A stretch of 64,000 nucleotides of DNA from Candidatus Eiseniibacteriota bacterium (GTDB lineage: Bacteria; Eisenbacteria; RBG-16-71-46), in NCBI GenBank assembly GCA_016215625.1, contig JACRIW010000032.1, positions 1 through 64,000 on the forward strand. Reading direction: 5' to 3'. The stretch's first letter is position 1. Every line of letters begins with the position of its first letter. Positions 1 to 64,000 of this stretch are shown piece after piece. The position numbers were made by a program, and so were the translations under genes. A model generated the notes under the pieces. It ran no database searches. It had not been told where the DNA came from and was given only the letters and a program-made list of their open reading frames with translations.

Positions 1-699
1 CATCGGGAGCGCTTCGCGGCGCAGGTGGCGCGGCTCGACGCCGAGCCGGACCTCGACGTCGTGGGCTCGCGGCTCCGGCTCTTTCCGAGTGGCGCCTACG
101 GCGAGGGCATGCGGCGCTGGCGGAACTGGCACGACTCGCTGCTCACGCACGAGGACATCCGGCGGGAGCTGCTCATCGACAGTCCCGTCGCGCACGGCTG
201 CGTGATGCTGCGCCGCGAGGCGGTCGAGCGCGTCGGCGGCTGGCACGAGCACGGCTGGGCCGAGGATCTCGACCTGTGGATCCGCCTCGCCGAGTCCGGC
301 GCGCGCTTCGGCAAGCTGGCCCGCGTGCTCTACGCCTGGCGGCAGCACGAGCGGAGTTCCACGAGGCAGGATGCGCGATACGCGCATGAGCGTTTCACCG
401 CGCTCAAGGTCGCCGCCCTCGATCGCGGAGTGCTGTCCGGCGGGCGCCGGGCCCTGCTCGTGGGCACGGGCACGAGCCTGGGCCGCTGGGCGGAGGCGCT
501 CGGGCCACGGGTCGAGCGCACGGTCGAGGTGAAGCAGCCGCCCGTGGGTGCGCGGGCCGGGGAACCACTCGGTGTGGAAACGCGGGAGCCGCACGTCCTC
601 GTGCTCGTCCTCATGGCCCCCGCGGCACGCGCGCGCTGGCGGCGATACCTGACCGATCGTGGACACACCGAGATGCAGGATTTCATATTCGTCGCGTAG
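1..699 (+). CDS. Glycosyltransferase family 2, C-terminal part (5' end outside window)
   Basis: The frame is open from base 1 (H-R-E-R-F-A...) and closes with TAG at 697-699, so this is the end of a gene that begins before the window. The pattern 'LDAEPDLDVVGSRLRL', then 'SPVAHGCVMLRREAVERVGG', then 'EDLDLWIRLAESG' is the second half of a GT-A fold family 2 glycosyltransferase: the acceptor-side ED-x-D-LW motif is the usual catalytic-base region. After it (from about base 440) comes a second, Rossmann-like segment beginning 'ALLVGTGTSLGRWAEALG', which many GT2 enzymes lack. It probably transfers a sugar to a surface polysaccharide or lipid carrier; donor and acceptor cannot be read. GTG at 25 is only an internal codon. 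Confidence 0.8.
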   Translation, partial: HRERFAAQVARLDAEPDLDVVGSRLRLFPSGAYGEGMRRWRNWHDSLLTHEDIRRELLIDSPVAHGCVMLRREAVERVGGWHEHGWAEDLDLWIRLAESGARFGKLARVLYAWRQHERSSTRQDARYAHERFTALKVAALDRGVLSGGRRALLVGTGTSLGRWAEALGPRVERTVEVKQPPVGARAGEPLGVETREPHVLVLVLMAPAARARWRRYLTDRGHTEMQDFIFVA

Positions 700-801
700 A
701 CGGGTCCGCCGGGCACAATCCCATTGACCCTTCGCGGTGGGACTGTTAGCACTTCGCCCAGCCTCACAAACCGCAGTTTCCCCCGAACGAAGGAGCAGCA
801 C

Positions 802-1176
802 ATGGCCAAGCGAGAGCGAAAGACCTACTCGGATGCGCAGCGCGAGGAAATCCTCGCGACGGCGATCAAGGACGGCCTCACCGCGGAAGACGTGCAGAAG
901 AAGTACGGCGTGAAGCCCGTCACGTATTATTCGTGGCGCAAGAAGAAGGGCATCAAGGGCCCGCGTGGCCGCAAGCCCGCATCGGCGAAGGCCGGAGTCG
1001 TGCTGCGGAGCGGCGACCTCAGCTCGCAGGTGCGCGCCGGCGTCCAGGCGAAGGTGCGCGAACTGCTGCCGGGCATCGTGCGCGAGGAAGTGGAGCGCTA
1101 TCTCGACTCCGTGTTCGGCGCCGGCGGCGGCGGTGGCGCGAAGCCACGTAAGAAGGTCGCGAAGAAGAAGAAGTGA
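802..1176 (+). CDS. Small basic helix-turn-helix protein with AT-hook-like segment
   Basis: A 124-residue protein starting at ATG 802, preceded by AAGGAG at 790-795; an upstream in-frame start at 724 lacks such a site. Residues 5-50 (YSDAQREEILATAIKDG, then AEDVQKKYGVKPVTYYSWRKKKG) form a transposase/MerR-like HTH of the type found in IS3 OrfA and HTH_8 proteins. It is followed by GPRGRKPA, an AT-hook-like stretch, a helical segment ending in VEEVERYLDSVFG-like residues, a glycine run and a lysine-rich tail (KKVAKKKK). No transposase catalytic domain or inverted repeats are nearby, so I read it as a stand-alone DNA-binding or nucleoid-associated protein. A strong terminator follows directly. 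Target is unknown. Confidence 0.7.
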   Translation: MAKRERKTYSDAQREEILATAIKDGLTAEDVQKKYGVKPVTYYSWRKKKGIKGPRGRKPASAKAGVVLRSGDLSSQVRAGVQAKVRELLPGIVREEVERYLDSVFGAGGGGGAKPRKKVAKKKK

Positions 1177-1196
1177 TCGCGGCACGATGACGCGGG

Positions 1197-1233
1197 AAGG
1201 GCGCGCCGGGTGCCCGCGCGCCCTTACGCTTTT
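1197..1233 (+). terminator. Intrinsic terminator after the small HTH gene
   Basis: A perfect 10-bp stem (1197-1206 with 1216-1225, AAGGGCGCGC / GCGCGCCCTT) with a 9-nt loop is followed by ACGCTTTT. It lies 20 bases after the stop codon at 1176 and also faces the convergent pgl gene. Confidence 0.75.
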
Positions 1234-1254
1234 CCGGCCGCTCCGCGGCCCGCG

Positions 1255-1977
1255 TCAGTCACGAGCCAGCAGCGCGGCCGCTTCGGCGTCGAGCAGCCAC
1301 TCGCCGCGGGGATCGCGCGCCAGCCGCGCCGGCGTCGCCGCCACGGCGCCCCGTTCCTCGAGTCCCGCCCGCACCGCCTCGGCCTTCGACGATCCGCTCG
1401 CGAGCACGAGAAGCGCGCGCGCTTCCGACAGCGTGCGCGGGGTGAGCGTCAGCCGCTGCGCCGGAGGCTTCGGACTGTCCATCACCGCGGCGACGCGCGA
1501 GTCCATTTCGCCGAGCAACGGCGAACTCGGGAACAGCGACGCGACGTGGCCGTCCTCGCCCAGGCCGAGCACCACGAGGTCGAGCGGCTCCTCGAGCAGC
1601 ACGGCGTAGTCGTGCGCCTCGGCGGCGAGGTCGGCCACTTCGCCCCGCATCCGTTCGCAGCGTGGCGCGAGCGGACCCAGCGGGGCGAGCAGCGCCTCGC
1701 TCACGAGCCGGTGGTTGCTGTCGGGATGCGACGGCGGCACCGCACGTTCGTCGGCGAAGAACACGACCACGCGCGGCCACTCGATCGTGTCCGCGAGCGG
1801 CGGGGCGGCGAGCCGCTCGAGCATGCCGCGCACGGAGCGTCCGCCGGGCAGCGCCACGCGGAACTCGCCGCGGTCCTCGATCGCCCGTTCGGCGCGCTCG
1901 GCGAACACGTCCGCCGCGGCGGCCGCGAGCGCCGGGGCGTCGGCGACGACGCGCACGCGCGGCTCGGAGCCTCTCAC
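1255..1977 (-). CDS. pgl: 6-phosphogluconolactonase
   Basis: A 240-residue protein of the usual DevB/Pgl length and glucosamine-6-phosphate isomerase-like fold. It hydrolyses 6-phosphogluconolactone to 6-phosphogluconate in the oxidative pentose phosphate pathway. Visible family motifs are the N-terminal ALPGGRS phosphate loop, VVFFADERAVP and the signature LGLGEDGHVASLFP. I chose the GTG at 1977 because its GTGA overlaps the TGA of zwf, giving translational coupling, and because the alignable region begins directly after it (RVRVVADAPALAAAAADVF). It is the last gene of gnd-zwf-pgl, so all three oxidative steps are made from one message. Confidence 0.93.
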   Translation of the reverse strand: MRGSEPRVRVVADAPALAAAAADVFAERAERAIEDRGEFRVALPGGRSVRGMLERLAAPPLADTIEWPRVVVFFADERAVPPSHPDSNHRLVSEALLAPLGPLAPRCERMRGEVADLAAEAHDYAVLLEEPLDLVVLGLGEDGHVASLFPSSPLLGEMDSRVAAVMDSPKPPAQRLTLTPRTLSEARALLVLASGSSKAEAVRAGLEERGAVAATPARLARDPRGEWLLDAEAAALLARD

Positions 1978-3488
1978 GGATTCCGCCACACGCGCCGGTC
2001 CACGTGCATGAGACGGTCGGCCGCCTCCGGCCCCCAGGAGCCCGCGTCGTAGTTCGGCAGGTCCTTCGGCGGGTTCGCGTCCCAGTAGTCGAGCATCGGC
2101 TGGATCCACTGCCACGACGTCTCCACCGCGTCGCGCCGCGAGAACAGCGTCGCGTCGCCGCGCATCGCGTCGAGCAGCAGGCGTTCGTACGCCTCGGGCG
2201 GCTCGCCGCCGAAGGCCTCGGTGTACTTCATGTCCATCACGACGGGCGTGACGGTGAAGTCGTGACCGGGCAGTTTCGACGAAAACGAGAGCGTGATGCC
2301 TTCCTCGGGCTGGATGCGCAGCGTGAGCACGTTGGGCTCCACGTGCTCGCACAGGTCGCCGCTGCCGAACAGCGACAGCGGGATCGGCTGCATGTGGAAC
2401 GACACCTCGGTCACGCGCTTCGCCATCTTCTTCCCGGCGCGCAGGTAGAAGGGCACGCCCTGCCAGCGCCAGTTGTCCACGAACACGCGCATCGCGGCGA
2501 ACGTCGGCGACACCGAATCGGGAGCGACGTCCGGCTCGGCCCGATAGCCGCGGTACTGGCCGAGCACGACGTCGTTCGGAACGGTGTCCGCCCACGGCGT
2601 GCGCAGCGCCTGGAGCACCTTCAGCTTCTCGCCTCGCACGTCGTCGGCGTCGCTGCTGTTCGGCGGCTCCATCGCGCAGAGCGTGAGCACCTCGAGCAGG
2701 TGGTTCTGGACGATGTCGCGCAGCACGCCGGTGGATTCGTAGAACTTGCCGCGCGTGCCGACACCCACGGTCTCGGCCGCGGTGATCTGGACGTGATCGA
2801 CGTACTTGCGGTTCCAGAGCGGCTCGAACATCGAGTTCGCGAACCGGAACACCATGATGTTCTGCACCGTTTCCTTGCCGAGGTAGTGATCGATGCGGAA
2901 CGTCTGCGATTCGTCGAGCACTTCGGCGACGAGACCGTTGAGCTGCTTCGCGGTCTCGAGGCTTCGCCCGAACGGCTTCTCGACGATCACGCGGGAGAAC
3001 GTCTTCGCGGTCGGCGCGACGATGAGGCCCGCGTCGCGCAGGTGGCGCAGGATCGTCCCGAACTCGTCCGGCGGCACGGCGAGGTAGAAGAGCCGGTTGC
3101 CCGCGGTGCCCAGCTTCTCGTCGAGCGCGGCGAGCGTCTCGGCGAGCCGGGCGTACGTCGCGGGATCCGCGAAGTCGCCGGAGACGTAGTCGAGCCTCGG
3201 CTCGAGCCATTCCCACACGCCCGCGTCGAGCTTGTTGCGCGAGAACTCCTCGACGCCCGCGCGCATCTGCGCCGCGAACTCGCCGCGCGTCCACGGGCGG
3301 CGCGCACAGCCGACCGCCGCGAAGCGGTCGCGCACGTGCCCGCCGGCGGCGAGGTTGTAGAGCGCCGGCATGAGCTTGCGCCGCGTGAGGTCGCCCGTCG
3401 CACCGAACACGACGGTCACGCATGGCGGCGCCTCCGGCGGCTGCTTCGGGTTCGGCAGTCCGATCGGCACTTCGATGCGGGTCGGCAC
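1974..3488 (-). CDS. zwf: Glucose-6-phosphate 1-dehydrogenase
   Basis: A 504-residue protein, the normal Zwf length, oxidising glucose 6-phosphate to 6-phosphogluconolactone with NAD(P)+. The dinucleotide fingerprint is FGATGDLTRRKLMPALY (residues 28-44). The active-site signature RIDHYLGKETVQN lies near residue 200, and EKPFGRSLETAKQLN precedes it. The GTG at 3488 is preceded by GGAGAAG, which overlaps the end of gnd only 3 bases upstream; the 3' end overlaps pgl by 4 bases. Tight packing with gnd and pgl shows a single operon. No residue that defines strict NADP+ or NAD+ use was judged decisive. Confidence 0.97.
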   Translation of the reverse strand: MPTRIEVPIGLPNPKQPPEAPPCVTVVFGATGDLTRRKLMPALYNLAAGGHVRDRFAAVGCARRPWTRGEFAAQMRAGVEEFSRNKLDAGVWEWLEPRLDYVSGDFADPATYARLAETLAALDEKLGTAGNRLFYLAVPPDEFGTILRHLRDAGLIVAPTAKTFSRVIVEKPFGRSLETAKQLNGLVAEVLDESQTFRIDHYLGKETVQNIMVFRFANSMFEPLWNRKYVDHVQITAAETVGVGTRGKFYESTGVLRDIVQNHLLEVLTLCAMEPPNSSDADDVRGEKLKVLQALRTPWADTVPNDVVLGQYRGYRAEPDVAPDSVSPTFAAMRVFVDNWRWQGVPFYLRAGKKMAKRVTEVSFHMQPIPLSLFGSGDLCEHVEPNVLTLRIQPEEGITLSFSSKLPGHDFTVTPVVMDMKYTEAFGGEPPEAYERLLLDAMRGDATLFSRRDAVETSWQWIQPMLDYWDANPPKDLPNYDAGSWGPEAADRLMHVDRRVWRNP

Positions 3489-3491
3489 GGG

Positions 3492-4388
3492 CTACTTCTC
3501 CTTCACCGCGTGGCCGCCGAACTGGTTGCGGAGCGCCGCCAGCACGCGGTCGGTGAAGGTGTCCTCCTGCCGCGATCGGAAGCGCCGCATGAGCGACAGC
3601 GTGAGCACCTCCGCGGGGATGTTCTTGTCGATCGCCTCGAGCACGGTCCAGCGCCCTTCGCCCGAGTCCTCGACGAAGCCGCGGATCTTCTCGAGCTTCG
3701 GGTCCTGCCGGAACGCGAGTTCGGCCAGTTCGAGCAGCCACGAGCGCACGACGCTGCCCTGGTTCCACAGGTGCGAGAGCGCGGCGAGGTCGTAGTCGTA
3801 CTCGCTCGCCTGCAGGATCTCGAAGCCCTCGGCGTACGCCTGCATCATGCCGTACTCGATGCCGTTGTGGATCATCTTGGAGAAGTGTCCCGAGCCCACG
3901 GGACCGGTGTGCAGCCAGCCGTCCGGAGGCCCGAGCGTGTCGAGCGCGGGCTCGAGCCGCGCGATGTCGGCCGCGGCGCCGCCGGCCATCATGCAGTAGC
4001 CGTTCTGCAGGCCCCACACGCCACCCGACGTGCCGACGTCGGCGTAGCCGATGCCGTGCGTGGCGAGCGCGGCGGCGCGGCGCTTGTCGTCGTGGAAGTT
4101 CGTGTTGCCGCCGTCCACGATGAGGTCGCCCTTCGCGAGCAGCGGCACGAGCTGGTCGATCATGTCGTCCGTCGTCTTGCCGGCCGGCAGCATGATCCAC
4201 AGCACACGCGGCGCGGCGAGCGCGCCCACGAGTTCGGCGATCGAGCCGGCGCCGACGGCGCCCTGCGCGACGGCCTCCTGCACCTTGTCGGCGCTCCGGT
4301 TCCAGGCCACCACCCGGTGCCCGCCGCGCAGGAGGCGCAGCGTCATGTTGAATCCCATGCGGCCGAGGCCGAGAAATCCGAGTTCCAT
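3492..4388 (-). CDS. gnd: 6-phosphogluconate dehydrogenase, decarboxylating, short form
   Basis: A 298-residue protein starting at ATG 4388 with GGGAG just upstream. It oxidatively decarboxylates 6-phosphogluconate to ribulose 5-phosphate. The Rossmann motif GFLGLGRMG is at residues 4-12, the substrate loop DVGTSGGVWGLQNGYCMMAGG is in the middle, and GSGHFSKMIHNGIEYGMMQ carries the catalytic lysine and histidine-asparagine pair. The length fits the short GntZ/YqeC-like 6PGDH branch rather than the roughly 470-residue E. coli type. That branch is often NAD+-preferring, which is an inference here. It is the first gene of gnd-zwf-pgl; the in-frame extension to 4856 is not supported. Confidence 0.93.
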   Translation of the reverse strand: MELGFLGLGRMGFNMTLRLLRGGHRVVAWNRSADKVQEAVAQGAVGAGSIAELVGALAAPRVLWIMLPAGKTTDDMIDQLVPLLAKGDLIVDGGNTNFHDDKRRAAALATHGIGYADVGTSGGVWGLQNGYCMMAGGAAADIARLEPALDTLGPPDGWLHTGPVGSGHFSKMIHNGIEYGMMQAYAEGFEILQASEYDYDLAALSHLWNQGSVVRSWLLELAELAFRQDPKLEKIRGFVEDSGEGRWTVLEAIDKNIPAEVLTLSLMRRFRSRQEDTFTDRVLAALRNQFGGHAVKEK

Positions 4389-4651
4389 CGCCACTCCCTT
4401 CGCAAGGACGCGCGTGCGCGTCCGACGGTCCGTCGTCGTTCCGGGGCGAAAGCCCCCTCGATCACCGGCGCATGAAACGCCCGCTCCCCGCGCGGCGCAA
4501 CCCCGAAGGAGGCGCCGCTCGAAGTTCGCCCCGGCGTCATCGGCCCGAGTCGCGCCCTGCTGCACCGGCATTCGGCCGCCCGCAAGGCCCGCGCGGCGGT
4601 CGCGGCCGTGCGGGCGGTGCTCCGGGCGCGGCTCGTGATAGCGTGCGCGCC

Positions 4652-6106
4652 GTGAATACCCCGTCCTCGCGCGGCTTGCCGCGCCCGCTGCTCGCCGTCC
4701 TCGCCGCCTCGTTCGCCTTCTCGCTCCTTCTCGCGCTGGCTTTCCCGCTGATCGACCCCGACGAGGGCCGCAATGCCGAGGTCGCCCGCGAGATGGCCGC
4801 GAACGGCGACGTCGTGATCCCCCACCTCGCGGGGCTGCCGTATCTCGACAAGCCACCGGCGCTCTTCGCCGCGGCGGCCGCGTGCATCCGCGTGCTCGGC
4901 CCGACGCCGCTCGCGGCTCGCCTGCCCGCCATGCTCGCCTCGCTCGCCGCGCTGCTGCTGCTCGCGCGCGCCGCGCGCCGGCTCGAAGGCGACACGCACG
5001 CCGTGACCGCGGTCGCGCTCACGGCGAGCGCGCCGCTCTTCGCGGTGCTTTCCGCGTACGTCATCTTCGACATGCCGCTCGCCGCCTGCGTCACCGCGGT
5101 GTGGACGCTGCTCGCGATCGAGTGGGAGCACGGGCCGTCGTCACCGCGCCGCACGGCGATGTTCGCCGCGGTGACGCTCGGCGTGCTGCTCAAGGGTCCG
5201 GTCATGCTCGCGTGGGTGCTCGGCGGCAGCGTGGTCTCGGCGCTGCTCGCGCGCGATCGCGCGCCGCTGCGCTGGCTCGCGTGGTGGCCCGGCTGGATGC
5301 TCGTGTTCGGCGTCGCGGGTGGCTGGTTCGCGCTCGCACTGCGGCGCCATCCCGAATACGCGCGCTACGCGTTCCTCGAGGAGTCGCTCGAACGCATGAC
5401 GTCGGGCTCGTTCAAGCGCGAGCAGCCGGCGTGGTTCGTGCCGGCCGTGCTCGCCGGCGGCGCGCTGCCGTGGTCGCTCGCCACGCCGTGGTGGCGCGCG
5501 CGTGGCGCCGCGACGAGCAAGGGCTCGCGCGCGGCGCTCGGGTTCCTCGTCTTCGCGGCCGTGTTCTTCACGGTCTCGCGCAGCAAGCTCGTCACCTACC
5601 TGCTGCCCGCGATTCCCGCGATGGCGTGGCTCGCGGCGGCCGCCTGGCGCGCCTCCGGCCGCCGGGTGCGCCCCCTCGCGGCGGCGCTCGCGCTGGGTGC
5701 GATCCCCCTCGCGCTGGTGGTGGGAAGGCCGCTCGTGTTGCGTTATGCCGAGTCGCAGTCCGGCGCGGCCCTCGCCCGCGCCATCCGGGCCTCCGGGGGC
5801 GGGACAGTGCTTTACGAGCGCTGCTATAGTCCCGGCACCGATTTCCTGCTGGGCCGCTCGGGAATCGTGCTCGCCGGCCAGGGGCACGAGATCACGAGCA
5901 CGTACGTCGTGCGCTACCGCGAGTCGCTGCGCGAGCGCGGGTTGTGGACGCTGCGCGCGGAGGACGACTCCACCGCCGTCCTCGACGCCGACGTCCGGGT
6001 CCAGTCGCATCACCGCCCGGGCCCCGAGCCCGGCGCGGGCTGGACTCGCATCCACGAGGGACCGCGCTTCACGGCCTGGCGCCGCGAGCGCGCGCCCGAA
6101 CGCTGA
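4652..6106 (+). CDS. GT39/ArnT-like membrane glycosyltransferase
   Basis: A 484-residue polytopic membrane protein from GTG 4652; the coding frame extends further 5' but only the part from here begins with a normal hydrophobic helix (LLAVLAASFAFSLLLALAF). The luminal signature DPDEGRNAEVAREM, followed by GDVVIPHLAGLPYLDKPP, is that of the PMT/ArnT (GT39-GT83) family, which moves a sugar from a polyprenyl-phosphate donor to lipid A or protein. About ten hydrophobic segments follow, then a soluble C-terminal domain of about 110 residues. Start choice is uncertain because no clear ribosome binding site is seen. The asparagine synthetase gene follows 19 bases later, suggesting a shared message. 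Confidence 0.85.
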   Translation: MNTPSSRGLPRPLLAVLAASFAFSLLLALAFPLIDPDEGRNAEVAREMAANGDVVIPHLAGLPYLDKPPALFAAAAACIRVLGPTPLAARLPAMLASLAALLLLARAARRLEGDTHAVTAVALTASAPLFAVLSAYVIFDMPLAACVTAVWTLLAIEWEHGPSSPRRTAMFAAVTLGVLLKGPVMLAWVLGGSVVSALLARDRAPLRWLAWWPGWMLVFGVAGGWFALALRRHPEYARYAFLEESLERMTSGSFKREQPAWFVPAVLAGGALPWSLATPWWRARGAATSKGSRAALGFLVFAAVFFTVSRSKLVTYLLPAIPAMAWLAAAAWRASGRRVRPLAAALALGAIPLALVVGRPLVLRYAESQSGAALARAIRASGGGTVLYERCYSPGTDFLLGRSGIVLAGQGHEITSTYVVRYRESLRERGLWTLRAEDDSTAVLDADVRVQSHHRPGPEPGAGWTRIHEGPRFTAWRRERAPER

Positions 6107-6125
6107 CGGGAGCATCCGACTTCTC

Positions 6126-8087
6126 ATGTGTGGCATCGCCGGCCTGATCGCGCCGGACCTTTCGGCTCCCGAACGCCTCGAGTTCGTCCGCGCCATGGTG
6201 CAGCGGATGCGCCATCGCGGCCCGTCCGGCGAAGCGCTGTGGGGCGGCGAGGGCGTCGCGCTCGGCATCGCGCGCCTCGCGATCGTCGCGCCGAACCAGC
6301 CCGCGCGCACGCTCGAGAGCGAGACGGGCGGCGTCGTCGGTGTCGCGAACGGCGAGATCTACAACCACGACCCGCTGCTCGCGGACCTGCGTGCGCGCGG
6401 TCACGACGTCCCGTCCGGCCCGGACACCGCGCTGCTGCCGCATCTCTTCGAGGAGCGCGGCGACCTGTTTCCCGAAGTGCTCGACGGCATGTTCGCGGTG
6501 GCGCTGTGGGACCGCGCGACGCGCACGCTGACGCTCGCGCGCGACCGCGCCGGCGAGAAGCCGCTGTTCTACACGACCGCCGGCGGCCGCTTCGCGTTCG
6601 CGTCCGAACCCGGCGCGCTCGCGATGCTGCCCTGGGTGTCGCGCCGGCCCTCGGCCGAGGCGATCTCGCGCTACCTCGTGCACGGCTACTTCGCGGGCGC
6701 GGACTCGGCGTTCGCGGAACTGAAGCAGCTGCCGCCCGCGCACACGCTCACGTGGCGCGACGGCGCCCTGCGCACGCGCCGCTGGTGGCGGCCTTGGGAC
6801 GCGCTGCTCGCGACCGGCGCACGGCATCCCGTCGCGGACACGCCCGCGCTCGTCGAGAGCGCGCTCGCGCAGGCCGTGGCCTCACGCGTGCCCGGCGAGG
6901 TACCCTTCGGCGTCTTCCTCTCGGGTGGCGTGGACTCGGGACTCGTCGCGACGCTCGCGGCGCGGCATCTCCGGCACGCCTTCCCCACGTTCAGCATGCG
7001 CATCGCGCACCGCGGCTACGACGAGTCGGCCTACGCACGCCGCGTCGCCGAGTCCATCGGCGCGAAACATCACGAACTCGTGATGACCGACCGCGAGGGC
7101 GAAGAGGCGCTGCAGACCTGGGCCGCCGGCATGGACCAGCCGCTCGGCGATCCGAGCGTGCTGCCCACGTGGGCGCTCGCGCGCTTCGCCTCGGCACATG
7201 TTCCGGTCGTGCTGACCGGCGAGGGCGGCGACGAACTCTTCGGCGGCTATCCCACCTACCTCGGGCACCGGCACTCGGCGTTCGCCGATCACGTGCCGGG
7301 GCCGATCGCCGCGGCGGTGGTCGCGCTCGCGCGGCGTTTCCGCCCGAAGCACCACCACGTCACGATCGCCCACCTGCTCGAACGCTTCCTCGGCGTGCGC
7401 GGGCTGTCCCCCTTCGAGCGCCACCTCGCGTGGTTCGGCACCGCGCGCGCGTCCGAAGCGCTGGCGCTGCTGTCACCCGAGCTGCGCGCCGCCGCCGGCC
7501 CCGCCGCGCCGCTCGGTCACGTGCGCCACCTCGAGAGCGTGCTCGGCGACATGCAGATCCTCAAGCCGGGCGGCCGCGCGGGCATCACCGCGTACCAGCT
7601 GCTCGACTTCGAGACTTATCTCTCCGGCGACCTGCTCACGAAGGTGGACCGCTGCACGATGGCGCACGGTGTCGAGTCGCGCGCGCCGTTCCTGCGCGGC
7701 TCGCTGATCGAGTTCGCGCTCGCCCTGCCGGACGACGCGAAGCTGCGCGGCACGACCGGCAAGTGGGCGCTCAAGCAGGCCGCGAAGTCGCTGCTTCCCG
7801 CCGACCTCCTCGCGCGCCGCAAGCAGGGCTTCTCGCCGCCGTTCTCGGCCTGGGCGCGCGGCCCGCTGCGCGGCATCGTGCTCGACGAGCTGTCCCCGGC
7901 GCGGATCGAACACGCGGGCGTGCTCGACGCGCGCGCGGTGCAGCACGTCGTGCGCGAACATCTCGACGGACGCGAAGATCGCGGCCGCACGCTCTGGGCG
8001 CTGCTCTCGCTGCAGTGCTGGGCGGAACGCTGGGTCGCCTCGGCGCCCGCGCCGGAACCCGTGCTCGAGGAGTTCTCGCGCAGCTGA
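6126..8087 (+). CDS. asnB: Asparagine synthase (glutamine-hydrolysing)
   Basis: A 653-residue AsnB-type amidotransferase. The N-terminal Ntn glutaminase begins with Met-Cys-Gly (catalytic Cys2), with MRHRGP and NGEIYNH motifs. The C-terminal synthetase domain has the PP-loop FLSGGVDSG and the later GEGGDELFGGY and DRCTMAHGVESRAPFL blocks. It transfers amide nitrogen from glutamine to aspartate. Members of this family are also common in polysaccharide clusters, where they may amidate sugars; the GT39 gene directly upstream and the GT2 fragment to the left make this a possible alternative. The gene stops 13 bases before the convergent MFS gene, with no clear terminator between them. Confidence 0.93.
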   Translation: MCGIAGLIAPDLSAPERLEFVRAMVQRMRHRGPSGEALWGGEGVALGIARLAIVAPNQPARTLESETGGVVGVANGEIYNHDPLLADLRARGHDVPSGPDTALLPHLFEERGDLFPEVLDGMFAVALWDRATRTLTLARDRAGEKPLFYTTAGGRFAFASEPGALAMLPWVSRRPSAEAISRYLVHGYFAGADSAFAELKQLPPAHTLTWRDGALRTRRWWRPWDALLATGARHPVADTPALVESALAQAVASRVPGEVPFGVFLSGGVDSGLVATLAARHLRHAFPTFSMRIAHRGYDESAYARRVAESIGAKHHELVMTDREGEEALQTWAAGMDQPLGDPSVLPTWALARFASAHVPVVLTGEGGDELFGGYPTYLGHRHSAFADHVPGPIAAAVVALARRFRPKHHHVTIAHLLERFLGVRGLSPFERHLAWFGTARASEALALLSPELRAAAGPAAPLGHVRHLESVLGDMQILKPGGRAGITAYQLLDFETYLSGDLLTKVDRCTMAHGVESRAPFLRGSLIEFALALPDDAKLRGTTGKWALKQAAKSLLPADLLARRKQGFSPPFSAWARGPLRGIVLDELSPARIEHAGVLDARAVQHVVREHLDGREDRGRTLWALLSLQCWAERWVASAPAPEPVLEEFSRS

Positions 8088-8100
8088 AACGCCATGCCGC

Positions 8101-9273
8101 TCAGGCGTGCGCGCGTCCCGCGTCGTTCCGGTGCGTGCGCGAGGGCTCGATACCGCGCGCGCACAGCGCCCCGACGGCGATCAGGCTCGAGAGCGCCATG
8201 AGCGCCACGCGCAGCCCCGAGTGATCGGCGAGCGCGCCGATCGGACCCACGAGCAGCGCGCCCACGCCCCACGCCGCGCCCATCAGCAGGCTCGAGATCG
8301 TCGAAGCGTGCCGGGGCGAAAGCTCCTGGCCGAGCACCACGTTCACCGGCAGCGAGGCCTGCAGGAACGCGTAGCCCGTCACGAGGCTGACGAGGGCGGG
8401 CGTGAGCGGCAGCAGGAAGAACGCCGCGAAGAACGGCGCCGCGAGCAGGAACGACACGCGCACGACGCGGTGGCCGCCGATGCGATCGGCGATCGCGCCG
8501 CCCGCGAAGCCGCCGAGCGCGCCGCAGGTGAGGTAGACGGTCGTGAGCACGCCGCCCGCCTCGACCGACCAGCCCTGTTCGTGCACGTAGAGCGGCAGGA
8601 ACGTGGCGAAGCCGGACGACACCGCCGAGCGCGTGACCACCGTCAGGTAGAGCATGCCGAGCGGGCGCGCGACGGGCGCGAGTTCGGAGAGCTTCGCGCG
8701 CGTGCGTGCGGCGTGCGGCACGGCGGGCACGCGGCGCATCCACACGTAGAGCGCGATCGAGAGCAGGACGCCGGGCACGGCGGCGATCCACGTGCGTTCG
8801 AGACCGAACACGCGCGCGGTCTGCGTGGCGAACATGGGACCGAGCGCCCAGCCGAGCGTCCCTCCCGTCACCCAGAACGACATCGCCATGCCGCGCGAGG
8901 GCGCGCTCGTCCCGGCGAGCGACGCGGTCTGCGGGTGGAACGCCGACACCCCGATGCCGCCCGCGACGAGCAGCGCGACCAGCGCCGCGTAGCTCGGCGC
9001 CGCGCCGATGCTCGACAGGAACACCGCCGCGACGAGCGGACCGAGCGCGACGAACCAGGGCCGCGACAGCCGGTCGGACAGCAGCCCGAAGAGCGGCTGC
9101 GAGAACGACGACGACATCGAGCCGAGCGCGACGAGGCCGCCGACCATCGTGTAGTTGAGCCCGAGACGATGGACGAGCAGCGGCAGCAGCGGGATGTAGA
9201 AGCTCGAGTAGGAGTCGATCGTGAAGTGCGCGAGCGACAGCACCGCGAGCCGCGGAGTGATGTGGGAGCGCAT
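8101..9273 (-). CDS. MFS transporter, fosmidomycin-resistance (FSR) type
   Basis: A 390-residue, about 12-helix major facilitator protein from ATG 9273. The opening 'LAVLSLAHFTIDSYSSFYIPLLPLL' and the 'SFSQPLFGLLSDRLSRPW' loop are typical of the FSR/Fsr-like branch. The second half repeats the MFS A-motif as GGAIADRIGGHR. It likely exports a small molecule by proton antiport; the substrate is unknown, since the fosmidomycin link is only a family name. It lies downstream of the hybrid kinase gene on the same strand but is separated from it by a terminator. Confidence 0.9.
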   Translation of the reverse strand: MRSHITPRLAVLSLAHFTIDSYSSFYIPLLPLLVHRLGLNYTMVGGLVALGSMSSSFSQPLFGLLSDRLSRPWFVALGPLVAAVFLSSIGAAPSYAALVALLVAGGIGVSAFHPQTASLAGTSAPSRGMAMSFWVTGGTLGWALGPMFATQTARVFGLERTWIAAVPGVLLSIALYVWMRRVPAVPHAARTRAKLSELAPVARPLGMLYLTVVTRSAVSSGFATFLPLYVHEQGWSVEAGGVLTTVYLTCGALGGFAGGAIADRIGGHRVVRVSFLLAAPFFAAFFLLPLTPALVSLVTGYAFLQASLPVNVVLGQELSPRHASTISSLLMGAAWGVGALLVGPIGALADHSGLRVALMALSSLIAVGALCARGIEPSRTHRNDAGRAHA

Positions 9274-9321
9274 GAGTGCGGGCACTCTACACGCTCGGCG
9301 CCGGCGGAACCCGGCCATGCC

Positions 9322-9360
9322 GGGAAAAACACGACGAGCGCCCGGTCGAACGGGCGCTCG
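9322..9360 (-). terminator. Intrinsic terminator of the hybrid kinase gene
   Basis: A perfect 10-bp stem (9335-9344 with 9351-9360) and 6-nt loop, followed on the minus strand by TCGTGTTTTTCCC. It lies 50 bases past the kinase stop at 9411 and upstream of the MFS gene, so the two minus-strand genes are probably transcribed apart. Confidence 0.85.
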
Positions 9361-9410
9361 CGTGTTCCACGGCCGCGTGTGGACGCGGACGTGGCCGTCC
9401 GCACTTCCGG

Positions 9411-12062
9411 TCAGGCCGCTTCGCGCATGACCATGCGCTCGAAGCGCTCGATGAACACCTCGGTGCGTGCGACTTCCGCGCGCCCGGCCGACAGCAGTTC
9501 GTGCCCGTCGCCGAGACGGCCTTCGCGCGCGCGCTGCTCGATCTCGCCGAACAACAGCGTGCACCCTGTCGCACCGATCGTCGCGCACATGCCGCACAGG
9601 CCGTGCGCCTCGAACTCGATGCGGGCCGCGTCCCCGGAGTCCAGCGCCTCCTGCAGGCGCGTGAGGCGCGGATACACGTCGCCGAGGTAGGTCTGCAGCA
9701 GCGACGTGCGCAGCGCCGGCAGTCCCATGCTCGCCACGTTGAGCTGCTCGAGGTCGATCGCGGGCCCCTCCGGAAGCGCCGGCACCGGGAGGTCCGCGGC
9801 GATGACCTCGTGTTCCGGCAGCTCGACGAGCGCCAGCGGGGCCGCACTCTCCCCGGAGGCGGGCGCGGCCGGCGCCGGCGGGACGGACGCTTCGATCGCC
9901 GGGGACGCCGACACGGGCTCCACGCGCGATTCCGCGCGCAGCGTCCAGCGCTCCACGGCGGTGGTCAGTTCGGCGAGGTCCACGGGCTTGCCGAACACGT
10001 CGTCCATGCCCGCGGCGAGGCAACGGTCACGGTGTGCCGCGTGAGAGGCGTGCCCGGTGAGTCCGAGGATCGGCGTGCGCCAGACACCACGCTCGCGGGC
10101 GCGGATGGCCGAAGTCGCCGCGCAGCCGTCGAGCCCGGGCATCTGCATGTCCATCAGGATGAGGTCCCAGCGCTCGGACGTCGTCCGTTCGATGGCTTCG
10201 CGTCCGCTGCCCGCCACCTCGACGTGGTAGCCGACCCGGTTGAGCGCGCTCTTCGTGACGAGCTGGTTCACGAGATCGTCCTCGACGAGCAGGATGCGCA
10301 GCCGTCCGCGGCGGCTCTCGGCGAGCGAGTGCCGCGTGACGAGCGGACGTTCCAGCGGGGCGAGCTGGTCGTGGCCGCGCCCCGTGACTTCGGCGAGCGC
10401 GTCGTAGAACTGCGCCACTTCCATGGGCTCGAGCAGGTACGCCGAGTAGCCGAGATCGCGTGCACGCTGGGCGTCGCCCGGCCGGCCCTGCTCGGTCGTC
10501 AGCATGAGCAGCGTCGCGTCGAGTTCGCGGTCCGCGCGGATCGCGCGGCCGAGGTCCTCACCGTCGAGACCCGGCAGGTGCATGCTCACGACCGCGACGT
10601 GGTACGGGCGGCCGGAGGACGCGGCGCCGCGCACGGCGTCGAGCGCCTCCATGCCCGTTTCGGCCTCCGCGGTCTCGCAGCCCCAGGCCTGCGCCACGTC
10701 CGCCATGAGGCGGCGCACGGCGGCGGACGGGTGCGCGAGCAGCAGCCGCACACCGGTCAGGTCGACGTTCTGCGGCGCGGGTGCGGGCGCGGCGGCCTGC
10801 TTCTCGAACGACAGCCGGAACCAGAACGTGCTGCCCTGCCCCGCCTCGCTTTCGACACCCATCTCGCCGCCCATCCGCTCGACCAGACGGCGCGAGATCG
10901 CGAGCCCGAGGCCGGTGCCGCCGAAGCGGCGCGCGATCGTGGGGTCCGCCTGCGCGAAGGGCTCGAACAGTCCGCGCTGCTGCTCGGACGTCATGCCGAT
11001 GCCGGTGTCGGACACGCGGAAGAGCAGCGCCACGCGCTCGTCGTCCTCGTGCATGCGCTCCACGGTCAGCGACACGGCCCCGTTCGCGGTGAACTTGACG
11101 GCGTTCCCGCACAGGTTGAGCAGCACCTGGCGCAGGCGCCCGGGATCGCCCTGCAGGCGCGAGGGCACGAGCGCTTCGACCCGGGACTCGAACTGCAGGG
11201 ACTTCTCGGCCGCGAGCGGCCCGAGCAGCGCGGCGACCTGGTCCACCGCACGGCGCAAGTCGAAGTCGATCCGGTCGATCGCCATGCGTCCGGCGTCGAG
11301 GCGGGAGTAGTCCGTGGTGTCGTTGACGAGCGTGAGGAGCGACTGCCCCGACTGCTGCAGCAGTTCGACCATGTGGCGCTGCTCCACCCCGAGCGGGCCC
11401 TGCGCGAGCATGCTCGCCGTGCCCATCATGCCGTTCAGCGGCGTGCGGAGTTCGTGGGACATCGTGGCGAGGAACTCGCTCTTGAGCCGGGCCTGCGTGC
11501 GGGCTTCGTCGCGCTCGCGCAGCAGCGCGTCGCGCTCCGGCGCGGTCTGCGCGAGGCGTTCGCGCAGCGCCGCGAGTTCGGCGTCGGCTTCCGCGAGACG
11601 CTCGCGCAGCGTGACGAGTTCGGCGTGTGCGACCGTCTGGCGGGGCGTCGGGACTTCCCACGAGTCGCACTCACGCGCGACGCCGACCAGGTAGCGCTCG
11701 GAGTCCGAGCCCTCGATCAGCCGCACCCGGACCGACATGCGCACGCTCGAGCCGTCCTTGCGCAGCACCGGCACGACGCGTTCGCTGAACGGGCTGCCAC
11801 GGAGGATCTGGCGCGAGTAGTGGCGGAGGACGCCCCGCCGCTCGGCCGGATCCACGAGGTGCGCGAACACCGAACCGACGAGGTCGCTGCCGCGGTAGCC
11901 GGCGAGCAATTCGAAGGCGGCCGAAACCCAGACGAAGCGGCCGTACGTGTCGCAGCAGAAGAGCAGGTCCGGCGACGCCTCGAGCACTTCACGGAGCCCG
12001 ATGGCCGGGGCGAAGGCAGGCGCGGCGGCGCCCGTCCGCGGCGGGAAAACGCGGTCGTTCAT
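9411..12062 (-). CDS. Hybrid sensor histidine kinase (PAS-HisKA-HATPase-pseudoREC-REC-HPt)
   Basis: An 883-residue soluble hybrid kinase from ATG 12062; no membrane segment is visible. Domains in order: PAS about 22-130; a coiled coil rich in R-L-A-E repeats about 150-195; HisKA with phospho-acceptor H203 in [11 protein letters not shown]; HATPase_c about 305-418 with DTGIGM and GTGLGLAIS boxes; a first receiver about 438-560 that is degenerate (AHP at 443-445 instead of the acidic pocket, S493 in place of the phospho-Asp, E545 in place of the lysine); a second, intact receiver (VEDD at 593-596, D638, K692); a Pro/Ala linker; and an HPt domain with H820. This is a BarA/ArcB-like phosphorelay protein that must pass phosphate to an output regulator encoded elsewhere. 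Its signal is unknown. Confidence 0.93.
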
Positions 12063-12198
12063 GAATGGCCTCGCGAGGGTTCGAGGGCGCGACCCACGGG
12101 GCCTCGTGCACCGTGCAAGCCGCGCAATTCGCGGGAAGCATCGGCTTTGCGCGGGGACGGCTTGAGCGGGAATCCCGACCCCGCCCGTTCCCGGCGCG

Positions 12199-12232
12199 AA
12201 AAAAGGCCCCGGTCCGCGAACGGACCGGGGCC
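12199..12232 (-). terminator. Strong intrinsic terminator of a tiny minus-strand unit
   Basis: A perfect 12-bp GC-rich stem (12205-12216 with 12221-12232) with a CGAA loop (TTCG on the minus strand), followed on the minus strand by six T residues. It does not belong to the kinase gene, which starts further along in the same direction, so it ends a separate short transcript coming from the right. Confidence 0.88.
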
Positions 12233-12304
12233 CAGAGACTGTCGGTGGTGGTGGCGTTGGGTTCCCCGCGAGGGGTTCCGGCGCCACACAGCGTCCGGGA
12301 GTCC

Positions 12305-12349
12305 CTACGAGGACGTCACCTCCACCGAACTACAGCGACAACTGTCCAA
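12305..12349 (-). CDS. Putative 14-residue ORF with an extreme Shine-Dalgarno sequence
   Basis: TTG at 12349 opens a frame reading [14 protein letters not shown] and ending with TAG at 12305. It is preceded at the optimal 7-base spacing by AAAAGGAGGTGGTCC (12365-12351), which can pair with almost the whole 16S rRNA 3' tail, one position being a G-U pair. A terminator follows 70 bases later. A TTGACC hexamer at 12496-12491 could be the -35 box. The frame is open further 5' to 12496, but only the TTG is placed for initiation. Function is unknown: a leader peptide, a short secreted or signalling peptide, or an RNA whose role is ribosome binding. The frame is short enough to be chance; the ribosome site is not easily chance. 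Confidence 0.4.
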
Positions 12350-12350
12350 T

Positions 12351-12365
12351 GGACCACCTCCTTTT
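12351..12365 (-). promoter_or_regulatory. Near-full-length anti-Shine-Dalgarno complement
   Basis: Minus-strand AAAAGGAGGTGGTCC matches the complement of a standard 16S rRNA 3' tail (AAAGGAGGTGATCC) at 13 of 14 positions, with the remaining one able to form G-U. Ordinary ribosome sites in this window use 4-7 bases, so this is exceptional. It stands 7 bases before the TTG at 12349. Confidence 0.7.
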
Positions 12366-12506
12366 CGGGGCATCCCAGCTTGGAGGGACCCAACCCTCCC
12401 GTCGTCGAAGGCTGCCCGGCCTGCGGCGACGCGCGCGGTGATCCACGCGGGTGGAACTGCTGCGTGAAGTTTCGGCCCATACTCCGGCCGGGTCAACGGA
12501 TTTTTT

Positions 12507-12531
12507 GTGCTCGGAAGATTGGTGAGGGAAC
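12507..12531 (+). repeat. Left terminal inverted repeat of the insertion sequence
   Basis: Begins GTGCTCGGAAGATTGGTGAG and ends GGAAC; pairs with 13693-13717 in inverted orientation, with one mismatch at position 20. Confidence 0.9.
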
Positions 12532-12571
12532 AGGGCGGTCAGCTTCTCTGGTGGCCGCCCGCTTCATTTCC

Positions 12572-13669
12572 TCAGGCGGCGTACTTGAGCGCGTGCTCGC
12601 GACCGTTCGGGATCTCTCGCGACTTCACCCTCCCCCAGTAGTACTCGCTCCATCTCTCCGGCAGATGCACCTTGCTTGGGAAGAGCCTCGTCGTCAGCAC
12701 TTCCATTGGGCTCAACCGGTGATCCGTGAGTCCCAGCCGCATCGCCGGTGTGTCGTGATGCCTTCGTTCCGACGCCCACTTCATGTAGTTGCGCCACACC
12801 ATGAAGACGGCCATGCGCCATATCGCCATCTGCCTTCGTTTCGGGAACGCGATCGTCTCGCGCTTGTGGTTTGCCCCCGAGTGGCGAGTGAGCATGTCGT
12901 TGAGGTTCACACTGAAGATCGGGTTCGCCGGCGTACGCGCCGCGCGCGAGCTGATCGTCCGGTGCGTGACGTCGAGGTGCACAGCGCGCGCGATGGCTCG
13001 CGGATAGTCACGATGTTCGTCGGTGTGAAGCACCAGCGACTGCGGCTTCGGCGCCACGATGCAAAGCAACTCAGCGCATTCTTTCTCGGTCCCGCGCGGA
13101 TCCGGCTTGCCGAGGCGGGCCTCATTCTCCTTGCGATACGCCTGCTGTGCCTTCGTCATGGTTCCCGAACGCCTCAGTTCCGTGACGGTGAACCCGTGGA
13201 GGAAGTAGCTCTTGCGTCCCACGAGCACGTTGTAGCTGGTCGGATGGAACTGGCTGTACTCGAACGAGAAGAACCCATCCATGGCTAACGACTCGGTGAT
13301 ACCGTCCTTGGGCCGCAACCTTTCATGGAACAGTTGGCAGTGCCGTCCGAGCCGGTTGGCGTGGAGCAGCACGGTCTGCGGCGAACACTCCTGGGCGCGC
13401 GCGATCTGGCGGAGGCAGGAGCACGAGAGCAGCCCGTGAAAGGTCGGCAGCAGGAGTTCCGGCCGCTTGAGCCAGTAGGTGAGCAGGAACGTCTGGTCGC
13501 TGAACCGTCGCCTGCAGTGACAACAGCGGTAACGCTGGACACGGTTCGGCGCCGTCTTGCGCAAGTGATAGCCGTCGCGCTGGTAGCGCCAACCTTCTGG
13601 CACACTGTGGAATGGACATCCGGGGTTGGGACAGAACGGGGGCGCCTGGGGGGCAGGCGACTTGGTCAT
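12572..13669 (-). CDS. Transposase with N-terminal zinc ribbon
   Basis: A 365-residue protein from ATG 13669, filling the insertion sequence. Residues 13-52 hold two Cys pairs (CPNPGC and YRCCHC) of a zinc ribbon like those of IS1 and IS1595 transposases, with the following RRRFSDQTF matching the usual 'C..C...F' ending. The DDE-type core shows LAMDGFFSF (first Asp) and VLHTDEHRDYPRA (second Asp). The third block, FSVNLNDMLTRHSGAN then KRETIAF, corresponds to the IS1-type 'IER.N..LR...ARKT..FS' region, but I cannot point with confidence to the third catalytic acid. The gene is uninterrupted, so the element may still be active. Confidence 0.85.
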   Translation of the reverse strand: MTKSPAPQAPPFCPNPGCPFHSVPEGWRYQRDGYHLRKTAPNRVQRYRCCHCRRRFSDQTFLLTYWLKRPELLLPTFHGLLSCSCLRQIARAQECSPQTVLLHANRLGRHCQLFHERLRPKDGITESLAMDGFFSFEYSQFHPTSYNVLVGRKSYFLHGFTVTELRRSGTMTKAQQAYRKENEARLGKPDPRGTEKECAELLCIVAPKPQSLVLHTDEHRDYPRAIARAVHLDVTHRTISSRAARTPANPIFSVNLNDMLTRHSGANHKRETIAFPKRRQMAIWRMAVFMVWRNYMKWASERRHHDTPAMRLGLTDHRLSPMEVLTTRLFPSKVHLPERWSEYYWGRVKSREIPNGREHALKYAA

Positions 13670-13692
13670 GCAGGGCTACCCCTGCACAAGGC

Positions 13693-13717
13693 GTTCCTTC
13701 ACCAATCTTCCGAGCAC
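13693..13717 (-). repeat. Right terminal inverted repeat of the insertion sequence
   Basis: Read on the minus strand it begins GTGCTCGGAAGATTGGTGAA and ends GGAAC, matching the left end at 24 of 25 positions. It lies 24 bases upstream of the transposase start. Confidence 0.9.
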
Positions 13718-13822
13718 GACTCAGTGTTTGCCCCGTCGTGACGTGGACCCGTGATAGTTTGCTCGCCCTCGTTCCGGCCCGGCATCCGCCCGGCCATCGT
13801 CCCACCCCATATGGAAGGAACC

Positions 13823-14122
13823 ATGGAGAAGAGACCCAAGGCCGCGCCGCGCGCGAAGGCCGCCGCGAGCCCCGCGAAGAAGACCACGACCCCGAAGACC
13901 GCGGCGTCCCCGCGCAAGCGCACCGCCGCCGTCAAGACGGCCGCAGCGCCCGCCGCCACGAAGCCCGTGAGCGCACCCTCGTCGCCGGCGTTCGCACCGA
14001 GCCACGGACAGATCGCCGCGTTCGCGTACTCGTTGTTCGAGCAGTCGGGCCACCAGCACGGCCGCGCGCTCGAACACTGGCTCGAGGCCGAATCGCGCCT
14101 GAAGCAGGGTCTGAAGCTCTAG
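13823..14122 (+). CDS. DUF2934 protein with lysine/alanine-rich N-terminal arm
   Basis: A 99-residue protein. The ATG at 13823 is preceded by GGAAGGAACC; an in-frame ATG four codons earlier (13811) is less well placed. Residues about 1-55 are a low-complexity K/A/P/T arm resembling the tail of histone H1-like bacterial proteins (repeated KK, PRK, AAA). Residues about 62-92 match the DUF2934 helix pair: IAAFAYSLFEQSGHQHGRALEHWLEAE. DUF2934 has no established function; the basic arm suggests DNA or RNA contact. The gene begins 105 bases from the insertion sequence and stands alone. Confidence 0.8.
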   Translation: MEKRPKAAPRAKAAASPAKKTTTPKTAASPRKRTAAVKTAAAPAATKPVSAPSSPAFAPSHGQIAAFAYSLFEQSGHQHGRALEHWLEAESRLKQGLKL

Positions 14123-14177
14123 GAGTTCCCGGTACCCGCGAGCCCGTCGCGCCCACGCGCGGCGGGCTTCGCCGTCT

Positions 14178-14414
14178 TCAGGGCGTGCCCGGGCGCACGA
14201 CGCGCGTCACGATACCGAGCACGAGCCGGGCGGTGACGCGCTCGCCTTCGGCGAGGTCGTGCGGGCACTCGGTGCCACTCACGCGACTGGTCACGGGCGC
14301 GGCTCCGGGTTCGTCGAAGCGCAGCGTGACGTCCACGAAACGGTCGCCGTGCAGGTCCACGATGCGCGCGGCGAGCACGATGGCTTCGCGTGTCTGCGGC
14401 AGGAGCAGGTTCAT
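14178..14414 (-). CDS. Small conserved-looking hypothetical protein
   Basis: A 78-residue ORF from ATG 14414 to TGA 14178. The predicted chain is beta-rich (REAIVLAARIVDLHGDRFVDVTLRF, then RVTARLVLGIVTRVV) with no signal peptide or membrane helix. It has the base and codon composition of neighbouring genes and stands in a gap between a plus-strand gene ending at 14122 and a divergent one starting at 14585. I do not recognise the family. It could be a chance frame, but the opposite strand shows no competing gene. Confidence 0.5.
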   Translation of the reverse strand: MNLLLPQTREAIVLAARIVDLHGDRFVDVTLRFDEPGAAPVTSRVSGTECPHDLAEGERVTARLVLGIVTRVVRPGTP

Positions 14415-14430
14415 GGGGCCTCGCGGCGTT

Positions 14431-14454
14431 CCTGCCGGCGGGATTGCCGGCAGG
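14431..14454. other. Perfect 9-bp hairpin between divergent genes
   Basis: CCTGCCGGC at 14431-14439 pairs with GCCGGCAGG at 14446-14454 around a 6-nt loop. There is no T-run, and the genes on both sides point away, so it is more likely a regulatory palindrome or leader hairpin than a terminator. Confidence 0.4.
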
Positions 14455-14584
14455 CGCCCGGAGCAGTACCCCGGGAAGCTCGACGGCGCAAAGTCCGCGC
14501 CGCGTGCAACCCGCGCGAACGAGGTGCATCGAACGCTCGCCCGCTTCCTCCCGCCTTCCGCCCGTCCGACTCCGGAGTGCCGCC

Positions 14585-16978
14585 TTGCGACGACTGCCGC
14601 TGCTGCTGCTCGTACTCGCCCTGTCGTGCCTCGCCACGCCGCGCGCCTTCGCCGCAGGCATCGTGCGCGGCCAGGTGCTCGCCGCCGAGACCAACCAGCC
14701 GCTCGCCGCGGTGCGCGTGCAGCTGCAGGGCGCGCGGCTCGGCGCGCTCACCGACGAGCGCGGGCGATTCACGGTCACGGGCGTGCCCGCGGGCGTGTAC
14801 AACGTCGAGTTCTCCCTGCTCGGGCGGCGCCGAGAAGTGCGCTTCGAGATCGCCGTCACGCCGGGGCGGCCGGTGTCGCTCGAGGTGGCGCTGGAAGAAG
14901 AGGTCGTCGCGGGCGACTCGGTCACGGTCGTGGCCTCGCCGTTCCGCCGCCCGGCGGAGTCGCCGGTGTCCGTGCAGAACATCGGCGCGGCCGAGATCGA
15001 ACGCTTTCCCGGCGGCAACCGCGACATCTCGCGCGTGATCCAGAGCCTGCCGGGCGTCGCGAGCGCGGCCACGTACCGCAACGACGTGCTCGTGCGCGGC
15101 GGCGCGCCCAACGAGAACCGCTTCTTCGTGGACGGCGTCGAGGTGCCGGTGATCAACCACTTCGCGACCCAGGGTTCCTCCGGCGGGCCGGTCGGCATGA
15201 TCGACGTGAACTTCGTGCAGGACGTGGACCTGTTCACGAGCGCCTTCCCCGCCTCGCGCGGCAACGCGCTGAGCTCGGTGATGGAGTTCCACATGAAGGA
15301 CGGCAACGACGACCGGCTCGCGCGCAGCCTCACGGTCGGCGCGTCGGACTTCGGCGTCACGCTCGACGGCCCCGTGGGCGCGGCGAACCGCGTGATCTTC
15401 TCGGCCCGGCGGTCCTACCTGCAGTACCTCGCGAGCGTGATCGGGCTGCCGTTCCTGCCGACCTACACCGACGCGCAGCTGCGCTGGCACTGGCACCCGA
15501 ACGATCGCGACCAGTTCGCGGTGCTCGCGATCGGCGCGATCGATCAGTTCGAACTGAACACGGACGCGACCGACACCGAGTTCCAGCGCTGGGTGCTCGA
15601 CAACCTGCCCGAGACGCCGCAGTGGAACTACACGACGGGCGCCACATGGAAGCACCTCGGCACCTCGAGCGTGCGCACGCTCGTCGTGAGCCGGAGCATG
15701 CTCGACAACCGTGCGAAGAAGTACTTCCGCAACGACGAGAGCTCGGCATCGAACCTGCTGCTCGACTACCGCTCGCGCGAGGCGCAGACGCGCGCACGCG
15801 CGGAGTGGACGAAGCGCGCGGGCGCCTGGCGCTGGATCTGGGGCGCCGGTGCGGACCGGCACGTCTACACGAACTCGACGTTCCAGCGCACGGTCACGCC
15901 CGCGGCCGTGCTCACGGTGGACTTCGACTCGCGGCTCGTGCTCGCCACGGGCTCGGCCTTCGCGCAGGCCACGCGCGCGTTCGCGCGTGAGCGCTTCACC
16001 GCGTCGCTCGGGCTGCGCGCCGACGCGGCGGATTTCTCGCGGCGCACCTCGAACCCGCTCGACCAGCTCTCGCCGCGCCTCTCGGGCACCTGGCAGGCCG
16101 CCCCGGCCGTGCGCGTGAGCGCGAGCGCCGCGCGCTACCGCCAGCTCCCGCCCTACACCGTGCTCGGCTATCGCGACGGCGGCGGCACGCTCGTGAACCG
16201 AGCCTCGGGCGTCACGTGGATCCGCGCCGATCACCTCGTCGCGGGCGCTGAGTGGACCTCGGCGCGCAACTCGCGGCTGACCGCCGAGGCGTTCTTCAAG
16301 CGCTACGCGGACTACCCGTACCTCACACGCGATTCGATCAGCCTCGCCAACCTCGGCGCGGACTACGGCGTCATCGGCAACGCACCCGCCGACGCCCGCT
16401 CGCGCGGCCGTGCGTACGGCTTCGAGGTGCTCGCCCAGCAGCGGCTCCACCGGGGCTGGTACGGCATCGCGGCGTACACGTTCGTGCGCAGCGAGTTCAC
16501 GAACGGCGGCGAGGACTACGTGAACGCGGCGTGGGACAACCGCCACGTCGTCTCGGTCACCGGTGGCCGGCGCTTCGCTCGCGGCTGGGAGATCGGCGGC
16601 CGCTGGCGGCTCCTGGGCGGCGCGCCCTACACGCCCGACGACGTCGCGCGCTCGTCCCTCCGCGAGGTGTGGGACGTGACCGGGCGCGCGGTACCCGACA
16701 CGCGCCGCATCAACGCGGCGCGCGCGGGCGTGCAGCACCAGCTCGACGTGCGCGTGGACAAGCAGTGGCCGTTCCGCAACGGCAGCCTGCAGCTCTATCT
16801 CGACGTGCAGAACGCATACGCCTTCGCGGGCGAGCTCGCGCCGACGCTGGCCGTGCGGCGCGGCGCCGACGGCGAACCGCTCGTGGACCCGGACGACTCC
16901 TCGCGCTACCTCGTGAAGACGCTCGAACCCGAGAGCGGCACGCCCCTGCCGACGATCGGGTTGCGCTGGAACTTCTGA
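14585..16978 (+). CDS. TonB-dependent receptor with carboxypeptidase-regulatory-like domain
   Basis: A 797-residue outer-membrane protein. I chose TTG 14585 because GGAG lies 8 bases upstream and a clean signal peptide follows (RRLPLLLLVLALSCLATPRAFA). Residues about 25-110 are a CarboxypepD_reg-like beta sandwich (GIVRGQVLAAETNQPLAAVRV, then TDERGRFTVTGVPAGVYNVEF). The plug domain follows (SPVSVQNIGAAEIERFPGG, ISRVIQSLPGV, VLVRGGAPNENRFFVDGVEV), then a beta-barrel ending in the aromatic C-terminus LRWNF. It should import a substrate with energy from TonB-ExbBD; none of those partners is in the window. Downstream is the secreted metallophosphoesterase on the same strand (74-base gap), so phosphate-linked uptake is a weak possibility. 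Confidence 0.9.
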   Translation: MRRLPLLLLVLALSCLATPRAFAAGIVRGQVLAAETNQPLAAVRVQLQGARLGALTDERGRFTVTGVPAGVYNVEFSLLGRRREVRFEIAVTPGRPVSLEVALEEEVVAGDSVTVVASPFRRPAESPVSVQNIGAAEIERFPGGNRDISRVIQSLPGVASAATYRNDVLVRGGAPNENRFFVDGVEVPVINHFATQGSSGGPVGMIDVNFVQDVDLFTSAFPASRGNALSSVMEFHMKDGNDDRLARSLTVGASDFGVTLDGPVGAANRVIFSARRSYLQYLASVIGLPFLPTYTDAQLRWHWHPNDRDQFAVLAIGAIDQFELNTDATDTEFQRWVLDNLPETPQWNYTTGATWKHLGTSSVRTLVVSRSMLDNRAKKYFRNDESSASNLLLDYRSREAQTRARAEWTKRAGAWRWIWGAGADRHVYTNSTFQRTVTPAAVLTVDFDSRLVLATGSAFAQATRAFARERFTASLGLRADAADFSRRTSNPLDQLSPRLSGTWQAAPAVRVSASAARYRQLPPYTVLGYRDGGGTLVNRASGVTWIRADHLVAGAEWTSARNSRLTAEAFFKRYADYPYLTRDSISLANLGADYGVIGNAPADARSRGRAYGFEVLAQQRLHRGWYGIAAYTFVRSEFTNGGEDYVNAAWDNRHVVSVTGGRRFARGWEIGGRWRLLGGAPYTPDDVARSSLREVWDVTGRAVPDTRRINAARAGVQHQLDVRVDKQWPFRNGSLQLYLDVQNAYAFAGELAPTLAVRRGADGEPLVDPDDSSRYLVKTLEPESGTPLPTIGLRWNF

Positions 16979-17052
16979 GCGCGAGTCTCGACGGGCCCGG
17001 GGACGAGAAACCCGTTGCTCCTCGCGGTAGGTCGGTCCAGCATGGCGGCATC

Positions 17053-19782
17053 ATGCGAAAGCCCCTCTCGCGCCGCATCCTGCCCGGCCTGCTCGCGCTG
17101 GGCACATGCGCTTCGCTCGCGTACGCGCACGACGATGCTCCCGCGTTCCGCGAAGCCGCGGCGAGACGCGCGCACTGGGACGGCCTCACGCGCACGCTCG
17201 CCGACGTCGAGTCGCTGCGCGACCGCGGGGACCGCGACGGCGCGCTCCGCCGGCTCGCCGAGGCGCGCGCGCTGGCCCCCGAGGATGCGCGCGGCCTCGC
17301 GCTCGAGGCGGCGTTCGCGCTCGAGGCGGGCCGGAACGCGGCCGCCGATTCGTTCGCGACGCTCGCGGTGGCGCACGGCGGGAACTCGAGCGCGCTGTGG
17401 CGCACGCGCGCGCTCGCGCGCGCGAACCGGGGCGACGCCACCGGAGCGCTGCCGGACTTCGACCGCGCGATCGAGGGCGCTCGCGGTCACGACGAGGAAC
17501 TCGTGCTCGAGCGCGCGCAGGCGGCGCACCGCCTGCTCGGCGCGGCCGCGGGCCTGGCGTCGCTCGAGCGCGACACGCGTGATGCGCATTGGACCCCGGC
17601 GCGAAGGGCGCTCGCCGGCTCGTACCGCCGTGCACTCGGACAGGACGGTCTCGTGCGCGGCGACGGTGGACCGACGATCGGCGCGCCCGATGCGGCGCCG
17701 CTGCGCGCGGCCGCCGTGCCGTACGCGGTGCAAGCGGCCGCGGAGACGCTCGTCGCCCGCGGAGCGGCGTGGAAGTGGTTCGCCGGTCCGGCGCTGCCCA
17801 CGGGCGCGTGGACGAGTCCCGCGTACGACGACGCCGCCTGGAGCAGCGGCCCCGCGCCGCTCGGCTACGGCGAGGCGCGCATCGCGACCGCGCTGCCCGA
17901 CGGCGGCGTCGCCACGAACCGATGGATCACGACCTGCCTGCGCCTGCACTTCACGCGTGCCTCGAGCGCGGCGGTGTTCAGCGCGGTGCTCCAGGCCGAC
18001 TACGACGACGGTTTCGTCGCGTGGCTGGACGGCGTCGAGATCGCGCGGCGCGGACTGCCGACCAGCAACGTCGTGTGGAGCACGCTCGCCTCGAACCACG
18101 AGTCGGGCGCGTGGGAGAACATCCCGCTCCCCTCCCCGGGCCTGCTCGCGAACGGCGGTCACGTGCTCGCGATCGAGTTGCACCAGACCTCGGCCTCGAG
18201 TTCCGACCTGCTCTGGGACGCCACCCTGCTGGCGGACACGGCCAACGTCGCGCGCACGCGTGGCCCCTACCTCCAGAACGCGACCCCTTCCGAGGTGAGC
18301 GTGCGCTGGCGCACCGCGGCGCCCCTCGTGGGGCGCGTGTCGGTCGGGCCCGCCGGCGGCCCGTACCTGTGGACCTACGACGAGGCGTCGGCGCGCACCG
18401 AGCACGAAGTGCGCGTCACCGGCCTCGCCGCGGGCGCGCGCTACGCCTATTCGGTGCACGGCGCCTCGGAGCCGCCCGAGAGCGTGAGCGAGGCGCGTAC
18501 GTTCGGTACCCCGCCGCTCGCGGGCGCCGACGTGCCGGTGCGGCTGTGGGCCATCGGCGACTCGGGCTACGGCACGCTGCCCGGGCAGCAGGTGCGCGAC
18601 GCGTGGCTGTCGTGGTCCGGATCGCATCGCGAGGACCTGTGGGTACTGCTCGGCGACAACGCCTACACGACGGGCACCGACGCCGAGTACCAGAGCGGGC
18701 TGTTCGACGAGTACCCGCTCACGCTGGCGCGCAGTCCGCTGTGGTCCACGCGCGGCAACCACGACCTGCTCTACGCGGGCGCCTCGAACGACTACTACGA
18801 CCTGTTCACACTGCCCACGGAGGGCGAGTGCGGCGGCGTGCCCTCCGCCACCGAGGCCTGGTACTCGTTCGACTGGGGGCCGGTGCACTTCGTCTGCCTC
18901 GACTCCGAGGGCAGCGATCGCGCGAAGGGCTCGCCGATGCTGCAGTGGCTGCGCGTGGACCTCGCCGCGACCACGCAGCCGTGGGTGGTCGGCTTCTGGC
19001 ACCACCCGCCGTACACGAAGGGTTCGCACGACTCCGACGATCCGCTCGACAGCGGCGGCCGCATGCGTGACATGCGCGAGAACGTCCTGCCGATCCTCGA
19101 TTCGCTCGGTGTGGATCTCGTGCTCGGCGGCCACAGCCATTCGTACGAGCGCTCGGCCCTGCTGCGCGAGCACTACGGAACCTCGGGCACGCTCGCGCCC
19201 TCGATGCTGGCCGACGCCGGGGACGGCCGCGCGGACGGCGCGGGGCCGTACCGCAAGAGCGCCGGGCGGCCGCGGCCGCGCGAGGGCGTGGTGTACGCGG
19301 TCAACGGCAGCGCCGCGCAGGTCTCGGGCGGCACGCTCGATCATCCGGCGATGATCGCCTCGCTCAACGTGCTCGGCTCGATGGTCGTGGACGTCGTGGG
19401 CGCGCGGCTCGACGCGCGCTTCCTCGACGCCACGGGCGTCGTGCGCGACAGCTTCTCGATCGTGAAGTCCGCGCTCGTGTCGGTGCCGGGGCGCGAGGCC
19501 GCGGACGGGCCGCGCCTGGCGGGCGCGCGTCCGGCGCCCTTCACCTCCGGCACGGACGTCGTGTGGGAGCTGCCGCGAGCGGGAGCGGCTTCGCTGATGG
19601 TCTACGACGTCGCGGGCCGGCGCGTGCGCACGCTGGCGAGCGGGCGGCACGCCGCCGGCGAACACGTCACGCACTGGGACGGGCGCGACCGCGCGGGCCG
19701 GAGGGTCGCGGCGGGCGCATACCTGCTCGTCCTCGAGGCGGACGGCGTGAGGCGCGTGAAGCGCGTCGTGCGCCTGCCCTGA
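17053..19782 (+). CDS. Secreted purple-acid-phosphatase-like metallophosphoesterase with C-terminal sorting domain
   Basis: A 909-residue exported protein from ATG 17053 with signal peptide (ILPGLLALGTCASLAYA). Order of parts: an alpha-helical TPR-like segment about 30-190; a jelly-roll region about 225-400 with WKWFAGPALPTGAWTSPAYDDAAWS; a fibronectin-like N-terminal domain of purple acid phosphatases (PYLQNATPSEVSVRWRTAAP); the calcineurin-like core with WAIGDSGYG, LLGDNAY, TRGNHDLLY, GFWHHPPYTKG and LGGHSHSYERS giving the metal ligands; and a C-terminal FlgD-like/sorting domain (VWELPRAGAASLMVYDVAGRRVRTL). It probably releases phosphate from organic esters outside the cell; substrate is not evident. 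Confidence 0.88.
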   Translation: MRKPLSRRILPGLLALGTCASLAYAHDDAPAFREAAARRAHWDGLTRTLADVESLRDRGDRDGALRRLAEARALAPEDARGLALEAAFALEAGRNAAADSFATLAVAHGGNSSALWRTRALARANRGDATGALPDFDRAIEGARGHDEELVLERAQAAHRLLGAAAGLASLERDTRDAHWTPARRALAGSYRRALGQDGLVRGDGGPTIGAPDAAPLRAAAVPYAVQAAAETLVARGAAWKWFAGPALPTGAWTSPAYDDAAWSSGPAPLGYGEARIATALPDGGVATNRWITTCLRLHFTRASSAAVFSAVLQADYDDGFVAWLDGVEIARRGLPTSNVVWSTLASNHESGAWENIPLPSPGLLANGGHVLAIELHQTSASSSDLLWDATLLADTANVARTRGPYLQNATPSEVSVRWRTAAPLVGRVSVGPAGGPYLWTYDEASARTEHEVRVTGLAAGARYAYSVHGASEPPESVSEARTFGTPPLAGADVPVRLWAIGDSGYGTLPGQQVRDAWLSWSGSHREDLWVLLGDNAYTTGTDAEYQSGLFDEYPLTLARSPLWSTRGNHDLLYAGASNDYYDLFTLPTEGECGGVPSATEAWYSFDWGPVHFVCLDSEGSDRAKGSPMLQWLRVDLAATTQPWVVGFWHHPPYTKGSHDSDDPLDSGGRMRDMRENVLPILDSLGVDLVLGGHSHSYERSALLREHYGTSGTLAPSMLADAGDGRADGAGPYRKSAGRPRPREGVVYAVNGSAAQVSGGTLDHPAMIASLNVLGSMVVDVVGARLDARFLDATGVVRDSFSIVKSALVSVPGREAADGPRLAGARPAPFTSGTDVVWELPRAGAASLMVYDVAGRRVRTLASGRHAAGEHVTHWDGRDRAGRRVAAGAYLLVLEADGVRRVKRVVRLP

Positions 19783-19792
19783 CGCGGCCGGG

Positions 19793-22420
19793 TCAGCGGC
19801 GGGAAGACGCTCCGAGCGCCGAATCGCACGCGGCCCGCAGCGGCGCGTGCGGATCGTCCTTCGCGCGCTGCACGGCCCAGGCGTCGCCGCTCGCACGCAT
19901 CCGCGCGAGCATCGCGGCCGAAGCCGTGAGGTGCGCGCGGGCGTCGCGCCACAGCGGTGTGCTCGCGGCGCCCGCGGCGCCCGCGGCGCCCGCGGCGCCC
20001 ATTCGCGCCGCCCGCCGGGCCGCCACGGCGTCCGCCTCGGCGAGCGCGTCGTGCGCCTCGACGATCTCGGCGCTCATGCGCGTGTCGGTCGTGTCCGCGG
20101 CAAACCAGCGCTCGAAACGTCGCAGCTGCGGCGCGATCCGTGTGCGCGCCTCGGCGTCCCGGCCGGCGAGCGCGAGGTAGTAGCCCTCGTTGACGAGGCC
20201 GATCGCCTCGCTCAACTCGGCGTCGGCGTTCCCGGGATCGTCCGCGGCGGCCGCGTGCAGCCACTCGACGCCGCGGCGGGCGTACGCACAGGCCGAGTCC
20301 GGCTGCGCGAGCCGGTGCGCCGCCACGTCGGCGAGCAGGAAGAGGTTCGAGCCGTAGCGGCGCCGCAGGTCGAGATCGTCCGGCTGCGCCGCGAGCAGCG
20401 CGTCCTGGATCGCCATCGAACGGCGCGCGAGCGCACGGATGCTGTCCACGGGCGCGCGCAGGTCGCGCAGCACCTCGCCGAGCCCCGTGCTCGCGCGCGC
20501 GAGCGCGCCGAGCGCCTTCGCGTCGCCCGGCGAGCGCGCGGCGATGGCCGCGAAACCCGCGAGCCCGTCGCGCAGCACCGCGACGGCTTCCGAATCGCGA
20601 CCGGCCGCGTGCAGCGCGAGCCCGAGATTGTGCCTCCGCCGCGGCAGGGCGGTCGCGAAGCGCACGGAATCCGGAGCGAGGCGCACGAGCGCCGCGTTGA
20701 GCTCGACCGCGCGCATCTGCATCGCCAGGCCTTCGTCGTTCCGCGCATGGTCGAGGTCGTAGAGCGCGATGCGGTTGCATGCGTCCATGAGATCGTAGAG
20801 CACGTTCACGTCGTCCGGACGCTCGTCCGCGAGCGCCTCGAGCAGTCCGCGCGCGCGCTGGAAACTCGCGAGCGCTTCCTCCCCACGGCCGACGTTCGCG
20901 CGCCAGGGACCGCCCTGCAGCGTGCCGAGCCGCATCCAGCCCTGTGCGAGATCCCGCCGCAGCGCGGGATCGCGCCCGGCGTCGCGCTGCAGGCGGTCGA
21001 GGTACGCGACCGCACGCGAGACGATCAGCTCCCGCGCGGGCGTCGCCCCGGGCAGGTCCTCGATGGCGTCGTGCACGTCGAACAGCAGCGAACGCGTCAG
21101 CTCGTGCACGTCGCTGAGCCGGCGCTCCGCGCGCGCACGCTCCGCTTCGGCGCGCCGCGCCTGCCAGGTCGCGACGAACGTACCGGCGAGCAGCGCGAGC
21201 ACGGCCACCGTGGCGGCGGCGACCGCGACGCGGTTCCGTGCGACGAACTTCCCCGCGCGGTAGCGGAACGAGTCGGCACGGGCGGAGACCGGCATCCCGG
21301 AGAGATGGCGCCGGAGGTCCGCGGCCAGCTGCTCGACGCTGGCGTAGCGGCGCGCGGGGTCCGCCTGCATGGCCTTCAGCACGATGTTGTCGAGGTCGCC
21401 CGCGAGCCTGCGGCGCAGCGCCGCCGGCTCCCCGCGCGGGGGCGCCGGCAGCCGCTCGCGTTCCCGCGCCGCGCCACGCCGCGCCGTGACGCGCGTGCTC
21501 GGCTTCTCGGGCACGCGCTCGAGGACCACGCGCGCGAGGTCCGCGCGGCTGGTGGCCTCCGGATAGGGCCGCGCGCCCGTGAGCAGTTCGTAAAGCACGA
21601 TGCCGAGCGAGTACACGTCGGAAGCCACGCCGACGGGCTCGTCGCGAAGCTGCTCGGGGCTCGCGTACTCCGGGGTCATCGGCGCGAACTGCGTGCGCGT
21701 GTCCTCGCTCGCGGACTCGTCGGCGAAGATCTTGCCGATCCCGAAGTCGAGCAGCCGCGCCGTCCCGTCGCGAGCGACGAGCAGGTTGCCGGGCTTGAGG
21801 TCGCGATGCAGCACGAGCTGCTGGTGCGCGTACTGCACGGCGGCGCACACCTGGAGGAACAGCTCGATCCGTTCCGGAAGCGTGAGCGAGCGCTCGGAAC
21901 AGTGCTCGTAGAGCGGGCGGCCGTCGACGTACTCCATCACGAGCCACGGCAGCCCTTCGCCGGTCGCGCCACCGTCGAGCAGCCGGGCGATGCCGGGGTG
22001 CTCGAGTCGCGCGAGGATGCGCCGTTCGCGCACGAAGCGCCGCACCATCTCGTCGGTCGGCATCGCCGAGCGCACGAGCTTGAGCGCCCCGCGTTGCGTG
22101 AAGCCGGCGTCGTCGCGCTCGGCGAGGTGGACCGAGCCCATCCCGCCACGGCCGATCTCGCGCACGACGCGCCACGCGCCGAATCGCCGTCCCGCGGGTA
22201 CGGCGAGCGTGGCCGCGGCCTGCTCGAGCGCGCGCGCTTCGGCGCCGCCGCCTTCGAGGAAATCGCCCGCGGCCTGCTCGTGACGCAGCAGTTCGCGCAC
22301 TTCGGCGAGCAGCGCACCGTCGCCTCCGCACGCGCCGAGAAGGAACGTCTCGCGCTCGTCCGGCGGCAGCGCGAGGGCACGGTCGAAGAGTTCGGCCACG
22401 CGCCGGAAGCGCTCGCTCAC
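19793..22420 (-). CDS. Transmembrane Ser/Thr protein kinase with C-terminal TPR-like region
   Basis: An 875-residue kinase. GTG 22420 was chosen because its GTGA overlaps the stop of the sigma factor gene. The kinase domain spans about 82-350: glycine loop REIGRGGMGSV, K114, HRDLKP with D207, and DFG at 225-227. One transmembrane helix lies at about 396-418, followed by an extracytoplasmic or periplasmic helical part of about 450 residues with TPR-like repeats, including ALASFQRARGLLEALADERP. An Ala/Gly run coded by a 9-base repeat lies near the C-terminus. The pair ECF sigma plus Hanks kinase is common in Acidobacteria, Planctomycetes and Gemmatimonadota; the likely role is kinase-controlled sigma activity in the absence of an anti-sigma gene. 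Confidence 0.92.
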   Translation of the reverse strand: MSERFRRVAELFDRALALPPDERETFLLGACGGDGALLAEVRELLRHEQAAGDFLEGGGAEARALEQAAATLAVPAGRRFGAWRVVREIGRGGMGSVHLAERDDAGFTQRGALKLVRSAMPTDEMVRRFVRERRILARLEHPGIARLLDGGATGEGLPWLVMEYVDGRPLYEHCSERSLTLPERIELFLQVCAAVQYAHQQLVLHRDLKPGNLLVARDGTARLLDFGIGKIFADESASEDTRTQFAPMTPEYASPEQLRDEPVGVASDVYSLGIVLYELLTGARPYPEATSRADLARVVLERVPEKPSTRVTARRGAARERERLPAPPRGEPAALRRRLAGDLDNIVLKAMQADPARRYASVEQLAADLRRHLSGMPVSARADSFRYRAGKFVARNRVAVAAATVAVLALLAGTFVATWQARRAEAERARAERRLSDVHELTRSLLFDVHDAIEDLPGATPARELIVSRAVAYLDRLQRDAGRDPALRRDLAQGWMRLGTLQGGPWRANVGRGEEALASFQRARGLLEALADERPDDVNVLYDLMDACNRIALYDLDHARNDEGLAMQMRAVELNAALVRLAPDSVRFATALPRRRHNLGLALHAAGRDSEAVAVLRDGLAGFAAIAARSPGDAKALGALARASTGLGEVLRDLRAPVDSIRALARRSMAIQDALLAAQPDDLDLRRRYGSNLFLLADVAAHRLAQPDSACAYARRGVEWLHAAAADDPGNADAELSEAIGLVNEGYYLALAGRDAEARTRIAPQLRRFERWFAADTTDTRMSAEIVEAHDALAEADAVAARRAARMGAAGAAGAAGAASTPLWRDARAHLTASAAMLARMRASGDAWAVQRAKDDPHAPLRAACDSALGASSRR
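19965..20000. repeat. Four perfect copies of a 9-base repeat inside the kinase gene
   Basis: GCGGCGCCC repeated four times in a row, coding an (Ala-Gly-Ala)n-type linker near the kinase C-terminus. Copy number changes would keep the frame, so length but not expression could vary between strains. Confidence 0.85.
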
Positions 22421-22986
22421 GGCGCTTCGTCCGCGAGTTCGCGATGCAGCCACGCGCGTGCGAACGCCCAGTCGGTCTTCACCGTCGCGGGCGACACGCC
22501 GAGCGCCTCGGCGGTCTCCTCGATCGTCAGTCCGCCGAAGAAGCGCAGGTCCACGACGCGCGCCCGCCGCTCGTCGAGCGCGGCGAGCTTGTGGAGCGCG
22601 TCGTCGAGCGCGCCCATGTCGAACTCGGCGGCCGCGGCCTCGGCATCCACCGCGGCGAGCGTGACGCGCAACGCGCCCGAGCCCCGCTTGGCGGCGTTCC
22701 GGCGGCGCGCGTGATCGGTGAGGATGCGCCGCATCGCCTGCGCGGCGAGCGCGAGGAAGTGCGAGCGGTCCTCGCGCGGCAATGCGCGCTGGCCCATCAG
22801 GCGCAGGAACGCCTCGTGCGCGAGCGCCGTCGGCTGGAACGTGTGGTCCGCGCGCTCGCGCCTCAGGTAGCCGGCCGCGAGGTCGCGAAGCTCGTCGTAG
22901 ACCGCCTCGGCCATGACGTCGAGCGCGGCGCGATCGCCACTGCGCGAGCGTCGGAGAGTCGAGGCGAGGTCGGATCGGTCGGACAT
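22417..22986 (-). CDS. ECF-type RNA polymerase sigma factor
   Basis: A 189-residue sigma-70 family factor with only regions 2 and 4. Region 2: AEAVYDELRDLAAGYLRRER, then TALAHEAFLRLMG. Region 4: LDERRARVVDLRFFGGLTIEETAEALGVSPATVKTDWAFARAWL. The N-terminal 'DELRDLAAGYLRRE....FQPTALAHEAFLRL' pattern is that of the ECF group described from Gemmata/Verrucomicrobia/Solibacter-type genomes (Sig-70_gvs1), which typically stands next to Ser/Thr kinases, as here. It starts at ATG 22986 and overlaps the kinase start by 4 bases. No anti-sigma factor gene is present. Confidence 0.92.
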   Translation of the reverse strand: MSDRSDLASTLRRSRSGDRAALDVMAEAVYDELRDLAAGYLRRERADHTFQPTALAHEAFLRLMGQRALPREDRSHFLALAAQAMRRILTDHARRRNAAKRGSGALRVTLAAVDAEAAAAEFDMGALDDALHKLAALDERRARVVDLRFFGGLTIEETAEALGVSPATVKTDWAFARAWLHRELADEAP

Positions 22987-23059
22987 GGGAGCGCCGAGCC
23001 TACCAACTCGGCCTCGACCGGACGGAAGGAATTCCGCCGCGTCGCACCCCGCAAGCGAA

Positions 23060-23084
23060 ACGGGACGCCGTGGAGGCGCCCCGT
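23060..23084 (-). terminator. Stem-loop after the 23.1-23.6 kb gene
   Basis: A 10-bp stem with one mismatch (23060-23069 with 23075-23084) and 5-nt loop lies 24 bases beyond the minus-strand stop at 23108. There is only a weak T-run (TTCGCTTG), so termination is plausible rather than certain. Confidence 0.45.
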
Positions 23085-23107
23085 ACGAAACTCCCCGCCG
23101 GACGAGG

Positions 23108-23644
23108 TCAGTCTTCGTCGCGGTCGATCCAGACGCGCACGCGCGCGTCGTCCGAGTCCACGTCCACGAGGCCGATTTCGCCGCGTTCGCGCAGGATGGC
23201 CGCGAGGTCGTCCGTGCGCAGGCGGCCGTCGCGGCGGAGCACCGCTTCGACGACCGGTGCGGGGATGCGGATGCGTGTGCCGGAGTGTTCGCCGTCGTCG
23301 AGCGGCTCGAGCACGAGTTGCCCGTCACGGCGCCACGCGCGCGTGCGCCCCTTCTCGGAGTGGATGATCACCGTGCGCCCTTCCGGCATGCGCGAGAGCA
23401 TGGACCACGCGGCGCGCAGGCGTTCGATCTCGGGCCGGTCGTGCGTGTCCGAGACGAAGTCGAACGGGCTGCTCCCCTTCGAGACGTCCCACGGCATCGC
23501 GACGTCGACGCCCTTTCCGCGATGCCCGTCCGAGATCTTGAGATGGAGCAGGTAGGACGTCCCGGCCCGGGCCGGCAACACGGCGGCGAGCGAAAGCAGG
23601 GCGGCGAGCAGCGCGGTGCGGGCGTGCGATCGCGTGGTGGACAT
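23108..23644 (-). CDS. Exported protein of unknown function
   Basis: A 178-residue protein from ATG 23644, preceded by GGAGG at 6-base spacing. The N-terminus is a signal peptide (TALLAALLSLAAVLPARAG). The mature part starts 'SYLLHLKISDGHRGKGVDVAMPWDV', contains RLRAAWSMLSRMPEG near residue 85, and ends with an acidic segment (DVDSDDARVRVWIDRDED). I do not recognise a named family; the mix of short beta strands and the repeated '...IRIPAPVVEAVLRRDG' helix suggests a small globular domain of about 150 residues. It may be transcribed with the downstream sigma-kinase pair, but a stem-loop separates them. Confidence 0.72.
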   Translation of the reverse strand: MSTTRSHARTALLAALLSLAAVLPARAGTSYLLHLKISDGHRGKGVDVAMPWDVSKGSSPFDFVSDTHDRPEIERLRAAWSMLSRMPEGRTVIIHSEKGRTRAWRRDGQLVLEPLDDGEHSGTRIRIPAPVVEAVLRRDGRLRTDDLAAILRERGEIGLVDVDSDDARVRVWIDRDED

Positions 23645-23749
23645 GGAACCCCTCCGGGCGGGAAGTGCGCGGCGTTTCGGACGGGGCTTTCTACGGGGCC
23701 GGCAGAACGTGGGTTTCACAGAGCCCACACAAACCTCGCCGCGCTCCGC

Positions 23750-23792
23750 AAACGAAGAAGCCCGCCCCTCACCGGATCGGGAGGACGCGGGC
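23750..23792 (-). terminator. Probable terminator of tRNA-Cys
   Basis: On the minus strand, beyond the tRNA, GCCCGC and CCTC pair with GAGG and CGGGC (hairpin 23760-23792), followed by TTCTTCGTTT. The stem has small internal mismatches. Confidence 0.55.
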
Positions 23793-23845
23793 CCGTCGGA
23801 ACGCGGCTCGAAACTTCCGAGCGGTTCGGGATGAGCGTACAGATG

Positions 23846-23920
23846 TGGAGGCGGCACCCGGATTCGAACCGGGGAATGAGCGCTTTGCAGGCGCTTCCCT
23901 TACCACTTGGGTATGCCGCC
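23846..23920 (-). tRNA. tRNA-Cys (anticodon GCA), CCA encoded
   Basis: On the minus strand the 7-bp acceptor stem is GGCGGCA / TGCCGCC, followed by discriminator T (the expected U73 of tRNA-Cys) and an encoded CCA. The anticodon arm AGCGC-CTGCAAA-GCGCT gives anticodon GCA. The T arm is CCCGG-TTCGAAT-CCGGG. The D arm region AAGTGGTAA is normal. It is a single tRNA with no neighbours of its kind. Confidence 0.97.
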
Positions 23921-24171
23921 AATCGGTTGCCGTTCAACGGCGTCGGTCGCGTACTTCGTGCGATGCGTTCGCTCGTGACGACTCGTGCGAACGGTCCCGG
24001 AGGGACACGCCGTGGTTCGGGGAGCGCGGAGATTACAGGCGCTCGCCGGGGATGGCAAGGCACCGGCCCCGGACGGTCCGCGGCCGGGCTCGAGCGTATG
24101 CGCAACGCGCCGCCGCGGGCTGCATCCAAGCGCGCGTCCGCTCGACCCACTTCATCCCCTGAGGAGCTCCC

Positions 24172-24801
24172 ATGCGCTGGTTCCCGTTCTCCGGCCCGCT
24201 CCGGCTCGCCGCCGTGCTCGCACTGCTGGCAGTCGCCGCCGTCGTCGTGCCGAACTTCGTCACCGCCAAACCCTCCACCGGAGACCGTCCCGTGACCGGC
24301 AAGACCCTCCACTCGTTCGAAGTGCGCGACATCGACGGCAAGAAGGTCTCGCTCGCCCAGTACCGGGGCAAGATCGTGCTCGTCGTGAACACCGCCTCCA
24401 AGTGCGGGCTCACCCCCCAGTACGAGGGCCTCGAGACGCTCTACGAGAAGTATCGCGGCCAGGGCTTCGAGGTCCTCGCGTTCCCCGCGAACGACTTCCT
24501 CGGACAGGAGCCCGGAACGGACGACGAGATCCAGGAGTTCTGTTCGACGCGTTACGCCGTGAAGTTCCCGCTCTTCTCGAAGATCAGCGTGAAGGGCAAG
24601 ACCCAGGCGCCGCTCTACCAGTGGCTCACGAAGGACTCGGGCTTCCCCGGTGACATCGAGTGGAACTTCGCGAAGTTCCTCGTCGGCCCGGACGGCAAGG
24701 TCGTCGCGCGCTTCCACCCGAAGACCAAGCCGCTCGACGCCTCCGTCACGTCCGCGATCGACTCGGCGCTCGCCGCCAACACGTCGAACGCCGGCCACTG
24801 A
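24172..24801 (+). CDS. Exported glutathione-peroxidase-family thiol peroxidase
   Basis: A 209-residue protein with an N-terminal signal or anchor helix (LRLAAVLALLAVAAVVVPNF), so it acts outside the cytoplasm. Conserved blocks are NTASKCGLTPQYEGLE with the peroxidatic Cys78 (Cys instead of selenocysteine), FPANDFLGQEPGTDDEI, and WNFAKFLVG. Bacterial Cys-type members usually take electrons from thioredoxin rather than glutathione, so the natural reductant here is probably a thioredoxin-like protein; none is adjacent. ATG 24172 is preceded by GAGGAGCTCCC. The gene stands alone, convergent with gltA across a shared hairpin. Confidence 0.9.
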   Translation: MRWFPFSGPLRLAAVLALLAVAAVVVPNFVTAKPSTGDRPVTGKTLHSFEVRDIDGKKVSLAQYRGKIVLVVNTASKCGLTPQYEGLETLYEKYRGQGFEVLAFPANDFLGQEPGTDDEIQEFCSTRYAVKFPLFSKISVKGKTQAPLYQWLTKDSGFPGDIEWNFAKFLVGPDGKVVARFHPKTKPLDASVTSAIDSALAANTSNAGH

Positions 24802-24816
24802 CACTCCCACCGGACA

Positions 24817-24855
24817 CACGAACGGCCGGCCCCTTCGCGGGACCGGCCGTTCGTG
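24817..24855. terminator. Bidirectional hairpin between gpx-like gene and gltA
   Basis: A 13-bp perfect outer stem (24817-24829 with 24843-24855) with an inner CCCC/CGGG pairing and TTCG loop lies between two convergent stop codons (24801 and 24868). It has no long T-run on either strand. Confidence 0.65.
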
Positions 24856-24867
24856 CGTGAAGCGTGG

Positions 24868-26172
24868 TTACTTCTCGGTGCGGTTGGCGAGCGGCACGTA
24901 GTCCCGCTTCGTGGCGCCCGTGTAGATCTGCCGCGGACGGCTGATGCGGAAGTCCGGGTCCTGGCGCATCTCGAGCCACTGCGCGATCCAGCCCGGCATG
25001 CGGCCCATCGTGAACATCACGGTGAACATGTTCACCGGAATGCCGAGCGCCTTGTAGATGACGCCCGAGTAGAAGTCCACGTTCGGGTACAGCTTGCGCG
25101 AGACGAAGTAGTCGTCCTTGAGGGCGATCTCCTCGAGCTTCATCGCGATCTCGAGCAGCTTGCTCGAGACACCGACGCGCGCGAGCACGACGTCGCAGTG
25201 CTTCTTGAGGATGGCGGCGCGCGGGTCGTAGTTCTTGTACACGCGGTGGCCGAAGCCCATGAGGCGGGCCGTCTCGTTCTTGTCCTTGGCGCGGAACAGG
25301 AACTTCTCGGCGCTGCCCTCCTCGGCCTCGATGCGCTCGAGCATCTCGATCACTTCCTGGTTGGCGCCGCCGTGCAGCGGGCCCCAGAGCGCCGAGATGC
25401 CGGCCGAGACGCTGGCGTAGAGATTGGCGCGCGAGCTGCCCACCATGCGCACCGTGCTCGTCGAGCAGTTCTGCTCGTGATCGGCGTGCAGGATGAGCAG
25501 CATGTCGAGCGTGCGCGCGAGCACGGGATCGACTTCGTACTCCTCGCACGGCGTGCCGAACATCATGCGGAGGAAGTTCGAGGCGTAGTCGAGCTTGTTC
25601 TGCGGGTACATGAACGGCTGGCCGATCGAGTGCTTGTAGGCGTACGCCGCGATCGTCGGCATCTTGGCGATCAGGCGGACCATGGACTCGTCGCGGTTCC
25701 CGTCGGTCTCCGGCGCCTGGTAGAACGTCGTCAGCGCGGCGATGGACGCGGCGCACACCGGCATGGGGTGCGCGTCCTTCGGGAAGGCCTCGAAGAAGCG
25801 GCTGAAGTTCTCGTGCAGGAGCGTGTGACGCGTGACGCTGGTCGTGAAGTCCTCGAGCTCCTTCGGCGTCGGCAGTTCGCCGTGGATCAGCAGCCAGGCG
25901 ACCTCGAGGAAGGTCGCGTTCTCGGCGAGCTGATCGATCGGGTACCCGCGATAGCGCAGAATGCCCTTGTCGCCGTCGATGAAGGTGATCGCGCTGCGGC
26001 ACGAACCCGTGTTTCCGTAGCCCGGGTCGAGGGTGATCATTCCCGTCTGTGCGCGCAGCTTCTCGATGTTGACGCCCGTCTCGCCTTCGCTGCCGCGAAT
26101 GACCGGAAGGGGCAGGGTCTTGCCGTCGAACGTGATCGTGGCTTCGTTCTGAGGCACGGTCGTGGTCGGCAT
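24868..26172 (-). CDS. gltA: Citrate synthase
   Basis: A 434-residue type II-like citrate synthase condensing acetyl-CoA and oxaloacetate. Signature blocks: ILHADHEQNCSTSTVRMVGSS (catalytic His), GPLHGGANQEV, GFGHRVYKNYDPRA (catalytic His and CoA region) and PNVDFYSG with the catalytic Asp. The start ATG 26172 follows AGGAGAGGTTCC; an in-frame ATG further upstream lacks a ribosome site. The N-terminal strand region (ATITFDGKTLPLPV) is that of the longer, hexameric, NADH-sensitive Gram-negative enzymes. It is transcribed alone. Confidence 0.97.
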   Translation of the reverse strand: MPTTTVPQNEATITFDGKTLPLPVIRGSEGETGVNIEKLRAQTGMITLDPGYGNTGSCRSAITFIDGDKGILRYRGYPIDQLAENATFLEVAWLLIHGELPTPKELEDFTTSVTRHTLLHENFSRFFEAFPKDAHPMPVCAASIAALTTFYQAPETDGNRDESMVRLIAKMPTIAAYAYKHSIGQPFMYPQNKLDYASNFLRMMFGTPCEEYEVDPVLARTLDMLLILHADHEQNCSTSTVRMVGSSRANLYASVSAGISALWGPLHGGANQEVIEMLERIEAEEGSAEKFLFRAKDKNETARLMGFGHRVYKNYDPRAAILKKHCDVVLARVGVSSKLLEIAMKLEEIALKDDYFVSRKLYPNVDFYSGVIYKALGIPVNMFTVMFTMGRMPGWIAQWLEMRQDPDFRISRPRQIYTGATKRDYVPLANRTEK

Positions 26173-26415
26173 GGAACCTCTCCTGTTTGTGCGTACCGCT
26201 AGGTGATCGCAGCGACACGCGTCTCGCTGCTCGCGCGCGTCACTCGCAGTCGTGCTCAAGCCGCGGACGGCGCCCTCGGAATCGGCACGCTCGTCCCCGG
26301 AACGGAGCGCAGTCTAACAGCATGTGCACCGATTGGAGATGGCGGAATCGCTGGTCCGAAAGGACCGCTCCGGTCGAACGCCGATGCGACCCCGCCACGT
26401 CCCGGACCGCGGCCC

Positions 26416-27606
26416 TCAGAACGCGCCGTGGGCGCCCTGGGAGTACTGGTCGGCGCCGGGATCCATCGAGCGGCCGCTGACGTCCGTGCCGCCGAAGGAG
26501 AACACCCAGTGCGACGGGTCCATGACGGCGTTGCCGTTGGCGTTCTGCGAGACCCGGAAGTACAGCGTCGCGGTCTGCTTCTCCGTGTCGTAGGACACCG
26601 CGATCGGGTACGGCAGGATGTACGCCTCCTGGTCCGGATGCAGGTCCGCGCCGTGGTTGTACACGCCGGCCTCCCCGCCCGCGGCCTTCGTGATCGTCCA
26701 GTTCCAGATGTCCTGAACCGAGTTCGGGTCCATGTCCTGGTTGAACTGGAACGAGACCGTGAAGGTGACGCTGGCCCCCGGCGTCGCGAGGGCGGAGTCC
26801 AGCGTCGACAACTCCGTCCCCGGGCCCAGCAGCGTGTTGAAGGTGCTGTGCGTGTAGTCCTCGAACAGGATCTTCGGCGTGTCGACGTAGCGAGAGGCGG
26901 TGTAGGCCAGCGAGATGCTCTCCTGCGTGTTCATGTCGAGGAGCGCGCGGATCTGCTCCTCGGCCTTGTCCTTCTCGCCGTTGTCGAAATGGGCGTAGGC
27001 CAGTTCCGCCCGCACCGCGGCGTAGGCGGGACGAAGCTCGAGCGCGCGTTCGAACTCGGTGATGGCGTCGTCGAGTTCGCCCTGCTTCGCGTAGACGAGC
27101 CCGCGGCTGTAGTGCGAGGCCGCGTCGCGCGGCGCGAGCTGCAGCACGCGCTCGAACTTCTGCTCGGCCTCCGCGATCCGGCCCTGCGAAAGATAGATAT
27201 GCCCCAGCGAAGCGATCGGCCCGGGAGCGTTCGGGTTGTTGCGCACGATGACCTTCAGTTCCTCCTCGGCCTCGGCGTACCGGTTGTGCGTCATGTAGAA
27301 GGACGCGAGGTCCTGCCGAGCCACGTCGGAAGTCGAGTCGGCGGAAATACCGCGCCGATAGGCGGCGATGGCCTCTTCGTCCCTTCCGAGCCGCTCGTAG
27401 ACGCGCCCCATGTTGCGGTACGTGTCGGTCAGCGTCGGGTCGTACGCGGCCGCGCGCTTGAACTCGACGAGGGCGGTCTCGTAGTCCTGCGCCTGCACGC
27501 GTTCGGCGCCACGGCCGAGCGCGCTGCGCGCGAGTGCGGAGTACTGCGTCGAACGCGTCGCGAGCGCGGCACCGACGCTGTCCACCGACTGGAACGAAAA
27601 GTCCAT
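26416..27606 (-). CDS. TPR protein with C-terminal Ig-like domain
   Basis: A 396-residue protein from ATG 27606 with GGAG upstream. Residues about 40-250 are at least six tetratricopeptide repeats (for example AYDPTLTDTYRNMGRVYERL, APGPIASLGHIYLSQGR, DAASHYSRGLVYAKQGELDD). The C-terminal third (about 275-396) is beta-rich, with VTFTVSFQFNQDMDPNSVQD and TATLYFRVSQNANGN, recalling the Ig-like 'bacterial Ig/SbsA' modules that describe deviations from expected values in adhesins. No signal peptide is visible, so cellular location is unclear. It might be a scaffold or chaperone. The gene stands alone between gltA and a divergent small gene. Confidence 0.78.
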   Translation of the reverse strand: MDFSFQSVDSVGAALATRSTQYSALARSALGRGAERVQAQDYETALVEFKRAAAYDPTLTDTYRNMGRVYERLGRDEEAIAAYRRGISADSTSDVARQDLASFYMTHNRYAEAEEELKVIVRNNPNAPGPIASLGHIYLSQGRIAEAEQKFERVLQLAPRDAASHYSRGLVYAKQGELDDAITEFERALELRPAYAAVRAELAYAHFDNGEKDKAEEQIRALLDMNTQESISLAYTASRYVDTPKILFEDYTHSTFNTLLGPGTELSTLDSALATPGASVTFTVSFQFNQDMDPNSVQDIWNWTITKAAGGEAGVYNHGADLHPDQEAYILPYPIAVSYDTEKQTATLYFRVSQNANGNAVMDPSHWVFSFGGTDVSGRSMDPGADQYSQGAHGAF

Positions 27607-27893
27607 GACCTGCTCCTTCTCGAGGGCCTCGGACGCTTCTGCGGCCGTTGTGACTCCGCACGTGTGGACGGCGCTGGCCCGAGTGGCCGTCCCGGAGTTC
27701 CACTGCACCCGGAAGTCTCGCCCGCCGCGCGCCACGCTTGAGGGTCCGGCCCCCGGGCCGTGCGGATTGCACGATCCGCGGCATCGCCGGGCTTCCCCCA
27801 CAGTCCGCGCTGAAGTGGCCTTGCCGGATGGCCGATGAGAAGCCATGCGCGGGACCGCGGTCGCGTTCCCGGGATGCTCGTCACGGAGGACCC

Positions 27894-28340
27894 ATGGGCG
27901 AAGTCAACAAGGTGGTGGCGCGCTTCCTCGACGGATCGACCCTCAAGGGCACGACCGAGGACTTCTCCCCGCTGCGGCCGTCGTTCCACCTGCACAGCGT
28001 CGGCGAGTCGTCGTCGCGCGAAATCCACTGCGCGAAGCTCAAGGCGGTGTTCTTCGTGAAGGACCTCGCGGGCGATCCCACGCGCAAGGACCTTCCGGGC
28101 TTCCCGCCCACCTCGGCCGCGGGCCAGGGCAAGCGCATCGCGGTGCAGTTCCGCGACGGCGAGATCCTGTGCGGCACGACGCTGGCCTACTCGGCGGAGC
28201 GCACCGGGTTCTTCATCGCGCCGGCCGACGACAAGGGCAACAACATCCGGGTGTACGTGCTCAAGCACGCCGCCACCAAGATCGCAGTGGGGGCGCCCGC
28301 GGACGCGCTCGCACAGATGGCGCAGGCGCGCGCGGCCTGA
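27894..28340 (+). CDS. Small soluble protein, DUF6982-like
   Basis: A 148-residue protein; ATG 27894 follows GGAGGACCC. Two similar beta-rich halves are visible: VVARFLDGSTLKGTTEDFSPLRPSFHL and IAVQFRDGEILCGTTLAYSAERTGFFI. This internal duplication with 'F.DG....G.T..' resembles the Sm/SH3-like barrel repeats of the DUF6982 group, sometimes found beside PilZ-type proteins. Function is unknown. It ends with an Ala/Gln-rich helix. It stands alone, divergent from the TPR gene and convergent with the symporter. Confidence 0.72.
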   Translation: MGEVNKVVARFLDGSTLKGTTEDFSPLRPSFHLHSVGESSSREIHCAKLKAVFFVKDLAGDPTRKDLPGFPPTSAAGQGKRIAVQFRDGEILCGTTLAYSAERTGFFIAPADDKGNNIRVYVLKHAATKIAVGAPADALAQMAQARAA

Positions 28341-28377
28341 CCGCTCGCGTCCCCCGGACCTCTCACGCCCACCACGC

Positions 28378-29625
28378 TCACGCGCGGTGGGCGTCGTCGT
28401 CGAACACGCCTTCCCAGCGTGCGATGACCACGCTGGCGAGGCAGTTCCCCATCAGGTTGACGCTCGTGCGCGCCATGTCCATCAGCTCGTCCACGCCGAA
28501 GATCATGGCGACGCCGATGGCGCCCCACGGCGCGGGCAGGAACGTGTTCACGGTCGCGAGCAGGATGACGAGCGAAGCCCGCGGCACGGCGGCCACGCCC
28601 TTCGAGGTGACCATGAGCGTCACCATCATCGCGAGCTGCTGCGGCCAGCCGAACGTGAAGCCGGGAACGGTCGTGGCGACGGCCTGCGCGATGAACACCG
28701 AGGCCATCGCGAGGTAGAGCGTCGTGCCGTCGAGGTTGAAGCTGTAGCCGGCGGGAATCACGAAGCCCACGATGCGGCGCGGCACGCCGAAACGCTCCAT
28801 CGCCTCCATCGCCTTGGGCAGCGCGCTCTCGCTGCTCGTCGTCACGAACGCGAGCGTGAACGGCTCGCGGATCGCCTTGAGGAACGGCAGCACCGGCAAG
28901 CGGACGATCGCCGCGACCGCGCCGAAGACGAACACGACGAACAGCACGAGCGCGAGGTAGAGCGAGCCGACGAGCATGCCGAGGTTGCGCAGCACGTCGA
29001 GTCCCTGGTGCCCGACCGTCGCCGCCATCGCCGCGCCGACGCCGAGCGGCGCCGTGTACATGACGTACTCGGTGAAGCGGAACATGATCTGCGCGAGCCC
29101 CTCGCAGAACGCCAGCACCGGGCGGCCCTTCTCGCCGACCGCCGAGAGCGCGAGCCCGAACAGCACGCTGAACGAGACGATCTGCAGCACGTCGCCGCGC
29201 GCGAGCGCGTCGAAGATGCTCGTCGGGAACAGGTGCACGAGCGTCTCGGTGAGGGTCTTCGGATGGTTCTCCGCGACCTTGCCGAGCACGCCGGGATCGC
29301 CCGCGAGGTGAATACCGACACCCGGCTGCGTGAGGTTCACGATCGCGAGCCCGAGGAAGAGCGCGAGCGTCGTGACGACCTCGAAGTAGACCAGCGACTT
29401 CCAGCCCATGCGCCCGACCGCCTTCGGCTCGCCTCCGCCCGCGATCCCGACGACGACGGTCGAGAACACGAGCGGCGCGATGATGGACTTGATCAGGTGC
29501 AGGAAGATGTCGCGAATCCAGCCGATCTGCGTCGCGTGCGCGGGGTCGGCCCAGCCGAAGACACCGCCCGCGACGAGCGCGATCAGGATCCACTGCGTGA
29601 GCGACGGCCCCTTCACGCGGGCCAC
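28378..29625 (-). CDS. Dicarboxylate/amino acid:cation symporter (DAACS)
   Basis: A 415-residue membrane protein of the GltP/DctA family, which imports glutamate, aspartate or C4-dicarboxylates with protons or sodium. Typical blocks are HLIKSIIAPLVFSTVVVGIAG, the serine-rich TTSSESALPKAMEAME, GYSFNLDGTTLYLAMASVFIAQ and VNLMGNCLASVVIARWEG. GTG 29625 lies one base after the stop of the upstream S1 gene, so it is probably translated from the same message; GTG 29616 is an alternative. No terminator separates it from the S1 gene. The exact substrate cannot be read. Confidence 0.93.
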   Translation of the reverse strand: MARVKGPSLTQWILIALVAGGVFGWADPAHATQIGWIRDIFLHLIKSIIAPLVFSTVVVGIAGGGEPKAVGRMGWKSLVYFEVVTTLALFLGLAIVNLTQPGVGIHLAGDPGVLGKVAENHPKTLTETLVHLFPTSIFDALARGDVLQIVSFSVLFGLALSAVGEKGRPVLAFCEGLAQIMFRFTEYVMYTAPLGVGAAMAATVGHQGLDVLRNLGMLVGSLYLALVLFVVFVFGAVAAIVRLPVLPFLKAIREPFTLAFVTTSSESALPKAMEAMERFGVPRRIVGFVIPAGYSFNLDGTTLYLAMASVFIAQAVATTVPGFTFGWPQQLAMMVTLMVTSKGVAAVPRASLVILLATVNTFLPAPWGAIGVAMIFGVDELMDMARTSVNLMGNCLASVVIARWEGVFDDDAHRA

Positions 29626-29626
29626 G

Positions 29627-31033
29627 TCACTGGCCCTTCTTCTTCGCGGCGTCTTCCATCGCCTTGCGCAGCGCGAGCGCCATCGCGGTCGGCTCCGGCG
29701 GGCCTTCCGGTTTCGGCGGCATCGACCACTCCTCACGCGGTTCGCGCGGCGGACGCGAGCCGCGATCGCCGCGATCGCCACGATCGCCCCGGCCGCCGCG
29801 GCCGCCCCCGCCCGGACGCGGCCCCCGGTCGCCGCGCTCCGGACGCCCGGAACGCTCGGCGGGTGCGTGCACGCTCACTTCCGTCGGCGGCAGGCCGGCG
29901 GCGAGCAGTTCGCGCATCGAGAGCGAGATGCGCTTCTTGTCGGGCTCGACCGCGAGGATCGCCGCCTCGATCTCCTGTCCGACGGAGAGCACGTCCTTCG
30001 GGTGGTTGATGCGCTGCAGCGCGATCTGCGAGACGTGCACGAGCCCGTCGATGCCGGGCGCGAGCGTGACGAACGCGCCGAAATCGGCGAGCCGGGCGAC
30101 CTTCCCCGTCACCTTCTGCCCCGGCGAGAACTGCACCACGCCCTCGATCCACGGATCGGGCGCCGCGGCCTTGAGCGAGAGCGCGACGCGCGGACGGCCG
30201 TCCTTGCCCTGCTCGATGCGCAGCACCTTCACGCGCACCTTCTGGCCGACCTGCACGACGTCACCGGGGTGCGAGACGCGCGTCCACGAAATCTCGGAGA
30301 CGTGCGCGAGGCCGTCGAGCCCGCCGATGTTGATGAACGCCCCGAACGGCTCGAGGCGCGCGACCACGCCGTCGCGCTCGTCGCCCGGCTGCAGCGTCGA
30401 GAGCGCCTGAGTCGCCTGCTCCTCCTCGACGCGGCGCAGCAGCGCGCGGCGCGAGAGCACGACGCTGCCGCGCCCCTCCTCGATCGCGGTCACGAGGAAC
30501 TCGAGCGTGCGCCCCACGTACACGGCCGGGTCGGCGCAGAAGCCCGACTCGATCTGCGAGACCGGGCAGAAGCCGCGCACCCCGCCGACCTCGACGCTCA
30601 GGCCGCCGGTGTTCGTGCCGGTGACGCGGCCCGTGACGGGCACCTTGGCCGCATGCGCCTCGCGCAGCGAGCCGAGCGCGGCGCGCGGGTCGGTGCGGAT
30701 CGAGCTCGCGAGCGTGACCGGCTCGCCCGCCGAGACCACGAACAGGTCGAGTTCGTCGCCGACGGCCACGCGCAGCGTGCCGTCTTCGTCGCGGTACGCG
30801 CGCGTCTCGACGGCGCCCTCGCTGCGGCCGCCGTAGTCCACGAGCAGCACGTCGGAGCCGATCGAGATGACCCGTCCGCGCACCTTGTCGCCGACGGCCA
30901 GTTCGCGTGTGGCGTCGGCCGCGGCCGCCGCCGGGCGGGCGCCGGCCTCGTAGGCGGCGAGCGCCTGGGCGAAATCCTCGGAAGGCTTCTCGTCGAAATC
31001 GGGATCGTTCGGGATGATCGGTTTCTCGCTCAT
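29627..31033 (-). CDS. S1 RNA-binding domain protein with RGD/RGG-like tail
   Basis: A 468-residue protein. Four S1-type OB folds can be seen: about 45-115 (ELAVGDKVRGRVISIGSDV), about 130-200 (KVPVTGRVTGTNTGGLSVEV), about 215-290 (DERDGVVARLEPFGAFINIG, AHVSEISW) and about 305-375 (QKVTGKVARLADFGAFVTL, VHVSQIALQ). The last two are the most canonical. The C-terminus is a disordered run of GDRG and RPPREP repeats like eukaryotic RGG boxes, then a helix. It lacks the six S1 domains of RpsA from proteobacteria; it may replace S1 or act as a Tex-like translation or RNA-turnover factor. ATG 31033 overlaps the stop of the CDF gene (ATGA), and it is followed by the symporter. Confidence 0.88.
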   Translation of the reverse strand: MSEKPIIPNDPDFDEKPSEDFAQALAAYEAGARPAAAAADATRELAVGDKVRGRVISIGSDVLLVDYGGRSEGAVETRAYRDEDGTLRVAVGDELDLFVVSAGEPVTLASSIRTDPRAALGSLREAHAAKVPVTGRVTGTNTGGLSVEVGGVRGFCPVSQIESGFCADPAVYVGRTLEFLVTAIEEGRGSVVLSRRALLRRVEEEQATQALSTLQPGDERDGVVARLEPFGAFINIGGLDGLAHVSEISWTRVSHPGDVVQVGQKVRVKVLRIEQGKDGRPRVALSLKAAAPDPWIEGVVQFSPGQKVTGKVARLADFGAFVTLAPGIDGLVHVSQIALQRINHPKDVLSVGQEIEAAILAVEPDKKRISLSMRELLAAGLPPTEVSVHAPAERSGRPERGDRGPRPGGGGRGGRGDRGDRGDRGSRPPREPREEWSMPPKPEGPPEPTAMALALRKAMEDAAKKKGQ

Positions 31034-32067
31034 GACGGGGTTCTCGAAGGGTGTTCGGTGTCGGGTGCTGCGGCGGGACGGTCCAGTCCGATGTCGTCGT
31101 ACGAAGCCGGATCGTCGAGGGACTCGAGGTGCGTCAACACGTGGACGTTGGGTACGGCGCGGCGGATGTCCGCTTCGATGCGTTCGAGCAGCTGGTGCCC
31201 GTCGTGCACGCTCCAGTCGCCGGGCACGAGCACGTGCAGCGACACGAAGCGGCGCGAGCCCGACTGGCGCGACCGCAGCGCGTGCCAGTCCACACCGTTC
31301 GAACGGTGCGGCTCGAGCGCGGCGAGGAGCGCGGCCTGCTCGTCGCGGTGCAGGGCGGTGTCCATCAGGCCGAGGACGGAGTCGCGCACGATGCGCACAC
31401 CCGTCCACACGATGTTCGCGGCGACCGCGAGCGCGACGACGGAGTCGAACCACGCCCAGTGGGTCGCGGCGACGAGGCCGACGCCGAGGATGACGCCGAC
31501 GCTCGTCCACACGTCGGTCATGAGGTGGTGCGCGTTCGCCTCGAGCGTGATCGAGTCGTGCTTCTTCGCCGCGCGCAGCAGCACGAGCCCGACGACCAGG
31601 TTGAGCACGGCGGCCGCCACGGAGACGGCGAGCCCCACACCGACCGACTCGAGCGGCTGCGGGTGGCGCAACCGGTCGAGCGCCGCCCACGCGATGCTCA
31701 CGGCGGCCACGAGGATGAGCGTGCCCTCGACACCGCTCGAGAAGTACTCCGCCTTGCCGTGACCGTACGGGTGGTCGTCGTCCTCGGGGCGCGCCGCGAC
31801 GTCGAGCATCGCCAGCGCCATGATCGCGCCCGCGAGGTTCACGAGCGACTCGAGCGCGTCCGACAGCAGGCCGACCGAACCGGTGAGGAAGTAGGCCGTC
31901 GCCTTCAGCGCGATCGTGAGCAGCGCGGCGGCCATGGACAACAGCGCGAATCGTGTGAGTGGCGCTCGGGACATGACGGGCTCGGCGTGGGACTCGGCGT
32001 TGGGTGCGGTGGATTCCGCGTTCGTCGCGCTGCGGGCGCGACTCCGACCCGCGGGGCGGCGCATCAT
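31030..32067 (-). CDS. Cation diffusion facilitator (CDF) metal transporter
   Basis: About 345 residues from ATG 32067, which has GGAA upstream; ATG 31974 (314 residues) is equally possible because the first 31 residues are low-complexity. Six transmembrane helices are visible, with the CDF signature GSVGLLSDALESLVNLAGAIMAL in helix 2, DDDHPYGHGKAEYFSSGVEG in the next loop, and HHLMTDVWTSVGVILG in helix 5, whose His and Asp residues form the metal site. A cytoplasmic C-terminal domain ends near residue 320 (HVLTHLESLDDP). It exports Zn, Co, Fe or Mn. Its stop overlaps the S1 gene start. Confidence 0.9.
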   Translation of the reverse strand: MMRRPAGRSRARSATNAESTAPNAESHAEPVMSRAPLTRFALLSMAAALLTIALKATAYFLTGSVGLLSDALESLVNLAGAIMALAMLDVAARPEDDDHPYGHGKAEYFSSGVEGTLILVAAVSIAWAALDRLRHPQPLESVGVGLAVSVAAAVLNLVVGLVLLRAAKKHDSITLEANAHHLMTDVWTSVGVILGVGLVAATHWAWFDSVVALAVAANIVWTGVRIVRDSVLGLMDTALHRDEQAALLAALEPHRSNGVDWHALRSRQSGSRRFVSLHVLVPGDWSVHDGHQLLERIEADIRRAVPNVHVLTHLESLDDPASYDDIGLDRPAAAPDTEHPSRTPS

Positions 32068-32200
32068 GTCAGTTTCCGGGCCCGGTGTCCCGCCCGATTG
32101 ACGTCGTCGGGATCCGGGCGGCAACCTCGTGCACGATCATGGGAACGCGCCGGCCCGCGCCGGTTCCCTCCACCACATTCCAACGCCGGATCGCTCCCCC

Positions 32201-33376
32201 ATGTCCCAGCGATTCCCGTCGCTCCCGTTCCGTCGGCCGCTCGCGCTGCTCGCGTCGGCCGCGCTCACGCTCGCCGCCGGCGGCTGCGCCGAAAAGTCCG
32301 CGCCGCGCGCGCCGCGCTCTTCCGTCACCGTCGCCCCCGCCGAGCGCCGCGACATGCCGGTCGACCTGATCGCCTCCGGCACGGTGGACCCGATCGAGAG
32401 CGCCTCGATCGGCTCGCAGGTCGGCGGCATGGTCACGCGCATCGCCTTCCAGGAAGGGGACGACGTCCGCGCCGGACAGGCCCTCGTCGAACTCGACGCC
32501 CGCCCGTTCCGCGCGACGCTCGCGCAGGTCACGGCGGCGCTCGCGCGCGATCGCGCGCAGGCCGCCGTGGCCCGCGCCGAAGCCGCCCGCGCGGCGCAGC
32601 TGCACGCGCAGCAGCTGCTGTCGCAGGCCGACTTCGACGCGAAGCAGGCGGCGGCCGAGGCGCTCGCCGCGGCGGTGGCCGCCGATTCGGCCGCCGTCCA
32701 GCGCGCGAAGCTCGACCTCGAGTACGCGACCATCCGCTCGCCCATCGCGGGCCGGGCGGGCGAAGTGAAGGTGCACGTCGGCGACTACGTGAAGGCCGCG
32801 ACCAGCGAGCCGCTCGTGACGGTCAACCACGTGGACCCGATCGACGTGCGCTTCACGCTGCCGGAAGCCGACGTGGCCGCCGTGCGCCGCCACCGCGCCG
32901 CGGGCACGCGCGTGTTCGCCCGGCTCGCCGCGGGCGACTCGACCGAACTCGAAGGCCGTCTCGTGTTCGTGGACAACGCGGTGGATCCCGCGACCGGCGC
33001 GTTCGCGCTCAAGGGCCGGTTCGCGAACCCGGACGGCCGGCTGTGGCCCGGCGCGTTCGTCGAGGTGCGCCTCGAACTCGAGCGCCAGAAGGACGTCGTG
33101 GTCGTGCCCTCGGTCGCGGTGAGCGCCGGGCAGAAGGGCACGTACGTCTACGTGCTCGGCGCCGACTCGACGGCGTCGCCGCGCCCGGTGAAGGTGGCGC
33201 GCTCGGACGACGAGTTCGCCGTGATCGCCGAAGGCCTGCAGCCCGGCGAAGTGGTGATCACCGACGGCCAGTTCCGTCTCGCCCCGGGAAGCAAGGTCGT
33301 CGTGCGCGGCCCCGCGAGTGCGGGCGCCGCCGGCGGCGGCGGCAAGCCCGGCGAGCCGCGCGGAGCGAAGCGGTGA
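32201..33376 (+). CDS. RND efflux periplasmic adaptor (MFP, HlyD family)
   Basis: A 391-residue adaptor from ATG 32201. It has a signal peptide whose end (LAAGGC) looks like a lipobox, so it is probably a lipoprotein. Order of parts: the biotinyl-lipoyl-like half (SQVGGMVTRIAFQEGDDVRAGQALVELD), an alpha-hairpin rich in A/R/Q (about 105-170), the second lipoyl half (YATIRSPIAGRAGEVKVHVGDYV), a beta-barrel and a membrane-proximal domain. It links the pump to an outer-membrane channel. It overlaps the pump gene by 4 bases (GTGA). No outer-membrane factor gene is adjacent. Confidence 0.93.
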   Translation: MSQRFPSLPFRRPLALLASAALTLAAGGCAEKSAPRAPRSSVTVAPAERRDMPVDLIASGTVDPIESASIGSQVGGMVTRIAFQEGDDVRAGQALVELDARPFRATLAQVTAALARDRAQAAVARAEAARAAQLHAQQLLSQADFDAKQAAAEALAAAVAADSAAVQRAKLDLEYATIRSPIAGRAGEVKVHVGDYVKAATSEPLVTVNHVDPIDVRFTLPEADVAAVRRHRAAGTRVFARLAAGDSTELEGRLVFVDNAVDPATGAFALKGRFANPDGRLWPGAFVEVRLELERQKDVVVVPSVAVSAGQKGTYVYVLGADSTASPRPVKVARSDDEFAVIAEGLQPGEVVITDGQFRLAPGSKVVVRGPASAGAAGGGGKPGEPRGAKR

Positions 33377-36300
33377 ACTTCTCCGCGCTCTTCATCCAGC
33401 GTCCGATCGCGACCACGCTGGTCATGATCGCGATCCTGCTCTTCGGCATCGCGGGCTACACGCAGCTGCCGGTGAGCGACCTGCCGAACGTGGATTACCC
33501 GGTCATCCAGGTGAGCGCGTCGCTGCCGGGCGCGTCGCCGGAGACGATGGCGTCGGCCGTCGCGACCGTGCTCGAGAAGCAGTTCTCCACGATTCCCGGG
33601 CTCGACGTGATGACGTCGTCGTCCAGCCAGGGCAACACGAGCATCACGCTGCAGTTCACGCTCGAGCGCGACATCGACGCCGCCGCGCAGGACGTGCAGT
33701 CCGCGATCGCGCAGACGCAGCGGCGCCTGCCGACGGGCATCATTCCGCCCTCGTACCAGAAGGTGAACCCGGCCGACTCGCCGATCGTGTTCTTCGCCGT
33801 GTCGTCGCGCCTGCTCGGCCTCACGCGCCTCAACGAGTACGCCGAGAACACGCTCGCGCAGCGGATCAGCATGGTGAACGGCGTCGCGCAGGTGCAGGTG
33901 TTCGGCTCGCAGAAGTACGCCGTGCGCGTGCGGCTCGACCCGCACGCGCTGCGCGCGCGCGGCGTCGGCATCGACGAGGTCTCGGCCGCGATCTCGAGCG
34001 GCAACGTGAACCTGCCCACCGGCATCCTGTGGGGCCGGAACCGCACCGCGACGATCCAGGCGAACGGCCAGCTCGCGAACGCGAAGGACTTCGGCGACCT
34101 GATCGTGTCGTGGCGCAACGGCTCGCCCGTGCGCGTGCGCGACCTCGGGCAGGTGATCGACGACGTGCAGAACAACCGCGTCGCGAGCTGGGTGCACGGC
34201 GACCGCGCGATCGTGCTCGCCGTGCAGCGCCAGCCCGGCACGAACACGGTCGACGTGGCCGACCGCGTGCAGGAGCTGCTCGCGCGCCTCAAGCCGCAGA
34301 TGCCGGCGTCGGTCGAGGTGTTCAAGCTCTACGACCGCTCGATCTCGATCCGGAACTCGGTCGAGGACGTGCAGAACACGCTGTTCGTCACGTTCCTGCT
34401 CGTCGTGCTCGTGATCTTCCTGTTCCTCAAGAACCTGCCGGCCACCGTGATTCCCAGCCTCGCGCTGCCGCTCTCGGTCGTGGGCACGTTCGGCGTGATG
34501 CACCAGCTCGGCTACAACCTCGACAACCTCTCGCTCATGGCGCTCACGCTCTCGGTCGGCTTCGTCGTCGACGACGCGATCGTCATGCTCGAGAACATCC
34601 ACCGGCACATGGAAATGGGTAAGCCGCCGGTCGAGGCCGCGCTCGAGGGCTCGCGCGAGATCGGCTTCACGATTCTCTCCATGACGCTGTCGCTCGTCGC
34701 GGTGTTCATTCCCGTGCTCATGATGGGCGGCCTGCTCGGGCGTCTCTTCCACGAGTTCGCGGTCACGATCTCGGCCGCGATCCTCGTGTCGGGTTTCGTC
34801 TCGCTCACGCTCACGCCGATGCTGTGCAGCCGCTTCCTGCGCGCCGAGCACGCCACGCCGCACGGCGCCTTCTACCGCACGGTCGAAGCGGGCTACGACG
34901 CCATGTACCGCTTCTACGAGCGCACGCTCAAGACCGCGATGCGTCACCGCCGCGCGATGCTCGTGTTCTCGCTCGCCGTCCTCGCGGGCACGGTCGTGCT
35001 GTTCCGGCTCGTGCCGAAGGGCTTCATCCCGAACGAGGACACCGGCCAGCTGCAGGTGACGACCGAGACGGCCGAGGGCACGTCGTTCGAATCCATGATG
35101 GCGCACCAGCAGGCCGTCGCGGCGATCGTCGCGGCCGACCCGAACGTGCAGGACTTCATGTCGACGGCGGGCGGCGGCGGCGTCAGCTCGAGCAACCAGG
35201 GCCGCATGTTCCTGCGGCTGAAGCCACGCGGCGAGCGCAGGCTCTCCGCGGACGAAGTCATCCGCGAACTGCAGCCGAAGCTCGCGAAGGTGCCGGGCAT
35301 CCGCTGCTTCGTCATCAACCCGCCCGTCATCAACACCGGCGGGCGGCCCTCGAAGAGCCAGTACCAGTTCACGCTCCAGAGCAGCGACCTCGCGACGCTG
35401 TACGAGTCGTCTGCCGCGCTCGTCTCGAAGCTGCAGAACGACGAGCACCTCCAGGACGTGACGAGCGACCTGCAGATCCGCAATCCGCAGGTGCAGGTGG
35501 ACATCGATCGCGACCGCGCCGCCTCGCTCGGCGTGACGGCGCTGCAGATCGAGCAGGCGCTCTACGCCGCGTACGGCTCGTCGCAGGTCTCGACGATCTA
35601 CACGCCGAACGACCAGTACTGGGTGATCATGGAGCTCATGCCGCAGTTCCAGCGCGACCCTTCGGCGCTGTCGCTGCTGTCCGTGCGCTCCCCGAAGACG
35701 GGCGCGCTCGTGCCGCTCGGCGCGGTCGCGAAGCTCTCCCGCGCGGTCGGCCCGCTGTCCGTGAACCACTCGGGCCAGATCCCCTCGGTCACGGTGTCGT
35801 TCAACCTGCGGCCGAACGTCTCGCTCGGCGAGGGCACCGAGGCGGTCGAGAAGACCGCACGCGCCGTGCTGCCGGCGAGCATCAGCACGAACTTCTCCGG
35901 CACCGCGCAGGTGTTCCAGTCGAGCCAGCAGGGCCTGATGTGGCTGCTGCTGCTCGCCGTGCTCGTCATCTACATCGTGCTCGGCATCCTCTACGAGAGC
36001 TTCATCCACCCGATCACGATCCTGTCGGGACTGCCGTTCGCCGGCTTCGGCGCGCTGCTCACGCTGCTCGTCTTCCGCACCGAGCTGAGCATCTACGCGT
36101 TCGTCGGCATCATCATGCTCATCGGCCTCGTGAAGAAGAACGCGATCATGATGATCGACTTCGCGCTCGACGCCGAGCGCAACGAGGGCAGGGCGCCCGC
36201 GGACGCGATCGTCGAAGCGTGCCTCGTGCGCTTCCGCCCCATCATGATGACGACCATGGCGGCGCTCATGGGCACGCTGCCCATCGCGATCGGCTTCGGC

Positions 36301-36453
36301 GCGGGCGCCGAGTCGCGCCGCCCGCTCGGGCTCGCGGTCGTCGGCGGCCTCGCGTTCTCGCAGATCGTCACGCTCTACGTGACGCCGGTCTTCTACACCT
36401 ACCTCGACCGGTTCGCGAAGCGATTCGGCCGCGGACCGAAGGCCGCGGCCTGA
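33373..36453 (+). CDS. RND multidrug efflux pump, HAE1 type
   Basis: A 1026-residue inner-membrane pump (AcrB/MdtB-like length) with start GTG 33373 inside the adaptor's stop. N-terminal [19 protein letters not shown] is the usual 'F..RP..A' first helix. The two porter halves each carry the RND motifs: [39 protein letters not shown] (with the proton-relay aspartates) and the C-terminal [14 protein letters not shown]. Twelve transmembrane helices and two large periplasmic loops are evident. It expels hydrophobic or cationic compounds with proton influx. The pump would need a TolC-like partner from elsewhere. A 13-bp-stem terminator follows. Confidence 0.96.
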   Translation: [1026 protein letters not shown]

Positions 36454-36469
36454 TCCGCGCGCCGCAGGT

Positions 36470-36499
36470 GCGGGGCCGGCGCACGCGCGCCGGCCCCGC
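36470..36499. terminator. Strong terminator hairpin between RND pump and cysE
   Basis: A perfect 13-bp GC stem (36470-36482 with 36487-36499) and 4-nt loop lies between the convergent stop codons of the pump (36453) and cysE (36506). T-runs are short, so it is probably bidirectional and stem-driven. Confidence 0.7.
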
Positions 36500-36505
36500 T
36501 CGGCT

Positions 36506-37276
36506 TCAGATCCCCGCGCCGCTCACGAGTTCCATCGCCGTCGCGCGCGCGTCGTCCTCGCCCTCGCGGATCGAACGGAACGCGGCTTCGATGTCCGCCT
36601 GCGAGGCGCCGCGCGGCAGCACGAGTTCGACGGGGCGCTGGCGCAGTTCGGCGATCTCGCGCGCGAGCCGGCCGACCTGGTCGTGCAGCGCCGTGATGGC
36701 GCGCGCCGTCGGATCGGGCAGGCGGGCGTGCTCGAGTTCGTGCCCGGGCTTCTGCTCCTCGGCCGGCCGGTCCTCGAGGACGCGCCCCGGGATCCCGACG
36801 ACCGTGGAGTGCGGCGGACACGACTTGATCACGACCGAGCCCGACCCCACGCGCGAATGCGCGCCGAGCGTGATGTCGCCGAGCACCTTCGCGCCGGACC
36901 CGACCACGACGTGCGACTCGAGCGTCGGGTGGCGCTTCCCCGGCGACAGGCTCGTGCCGCCGAGCGTCACGCCCTGGTAGATGAGGCAGTCGTCCCCCAC
37001 CACGGCGGTCTCGCCGATCACGACGCCCATGCCGTGATCGATGAACACGCGCCGGCCGAGCGTCGCGCCGGGGTGGATCTCGATCCCGGTGAGGAAGCGC
37101 GAGACGTGTGAGACGAGGCGCGGCAGCACGGGCACGCGCATCCGCCACAGCGCGTGCGCGAGGCGGTGGAACCACTGCGCGTGCAGCCCGGGATAGCAGA
37201 GCAGGATCTCCACGACGTTGCGCGCCGCCGGGTCCTTCCGGCGGATCGTGCGCAGGTCCTCGAGCAGCCGTGTCAT
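36506..37276 (-). CDS. cysE: Serine O-acetyltransferase
   Basis: A 256-residue enzyme making O-acetylserine from serine and acetyl-CoA, the first step of cysteine synthesis. The N-terminal helical part is followed by the left-handed hexapeptide-repeat domain with [38 protein letters not shown] and [25 protein letters not shown], including the catalytic His-Asp pair. The C-terminal helical tail (about 190-256) is longer than in the compact EpsC-type enzyme. The start overlaps the cysK stop (ATGA), so both enzymes of the pathway are translationally coupled. Regulation is likely through the cysK leader. Confidence 0.95.
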
Positions 37277-38235
37277 GCGCGGACCGCCTCGGCCGGGACG
37301 TCGTCCGGGAAGTCGAACAGCGGGGTCGAGAGGTAGCGTTCGCCGTGGCTCGCGAGCACGGCGACGATCAGCTTGCCCGCGTACTCGGGACGCGCCGCCA
37401 GCCGCAGCGCCGCGTGCGCGACCGCGCCGGACGAGATGCCGACCATGAGCCCCTCCTCGCGCACGAGCCGCCGTGCCGTCGCGAAGGCGTCGTCGTTGGT
37501 CACGCGCACGATCTCGTCGATCAGGTCGGTGCGCAGGATCGAGGGCACGAAGCCCGCGCCGATGCCCTGGATCTTGTGCGGTCCCGGCGCGCCGCCCGAG
37601 AGCACGGGCGAGTCGTCCGGCTCCACGGCGATCGCGCGGAACGTGCTCTTGCGCGCCTTGAGCGCCTCGGCGACTCCGGTGAGCGTGCCGCCCGTGCCGA
37701 CGCCGGCGACCACCGCGTCCACGCGGCCGTCGGTGTCGTCCCAGATCTCGACCGCCGTGGTTTCGCGGTGCACCTTCGGGTTCGCGGGATTGTCGAACTG
37801 GCCGAGGATCACCGAGCCCGGCGTTTCGGCGTGCAGTTCCTGCGCCCGCGCGATCGCCCCCTTCATGCCCTTCGCCCCTTCGGTGAGCACGAGCTTCGCG
37901 CCGAGCGCGTGCAGCACCTTGCGGCGCTCGATCGACATGGTCTCGGGCATGGTGAGCACGAGCGGGATGCCGCGCGCGGCGGCGACGAACGCGAGCGCGA
38001 TGCCCGTGTTGCCGGAGGTGGGCTCGATGAGCGTGGTCTCGCCGGGCTTCACGCGGCCGGAGGCGATGGCGTCGTCGATCATCGCGCGGCCGATGCGGTC
38101 CTTGACGCTCGACATGGGGTTGAACGACTCGAGCTTGAAGACGACCTCGCCGGCGAGGCCCTGCTGCAGCCGGGGCGCGCGCACGAGCGGGGTCCGGCCG
38201 ATGGTGTCGAGAATGCTGTCGTGGATGCGAGCCAT
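37273..38235 (-). CDS. cysK: Cysteine synthase A (O-acetylserine sulfhydrylase)
   Basis: A 320-residue PLP enzyme making cysteine from O-acetylserine and sulfide. K45 in [11 protein letters not shown] is the Schiff-base lysine; [16 protein letters not shown] contacts substrate and [10 protein letters not shown] binds the cofactor phosphate. GISSGA is the third conserved loop. ATG 38235 follows GAGGAGGGCC. The next gene, cysE, overlaps its stop. Upstream on the same strand lie a terminator hairpin and a short ORF with Cys codons, so cysteine probably regulates this operon by attenuation. Confidence 0.96.
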
Positions 38236-38258
38236 GGAGGCCCTCCTCGGGTGGGCGT

Positions 38259-38306
38259 GGCGGGAAAAACGAAAACAGCCGCTCTCGGGGATGCGAGAGA
38301 CGGCTG
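38259..38306 (-). terminator. Attenuator terminator in the cysK leader
   Basis: On the minus strand CAGCCG-T-CTCTCG pairs with CGAGAG-CGGCTG (38306-38276, one bulged T) and is followed by TTTTCGTTTTTCCC (38275-38262). It lies upstream of cysK but downstream of a short Cys-rich ORF, the position of an attenuator rather than of a gene end, since the previous gene (MATE exporter) stops 200 bases earlier. Confidence 0.8.
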
Positions 38307-38342
38307 CCTCGGGTCGGATGAAACGGTGTGAGCGCTAACGGG

Positions 38343-38426
38343 TCACGCGCGCGAACCTGCCGACGGGAGACGGTCGTCTCTCCGGCGACAACAACAGCTC
38401 GGGCGAGGGCACGCGTGGCGCTTCAT
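38343..38426 (-). CDS. Putative Cys-codon leader peptide controlling cysK-cysE
   Basis: ATG 38426 opens a 27-codon frame ending in TGA at 38343. Residues 6-13 read CPRPSCCC; codons 11-13 are three consecutive TGT (38396-38388), strikingly unusual for a genome in which TGC should dominate. An in-frame GTG at 38459 would give 38 residues. GATACACT (38444-38437) ends 10 bases before the ATG, compatible with a -10 element and a nearly leaderless message. Directly after the Cys codons, GAGAGACG (38382-38375) can pair with a nearby GTCTCCC and with the 5' arm of the terminator, offering alternative structures. It is too short for routine gene calling. I infer that ribosome stalling at Cys codons relieves termination upstream of cysK. 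Confidence 0.65.
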
Positions 38427-38502
38427 GACGTGCGGGAGTGTATCGAAGAGCGTGGTCACGTGAGTACAGATGTCGTCAATCCCGCCGCGTTTCGCACGGA
38501 TT

Positions 38503-39864
38503 TCAGCGGCCGGCGCCTTCGACGTCGAGCCGTCGCACGTCCTGCCAGAGCCGGATCCGGACCCGGGTCACGAGCACCACGCCGACGAGCGCCAGGCCCA
38601 CGACCAGCCCCCACCACAGCCCGACCGGCCCGAGCCCCAGCCGCATGCCGAACCACAGGCTCACGGGCAGCCCGACGACCCAGTAGCCCACGAGGCTCGC
38701 GATCATGGGCCAGCGCGTGTCCCCGACCCCGCGCAGCAGCCCGATCGAGACCACCTGCGTGCCGTCGAAGACCTGGAACACCCCCGCGATCGGGATGAGC
38801 GTGGAAGCGAGCGCGATCACCTCGGCGTCCGAGGAGTAGATGCGGGCGAGCACGCCCGGAACGGCGCGCAGCACGAGCGCGCTCACGCCCATGAAGCCGA
38901 CCCCGGCCACGAGCGCCGCGAGCGCCGAGCGCCGCGCCCGGGGCACGTCCCCCGCTCCGACCGCCTGCCCGACGAGCACCGAGCCCGCGATCGAGACGCC
39001 GAGCGGCACCATGAACGTGAACGAGGCGATGTTGAGCGCCACCTGGTGCGCGGCGCCCGCGACCGGCCCCATGCGCCCCATGATGAGCGCGATCGCCGCG
39101 AAGATGGCGAACTCGAACTCGTACTGCGCGGCGATCGGCAGCCCGATCCGCAGGATGCGGCCGATCGGCCCCATCTGCAGGCTCTCGCGCGACCAGGCGA
39201 GCCACGGCCGCACGTGTGGCCAGGCGAACGCCACGAGCATGCCGAGCATGAACACGCGCGCGAGCGCGGTCGCTATCCCGGCGCCGAGCGGCCCGAGCGC
39301 CGGGAAGCCGAACTTGCCGTACACGAGCGTCCAGCACACGGCGCCGTTGAACACGTTCGAGAGCACGATGCTCCAGACGATCGGCCGCGTGACGTGGTTC
39401 GCCTGCAGCGTCGTGCGCAGCGCGATGAAGAGGAAGAACGCCCAGTAGGTCGGCGCCTGCGCCACCACGTAGGCGACCGCGCCGTCCACGACCTCGGGCG
39501 GCTGTCCGGCGAGGGTGAGCAGCGCGCGCACGGGCAGGCAGGCGAGCGCGGCGCACACGCCGAGCACGCCCGAGAGCACGATGCCGCGCTGCACGCCGCG
39601 GGCGACGGCGGGCGTGTCGCCCGCGCCGACGGCCTGCGAGATCACGGGATCGAGCGCGTTGAGCAGGCCCATGCCGAACGCGCCGAGGCAGAAGCCGTAC
39701 ACGTTGCCGATCGCCACCCCCGCCTGCGCGGCGGCCGACACGTGCCCGATGATGATCGTGTCGGCCACGTTCATGCCCATGAGGCCGAGCTGGGCGAACA
39801 CCACGGGCACCGCGAGCGCGAGCAGGCGGCGATAGTCGGCGGCTTCCGGAGGATGAAAGGACAT
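38503..39864 (-). CDS. MATE family efflux transporter
   Basis: A 453-residue, about 12-helix multidrug and toxin extrusion protein of the NorM/MatE type. The first half shows VPVVFAQLGLMGMNVADTIIIGHV, GFGMGLLNALDPVISQAVGAGD and ARGVQRGIVLSG; the second half repeats them (AAHQVALNIASFTFMVPLGVSIAGSVLVGQAVGAGD). It exchanges sodium or protons for drugs or metabolites. ATG 39864 has only a weak ribosome site (GCGAGCC). It follows the M20 peptidase gene by 29 bases and precedes the cysK leader on the same strand. Confidence 0.92.
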   Translation of the reverse strand: MSFHPPEAADYRRLLALAVPVVFAQLGLMGMNVADTIIIGHVSAAAQAGVAIGNVYGFCLGAFGMGLLNALDPVISQAVGAGDTPAVARGVQRGIVLSGVLGVCAALACLPVRALLTLAGQPPEVVDGAVAYVVAQAPTYWAFFLFIALRTTLQANHVTRPIVWSIVLSNVFNGAVCWTLVYGKFGFPALGPLGAGIATALARVFMLGMLVAFAWPHVRPWLAWSRESLQMGPIGRILRIGLPIAAQYEFEFAIFAAIALIMGRMGPVAGAAHQVALNIASFTFMVPLGVSIAGSVLVGQAVGAGDVPRARRSALAALVAGVGFMGVSALVLRAVPGVLARIYSSDAEVIALASTLIPIAGVFQVFDGTQVVSIGLLRGVGDTRWPMIASLVGYWVVGLPVSLWFGMRLGLGPVGLWWGLVVGLALVGVVLVTRVRIRLWQDVRRLDVEGAGR

Positions 39865-39893
39865 GAGGCTCGCAACTTGTCACACGAGCGCGG

Positions 39894-41255
39894 TCAGTGG
39901 CCAGCGGCCTCCGGCGAACGCGCCACGCCGGCCGCCAGGCGCGCGAGCAGCACCGCCACGCGCTTGCCCTGGATCGGCAGCGCCCGCAGGTCGGCCCACT
40001 CGGAGGACGTGTGTCCGCCGTCGCCCTTGAGCCCGACCGCATCGAGCGTCATGGGGACGCGGTCCCCGACGAACGAGACGTCGGCCGCGCCGGCGCGCAT
40101 CGGGTCCACGGCCTCGACGACGCCGAAACCGAGGTCCTCGCTCGCCCGGCTGAAGAGTGCGAGCAGCCGCCGGTTGCCGCCGGTGGGTTCGAGCTCCGGA
40201 TAGCCGTCGGAGAACGTGAACGCCGCGTCGGTGCGCGCGTGGTGGCGCGAGGCGATGCGCGCCATGACGGCGCGCGCGTGTTCGAGCTGGGCGCGCGTGA
40301 GCGTGCGCAGGTCGCCCGCGACGTACGCGGTGTCGGCGACCACGTTGGTCTTGCCCGAGGCGACGCCGCCGGCGGCAGACGAATCGACCGCCACGTCGCT
40401 GCCGCCGAGCACGAAGCCCGGGTTGAAGGTGAGGTAGGGCTCGCCCGCGAGCGAGTCGCGCACCTCGGCGAGCACGCGAGCCGCCTCGAAGATGGCGCCC
40501 GGGCCGATGTCGGCGCGGAAGACCTGCGAGCTGTGGGCGGGAGTGCCGCGCACCTGCAGCGTCCAGTTGCTCGAGCCGCGCCGCGCGGTGACCGCCCGCT
40601 CGAGCGCCCCGTCGCCGTCCTCGAAGCCGAGCACGGCGGCCGCGCCTTCCGCCGCGGCGGCGAGGGCCGCCCGTGCGAGCGCGAGCGGCGAACCCGGGCG
40701 CTCCTCGTCGCCCGAGAGCACGACGCGGATCGTGAGCCGGTCGAGCAGCCCGGCGTCACGCAGCGCGTGCACGGCGAGCAGCTGGATCACGTCCCCGCCC
40801 TTCATGTCGGTGATGCCGGGTCCGCGCACGGCCGTGCCGGAGAGTTCGGTCCAGCCCTCGAACCCGCTCGTGGGCTCGAACACCGTGTCGAGGTGCCCGA
40901 CGAGCACCACGACGGGCGCGCCGGGGCGCCCCGTCCGCTCGGCGAGCAGGTGCCCCGCGCGGCCCCACGGCGCGCCGTCCACCCAGCGCGCGCGGAAGCC
41001 GAGCGCTTCCCACTCGGGCTTCAGCATCGCGCCGACGGCGCGCACGCCCGCGAGGTTCAGCGTGCCGCTGTTGCACTCGACGAGCCGGCGGAGCAGCGCG
41101 ACGTGCGCGCTCGTGCGCCGGTCCACGGACGCGACGATGCGGCGCTCGGCGGCGTTCAGCCCGGCGGCGCCGGCGACCGGCGCCGCGCACGCGCCTGCGG
41201 CGCCCACGGCGAGCGCGGCGAGCGCGGCGAGCAGGACACGGACGCACCGGCGCAT
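39894..41255 (-). CDS. Exported M20 family metallopeptidase
   Basis: A 453-residue M20-type zinc peptidase (carboxypeptidase G2-like). The N-terminus is a signal peptide, possibly of lipoprotein type (ALAALAVGAAGACAAP). Metal ligands are recognisable: GHLDTVFEP (His-x-Asp), GPGITDMKGG, SGDEERPGS (catalytic Glu pair) and a C-terminal GGHTSSEWAD histidine. The dimerisation domain lies about 230-345. It would remove C-terminal residues from peptides or glutamyl conjugates outside the cytoplasm. ATG 41255 overlaps the last base of the msrA stop (TGATG), giving coupling. Substrate is undetermined. Confidence 0.9.
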   Translation of the reverse strand: MRRCVRVLLAALAALAVGAAGACAAPVAGAAGLNAAERRIVASVDRRTSAHVALLRRLVECNSGTLNLAGVRAVGAMLKPEWEALGFRARWVDGAPWGRAGHLLAERTGRPGAPVVVLVGHLDTVFEPTSGFEGWTELSGTAVRGPGITDMKGGDVIQLLAVHALRDAGLLDRLTIRVVLSGDEERPGSPLALARAALAAAAEGAAAVLGFEDGDGALERAVTARRGSSNWTLQVRGTPAHSSQVFRADIGPGAIFEAARVLAEVRDSLAGEPYLTFNPGFVLGGSDVAVDSSAAGGVASGKTNVVADTAYVAGDLRTLTRAQLEHARAVMARIASRHHARTDAAFTFSDGYPELEPTGGNRRLLALFSRASEDLGFGVVEAVDPMRAGAADVSFVGDRVPMTLDAVGLKGDGGHTSSEWADLRALPIQGKRVAVLLARLAAGVARSPEAAGH

Positions 41256-41794
41256 CACGCCCCCGGCTTCAGGCGCGAGGCGAAGTGCGCGCGCAGTTTG
41301 GCCACCTTGGGGGCGATCGTCGCCTGGCAGTAGGGCTGCCGGGCGTTCTGGCGGTAGTAGCCCTGGTGGTGATCCTCGGCCGGGAAGAACGCGTCGAAGG
41401 GAACGACCTCGGTCACGATCGGGTCCGGCCAGAGCTGCGCGCCGTCCAGCGCCGCGATCAGATCGCGCGCGGCGCGGTCCTGTTCGGCCGAGTGCGTGAA
41501 GATCGCCGAGCGGTATTGCGTGCCCACGTCGGAGCCCTGGCGGTTCAGCGTCGTCGGGTCGTGGAAGACGAAGAACAGCTGCAGCAGTTCGGCGTAGCTC
41601 ACGGCCGCGGGATCGAACGTCACCTGCACGACCTCGGCGTGACCGCTCGTGCCCTCGCACACGGCGCGGTAGCTCGTCACCGCGGGATCACCGCCCGAGA
41701 AGCCGGACTCGACACGTTCGACGCCGTGCACGCGTTCGAAGATCGCCTCGAGACACCAGAAACACCCTCCGGCCAGCGTCGCGACCTCGCTCAT
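41255..41794 (-). CDS. msrA: Peptide methionine sulfoxide reductase
   Basis: A 179-residue MsrA that reduces S-methionine sulfoxide in proteins. The catalytic motif GGCFWC (residues 9-14, nucleophile Cys11) is followed by YRAVCEGTSGHAEVVQVTFD and FFVFHDPTTLNRQGSDVGTQYRS, all characteristic. A likely resolving Cys is in PYCQATIAPK near the C-terminus. ATG 41794 is preceded by GGGGAGGGAGC. It has no signal peptide, so it acts in the cytoplasm, unlike the coupled M20 peptidase downstream. Confidence 0.96.
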   Translation of the reverse strand: MSEVATLAGGCFWCLEAIFERVHGVERVESGFSGGDPAVTSYRAVCEGTSGHAEVVQVTFDPAAVSYAELLQLFFVFHDPTTLNRQGSDVGTQYRSAIFTHSAEQDRAARDLIAALDGAQLWPDPIVTEVVPFDAFFPAEDHHQGYYRQNARQPYCQATIAPKVAKLRAHFASRLKPGA

Positions 41795-41874
41795 GCTCCC
41801 TCCCCGCGTGCGTTGCGTCGGAACCCGCGCGCAACCTGCCACGCGGGGGACGCGGCCACAACCCGAAACGACAG

Positions 41875-41904
41875 CGGCCGCCCCCGCGCGAGCGGGAGCG
41901 GCCG
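41875..41904 (-). terminator. Terminator hairpin of the 41.9-42.7 kb gene
   Basis: CGGCCGCCCCCGC at 41875-41887 pairs with GCGGGAGCGGCCG at 41892-41904 around GCGA, with one mismatch. It follows the minus-strand stop at 41932 by 28 bases; the T-run beyond is short (GTTTC). Confidence 0.6.
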
Positions 41905-41931
41905 TGCCGATGCGTGCTGCGCGACCGCGAA

Positions 41932-42750
41932 CTAGCGGTAGAGCGCCTTCAGCTGGCCCCACGACGTCTTCGTCGTCGGGGTGACCTGGTTCGTGGTGAA
42001 CGTGATGTTCGCCCACGTGGCCTTCAGGTGCGCCGGGTTCGCCGGGAAGCTGTTGGGATCCATGCGAGCCTGGAGGAAGCCACCGAGGTTGCCGTTGTTC
42101 AGGATGCCCCAGAGGCCGTGCGGCGGATCTTCGCCGGGGTTCGCCATGTCCATCGCGAGCACACCCGAGGTGTAGGGCGTGCCGAGCCACACGAGGTCGT
42201 ACTTCATCGTGCCGGGGCTCACGGACGAAAGGCCGTTCGGGTCGTACGTCATGCTGAGCGTCAGCGGCGTGTTCATGGCGAAGTGGATGCCTTCGGCCGC
42301 GGTGAAGCTGTAGAACGGCATGCGGCCGCCGAAGCAGGCGATCTCGCCGTCCGGAACGCGGCAGTTGATACGGCCGTCGGACATCGAGCCGTCCCACCAG
42401 GGCGCGATGTTGAGACCGCACTCGCCGCCGTTCGCGTCGTCACCCGTCAGCGTCATGGTGGCGCCGAAGGAGAACTGCGAGTTGTTCGGGTACTGCGCGA
42501 CCGTGGCGCCGCCGTCGGCCGAGAAGCGCCAGACGTGCTGCTCCGCCCACGCGTTGCAGATGAGCAGCTGGTGCTCGATCGCGACGGACGCGGGGTAGTT
42601 GTTGGTCGTGATGACGGGGGTGCCGGGGCACGTGTTCCAGTTGTTGAGCTGGAACTTCACGTCGTTCGGCACCGGCGTCGCCGCATTCGCGACGGCCGCG
42701 AAGGCGAGCGTCGCGAGGAACGCCAGGCTCTGGTAACCGATCCGCTTCAT
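41932..42750 (-). CDS. Secreted protein of unknown function, LacI-operator associated
   Basis: A 272-residue protein from ATG 42750 with AAGGAGG at 9-base spacing. It has a clean signal peptide (SLAFLATLAFAAVANA). The mature part is rich in Asn, Trp, aromatic residues and Gly, with four or more Cys (CPGTPV, LLICNAW, GECGLN, INCRVPDGEIAC) that could form disulfides, and short beta strands suggesting a beta-sandwich. No catalytic signature is recognised; a lectin or carbohydrate-binding role is plausible given the sequence composition and context. A LacI-type operator identical to the one beside the GH1 gene lies 250 bases upstream (43003-43016), in the long leader. Confidence 0.8.
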   Translation of the reverse strand: MKRIGYQSLAFLATLAFAAVANAATPVPNDVKFQLNNWNTCPGTPVITTNNYPASVAIEHQLLICNAWAEQHVWRFSADGGATVAQYPNNSQFSFGATMTLTGDDANGGECGLNIAPWWDGSMSDGRINCRVPDGEIACFGGRMPFYSFTAAEGIHFAMNTPLTLSMTYDPNGLSSVSPGTMKYDLVWLGTPYTSGVLAMDMANPGEDPPHGLWGILNNGNLGGFLQARMDPNSFPANPAHLKATWANITFTTNQVTPTTKTSWGQLKALYR

Positions 42751-43154
42751 GAGGTGAATCCTCCTTGCTGAAGTGTGACTGGGGACGACAGTGCGGATCC
42801 TTCTCTCGAACGGTGCTGCGGATTGCTCGGTGTTGCGCTGGTCTCGACGGCACTCGATGCGACCGGCCCGCTTCGTCCCGCGGTGCTCGCGAGGTCCGCG
42901 CGAACGCGGGACACGGCGTCGTGAGTGAAGCGATTCGGGTGTCGTCGAAAGCCGGAAAACCGACTCGGCGGAGCCGCGCTCCGTCTTTGTTCGGCTCGAC
43001 GGTGAAAACGATTACATGCACTTCCGGAACGCGTCAACGAAAAGGCCCATGAAACTGCAATGACAACTGTTACATGCGGATTTCCGTCAATGGGCGGTGT
43101 CACGACACGGGCCTGTTCCGGCGCCCGCGCACGCGCCCGCCGGGCACGTGTCCT
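42751..43154. promoter_or_regulatory. Long intergenic control region
   Basis: About 400 bases without a gene between the end of the GH94 gene and the start of the secreted protein gene. It holds the 14-base operator at 43003-43016 and a weaker similar palindrome at 43061-43074 (TGACAACTGTTACA), 58 bases apart. The composition is visibly less GC-rich around 42990-43080 than the flanks, as expected for a promoter. Nothing else is recognisable. Confidence 0.6.
43003..43016. promoter_or_regulatory. LacI-family operator
   Basis: TGAAAACGATTACA fits the LacI/GalR operator consensus TGNAANCGNTTNCA at every fixed position. The same 14-mer is found at 59271-59284 between the lacI-like gene and the GH1 gene. 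It lies upstream of the secreted protein gene (start 42750). Confidence 0.75.
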
Positions 43155-46100
43155 TCACTCTCCCGCGCCGAGCGTGACCTCGAGGCGATGCCGCCCCGTG
43201 AGGGTGCGCACGCTCACCAGCACCGCGCCTCCCTTCACGGGTACTTCCGAGCCGTCGAGCGTGGCGCGCACGACCGCCCGCGAGCACCCCGAGGGGTTGC
43301 TCGCCCGGATCTCGAGCACGGCTTCGCCGCCCGGGATCCGGTACTCCATCTCGTAACCCGGCCAGCCGTCCGGGATGCACGGCTTCACCCGCACGGACTC
43401 GCCGTTCACGAGTGTCACGCCGAGCACGGACTCGACCGCGATGCGGAACATCCAGCCCGCCGAGCCGGTGTACCAGGTCCAGCCGCCGCGCCCGACGTGC
43501 GGCGCCTCGCCGTAGACGTCGGCGACGATCACGTAGGGCTCGGTCTGGTAGCGCGCCACGCGCTCGGGCGTCGACGTGTGCCGCACCGGGCTGAGCATGG
43601 CGAGCAGCGCCGCGGCCCGCTCACGCCGGCCCAGTTCCGCCATGGCCCGCACCACCCACAGCACGCCGTGCGTGTACTGGCCGCCGTTCTCTCGCACGCC
43701 CGCCACGTAGCCCTTGATGTAGCCGGGGTCGTGCGGCGTGTCGCGAAACGCCGGTGTGAGCAGCCGGATGATCCCGTCGCGCTCCGAGACGAGGTGCTTC
43801 TCGACCGAGTCCATCGCCAGGTTCGCGCGCTCGGCCGGCGCGGCGTGCGACAGCACCGACCACGCCTGCGCGAGGCCGTCGATGCGGCACTCGTCGCTGT
43901 CCTTCGAGCCGAGCGGGGCGCCGTCGTCGTAGTACGCACGGCGGTACCACTCGCCGTCCCAGCCGCCGTCGTTGAGCGCGGCGCGGAGCGCGTCGCGGTG
44001 CCGTTCGTAGCGCGCGGCGCGCGTGTGGTCGCCGCGGCGTTCGCACACCGGCACGAAGTCGCCGAGGATCGCGTGCAGGAAGAAGCCCATCCACACGCTC
44101 TCGCCGCGGCCCTCGCGGCCGACGCGGTTCATGCCGTCGTTCCAGTCGCCGGTGCCGAAGAGCGGCAGGCCGTGTTCGCCCACTTCGAGCGAGCGGTCGA
44201 TCGCACGGCAGCAGTGCTCGTACACGTCGGCCGACGTGCCCGAATCGGTGGGCACGAGGTAGACCTCGTCCTCGCCATCGGCGAGCAGCGGCGCGGTGAG
44301 GAAGCGCGCCGGCTCGTCGAGCACGCTCCAGTCGCCCGTGGACTGCAGGTAGTAGGTCGTGAGCAGGGGCAGCCACAGCAGGTCGTCGGCGAAGCGCGTG
44401 CGCATGCCCTTCGAAAGCGGCGGATGCCACCAGTGCAGCACGTCCCCCTCGACGAACTGATGGCTCGCGTTGCGCAGGATCTGCGCACGCGTCAGTTCGG
44501 GCTTCAGGTGCAGCAGCGAGGCCGCGTCCTGCAACTGGTCGCGGAAGCCGTACGCGCCGCCCGACTGGTAGTACGCCGTACGCCCCCAGATGCGGCAGCT
44601 GAGCGTCTGGTAGGCGAGCCAGCCGTTCACCATGAGATCGATCTCGGCCGACGGCGTGCGCACCTGCACGCCCGAGACGAGCCGTTCCCAGGAGGCGCGC
44701 ACGCCCTCGAGCGCGGCGTCGACCGCGCCCGGCGCGCGCAGCGCCTGCACGAGCGCGCGCACGTGCTCCTCGGAATCGCCCTCGCCGAACAGGAACACGC
44801 ACTCGGCGGTCGCGCCGCTCGCGAGCTCGAAGACGACCTGGTCGGCGAAACAGGGATCGAGCCCCGCGCCGCACGCTCCCGACAGCGCCGCGCCTCCGCT
44901 CACCGCGGCCGGAGCGCCGACGGAACCGCCGGTGCCGAGGTATTCCTCGCGGTCGGCCGTCGCGTGGTGCGCGGCGCCCGCGGGCGGGACCACGGCCGAG
45001 AACGCGACGCCGTGCGCGAACTCGCCCGCCGTGGGATTGACCGCGGTCATCGCGAGGTCGTCCTCGAGCCGCCCCGAGACGACGTGCCGGCTGCTCACTT
45101 CGGGCAGCACGCCCTGCACGAGGCGCGCGTAGGCGTACAGCGACAGCCGCCGGGCACGGCCCGAGCGGTTGGTGACGCGCACGCGCGTGGCCCGCACGGG
45201 CTCGCTCTCGTGCGCGAACCAGCACACTTCCTGGGCGAGGCCGTGGCTCTCGTGACGCGAGAGGCTCCAGCCGAAGCCGTGGCGCATCTCGTAGGCGGCC
45301 GGCGCGGGCGAAGGCCCCGCGGACGGCGACCACCACTCGCCGCTCTCCTCGTCGCGCAGGTGCAGCGCCTCGCCGTGCGGATCGAGCACGGGATCGTTGT
45401 GCCACGGCGTCAGCCGATGCTCGCGGCTGTTCGCGTTCCACGTGCTCGCCGCGCCCGTCTCGCTCACGAGGAAGCCGAAGCGCTCGCTCGCCATGATGTT
45501 CACCCACGGCAGCGGCGGCTTGCGGTGCCCGGCGCCGGGCACGAACGGCATGCGGATCACGTACTCGCGGCCGTCGGCCGAGAAGCCGCCGAAGCCGTTC
45601 CACTCGCGCAGCGCTTCCTCGCCGCCGTCCGCGCCGGTTTCCGCCGCGGCGCGTGCCGGAAGCACGGGAAGCTTCGAGGCCGCCCGCGGCTTCTCGAGCG
45701 CGAGCACGTCCTCGGCCACCTCGGCCAGCGGCGCCAGGAACACGGCCGCGGCGTGCGCGGCGAGCGCGTCCGCGTCCTCGCGGCCGAGATCGGCCGCGGA
45801 CAGCGTGCGGGCTTCGACGTCCGCGGCGAGCACCGCGTTCGCGGCGAGCACGCCCACCGGTTCACAGGAGTAGCCGAGGGCGTTCCAGTAGCCGCACGCG
45901 CGCTCGAGTTCGCGCAGCCGCGCGGCGGCGGTGCCGTTCTCGCACCAGGCGAGCACCTGCGGCACTCGCTCGTCGAGGCCGAGCCGGCCGTGCAGCCCCG
46001 GGCGCGACACCTGCCGCGCCTGCTGCGCGTGAGCGGCGCGCAGGCCGGAATAGCCGTACGCCATGGCGGCGGCGAGCGCCTGCAGTCCTTCGGCCGCCTC

Positions 46101-47027
46101 CGCGCTCACGTGATGGCGCGCGCGGCGTTCGTTCTCCAGGCTCGCGGCCCGCGCGAACGCGTCGTCCACGGCGCCTTCGCGGCGCAGCGCGCGCACGACG
46201 TCGAGCACACCTTCGCGCTCGGGCGCGAGCGCGAGCGCGAACGTGAAGGTGGCGCTCTCCCCCGGGGCGAGAGCGCACTCGCGGCGCAGGCTCACGACCG
46301 GATCGAGCACGTTGCCCACGCCGCCGCCGAGCGAGCCGGGACGGCGCAGCGCGCGCGGCGCGGCGGGCGAGCCCTCGCGGCCGAGGAACTGCACGCGGTC
46401 GCTCTCGTACGAGACCGCGCCGGCCTCGACGAGCGCGTGCGCGAGCCACGGGTGGTGCTCCTGGTTCGCGCGCGGACGGCGCCGCGCGAGCAGCGCGGCG
46501 TCGGCGGCGTCCCACTCCGTCTGCACGAACAGCTTCGAGAAGGCGGGATGCGACGCGTCGGCCGCCGCGTGGTTGAGCACGACGTCGGCCCACGACGTCA
46601 CGTCGCACGTGCGCGGCACGGCGCCGGTGTTCGTGATCGTCAGTCGGCGCAGTTCGGCGTCGCGATCGGCGAGCACGCACACGTCGAGGCGGGCCTCGAG
46701 CCCCTGCCCCTGGCGCACGAAGCGCACGCGTCCCGGAGCGGTCGAGAACACGCGCGACTCGGCCGCGGCACCCGCGGGCTCCTCGGTGACCGAGAACCAC
46801 TCGCCGCTCGCGGTGTCGCGCACGAACACGAAGAAGCCCGTGTGGTCCTCGATGCGGTCGGCGGTCCAGCGCGTGAGCGCGTAACCGGACGCACGCGAGG
46901 CGCCCGTGCCCGCTCGCGTGAGCAGGACGGAATAGTTGCCGTTCGAAAGCCAGCGGCCGCCGGGCGTGGGAGACGTCAGTCGCTCCGGGGTCGTCAGCGC
47001 GGCCATGTTCGGACTCGTGGTGCTCAT
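43155..47027 (-). CDS. GH94 glycoside phosphorylase, ChvB/NdvB C-terminal type (probable 1,2-beta-oligoglucan phosphorylase)
   Basis: A 1290-residue cytoplasmic enzyme (no signal peptide) from ATG 47027 with GGAG just upstream. Two GH94 sugar-binding modules appear: about 25-310 (WLSNGNYSVLLTRAG, GFFVFVRD) and about 480-760 (MASERFGFLVSETG, TWNANSREHRLTPWHND). The alpha/alpha-barrel follows, with SCRIWGRTAYYQSGGAYGFRDQLQD and the catalytic-acid motif FGTGDWNDGMNRVG, then a C-terminal beta domain (TLVNGESVRVKPCIPDGWPG). This double-module layout is that of the C-terminal half of cyclic beta-1,2-glucan synthase, but the GT84 synthase and membrane parts are absent. Stand-alone members phosphorolyse beta-1,2-oligoglucans to glucose 1-phosphate. 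The secreted GH144 gene directly upstream (37-base gap) supports that role. Confidence 0.88.
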   Translation of the reverse strand: MSTTSPNMAALTTPERLTSPTPGGRWLSNGNYSVLLTRAGTGASRASGYALTRWTADRIEDHTGFFVFVRDTASGEWFSVTEEPAGAAAESRVFSTAPGRVRFVRQGQGLEARLDVCVLADRDAELRRLTITNTGAVPRTCDVTSWADVVLNHAAADASHPAFSKLFVQTEWDAADAALLARRRPRANQEHHPWLAHALVEAGAVSYESDRVQFLGREGSPAAPRALRRPGSLGGGVGNVLDPVVSLRRECALAPGESATFTFALALAPEREGVLDVVRALRREGAVDDAFARAASLENERRARHHVSAEAAEGLQALAAAMAYGYSGLRAAHAQQARQVSRPGLHGRLGLDERVPQVLAWCENGTAAARLRELERACGYWNALGYSCEPVGVLAANAVLAADVEARTLSAADLGREDADALAAHAAAVFLAPLAEVAEDVLALEKPRAASKLPVLPARAAAETGADGGEEALREWNGFGGFSADGREYVIRMPFVPGAGHRKPPLPWVNIMASERFGFLVSETGAASTWNANSREHRLTPWHNDPVLDPHGEALHLRDEESGEWWSPSAGPSPAPAAYEMRHGFGWSLSRHESHGLAQEVCWFAHESEPVRATRVRVTNRSGRARRLSLYAYARLVQGVLPEVSSRHVVSGRLEDDLAMTAVNPTAGEFAHGVAFSAVVPPAGAAHHATADREEYLGTGGSVGAPAAVSGGAALSGACGAGLDPCFADQVVFELASGATAECVFLFGEGDSEEHVRALVQALRAPGAVDAALEGVRASWERLVSGVQVRTPSAEIDLMVNGWLAYQTLSCRIWGRTAYYQSGGAYGFRDQLQDAASLLHLKPELTRAQILRNASHQFVEGDVLHWWHPPLSKGMRTRFADDLLWLPLLTTYYLQSTGDWSVLDEPARFLTAPLLADGEDEVYLVPTDSGTSADVYEHCCRAIDRSLEVGEHGLPLFGTGDWNDGMNRVGREGRGESVWMGFFLHAILGDFVPVCERRGDHTRAARYERHRDALRAALNDGGWDGEWYRRAYYDDGAPLGSKDSDECRIDGLAQAWSVLSHAAPAERANLAMDSVEKHLVSERDGIIRLLTPAFRDTPHDPGYIKGYVAGVRENGGQYTHGVLWVVRAMAELGRRERAAALLAMLSPVRHTSTPERVARYQTEPYVIVADVYGEAPHVGRGGWTWYTGSAGWMFRIAVESVLGVTLVNGESVRVKPCIPDGWPGYEMEYRIPGGEAVLEIRASNPSGCSRAVVRATLDGSEVPVKGGAVLVSVRTLTGRHRLEVTLGAGE

Positions 47028-47064
47028 CGTGCTCCGCTTCGGGAGCCGCTCGTGCGGCGTCCGG

Positions 47065-48684
47065 TCACTTGAGAAGAACGGCGCGGGCGGTCTGCGTCCG
47101 GCCCTGCGACTCGAATCGATACAGGTAGATGCCGGGCGCGAGGTGCGAGGCGTCCATGGAGATCGTGTGCTCGCCGGCGGCGCGCTCCTCGTTCACGAGC
47201 GAGAGGACTTCGCGCCCCTGCACGTCGAACATCGCGAGGCGCACGTGCGCGGGGCTCGCGAGCCGGTAGCGGAGCGTGGTGCCCCCGCGGAACGGGTTGG
47301 GCGAGGCGCCGAAGAACGCGGACGCCTGCGGGCGCGGCGGGCCGTCCTCGACGTCCGCGGCGACGGGCAGGAAGCCCGCGAGCGAGAGTCCGCGCTGGAT
47401 GTCGGCGTTATTCATGAAGCGCGCCCAGATCATGTTGTTCCGGTGGTTCTCGATCATGAGCACGATCGGGCCCTGGTCGATGCCGAGCACGTCGGAGCCG
47501 ATCCACGGGCTCTTCACCGGGTTGAACGCGTCCACGAAGCCGTACTTGCCCCACAGCGGATACACCTTGTAGCTGCGGTGCAGGTTGCGGATGCACGGCC
47601 ACACGGAATCGGGCGCGAACGGGATCGAGCTGATGGGCGCGGTCGGCGTGATCGTGCCGTTGTCGAAGCCGTTCGGCGCGCCGTGCGCGGCGTAGCCGCT
47701 CGGGTCGTCGCTCGCGGTGAAGCCCCAGAGGCTGTCGCTCTCGCCGAGCTGGTAGGCCGGATTCGTCGGGAAGTACTGGTTGAGCACGCCGTTGAAGCGC
47801 GCGTGCGAGATCTGCGCGAGCGTGGCCCGGCGCGAGTTCTCGAAGTACGTGATGCCCTTGTTCCGCATGTACGCGTCGTTCACCTGCCGGAAGTCGATCC
47901 AGCAGTGCGAGTACTGGTGCCCGAAGAGCGGCGGGAAGGTCACGTACGGGCCGACGTTCGCGTAGATGTTCTGCCACGAGTAACCGCTGGTCCACACGTT
48001 CCAGTCGGAGCCCGGGATCGGGTGGCGCGGCGAGCCGATGGCGAGGAGGTACATGATCATCGCCTCGTTGTAGCCGATCCAGCGGCCGAAACCGCTGAAG
48101 CCCGTGCTCGGGTTCCAGCCCATGTACAGTCCGCCGCTCGCGTGCCGCACGAACGTCCAGTCGGCGCGCCACGTGATCGAATCGGCGAGCGCGCGGATCT
48201 GGTTCTCGCTCGTCTCGTTCTGCGAAAAGTACTCGCGCGCGTGCAGGATGCCCGCGAACAGCAGCGCGGTGTCGATCGTGCTCAGCTCCGAGTTCCAGTC
48301 GGCGCGGCGCAGGCCGGTGTTCATGTCGAGCCAGTGGTAGTACAGGCCCTTGTAGCCGATCACGCCGGTCGTGCCCGCGCCCTGCGGCTTGGTCCAGAAC
48401 GTGTTGAGCGTGGCGAGCACACGCTGGCGCGCCTGCGCGCGCGTGACCCAGCCGTGGTCGGAGGCGACGCAGATCGCGCTCAGGCCGAACCCGGTCGAGG
48501 CGATGCTGCACACCGAGCCGGGTGTGTTGCGGTCCTTCACGAGGCCGTTCGAGGGATTCGCCTCGTCCCAGAAGTAGCGGAAGCCCGTGTACTGCAGCGA
48601 GTCGAGCACGACCTCGCGCGACTGGGCCGAAGCGCCGGACGCGAAGCAGAGCATGGCGAGGAGCGTGAGGACGGCGCGTTTCAT
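47065..48684 (-). CDS. Secreted GH144-like endo-beta-1,2-glucanase with sorting domain
   Basis: A 539-residue exported enzyme from ATG 48684 with AAGGCAG upstream and signal peptide (VLTLLAMLCFASGASA). The body (about 20-450) is the Glycoamylase/PF10091 fold of GH144: TGFRYFWDEANPSNGLVKDRN, SIASTGFGLSAICVASDHGW, GLYYHWLDMNTGLRRADWNSELSTIDTALLFAGIL. The C-terminal 85 residues (FFGASPNPFRGGTTLRYRL, VRLAMFDVQGREV, APGIYLYRFESQGRTQTARAVLLK) are a type IX-like sorting domain. It probably cuts beta-1,2-glucan outside the cell. In cyclic glucan synthases the same fold sits just before GH94, so here two domains of one ancestral architecture are separate adjacent genes. Confidence 0.88.
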   Translation of the reverse strand: MKRAVLTLLAMLCFASGASAQSREVVLDSLQYTGFRYFWDEANPSNGLVKDRNTPGSVCSIASTGFGLSAICVASDHGWVTRAQARQRVLATLNTFWTKPQGAGTTGVIGYKGLYYHWLDMNTGLRRADWNSELSTIDTALLFAGILHAREYFSQNETSENQIRALADSITWRADWTFVRHASGGLYMGWNPSTGFSGFGRWIGYNEAMIMYLLAIGSPRHPIPGSDWNVWTSGYSWQNIYANVGPYVTFPPLFGHQYSHCWIDFRQVNDAYMRNKGITYFENSRRATLAQISHARFNGVLNQYFPTNPAYQLGESDSLWGFTASDDPSGYAAHGAPNGFDNGTITPTAPISSIPFAPDSVWPCIRNLHRSYKVYPLWGKYGFVDAFNPVKSPWIGSDVLGIDQGPIVLMIENHRNNMIWARFMNNADIQRGLSLAGFLPVAADVEDGPPRPQASAFFGASPNPFRGGTTLRYRLASPAHVRLAMFDVQGREVLSLVNEERAAGEHTISMDASHLAPGIYLYRFESQGRTQTARAVLLK

Positions 48685-48852
48685 CGTTCTGCCTTTCGAG
48701 CCCGCGCCCGCGGAAGCGGAGCGGGAAGCCTTGCCGGGTGCTGCGTCAGCTCGAAGCTCGTGCGCCGCGCGGAGTGTCTCCCCGCGCGGACCCTGCCGTT
48801 TCCGCGGGCGTCCCCGCGCGCGTGGCGAGGGGGCGCCCAATTGTAGCCCCGA

Positions 48853-49878
48853 CTAGAAACCGATTCCCACCGTCACGCGATGCGTGCTCCCGAGCCGGCC
48901 CTGGTCGGCCCAGCCGTAGTCGCAGCGGTAGCGGTAGCCCTCGAACCGGCCGTTCACGCCGGCGCCGAGAGTGAGCCCCACTTCGGAATCCTCCAGGAAG
49001 AGCCCCTGCCAGCCGGCGCGCACCGCGACCACTTCGCGCATCGCGTATTCCGCGCCGAGGCTCATGCTCTCGGAGTTGTCGTTCGGGTGGAACGCGTCGG
49101 CCTCGAGCAGCAGCCGGCCGTCGTGCCCGACCTTGTAGGGCATGCCCAACCCGACCCGGAACAGCACCGGCACCGAGAAGGCGTCCGTGTAGCGGATGCC
49201 GGGCAGGCTGCTGTTGTCGCCGTTCTGGCCCGGGATGTTGTCGTAGGTGAAGCGCAGGTCGCGTCCGTCGAACGACGCACGCGTGCCGAAGTTCGTGAGG
49301 CTCGACCCGATGCGAAGCCCGTTCTCGGAGACGCGGTACAGCGTGCCGATGCTGAGCGTCATCGCGCTCGCCGACGTGTGCCAGATCGTCTCCTGCAGGT
49401 AGTTCACCTGCAGCCCGGCCGAGAAGCGCTGCGAGATCTGGCGCCCGTAGCCGAGCGAGATCGCGACGTCGGAGACCTGGAACAGTTCGCCCGTGCCGAG
49501 CGGTTGCTCGACCGTGCGGACCGGGATGTCGCCCGAGTTGAGGCTCGTCGCGCTCGCGAACGCCGTGCCCCAGCCGCCGAGCGGAATCGCCGTGGCCACG
49601 TAATCGTGGCGGATGTCGGCGATCCAGGCGTTGTGCGAGAACACGACCTGCGCGTTGCGGATGCCGCCGATGGCGGCCGGGTTGTAGTACGCGGCGGTCA
49701 GTCCCTCGAACAACGCCACGCCGGCGTTGCCCATCGCCGCCACGCGCGCGCTCGGCTCGATCATGCTGAACGCGCCGAAGGTCGTGCCCGTGTTGGACTG
49801 CGCCGAGCCGCTTTCCGCCCATCCGAGGAGGACGAGCGCCGCCGCCGTGCTGCCGATGCCGCGAAGAATCGAGTGCAT
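48853..49878 (-). CDS. PorV/PorQ-like outer-membrane protein
   Basis: A 341-residue protein from ATG 49878, with a strong AAAGGAGGACGTC ribosome site lying in the 14-base gap after the previous gene. After the signal peptide (STAAALVLLGWAESGSAQS) comes 'SMIEPSARVAAMGNAGVALFEGLTAAYYNPAAIGG', the hallmark of PorV/PorQ and FadL-like barrels, then alternating beta strands and a terminal aromatic 'HRVTVGIGF'. In Bacteroidota PorV is the shuttle protein of the type IX secretion system. Here it lies directly after an exported protein with a type IX-like C-terminus, so it may assist that protein's delivery. Confidence 0.88.
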   Translation of the reverse strand: MHSILRGIGSTAAALVLLGWAESGSAQSNTGTTFGAFSMIEPSARVAAMGNAGVALFEGLTAAYYNPAAIGGIRNAQVVFSHNAWIADIRHDYVATAIPLGGWGTAFASATSLNSGDIPVRTVEQPLGTGELFQVSDVAISLGYGRQISQRFSAGLQVNYLQETIWHTSASAMTLSIGTLYRVSENGLRIGSSLTNFGTRASFDGRDLRFTYDNIPGQNGDNSSLPGIRYTDAFSVPVLFRVGLGMPYKVGHDGRLLLEADAFHPNDNSESMSLGAEYAMREVVAVRAGWQGLFLEDSEVGLTLGAGVNGRFEGYRYRCDYGWADQGRLGSTHRVTVGIGF

Positions 49879-49892
49879 GACGTCCTCCTTTC

Positions 49893-52800
49893 TCACTTGA
49901 TGATGGCGAACTTGCCGACGTACTTGCCGAGCCCCGGCGCATCCACGTGGAACACGTAGAGCCCCGGCGCCACGTCGAGGTTGTCCTTCGTGCGCAGGTC
50001 CCACGGCACGAAGCCGTTCATCGAACCGTCCTGCCGCAGCGTCTGCACGAGGTCGCCGTGCACCGTGTAGATGCGGACGACGGCGCCCATCGGGATCGCG
50101 CGGAACTCCATGCGGCGGTCGCCGCGGCCCGACACGTTGAAGCGCTGCGGCTCGAAGCTCGCGGCGGCCACGTACGGGTTCGGGACCACGTAGGGTTTCT
50201 CGGACCACGCGGCCTGCGCGCCGGCGCCGCTCACGCCCTGCGCCCCCGAGACGAACGTGAAGGTGTCCGCCACGCCGAGCGTCGTGTGCAGGCGCAGGTT
50301 CCAGACGTCGCCGAGATTCGGACGCGCGAGCGTGTCCGGCGCGACGACGGCCGTCGGGTCGAGCGTGATGCGCCACGTCGGCTGCGCCTTCGTGGGCGCG
50401 AACGCGGCGTAGGTGACCACCTCGATGTAGTCGCTCGACGAGTTGATCGTGCCGTCGCGGCCCGCGTCGCGGAACCGGAAGTCCATGCGCATGTCGCCCG
50501 TGTCCGTGTGGGCGACCACGTAGAACTTGGCCGGGTTCGCGCGATCGCTGCCCGAGATGCCGACGATGCCCGTGTCGCGGACGACGTTGTCGAACACGAT
50601 CGAGAGGTCGTTCGGGTAGCCGGGACGCCGCAGGTTCGGCGACAGCGTCGGCGCGAACGTGTCGTTCACGAGGAAGCGCGCGTTCGTCGTCGAGCCCTCG
50701 GTCCAGCCGGTGCTGTCCGTGCGCACGACCACGTCGCCGCGAGACTTCTTCACGTACGGCAGGAGCCCGGCGCCGGCCGGCCCCGTGCCGAGCGAGTCGA
50801 AGTCGGTGCCCGAGGTGAAGTACGTCCGCCGCTCGGTGCTGTCGCGCAGCACGTACGTCATCGCGCGGATGCTGTCGGGCGAGTTCGTCCGGAACGTGAC
50901 CGAGAACAGGTGGCCGTCCGGCACGAGATCCGAGTTCACGACCTCGATGCCGACGTTGCCGACGCCGCGGCCGGTCGCGTGCACCGCGGGCGTCACCGTC
51001 GCCGCGGTCCAGCCCCCGACGCGCGGATTGGGCCGCACGGCGACGACGTTGCTCGGCAGGATGAGACCGCCGCGCGCCGTGCGCGAGACGGGAATCGAGT
51101 TCTCGGACGGATAGAACGACGTCGAGTCCGAGCCCGTGTCGAGTCCGCGGTCATACGCGCAGACGGCGTAGTAGTACTGCATGCCGTTCGTGACGGTGGT
51201 GTCCGTCCACGTGTGGCGGATGCCCGTGTCCTCACCGAGCCAGTACTGCACGCCGCTCACCGCCATGCGCGAGTAACCCGCGACGAGGTTGGCCAGATCC
51301 ATCTGGTGGATCGGCTGGCCGTTGCCGACCGGCTGCGTGCCCTGGCCGTTGTAGACCTTCTGCACGTCGCGGAAGTCGGGATCGGTCGAGCGGTAGATGC
51401 GGTAGCCCTCGAAGTCGAAGTCGTGCGTCACCGGATCGATCGAACGCTCGGCGACGTCGTCCCACGACAGGCGCACGTAGCCGTCCCCCGCCTCGGCCGT
51501 GGCCGTCGGGCGCGTCGGCGGCACCGCGAACTGGTAGTTCGCGTTGTAGATCTGCTGCACGGTCTGCACCGCGGAGCGCAGCTCGGCGAGCGTGCTGCCG
51601 TACGCGAGCGCGAGACTGAAGCGCTCGCGCCCGCCCGCCTTGAGCGTGAACGGCCCCGACGCGAACAGGAAGCCGATGTTCACGCCCGCGACGACGGACG
51701 AGTCGAAGCGCGCCTGCGTCACCGGGTTCGTGAACGTGTCGTACAGGATGAGCGGCCAGTTCTTGCCCTGCACGTCGCAGAAGTTGACGTTGTGAAGCAG
51801 CTCGGGATGGTCGGTCGTGGCGGTGATGAGGTTCATCTTGAAGCCGGTGAGCCCGATCTGGTCCGACTCGCTCACGTCCGTCTTGTCGAAGTTGGGTTCG
51901 CCGTTCGTCGGGATGCCGTCGAGCTCGCCCGTGTCGTTCGTCCCGGGCACGCCGTCGGCGCCGACGTCGTCGAGTTCGGCGTTCCAGTCCATGTCCTCGT
52001 CGCCCGTCCACCAGCGCGCGAGGCGGTAGGCCGGATGCTTCTCGAGGCGGCCGTAGGCGCGGAACCACAGCGTCGTGTCGTAGTGTGCCTCGACGTACGC
52101 GCGGATCGCGTCCTGTCCGACGATCAGCGTGCCGGGGCCGCCGTCGCGCAGTTCCTCGCGCATGCCGTCGGAGTCGTTGTCCGAACCGTCGATCGCGTTG
52201 CCGGGCGTCTCGAGGTACGCGTAGCCGAGGTAGCCCGTGCGCGCGCACGAGCCGTCGAGGCTCTTGCCGTGCCCGTTGTTGTCCCACGTGTACACGAGGT
52301 TCAGGCCGAACGACTTGTCGAAGTACGCGTTGTCGTCGTCCGACTCGGCGACGCCGTCGCACGAGATCGCCGAGCCGCCGACGCCCGAGTCCATGTACAG
52401 GCCGAAGATGATGTTGTCGTTGTAGTCCTGAGTGCCTTCGTTGGCGATGTCGTAGTGCCAGAAGATCACGTTGCCGGCCTGCGGATTCGCCCACTGGAAG
52501 CCGCGCGTCTCGACGCGCAGCCCGAGGCCGCGGCGCGACGGATCGCGCGAATCGGGCTCGAACCGCCACGTGCTGTAGAAGTCGTCGTCCATGACCGTGT
52601 AGCTCTCCTGGTCGGCCGCGGGACGCTTCCCGAAGTAGCCGTTCCAGCTTCCCGCCCAGCCGGCGTCGTCGGGATCGTCGAGTTTGTCGGGCCAGCGGTC
52701 CGGCCAGGTGCGCGAGTCGTGGCTGATCGCGGGCGAGCGCGCCTTGTTGATCGTGGGATCGGGCTGGAAGAACCCGGGCCGCGGCTCGAAGCGCATGGTG

Positions 52801-53192
52801 CGGTTGTAGGGATCGAAGCACTGCCGCTCCCGATACCCCGTCTCCATGATGTACGCGTCGGTGTCGTCGTTCTGGCGGATCTTCGCGAGCACGAACGGCG
52901 TGATGCCGTCGCTGTAGTTCATGCCCGAGCCCTTCGGCGCCTCGGCCGAATGGAACACCGACAGGTCCACGTTGATCGGGTCGGCCGGATAGCCGCCGAC
53001 CATGCCCCAGTTGTGGAACATCGTGCGGATGTTGTTCGCGTCGTGCAGCCCCTGGCGCTCCGCGTCGATGCGGCCGCGCAGTTCGGGCGGAACGACGGGT
53101 TCGAGCGCGCCGGCCGCGGCGGCGGCACGCGCGAGTGCGGCGGCGAGCACGAGCGCGCCGGCCAGCGTGCGGGCGATCTTCGGCAGGTTCAT
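49893..53192 (-). CDS. Very large exported FN3-containing protein with sorting domain
   Basis: A 1099-residue protein. ATG 53192 was chosen because GAGGGATGTGAC and a normal signal peptide (IARTLAGALVLAAALARAAAAAG) fit; an ATG at 53225 overlaps the TonB receptor stop (TGATG) and may couple translation. The first 550 residues are an uncharacterised domain with many Asp/Asn/Gly loops and calcium-like motifs (DGSDNDSDGMREE). A fibronectin type III domain follows (TATAEAGDGYVRLSWDDVAE, DFEGYRIYRSTDPDF). The end (WSEKPYVVPNPYVAAASFEP, VVRIYTVHGDLVQTL, APGLYVFHVDAPG) is a type IX-like sorting domain. No enzyme signature is seen; a surface glycan-binding partner of the adjacent TonB receptor is my best reading. 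Confidence 0.8.
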   Translation of the reverse strand: MNLPKIARTLAGALVLAAALARAAAAAGALEPVVPPELRGRIDAERQGLHDANNIRTMFHNWGMVGGYPADPINVDLSVFHSAEAPKGSGMNYSDGITPFVLAKIRQNDDTDAYIMETGYRERQCFDPYNRTMRFEPRPGFFQPDPTINKARSPAISHDSRTWPDRWPDKLDDPDDAGWAGSWNGYFGKRPAADQESYTVMDDDFYSTWRFEPDSRDPSRRGLGLRVETRGFQWANPQAGNVIFWHYDIANEGTQDYNDNIIFGLYMDSGVGGSAISCDGVAESDDDNAYFDKSFGLNLVYTWDNNGHGKSLDGSCARTGYLGYAYLETPGNAIDGSDNDSDGMREELRDGGPGTLIVGQDAIRAYVEAHYDTTLWFRAYGRLEKHPAYRLARWWTGDEDMDWNAELDDVGADGVPGTNDTGELDGIPTNGEPNFDKTDVSESDQIGLTGFKMNLITATTDHPELLHNVNFCDVQGKNWPLILYDTFTNPVTQARFDSSVVAGVNIGFLFASGPFTLKAGGRERFSLALAYGSTLAELRSAVQTVQQIYNANYQFAVPPTRPTATAEAGDGYVRLSWDDVAERSIDPVTHDFDFEGYRIYRSTDPDFRDVQKVYNGQGTQPVGNGQPIHQMDLANLVAGYSRMAVSGVQYWLGEDTGIRHTWTDTTVTNGMQYYYAVCAYDRGLDTGSDSTSFYPSENSIPVSRTARGGLILPSNVVAVRPNPRVGGWTAATVTPAVHATGRGVGNVGIEVVNSDLVPDGHLFSVTFRTNSPDSIRAMTYVLRDSTERRTYFTSGTDFDSLGTGPAGAGLLPYVKKSRGDVVVRTDSTGWTEGSTTNARFLVNDTFAPTLSPNLRRPGYPNDLSIVFDNVVRDTGIVGISGSDRANPAKFYVVAHTDTGDMRMDFRFRDAGRDGTINSSSDYIEVVTYAAFAPTKAQPTWRITLDPTAVVAPDTLARPNLGDVWNLRLHTTLGVADTFTFVSGAQGVSGAGAQAAWSEKPYVVPNPYVAAASFEPQRFNVSGRGDRRMEFRAIPMGAVVRIYTVHGDLVQTLRQDGSMNGFVPWDLRTKDNLDVAPGLYVFHVDAPGLGKYVGKFAIIK

Positions 53193-53224
53193 GTCACATC
53201 CCTCGTGACGCAGGTTCGCTTCCA

Positions 53225-55891
53225 TCAGTTCGCCACGTTCAGCGTGAGGCCGAGTTCGACACGGCGCGGACCATAGAAGCGCGTCGGATCGGCGAGCGTC
53301 GCCGCGTCGCGCACCGGGAAACGCGAGTAGTACGGGCTGCCCGAGTTGGCGAAGACGAAGCCGTTGAAGGCGCGGGTGTCGGTGAGGTTGAAGACGCGGC
53401 CGAACGCCGAGCAGCCGATGCCGAAGAGCTCGACCGCACGCGAGCCGCGCAGGTCGACGACCATGCCCATCGGCTTGCGGCCCGAGTTCGCCTCGAGTCC
53501 GCCGCCGAAGCCCGTCTCGATCTCCGGCGTGTACGGCTGGCCGCTCGCGATCCGGATCGCCGTGCTCACGTTGAACCGCTGCGGCTTCGCGAGCGTCATC
53601 GTGACGTTGAGCGTGTGCTTCTGGTCCCAGTTGAACGGCACCGAGCGCGGGCGGGGATCCTCGCCGCCGGCGGCGCGCGCGGCGGTCTCGCGCGGATCGC
53701 TCGAGTTGCCCTGCGCCGACTGCCACGTGTAGTCCACCGTCGAGCTGAACAGTCCCTTGCCGCGCTGGTTCACGGACACGGTGAAGCCGATCACGTCGCC
53801 GAAATCCACGTTCGTGAGGCGCGAGTACTGCGCGCCGTTGTACGTCTCGACGAACTCCACGCCGAGCAGGTCGCGGATGTCCTTGAAGAACGTCGTCACG
53901 TCCAGGCCGAGGAACTCGTTGATCGCGTGCTTGTACCCGAACTGGTACTGCACCGTGCGCTCGGGCTTGATGTCGGGATTGCCCATCGTCGGCGAGGTCT
54001 CGCCCGCCTGCAGGTCCTTCAGCTCGTCGTAGTCGGCGTGCTCGAAGATCTGGCCGAGCCCCGGGAACTGGTAGAAGTGCCCGTAGGCGAAGAACAGCGC
54101 CGCGTTCTTGTGGATCGGGTACGACACTCCGATGCGCGGCGCGACCGAGTACTTCGCGGTCGTGCGCACGTCGTGCGACTGCGGCACGCCGCTGATCGAG
54201 TTCGCCGGGTTCGAGAGGTCGCTCGGCAGGTACGAACGCGCGTCGAAGTACTCGAAGCGTGCTCCCGCGCGCACGGTGAGGTCGTTCCACTCGATCTCCT
54301 CCTGCGCGAAGGCCGCGCCGAGGAACGGGCGATACTCCCGCACGCCGGGGTACTCGGGCGAATACTCGGTCACGCGCATGAGGCGCTCGGCGCCGCCGGA
54401 CGACGTGTCGGCGCCGTAGCGCAGGTAGCCCGGCACACCGAACGAGACGTGCGGAGCCTGGAACTCGGCGCCGACCTTGAGCTGGCGTTCCTTGCTCAGC
54501 TGGTCCACGTACGAACCCTTGAGCACGGCGCCGTTCGTCTTCTGGCGGAAGCGCGTGAAGTCCACGCCCTGCACGATCGCGCCGTTCTCGTACTCCGAGG
54601 CGCCGCGGACCGGGCCGTAGTCGTCGTAGTGCGGATCCCACACGCTCTCGTAGGCGAAATCGCGATAGTGGAAGTAGTTCTGGCGCGCGCTGAGCGTGTA
54701 GAAGCGCGACGTCGTGAGCGTGTGCGTGAAGTCCATGCCCTGCACGAGCGAGATCGTGCGCTGCTTGCTCGCGCCGTCGGGATTGAGGCGGTAGGCGTAC
54801 TTGAGCGCGCGCGCGTCGGTCACGTTCAGGATCGCCTGCCAGCTGAACTCGAGGTTCGCGAACGATCGGTTCGTGAGCTTGGTGATCCCCGACCACTCGC
54901 GCGTCTCGCCGAGCGGCACGCGGGCGCCGTCCCCCGTGGGCCGGAACTGCAGGGTGGCCACGTCGGAAGAGTCGCCCGGCCGGAACCGGCGCTCGCCCCA
55001 CACCCACTCATCGTTCAGGTAGTGCCGCGCGCTGACGAGGTACGTCGTCTTCGGGAGCCGCGTCGGGCCGTGCGCGGTGACCTGGTAGTTCTGCTGCGAG
55101 GCCGGCCGGAACCGGAAGTCGACGAGCCGGCGGTCGCTGCCCGGATAGAACGGCCCGCCGGAGAACAGCTCGGCGTCCCAGTGGAACTGCTCGGTGCCGC
55201 GCTTGAGGACGGCGTTCACGACGCCGCTCATGGCCTGCCCGTACTCGGCGTCGAACGTGCCGCTGATGACCTGCACTTCCTCGAGCAGCGAGCGGTCGAG
55301 CTTCAGCGTGGACGAGTTGTTGTAGGCGTTGTTCACGCTCACGCCGTCCACCTGGTACTGCACCTCACCCGTGCGCCCGCCGCGGAAGTGGCCGTCCACG
55401 ACGCCGGCCTGCAGGTTCACGATGTCCTGCAGTTCCTGCACGGGCAGCGCCTGCATCTGTTCGCGGTTCACCGTCGCGATGTTGCTCGTGCGATGGATCT
55501 CGACCACCGGGCGCCGCGCGCTGACGATGGTCTCCGCCATACCGACGACGGACTCCTTCATCTCGATGTCGAGCCGGGTCGTGTTGTCCGCCGCGACGTC
55601 CACGTTCTGCACCGAGACGGGGCCGTAGCCGATGAGGCCCGCCTTCACTTCGACCTTGCCCGAAGGCACGTTGATGATCATGAAGCGGCCGGACTCGTCG
55701 GTGATGCCGCCGAGCGGCATGCCCGCGATGCGCACGGTCACGCCCGCGAGCGGTTCCTTGCGCGCGCCGGTGACCTTTCCGGTGATCTTTCCCGTGGTGC
55801 CCGCGACGGCGGCTCCCACCCAGACGGCGGCCAGCAGCGCCGCGCCCACCAGCACCCGCATCAGTCCCCGCCCCATGCTCCGGCGATCCAT
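53225..55891 (-). CDS. TonB-dependent receptor, SusC-like without SusD
   Basis: An 888-residue outer-membrane receptor from ATG 55891, with GGAGAGGGAG ahead. Signal peptide LMRVLVGAALLAAVWVGAAVAG, then a CarboxypepD_reg-like domain (GKITGKVTGARKEPLAGVTV, GGITDESGRFMIINVPSG), then the plug (AETIVSARRPVVEIHRTSNI, VQELQDIVNLQAGVVDGHFRGG, VQYQVDGVSVNNAYNN, VQVISGTFDAEYGQAMSGVVNAVLKRG) and a barrel ending RRVELGLTLNVAN. The N-terminal extra domain is that of SusC/FecA-like receptors. It should import oligosaccharides made by the locus; no SusD homologue is seen, but the two neighbouring exported proteins could play that part. Coupled to the next gene by TGATG. Confidence 0.92.
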   Translation of the reverse strand: MDRRSMGRGLMRVLVGAALLAAVWVGAAVAGTTGKITGKVTGARKEPLAGVTVRIAGMPLGGITDESGRFMIINVPSGKVEVKAGLIGYGPVSVQNVDVAADNTTRLDIEMKESVVGMAETIVSARRPVVEIHRTSNIATVNREQMQALPVQELQDIVNLQAGVVDGHFRGGRTGEVQYQVDGVSVNNAYNNSSTLKLDRSLLEEVQVISGTFDAEYGQAMSGVVNAVLKRGTEQFHWDAELFSGGPFYPGSDRRLVDFRFRPASQQNYQVTAHGPTRLPKTTYLVSARHYLNDEWVWGERRFRPGDSSDVATLQFRPTGDGARVPLGETREWSGITKLTNRSFANLEFSWQAILNVTDARALKYAYRLNPDGASKQRTISLVQGMDFTHTLTTSRFYTLSARQNYFHYRDFAYESVWDPHYDDYGPVRGASEYENGAIVQGVDFTRFRQKTNGAVLKGSYVDQLSKERQLKVGAEFQAPHVSFGVPGYLRYGADTSSGGAERLMRVTEYSPEYPGVREYRPFLGAAFAQEEIEWNDLTVRAGARFEYFDARSYLPSDLSNPANSISGVPQSHDVRTTAKYSVAPRIGVSYPIHKNAALFFAYGHFYQFPGLGQIFEHADYDELKDLQAGETSPTMGNPDIKPERTVQYQFGYKHAINEFLGLDVTTFFKDIRDLLGVEFVETYNGAQYSRLTNVDFGDVIGFTVSVNQRGKGLFSSTVDYTWQSAQGNSSDPRETAARAAGGEDPRPRSVPFNWDQKHTLNVTMTLAKPQRFNVSTAIRIASGQPYTPEIETGFGGGLEANSGRKPMGMVVDLRGSRAVELFGIGCSAFGRVFNLTDTRAFNGFVFANSGSPYYSRFPVRDAATLADPTRFYGPRRVELGLTLNVAN

Positions 55892-55932
55892 GACGGACTC
55901 CCTCTCCTTGTCCGGTCTTCCCGGCAGTCCGA

Positions 55933-55959
55933 ACGGGGCGGGCGCGTCGCCCGCCCCGT
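55933..55959 (-). other. Intercistronic stem-loop
   Basis: A perfect 12-bp GC stem (55933-55944 with 55948-55959) with 3-nt loop lies between the CBM9-like gene and the TonB receptor gene on the same strand. There is no T-run, so it may protect the upstream message end or partly reduce read-through, giving more of the first protein than of the rest. Confidence 0.6.
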
Positions 55960-55983
55960 CGGAGCCGACCGGGCACGTCGTGA

Positions 55984-57900
55984 TTACCGCAGCACCATCA
56001 TCTTGCCGGACAGCGTCGTCACCCGGGCGCCGGCCGCGTTGCGGATGTTGACGCGATACAGGTACATGCCCGCCGCGGGTGCGAACTGCGGCATGCGGAT
56101 CTCGCGCTGCCCCGCCGCCTGCAGGCCGGCCGAGCGCGAGGCCACGGTGCGGCCCTGCAGGTCGAACACCTCGACGTCGACGAGTGACGCCTCGGCGAGC
56201 GCGTAGCGGATCACCGCGCCGCTCTGCACCGGGTTCGGGTAGCTGCCGAGGAGCGCGTAACCGCTCGTCGTCATGCCGCCGTCGTCCACGCCCGCGACCT
56301 GGTAGCTCGGGTTCATGAACGCGACGCACGGACCGTCGGTGCCGTCCCACTCACGGAAGAACCAGCGGCGCGTGCCGTAGCTGTCCGTGATCGGCGAGTA
56401 CGAATCGCCGTCCATGAGGTCCACCGACCAGTACAGCGCGTGATCGCCGAGGCCGGCCGGATAGCCGAACTGGCGCAGGTTGATCGCCATCTCCGCCGTG
56501 TAGCCGGCGTCGGTGTCGATGCCCGTCGTGTCCACGGTCGTGCCCGGCTTGAGCTTGAGGTTCACGCGCACGGCGCCGAGCGTGTCGCGCAGGAACGTGA
56601 GCTCGTCCGCCGTCTTGAGCGTGCCGCCCGCGCCGACGTAGAACGTCATCTTGTGCCCGGCGAGATTGCGGTCCGGCCCCTTGGCGACGCGGTCGTTCAC
56701 GCTGAGGCTGAAGCCGTCCCAGCGGTCGAGCAGCGAGTGCGTCTGCACGACCTGGTCGTTCACGTCGAAGCCGAGGAACAGCGAGTCGCCCTTGAAGAAG
56801 TACTTCACGATCGCGTCACCGGGGTCGGCGATGAACGCCGTGCCGCCGTTGCCGTTCACCGGGGCCTGGTACTGGCCCGAGCGGAACGGGCCGACGCCGG
56901 GGTAGGTGCTCAGCTGCGCCGTGTCGTCGTAGGTCAGCCGGATGCTCGGAGCGCTCTGCCACACGGGCTCGGTGAGGAATCCGTCCACGGTCGGCGCCGC
57001 CCAGTTGGCCGCGTTCGGGATGTCCATGTCGGGGCCGTACACCGGCGTCGCGCCGGAGTTCACGGTCACGCTCGGCCGGGCGAGCACGTTGACGTGGTGG
57101 TACCAGGCCGCGTTGCCCCACGGCCCCTGCACCCACGTGCGGCAGACCGAGAAGCGGAAGAAGTTCGTGATCGGCCAGAAGTTGTCCATGTCGTACAGCG
57201 AGCAGTTCCACTCCACCACGTCGCCGTCGGCGTCGGTCACGTCGTAGCCGTTCAGGCCGAGATCGAAGCGCATCTCGATCGTGTACCCGCGATCCGAGAG
57301 CGTGTCGGAGTTCACCGTGCCGTTGACCACGACACGGGCGTCCCACGCCTGCAGCTGCTGCGCGGTGGCCGGCGTTCCCGGAGGCCAGGTGCGCCAGTAG
57401 CCGATCATGCTCATCGGCTTGTTGATCGCGGTCGGGTTCGTGTCACCGCTCTCCGGCGGCCACCACCACGACATGAAGTGCTCGCGCGGCGGCGCCGGGC
57501 GATAGGTGTCGTTGTGGCCCTTGAGGCTCATGAGCAGGCCGTCGAAGCGGTTGAAGAGCGCGGAGCCGCCGAGCGAGCTGTCGCGCACCGTGACGCCGAG
57601 CCAGAGCTGGTTGCCGACCACGAGGAAGCGGAAGACGCCGCGGTTCGGGTCGCTCGAGACGAAGCCGCCCTCGTCCTTCCAGCCCGAGCCGGGAATCGGC
57701 CCGTCCTGGCGCGTGGTGATCACGAGTGATTCGGCCTGTGCCCACTGCGGCTCGTTGAGCTGGCCGTCGAGCGTCAGCGCCGCGCCGTCCGTGGTACGTG
57801 CCCAGATGTAGTCGTAGCGCTGGAACTGCGCCCAGGCGGGCAGCGCAGCACAGAGCAACGCACCCGTCATCAGGGCGGTCACCCATCCTGCATGCTTCAT
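55984..57900 (-). CDS. Exported double CBM9-like protein with sorting domain
   Basis: A 638-residue protein from ATG 57900 with AAGGAGGAGGTTCC ahead. The signal peptide ends ALPAWAQ. Two CBM9-like (DOMON-fold) modules are visible: about 35-270 starting TTDGAALTLDGQLNEPQWAQAESL, and about 300-520 starting NWAAPTVDGFLTEPVWQSAPSIRL; each has the '.DG.L.E..W..A' opening of the family. The C-terminus (LLGSYPNPVQSGAVIRYALAE, VDVEVFDLQGRTV, AAGMYLYRVNI) is a type IX-like sorting domain. It probably binds glycan at the cell surface. It is the promoter-proximal gene of the minus-strand operon, with a LacI operator 67 bases upstream. Confidence 0.86.
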   Translation of the reverse strand: MKHAGWVTALMTGALLCAALPAWAQFQRYDYIWARTTDGAALTLDGQLNEPQWAQAESLVITTRQDGPIPGSGWKDEGGFVSSDPNRGVFRFLVVGNQLWLGVTVRDSSLGGSALFNRFDGLLMSLKGHNDTYRPAPPREHFMSWWWPPESGDTNPTAINKPMSMIGYWRTWPPGTPATAQQLQAWDARVVVNGTVNSDTLSDRGYTIEMRFDLGLNGYDVTDADGDVVEWNCSLYDMDNFWPITNFFRFSVCRTWVQGPWGNAAWYHHVNVLARPSVTVNSGATPVYGPDMDIPNAANWAAPTVDGFLTEPVWQSAPSIRLTYDDTAQLSTYPGVGPFRSGQYQAPVNGNGGTAFIADPGDAIVKYFFKGDSLFLGFDVNDQVVQTHSLLDRWDGFSLSVNDRVAKGPDRNLAGHKMTFYVGAGGTLKTADELTFLRDTLGAVRVNLKLKPGTTVDTTGIDTDAGYTAEMAINLRQFGYPAGLGDHALYWSVDLMDGDSYSPITDSYGTRRWFFREWDGTDGPCVAFMNPSYQVAGVDDGGMTTSGYALLGSYPNPVQSGAVIRYALAEASLVDVEVFDLQGRTVASRSAGLQAAGQREIRMPQFAPAAGMYLYRVNIRNAAGARVTTLSGKMMVLR

Positions 57901-57966
57901 GATCGGAACCTCCTCCTTGTGAAACGACTCGGTGCATCCCACTCTCGTGAGGAAGGACTCTCGGTG

Positions 57967-57980
57967 TGGAAACGTTTTCC
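57967..57980. promoter_or_regulatory. LacI-family operator before the surface-glycan operon
   Basis: On the minus strand GGAAAACGTTTCCA matches TGNAANCGNTTNCA at all fixed positions except the first. It lies 67 bases upstream of the start at 57900 and 92 bases beyond the end of the regulator gene, so it can control the 57.9-to-43.2 kb operon. Confidence 0.7.
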
Positions 57981-58071
57981 TACTTCGTGACGAGCGCCCC
58001 TTCGGCGCCGTGGAATCGTGGTCGCATGTGCTCGGCGATGGGCCCCTCCCTCGCGCTCGTGAGCCGGCGGC

Positions 58072-59181
58072 TCAGGCGGGCGCCCCGTTGCCGTTCGCGC
58101 TGAGGCGGTCTTCCCGATGATGCGCGGCCGTGCCGTGCCCGCGCCGCCGAGCGCGTCCGCCCTGCGGCTCGGCGAGCGCCGGCTGCGGCGCGCCGCACGA
58201 CTGCCGCACCACGAGCGACGCCGGCAGCTGCTCGCGCTGGCCGTCGGCGGGCCGGCGCGAGCGCGCGAACGGCAGCAGCTGGTGCAGCGCGCGCTCGCCG
58301 AGCAGGCAGGCGTCCACGCGCACGGTGGTGAGCGCGGGCGTCAGGTAACGGCCGATCGCGATGTCGTCGAAACCCACGATCGCCATGTCCTGCGGCACAC
58401 GCACCTCGGCGTCGCGCAGCGCGCTCAGCAGCCCGATGGCCATGTAGTCGTTGGCGCAGAACACCGCGCTCGGGCGCGGCTGCATGTGCACGAACGACGC
58501 GGCCGCCTGGAAGCCGGCGGACTCGCTGAAGTCGCCCGCGACCTCGAGCGCGCTCGAAGCCTCGAGGCCCGCGGCCCGGAGTGCGTCGCGCCAGCCGCGC
58601 GCGCGTTCGTCGGCGTCGAGGTTGCCCACGGGACCGCGCACCAGCCCGATGCGCCGGTGTCCCAGGCTCGCGAGGTGCGCGACGGCCGCATACGCGCCGT
58701 CGTAGTTGGCCACGGACAGCGCGCCGCACTCGGGCGCCGTCGCGCCGGGATTGAGCAGCACGACGGGAAAGCGTGTCGCGAACTCCGCGATGGCGGTGTG
58801 CGCTTCGGCGTCGGGCACCATCACGATGAGTCCGTCGATGCGTCCGCGCAGCGCGCGGATCGCCGACACGATCGTCTCGGTGCTGTCGTGGAAGCTCGAC
58901 ACGAGCACCTGGTACTTCTCCGCGCGCGCCGCGAGGTCGATGCCGCGGATGACTTCGGAGAAGAACTCGCCGTACAGGTCGGGCAGCAGCACGCCGATCG
59001 CGTGCGTGCGGTGCGTGATGAGGCTGCGCGCGGCGCTGTTCGGCCAGTAGTCGAGGCGCGCCGCGATGCCGCGCACGTGCGTCGCGGTCGCTTCGCTCAC
59101 GAGCGTCGCCTGGTTGAAGACACGCGAGACCGTCGCGATCGAGACTCCCGCTTCTCGCGCCACGTCACGAATGGTTGCCAC
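58072..59181 (-). CDS. LacI-family transcriptional regulator
   Basis: A 369-residue regulator. GTG 59181 was chosen because GGAG lies 7 bases upstream and the protein then starts directly with the HTH (ATIRDVAREAGVSIATVSRVFN); the long open frame upstream is not coding. The hinge is LDYWPNSAARSL, followed by a periplasmic-binding-protein-like sugar domain (AIGVLLPDLYGEFFSEVIRG, PRPSAVFCANDYMAIGLL, VGFDDIAIGRYLTPALTTVRV). It probably represses or activates the sugar locus in response to an oligosaccharide or sugar phosphate; its predicted operators lie on both sides (57967 and 59271) and at 43003. Confidence 0.94.
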   Translation of the reverse strand: MATIRDVAREAGVSIATVSRVFNQATLVSEATATHVRGIAARLDYWPNSAARSLITHRTHAIGVLLPDLYGEFFSEVIRGIDLAARAEKYQVLVSSFHDSTETIVSAIRALRGRIDGLIVMVPDAEAHTAIAEFATRFPVVLLNPGATAPECGALSVANYDGAYAAVAHLASLGHRRIGLVRGPVGNLDADERARGWRDALRAAGLEASSALEVAGDFSESAGFQAAASFVHMQPRPSAVFCANDYMAIGLLSALRDAEVRVPQDMAIVGFDDIAIGRYLTPALTTVRVDACLLGERALHQLLPFARSRRPADGQREQLPASLVVRQSCGAPQPALAEPQGGRARRRGHGTAAHHREDRLSANGNGAPA

Positions 59182-59519
59182 GGCCGACTCCGATGCGTTT
59201 GGGGGACGACTGCTTGTGCTCGGCGTGAGGGCGCGGGCGCGTCGCAGAGGGGCGTGCGCACCGCGAACGATGAAAACGATTACATGGCGATTGAGACTTT
59301 GTAAAGATGGTCTTTTGGGTCCATGCCCCGGGTGCTCCGAAGTCTCCCAGGTGCGCGCGGCGGCGCGCGAGCGATTCCGGTCCAACGGCAAGCCATGAAA
59401 CACGTTGTAATTCTCCCGGCTCCGTCTGCTCACGACGCGGGAGTGGACGGTTCGGGGCGCGCTCTCTATCCTGCCGCGACTCGTTCGCCCTTCTCTCACG
59501 CCCGAGGAACTCACTCGAG
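59182..59519. promoter_or_regulatory. Divergent control region between regulator and GH1 gene
   Basis: About 340 bases without a gene. It holds the operator at 59271-59284 and is locally less GC-rich around 59265-59320 than its flanks. Promoters for both divergent genes must lie here, but I cannot assign -35 and -10 boxes with confidence. Confidence 0.6.
59271..59284. promoter_or_regulatory. LacI-family operator beside regulator and GH1 gene
   Basis: TGAAAACGATTACA, identical to the 43003 site and a full match to the LacI/GalR consensus at all fixed positions. It lies 90 bases upstream of the regulator start and 236 bases upstream of the GH1 start, as expected for autoregulation and divergent control. 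Confidence 0.8.
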
Positions 59520-60863
59520 ATGAAAACGTTTCCGGATGGCTTCCTCTGGGGCGCCGCGACCTCGGCCTACCAGATCGAAGGCTCCCCTCTCGCCGACGGC
59601 GCGGGGCCGAGCATCTGGCACCGCTTCACGCATACGCCCGGCGCCACGGAACTCGGCCACACGGGTGACGTCGCGTGCGATCACTATCGCCGCTGGGAGT
59701 CCGACGTGGACCTCATGGGCGAGCTCGGCCTGCAGTCCTACCGCTTCAGCCTGTCGTGGGGCCGGGTGCTTCCCGAGGGCCGCGGGCGCGTCAACGAGAA
59801 GGGGCTCGATTTCTATCGCCGGCTCGTGGACCGCCTGCTCGAGCGCGGCATTCGTCCCAACGTGACGCTCTACCACTGGGACCTGCCCGCGGCGCTCGAC
59901 GACGAGGGCGGCTGGCTGCATCCCGACGCGCCGGAGTGGTTCGCCGACTACGCGCAGGTCGCCTTCGACGCGTTCGCCGACCGCGTACCGATGTGGGCGA
60001 CGCTCAACGAGCCCTGGGTCTCGGTGGACGGCGGCTACCTGCACGGCGCGCACGCGCCCGGCCGCAAGGGCGTCGCGAACGCGGCCACCGCCGCGCGGCA
60101 CCTGCTGCTCGCGCACGGCGCGGCGGTCGAGCGCTACCGCGGCTCGGGCGCGAAACACGCGATCGGGATCGTCGTGAACCTCGAGCCCAAGGACGCGGCG
60201 AGCGACCGGACCGAGGACGTCGCGGCGGCCGCGCGCGCGCACACGTACTTCAACGAGCAGTTCTGCGACCCCCTGCTGCTCGGGCGCATCCCCGACGGCC
60301 TCGACGCGATCTACGGCGAGGGCTGGCGCGCGTGGACGGCGGCGGAACTCGCGCGCGCGTCGGCGAAGATCGATTTCCTCGGCATCAACTACTACACGCG
60401 CGCGCTCACGCGCTTCGAACCCGCGCACGCGCCCGTGTGCGATGCGCGCGTGCTGCCCGAGGGCGCGCTGCGCATGACCACGGGCTGGGAGTTCTATCCC
60501 GAGGGCCTCACGCGCACGCTCTGCTGGGTCAAGGAGCGCTACGGCGACCTGCCGCTCTACGTGACCGAGAACGGCGGCGCGTTCGCCGATCCGCCCACCG
60601 CGGCGGACGGCCGCGTGGACGATCCGCTGCGCGTGCGGTGCTACCGCGAGAACCTGCGCGCGTGCCTCGCGGCGCTCGAGCGCGGCGTGGACCTGCGCGG
60701 GTACTACGCGTGGTCGCTCATGGACAACCTCGAGTGGTCGGCCGGCTTCTCGCAGCGCTTCGGTCTCGTGCACGTGGACTTCGACACGCAGGTCCGCACG
60801 ATCAAGGAGAGCGGCAAGTTCTACCGTGAGGTGATCCGCACGAACGGCGCCTCGCTCGCCTAG
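59520..60863 (+). CDS. GH1 beta-glucosidase
   Basis: A 447-residue retaining beta-glycosidase from ATG 59520, with no signal peptide, so cytoplasmic. The N-terminal family signature FLWGAATSAYQIEG is at 8-21. The acid/base Glu164 is in TLNEPWV and the nucleophile Glu350 in YVTENGG; NYYTR and the W...EWSAGFSQRFG region complete the -1 site. It hydrolyses terminal beta-glucosyl residues from short oligosaccharides such as sophorose or cellobiose; linkage cannot be read from sequence. It is divergent from the LacI-family gene and shares its operator region. Confidence 0.95.
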   Translation: MKTFPDGFLWGAATSAYQIEGSPLADGAGPSIWHRFTHTPGATELGHTGDVACDHYRRWESDVDLMGELGLQSYRFSLSWGRVLPEGRGRVNEKGLDFYRRLVDRLLERGIRPNVTLYHWDLPAALDDEGGWLHPDAPEWFADYAQVAFDAFADRVPMWATLNEPWVSVDGGYLHGAHAPGRKGVANAATAARHLLLAHGAAVERYRGSGAKHAIGIVVNLEPKDAASDRTEDVAAAARAHTYFNEQFCDPLLLGRIPDGLDAIYGEGWRAWTAAELARASAKIDFLGINYYTRALTRFEPAHAPVCDARVLPEGALRMTTGWEFYPEGLTRTLCWVKERYGDLPLYVTENGGAFADPPTAADGRVDDPLRVRCYRENLRACLAALERGVDLRGYYAWSLMDNLEWSAGFSQRFGLVHVDFDTQVRTIKESGKFYREVIRTNGASLA

Positions 60864-60885
60864 CCCGGCTCCACCACGAAGCACG

Positions 60886-60917
60886 GCGCCCCGCTCGGAC
60901 CCGGTCCGGCGGGGCGT
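60886..60917. terminator. Terminator-like hairpin between convergent genes
   Basis: A 9-bp stem (60886-60894 with 60909-60917, outermost pair G-T) with a 14-nt loop lies between the stop codons of the GH1 gene (60863) and the large minus-strand gene (60934). No T-run is present. Confidence 0.5.
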
Positions 60918-60933
60918 CCCGATTCCGCGGCGC

Positions 60934-63900
60934 TCAGCGCCGCTTCGCGCCCGTGGAGCGTTTCGCGGGCGCGCGCGGAGCCGGCGGGGGCTCCGGCCAC
61001 CACGACACGTCCGCGGGCAGCGACCGCAGCACGACCGTACCGTCGGCCGCGGGCGCGCGGCGTTCGCCGTCCACCTGCAGCGACCTCGCCCAGGTTGCGG
61101 GCAGGTCGAGCACGATCCCGCCGCGCGGCACGCGCATGTCCTGCGATTCAATCGTGGCGAACATGCGCGGCGCGCCTCCGGGGCCCTGCTGCCGGCGCAG
61201 GGTGAAGCTCACCGTGCCCCAGCGCGTGTGCAGCCCGCGCACGACGACGCCCGCGTCCAGCCAGCCCTCGGTCACGCCCGCGCCGATCACGAGCGAGGAG
61301 TCCGCCTCGCGCTCGTAGGCGAGCATGTCGAGCACCGAGCGCACGTAGTCGGTGCCGCACCACGTGTGCGGCATGTCGCCGATGAAGCGCGGCGCACGCT
61401 CGTCGCGCCAGACGACCTCGGCCCAGTGCTGGAAGCCGCGCGGCCGGCGGTTGCCGAGGAACCACTGCAGCGCTTCGTGCGCGCGATCGCGCCAGCCGAG
61501 CCGCACCATGGCGCCGACGTTGCGCCACTCGTAGGGCGTGTACGCGTCCCACGACTCGCGGCCGTCGCGCCGTGCGGTGAAGAACGCCCAGTATTTCTCG
61601 TACGTGCGCTCGAGCGCGCCGCGCGGCAGCACGCCCGCCGCGTCGCCCGGCGTGAGACCGATGGACGTGCTCGTGGGATCGAAGTCGCCGAGGTCGGCGC
61701 AGCCCGGCACGTAGTCGATGCCATGGTCCCGCATCGCCGCGCCGATCGAGGCGACGAGGTCGCCCTCGAACTCGTCGCGCGATCGCTCGAGCGCCGCGCG
61801 CTCGTCCTTGCCGAGCACGGCGGCGAGGTCGGCCGCGTCCTTGTAGCCGCGCAGCGCCCAGAAGTCGTCCCAGTACGAATGCATGGGCTTCGCCGAGTAG
61901 CCCTCGTGGCTGATCGAAGGCGGCAGCAGGCCGAAGAACTTCCCCTCCGCCTGCGTGCGCCATTCCGGCGTGCGCCGCTGCGCGCGCAGCGTGTCGAGGT
62001 AGCCCGCGGCGGCACGCACGTGCGGCCACAGCGAGTCCGCGAACGCGCGGTCGCCGGTGTAGCGGTAGTACTCCGTGACGAGGTAGATGAGCTCGCCGTG
62101 GCTGTCGTGCTCGGGCACCGGGTCGGCGCCGCGACGATCCACGCAGCACGGCACCTTCCCGTTCGCGTACTGGTACGGCGCGAACCAGCGCAGGAAGTCG
62201 CGCACCGCCTCGGTCTCGCCGAGGCGCAGCAGCGCGCTCGAGGTGAGCGAGCCGTCGCGGATCCACGAGCGCGCGTACGAGCGCGTGCCGGGCTGGATCG
62301 CGGGGCCGTCGCGGTTGACGAGCACCCACGCGAGCTGCGCCTTGAGCGCGTGCACGGCGTCCGAGTCGGGCAGCTCGATCGTCACCCGGTCGAGCCGCGC
62401 CTTCCAGCGCGACTCCGCGGCGCGCTGGAGTTCGCCGACGTAGCGCGAGACCTTCGCCGAATCCGGCGGCAGGCCGGGCTCGGCCGGCGGGTCGTGCAAC
62501 GGGAAGTAGACGTTCACCTCGGCCTCCCCTCCGGCCGGGAGGTTCACCGCGTACGCGATCGCACCCGAGGCGAGCCCCTCCGGGTCGGTCATGCGCGCGG
62601 CTCGCGGGAGCCTTCCTTCGGCGAGGAAGTCGGAGATGTCGCCCTGCGCGAAGGACACCGCGCCGAAGTCCAGCGGCGCGGTCAGGCTCGCGACGCCGTA
62701 CTCGCCGTTCACGAGCACCGTGCGCTCGTTCCACGCGAGTTCGCGCACCGGCGTGAATCCACCCGGCGTGTTGAGGAACTGCGACGGCGGGTTCACCTGG
62801 TAGGGCCGCAGCGCGAGGAAGAGCGTGTCGCGCCGCGCCTCCGTGCCGGCGTTGCGCAGCCGGTAGCGCGCGAAGAGCGCGGCGTGACCGGGCGTACCCG
62901 CGCCGAACGCCGTGACGCTCATGCGCAGGTCACCCGCCGTCCACTCGACCACGGGCACCGGCAGCTGTCCCTCGCGCAGCGCCTGCGTGACCGTGACGTC
63001 GTTCCACGTGAGCGTGCGGCCGCGGTCGCGCACGAAGGGCTCGACGGCGAGCCGCCCCTTGCCCAGTTCGATGCGCCCGTACTCGTCGATCAGCCCGTCG
63101 TCGGAATCGCCGTCGATGCCCACGACCGTCCAGTAGATCATCTCCCCGAGCATCGCCCGCGGATAGCGCCCGCGCGGCGCGCGCGCGGCGATCGCGGCGA
63201 GGAACCGGTCGCGCGTGGCCGACCACTCGAGCGGCTGCACGGCGCATTCGGCGAGCGCGACACCGGCTTCGCCGGCTGCGCGCGTCACGCGCAGCCGGGC
63301 GAAGCGCGCTTCGCTCTCCGGCATGGGCAGGAAGTCGTCGCCGCCGTTGCCGCCGCGCACCCGGTAGCCCTCGCGCCACGCCTTGCCGTCGGCGGAGAGT
63401 TCGACCGCGTAGTCGGCGGCGTGCCGCCCGGGCGCCCAGGCGAGCTGCAGGCCGCCGAACTCGCGCGCGCCGCCGAAGTCGAGCGTGAGCAGCGGTTCGC
63501 GATCGTTCGGCGCGGGCGTCCACGCGCTCGCGGGATCGCCGTCCAGCGCGGCGCCGCCGTTTCCACTCGAAGACTTCGTCACGATCGGCCGCGGCGTCGC
63601 CTCCGGCGCGGGCAGCGGCTCGAGACGCAGGTCGTCGAGCCAGACGGAGCCCTTGCCGCCCTTGCCCGCGGTGACGGCGAACTCGAGCGCCGCGACGTGC
63701 GCGGGCTCGCCGCCACCCTGCGGCCCCCACGCGAAGCTCACGTGGCGCTTCTTGATCGTGACGGTGGTCCAGTCCTTCGAGAACTCGACGTCGCGGCGGT
63801 TCACCCACCAGACGTTTTCGCCGCTCGCGTCGACGAGCTTGAACTCGAGGTTGTTGGGCGGGCACGCCCCGCGCATGCGGAACGTGAAACGCCAGTTGCC

Positions 63901-64000
63901 CGACAGGTCGAGCGAGACCGCGCGGTGCGCCACGGCATAGCCGCCGCCACCGTGGAAGTCGAAGTCGAGACGCATCGCGCGTCCGTCGGCGCCCGCGTCC
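60934..64000 (-). CDS. Large discoidin-like plus alpha/alpha-barrel glycosidase-like protein (5' end outside window)
   Basis: At least 1021 residues; the frame stays open to the window edge beyond the ATG at 63975 (codons for DAGADGRA precede it), and the domain around it is already under way, so the true start lies further right. First comes a carbohydrate-binding-like beta sandwich (LSGNWRFTFRMRG, SVWLDDLRLEPLP), then an F5/8-type discoidin-like domain near residues 135-235 (GNGGAALDGDPASAWTP, RFARLRVTRAAGEAGVALAE), then a six-hairpin glycosidase-like part (SYARSWIRDGSLTSSALLRLGE, ELIYLVTEYYRYTGDRAF, HSYWDDFWALRGYKDAADLA, YTPYEWRNVGAMVRLGWRDRAHEALQWF) and a C-terminal beta domain. The glycosidase family is not certain; GH94/GH15-like alpha/alpha-barrels are the nearest look. 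It probably hydrolyses a glycan, but substrate is unknown. Confidence 0.8.
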   Translation of the reverse strand, partial: DAGADGRAMRLDFDFHGGGGYAVAHRAVSLDLSGNWRFTFRMRGACPPNNLEFKLVDASGENVWWVNRRDVEFSKDWTTVTIKKRHVSFAWGPQGGGEPAHVAALEFAVTAGKGGKGSVWLDDLRLEPLPAPEATPRPIVTKSSSGNGGAALDGDPASAWTPAPNDREPLLTLDFGGAREFGGLQLAWAPGRHAADYAVELSADGKAWREGYRVRGGNGGDDFLPMPESEARFARLRVTRAAGEAGVALAECAVQPLEWSATRDRFLAAIAARAPRGRYPRAMLGEMIYWTVVGIDGDSDDGLIDEYGRIELGKGRLAVEPFVRDRGRTLTWNDVTVTQALREGQLPVPVVEWTAGDLRMSVTAFGAGTPGHAALFARYRLRNAGTEARRDTLFLALRPYQVNPPSQFLNTPGGFTPVRELAWNERTVLVNGEYGVASLTAPLDFGAVSFAQGDISDFLAEGRLPRAARMTDPEGLASGAIAYAVNLPAGGEAEVNVYFPLHDPPAEPGLPPDSAKVSRYVGELQRAAESRWKARLDRVTIELPDSDAVHALKAQLAWVLVNRDGPAIQPGTRSYARSWIRDGSLTSSALLRLGETEAVRDFLRWFAPYQYANGKVPCCVDRRGADPVPEHDSHGELIYLVTEYYRYTGDRAFADSLWPHVRAAAGYLDTLRAQRRTPEWRTQAEGKFFGLLPPSISHEGYSAKPMHSYWDDFWALRGYKDAADLAAVLGKDERAALERSRDEFEGDLVASIGAAMRDHGIDYVPGCADLGDFDPTSTSIGLTPGDAAGVLPRGALERTYEKYWAFFTARRDGRESWDAYTPYEWRNVGAMVRLGWRDRAHEALQWFLGNRRPRGFQHWAEVVWRDERAPRFIGDMPHTWCGTDYVRSVLDMLAYEREADSSLVIGAGVTEGWLDAGVVVRGLHTRWGTVSFTLRRQQGPGGAPRMFATIESQDMRVPRGGIVLDLPATWARSLQVDGERRAPAADGTVVLRSLPADVSWWPEPPPAPRAPAKRSTGAKRR

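Follow-up and report, generated by a model that had tools for sequence, protein, structure and literature searches.

A candidate cysteine-responsive leader attenuator upstream of cysK–cysE in Candidatus Eiseniibacteriota, with poly-cysteine leaders upstream of cysK in Acidobacteriota

The mapping of amino-acid attenuators is well advanced in Proteobacteria, Firmicutes and Actinobacteria. To our knowledge, they have hardly been mapped outside these phyla. According to a 2010 survey, hardly any of the attenuators predicted in Acidobacteria has been given a function (PMC2965389). For cysteine, the closest known systems are the mycobacterial polycysteine leaders, which have no terminator, and uORFC-8-2 of the Rhodobacterales, which has one. 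Terminator-less cys leader peptides had been predicted for Actinobacteria in 2005 (PMC1262725), and the mycobacterial polycysteine leaders respond to cysteine (Canestrari 2020, as cited in PMC9031893 and PMC13236596). uORFC-8-2 is a predicted Cys attenuator located upstream of cysS (PMC8632094). Here we describe an element in a 64,000-nt stretch of DNA from a Candidatus Eiseniibacteriota bacterium (the whole stretch is hereafter named the window). The element lies upstream of cysK rather than cysS, and thus outside the location described for uORFC-8-2 (cysS, Rhodobacterales); the genes downstream of its leader, cysK and cysE, encode cysteine-making products.

Leader ORF, terminator and switch segment

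A first-pass annotation of the same DNA had placed a short leader ORF with three TGT codons upstream of cysK, and its coordinates held on direct reading of the minus strand (Table 1). The leader contains a further Cys codon (TGC, codon 6), and the Cys run is located mid-ORF, with 14 codons separating it from the stop. The alternative GTG start at 38459, also proposed in that annotation, is indeed in frame with the leader ORF and is not conserved. At least three consecutive Cys residues in a complete short ORF were obtained in 0.04% of dinucleotide shuffles of the 330-nt region upstream of the window cysK. In four neighbouring genes, Cys was encoded by TGC 11 times versus once by TGT, showing that TGT is the rare synonym. 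Searches of NCBIfam and Pfam with the leader peptides gave no match.

In two genomes of the same genus, G001 and G003, the hexamers aligned with the window TACACT were TACGAT and TACGCT respectively, each 9 nt before the ATG. A scan of the leader region for the sigma-70 consensus found no full promoter, and no SD (Shine–Dalgarno) sequence was visible before the leader ATG in the window, G001 or G003. The presence of a −10-like hexamer 9–10 nt before the ATG, together with the lack of an SD sequence, suggests that the leader mRNA may be leaderless or nearly leaderless.

Table 1. Features of the cysK–cysE leader region (window coordinates)
Feature	Position	Strand	Basis or remark
Putative −10-like hexamer TACACT	38437..38442	(-)	Ends 10 nt before leader ATG; inferred
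Leader ORF (uORF)	38343..38426	(-)	27 codons; read directly from minus-strand sequence 38459-38235
Candidate regulatory codons TGT TGT TGT (Cys-Cys-Cys)	38388..38396	(-)	Read directly
Switch segment GAGAGACGACCGTCTC	38367..38382	(-)	Predicted to self-fold, or to form antiterminator with terminator 5' arm
Terminator hairpin	38310-38276	(-)	T-rich tail 38275-38265
Terminator 5' arm (T5) GAGGCAGCCGTCTCTCG	38294..38310	(-)	GAGGCAGCCGTYTC within it conserved in three genomes
Terminator 3' arm CGAGAGCGGCTG and T-rich tail TTTTCGTTTTT	38265..38287	(-)	Folding and terminator scan
cysK SD GAGGAGGG	38248-38241	(-)	
cysK (cysteine synthase A)	37273..38235	(-)	TIGR01139, 436 bits, E 4.5e-131, above cutoff
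cysE (serine O-acetyltransferase)	36506..37276	(-)	TIGR01172, E 4.8e-71, above cutoff; overlaps cysK stop

The hairpin with a T-run reported upstream of cysK was confirmed as a strong intrinsic terminator by folding and shuffling: its predicted stability was −25.2 kcal/mol compared with −13.9 ± 2.6 kcal/mol for shuffled sequences (z −4.4), and none of 200 shuffles was equally stable. Two overlapping terminator-like matches in the region both correspond to this single hairpin. The distance from the T-run to cysK, given previously as 24 bases, is actually about 30 nt. No Rfam family matched the element at gathering or relaxed thresholds. Further strong terminator-like hairpins with T-tails were observed on the minus strand of the window at 12240 and 9362, with no convincing regulatory-codon ORF upstream.

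The switch segment is located directly 3' of the Cys codons and, folded alone, forms a hairpin with a lower stem that includes the Cys-codon region. Its first part, GAGAGACG (38382-38375), is complementary to both 38372-38367 and 38302-38295. The alternative pairing described in the first-pass annotation was therefore correct in that this 8-mer can pair either way, and too short in that the antiterminator is not formed by the 8-mer alone and extends over 38382-38367 paired with 38310-38295.

We modelled a stalled ribosome by masking the RNA up to a point 12 nt beyond the first base of the first TGT, with the transcript ending at the terminator 5' arm. The best fold of the window sequence was then a long antiterminator, in which the whole of GAGAGACGACCGTCTC was paired with GAGGCAGCCGTCTCTC (38310-38295). 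A long antiterminator was likewise formed in G001 and G003, and also, with a different sequence, in G045, which belongs to a different family of the class. Without a ribosome, T5 was paired with upstream RNA to a mean of 0.07, 0.36 and 0.36 in the window, G001 and G003 respectively; when a ribosome occupied the run's first Cys codon, the values were 0.81, 0.76 and 0.72. These constrained folds go in the direction expected from the alternative structures proposed earlier, the stalled ribosome favouring the antiterminator. In G045, pairing of T5 was high both without and with the stalled ribosome (0.69 and 0.73), and in two acidobacterial leaders (L196 and L250) antiterminator pairing did not rise upon stalling. 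At equilibrium, with the ribosome at the leader stop codon, the antiterminator was still favoured in the window (0.73), so that termination at ample cysteine would depend on release of the ribosome, on kinetics or on another footprint. In the full-length transcript the terminator won in every ribosome state; therefore, the switch must be kinetic. On these models, termination in cysteine-replete cells is the weakest step of the proposed mechanism.

Conservation within the class and recurrence in Acidobacteriota

The window's class was represented by 47 species, and the upstream regions of cysK were compared among relatives. Close CysK relatives were those of G001 (89% identity), G003 (81%) and G014 (81%). 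The leader peptides of G001 and G003 are MKRDPRMSPSCCRRRWRDGRLPAAGRCA and MKRTRTEHRTCCCCRGRGDRLLSAGPSRAT respectively, each followed by a stop, and both genomes share with the window ATGAAGCGC, a Cys run from codon 11, the alternative-pairing segment and a terminator starting with GAGGCAGCCGTYTC. Outside the switch segments, the leader sequence is poorly conserved. The local stem is changed on both sides between the genomes, from GAGAC/GTCTC to GAGGC/GCCTC, and the antiterminator pairs are preserved via G-U. The bases just 3' of GCCG in T5 are unpaired in the terminators of G001 and G003, yet conserved. The covariation is thin because close sequences number only three. G045 (64% identity) has a leader starting MYNVHNNFRSLCCCCCRPSREG with a CCCCC run and an unrelated terminator. 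In the alignment of cysK upstream regions that had been suggested as a check, G001 and G003 therefore retain all four features (ORF, Cys run, alternative-pairing segment and terminator), and these recur in G045. As a separate observation, the MATE gene and probably an adjoining peptidase-like gene are absent between msrA and the cysK leader of G003 (locus L003); in the window, msrA is located at about 41.3–42.4 kb.

Complete ORFs with at least three consecutive Cys residues were found in three of the 18 cysK upstream regions from the class, against 0.01 expected. The element was absent upstream of cysK in G014, and no Cys run was present in the cysE-first clusters of the class (L006, L008, L009 and L012) or in L004 and L005. 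A class-wide search for the Cys-run pattern gave, among the matches inspected, no other leader-plus-terminator beyond the known cysK elements.

Among 80 cysK loci from diverse phyla, counted without Cys-rich matches of fewer than three consecutive Cys residues, one from Terriglobia (Acidobacteriota) showed a leader, MILTSSIMPCCCCLCICTCVPRAD followed by a stop, together with a terminator. We then analysed 96 cysK upstream regions of Acidobacteriota, taken from the class of this match and from families within it. A complete ORF with at least three consecutive Cys residues was present in 16 of the 96, with none on the antisense strand and 0.46 expected by shuffling; as the genomes were reached via cysK similarity, these frequencies are not species-wide rates. 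Two architectures were observed upstream of cysK, both within one Acidobacterial family. Some leaders bear terminators, for example L230, L234, L236 and L250, where the Cys run is followed by a peptide end of IV[KESN] and a stop. In others, the run lies against the stop and a convincing terminator is absent, as in L170 (ACCCCCCR before the stop), L172 (VNAPFYACCCCC before the stop), L191, L195 and others.

Cys-rich or poly-Cys leader ORFs within about 330 nt upstream of cysK were noted at L158, L162, L164, L167, L170, L172, L191 and L192, and at further Acidobacteriota loci (L195–L197, L199, L206, L211, L230, L234, L236 and L250). L230, L234, L236 and L250 look like one family of leaders that share a conserved switch, CTGGCG/CGCCAG. 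L172 (−143 to −107) and L211 (−139 to −103) have 12-codon GTG-start ORFs, VNAPFYACCCCC and VSAPFHSLSCCC, in which the Cys run abuts the stop; with a TACAGT-like hexamer just 5' of the ORF, they strongly recall the mycobacterial leaderless leaders. In a Verrucomicrobia MAG (metagenome-assembled genome; L041), a short ORF encoding MKIIERLPFFRVCCFN at about −62 of cysK, with its end near the gene, contains two tandem Cys codons and is possibly a Cys leader.

TGY runs were more frequent on the sense strand of the pooled 114 cysK upstream regions (22, compared with 3 antisense) when counted regardless of ORF status. When runs within complete short ORFs were considered by frame, 20 of 22 were found for the Cys frame, compared with 3 for Val and 5 for Leu. 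This frame test on all TGY runs led us to reject the TGT run as a chance reading of Val or Leu codons. The segment following the Cys codons can pair with T5 in all 13 leader-plus-terminator elements examined, and the distance from the Cys run to T5 is 69–96 nt in every one of them. The complementarity is beyond chance when six lineage representatives are combined (Fisher P about 4e-5); individual P values ranged from 0.001 to 0.42, and those of G001 (0.12) and G003 (0.21) were not significant alone.

Proposed mechanism and alternative explanations

The sequence elements, their conservation, the complementarity and the folding preferences were established directly, and we consider that the element is most probably a cysteine-responsive, ribosome-mediated transcription attenuator of cysK–cysE (a probability of about 0.86). 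Conservation and the constrained folds support the first-pass reading of a ribosome-mediated attenuator; the regulation itself, comprising translation, stalling, the promoter position, read-through and the response to cysteine, is inferred. The transcript would probably start at the ATG or a few bases upstream and be translated into a 27-residue leader peptide. Where Cys-tRNA is plentiful, the ribosome would run through the leader, and the leader hairpin (38396-38361 region) would re-form behind it, allowing the terminator to fold and transcription to stop before cysK. With scarce Cys-tRNA, the ribosome would stall on the TGT run and the lower stem would melt; the freed 38382-38367 segment could then capture the terminator 5' arm ahead of 3'-arm synthesis, and the long antiterminator so formed would let RNA polymerase proceed into cysK–cysE.

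A ribosome stalled on the Cys run might instead alter Rho access or the translation of cysK rather than act through the intrinsic terminator, as already suggested for the mycobacterial leaders. Acidobacterial leaders such as L170, L172, L191 and L195, with the run beside the stop and no convincing terminator, would fit such regulation, as would the terminator-less Cys leaders described in Actinobacteria (PMC1262725). We nevertheless regard it as unlikely for the window, where a strong T-tailed terminator and a complementary antiterminator segment are located between the leader and cysK. Even less probable is that the hairpin is an intergenic terminator of the ordinary kind, serving the upstream MATE gene, with a chance ORF and with cysK having its own constitutive promoter downstream. 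The MATE gene does lie on the same strand, ending 77 nt upstream of the leader ATG, and intergenic terminators are common. However, the upstream gene is MATE in the window and G001 and msrA in G003, which keeps both the leader and the terminator; this difference indicates that the element belongs to cysK, and the terminator as simply that of the upstream gene was rejected by synteny. Moreover, the short distance after the T-run leaves little space for a cysK promoter, and the Cys ORF, which recurs independently, far exceeds chance expectation. Control of the terminator by a metabolite riboswitch or a T-box, with the ORF being incidental, is equally improbable: a structured leader before a terminator is also riboswitch-like, but the Rfam searches gave no match at either threshold, the structure overlaps a coding ORF and the non-switch sequence is poorly conserved.

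Relation to known cysteine leaders

Searches of the open-access literature found no attenuators for Cys, either at cysK or in Acidobacteria. Cysteine leader attenuation is already known; what appears new is its probable occurrence in the window's class and in Acidobacteriota, where none was found described in that literature. The first-pass annotation knew of no such element outside Actinobacteria, which is contradicted both by uORFC-8-2 in Rhodobacterales (PMC8632094) and by the poly-Cys leaders before acidobacterial cysK. It is likely, with less confidence than for the window element itself, that poly-Cys leader attenuators before cysK are recurrent and previously undescribed in two additional groups at the least, the window's class and Acidobacteriota, and that they take terminator/antiterminator and terminator-less forms, often leaderless or nearly so. 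The two architectures in one Acidobacterial family offer a natural series on the gain or loss of attenuator terminators, and a cysteine attenuator provides a concrete regulatory hypothesis for cysteine synthesis in a little-studied GC-rich lineage.

Nine acidobacterial leaders (L158, L162, L164, L167, L196, L230, L234, L236 and L250) are like that of the window in lying upstream of cysK and having a Cys run and a complementary post-Cys segment; their terminator follows 69–92 nt after the run, and the Cys run is their only evident similarity to the window leader. As in classical attenuators (trp, his, leu and ilv; M. tuberculosis ilvB1, PMC13236596), regulatory codons precede an alternative antiterminator and terminator ahead of the biosynthetic operon for the sensed amino acid. 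Unlike these, the window element would sense cysteine, and one self-complementary segment right after the codons serves as both protective hairpin and antiterminator. Like uORFC-8-2, it has a short uORF with tandem Cys codons, Cys codons in the first stem, an intrinsic terminator and a proposed ribosome-mediated attenuation (PMC8632094), whereas uORFC-8-2 controls Cys-tRNA synthetase in Alphaproteobacteria and has, by description, two, mostly UGC, codons at positions 14–15. With the mycobacterial and actinobacterial leaders it shares a poly-Cys peptide before a sulfur or cysteine operon, theirs being often leaderless (PMC9031893, PMC13236596 and PMC1262725). However, the actinobacterial cys leaders have the Cys run near the stop and no conserved terminator hairpin (PMC1262725), compared with the mid-ORF run and terminator/antiterminator of the window. 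Taken together, the window element links the terminator-less mycobacterial leaders with the terminator-type cysS motif.
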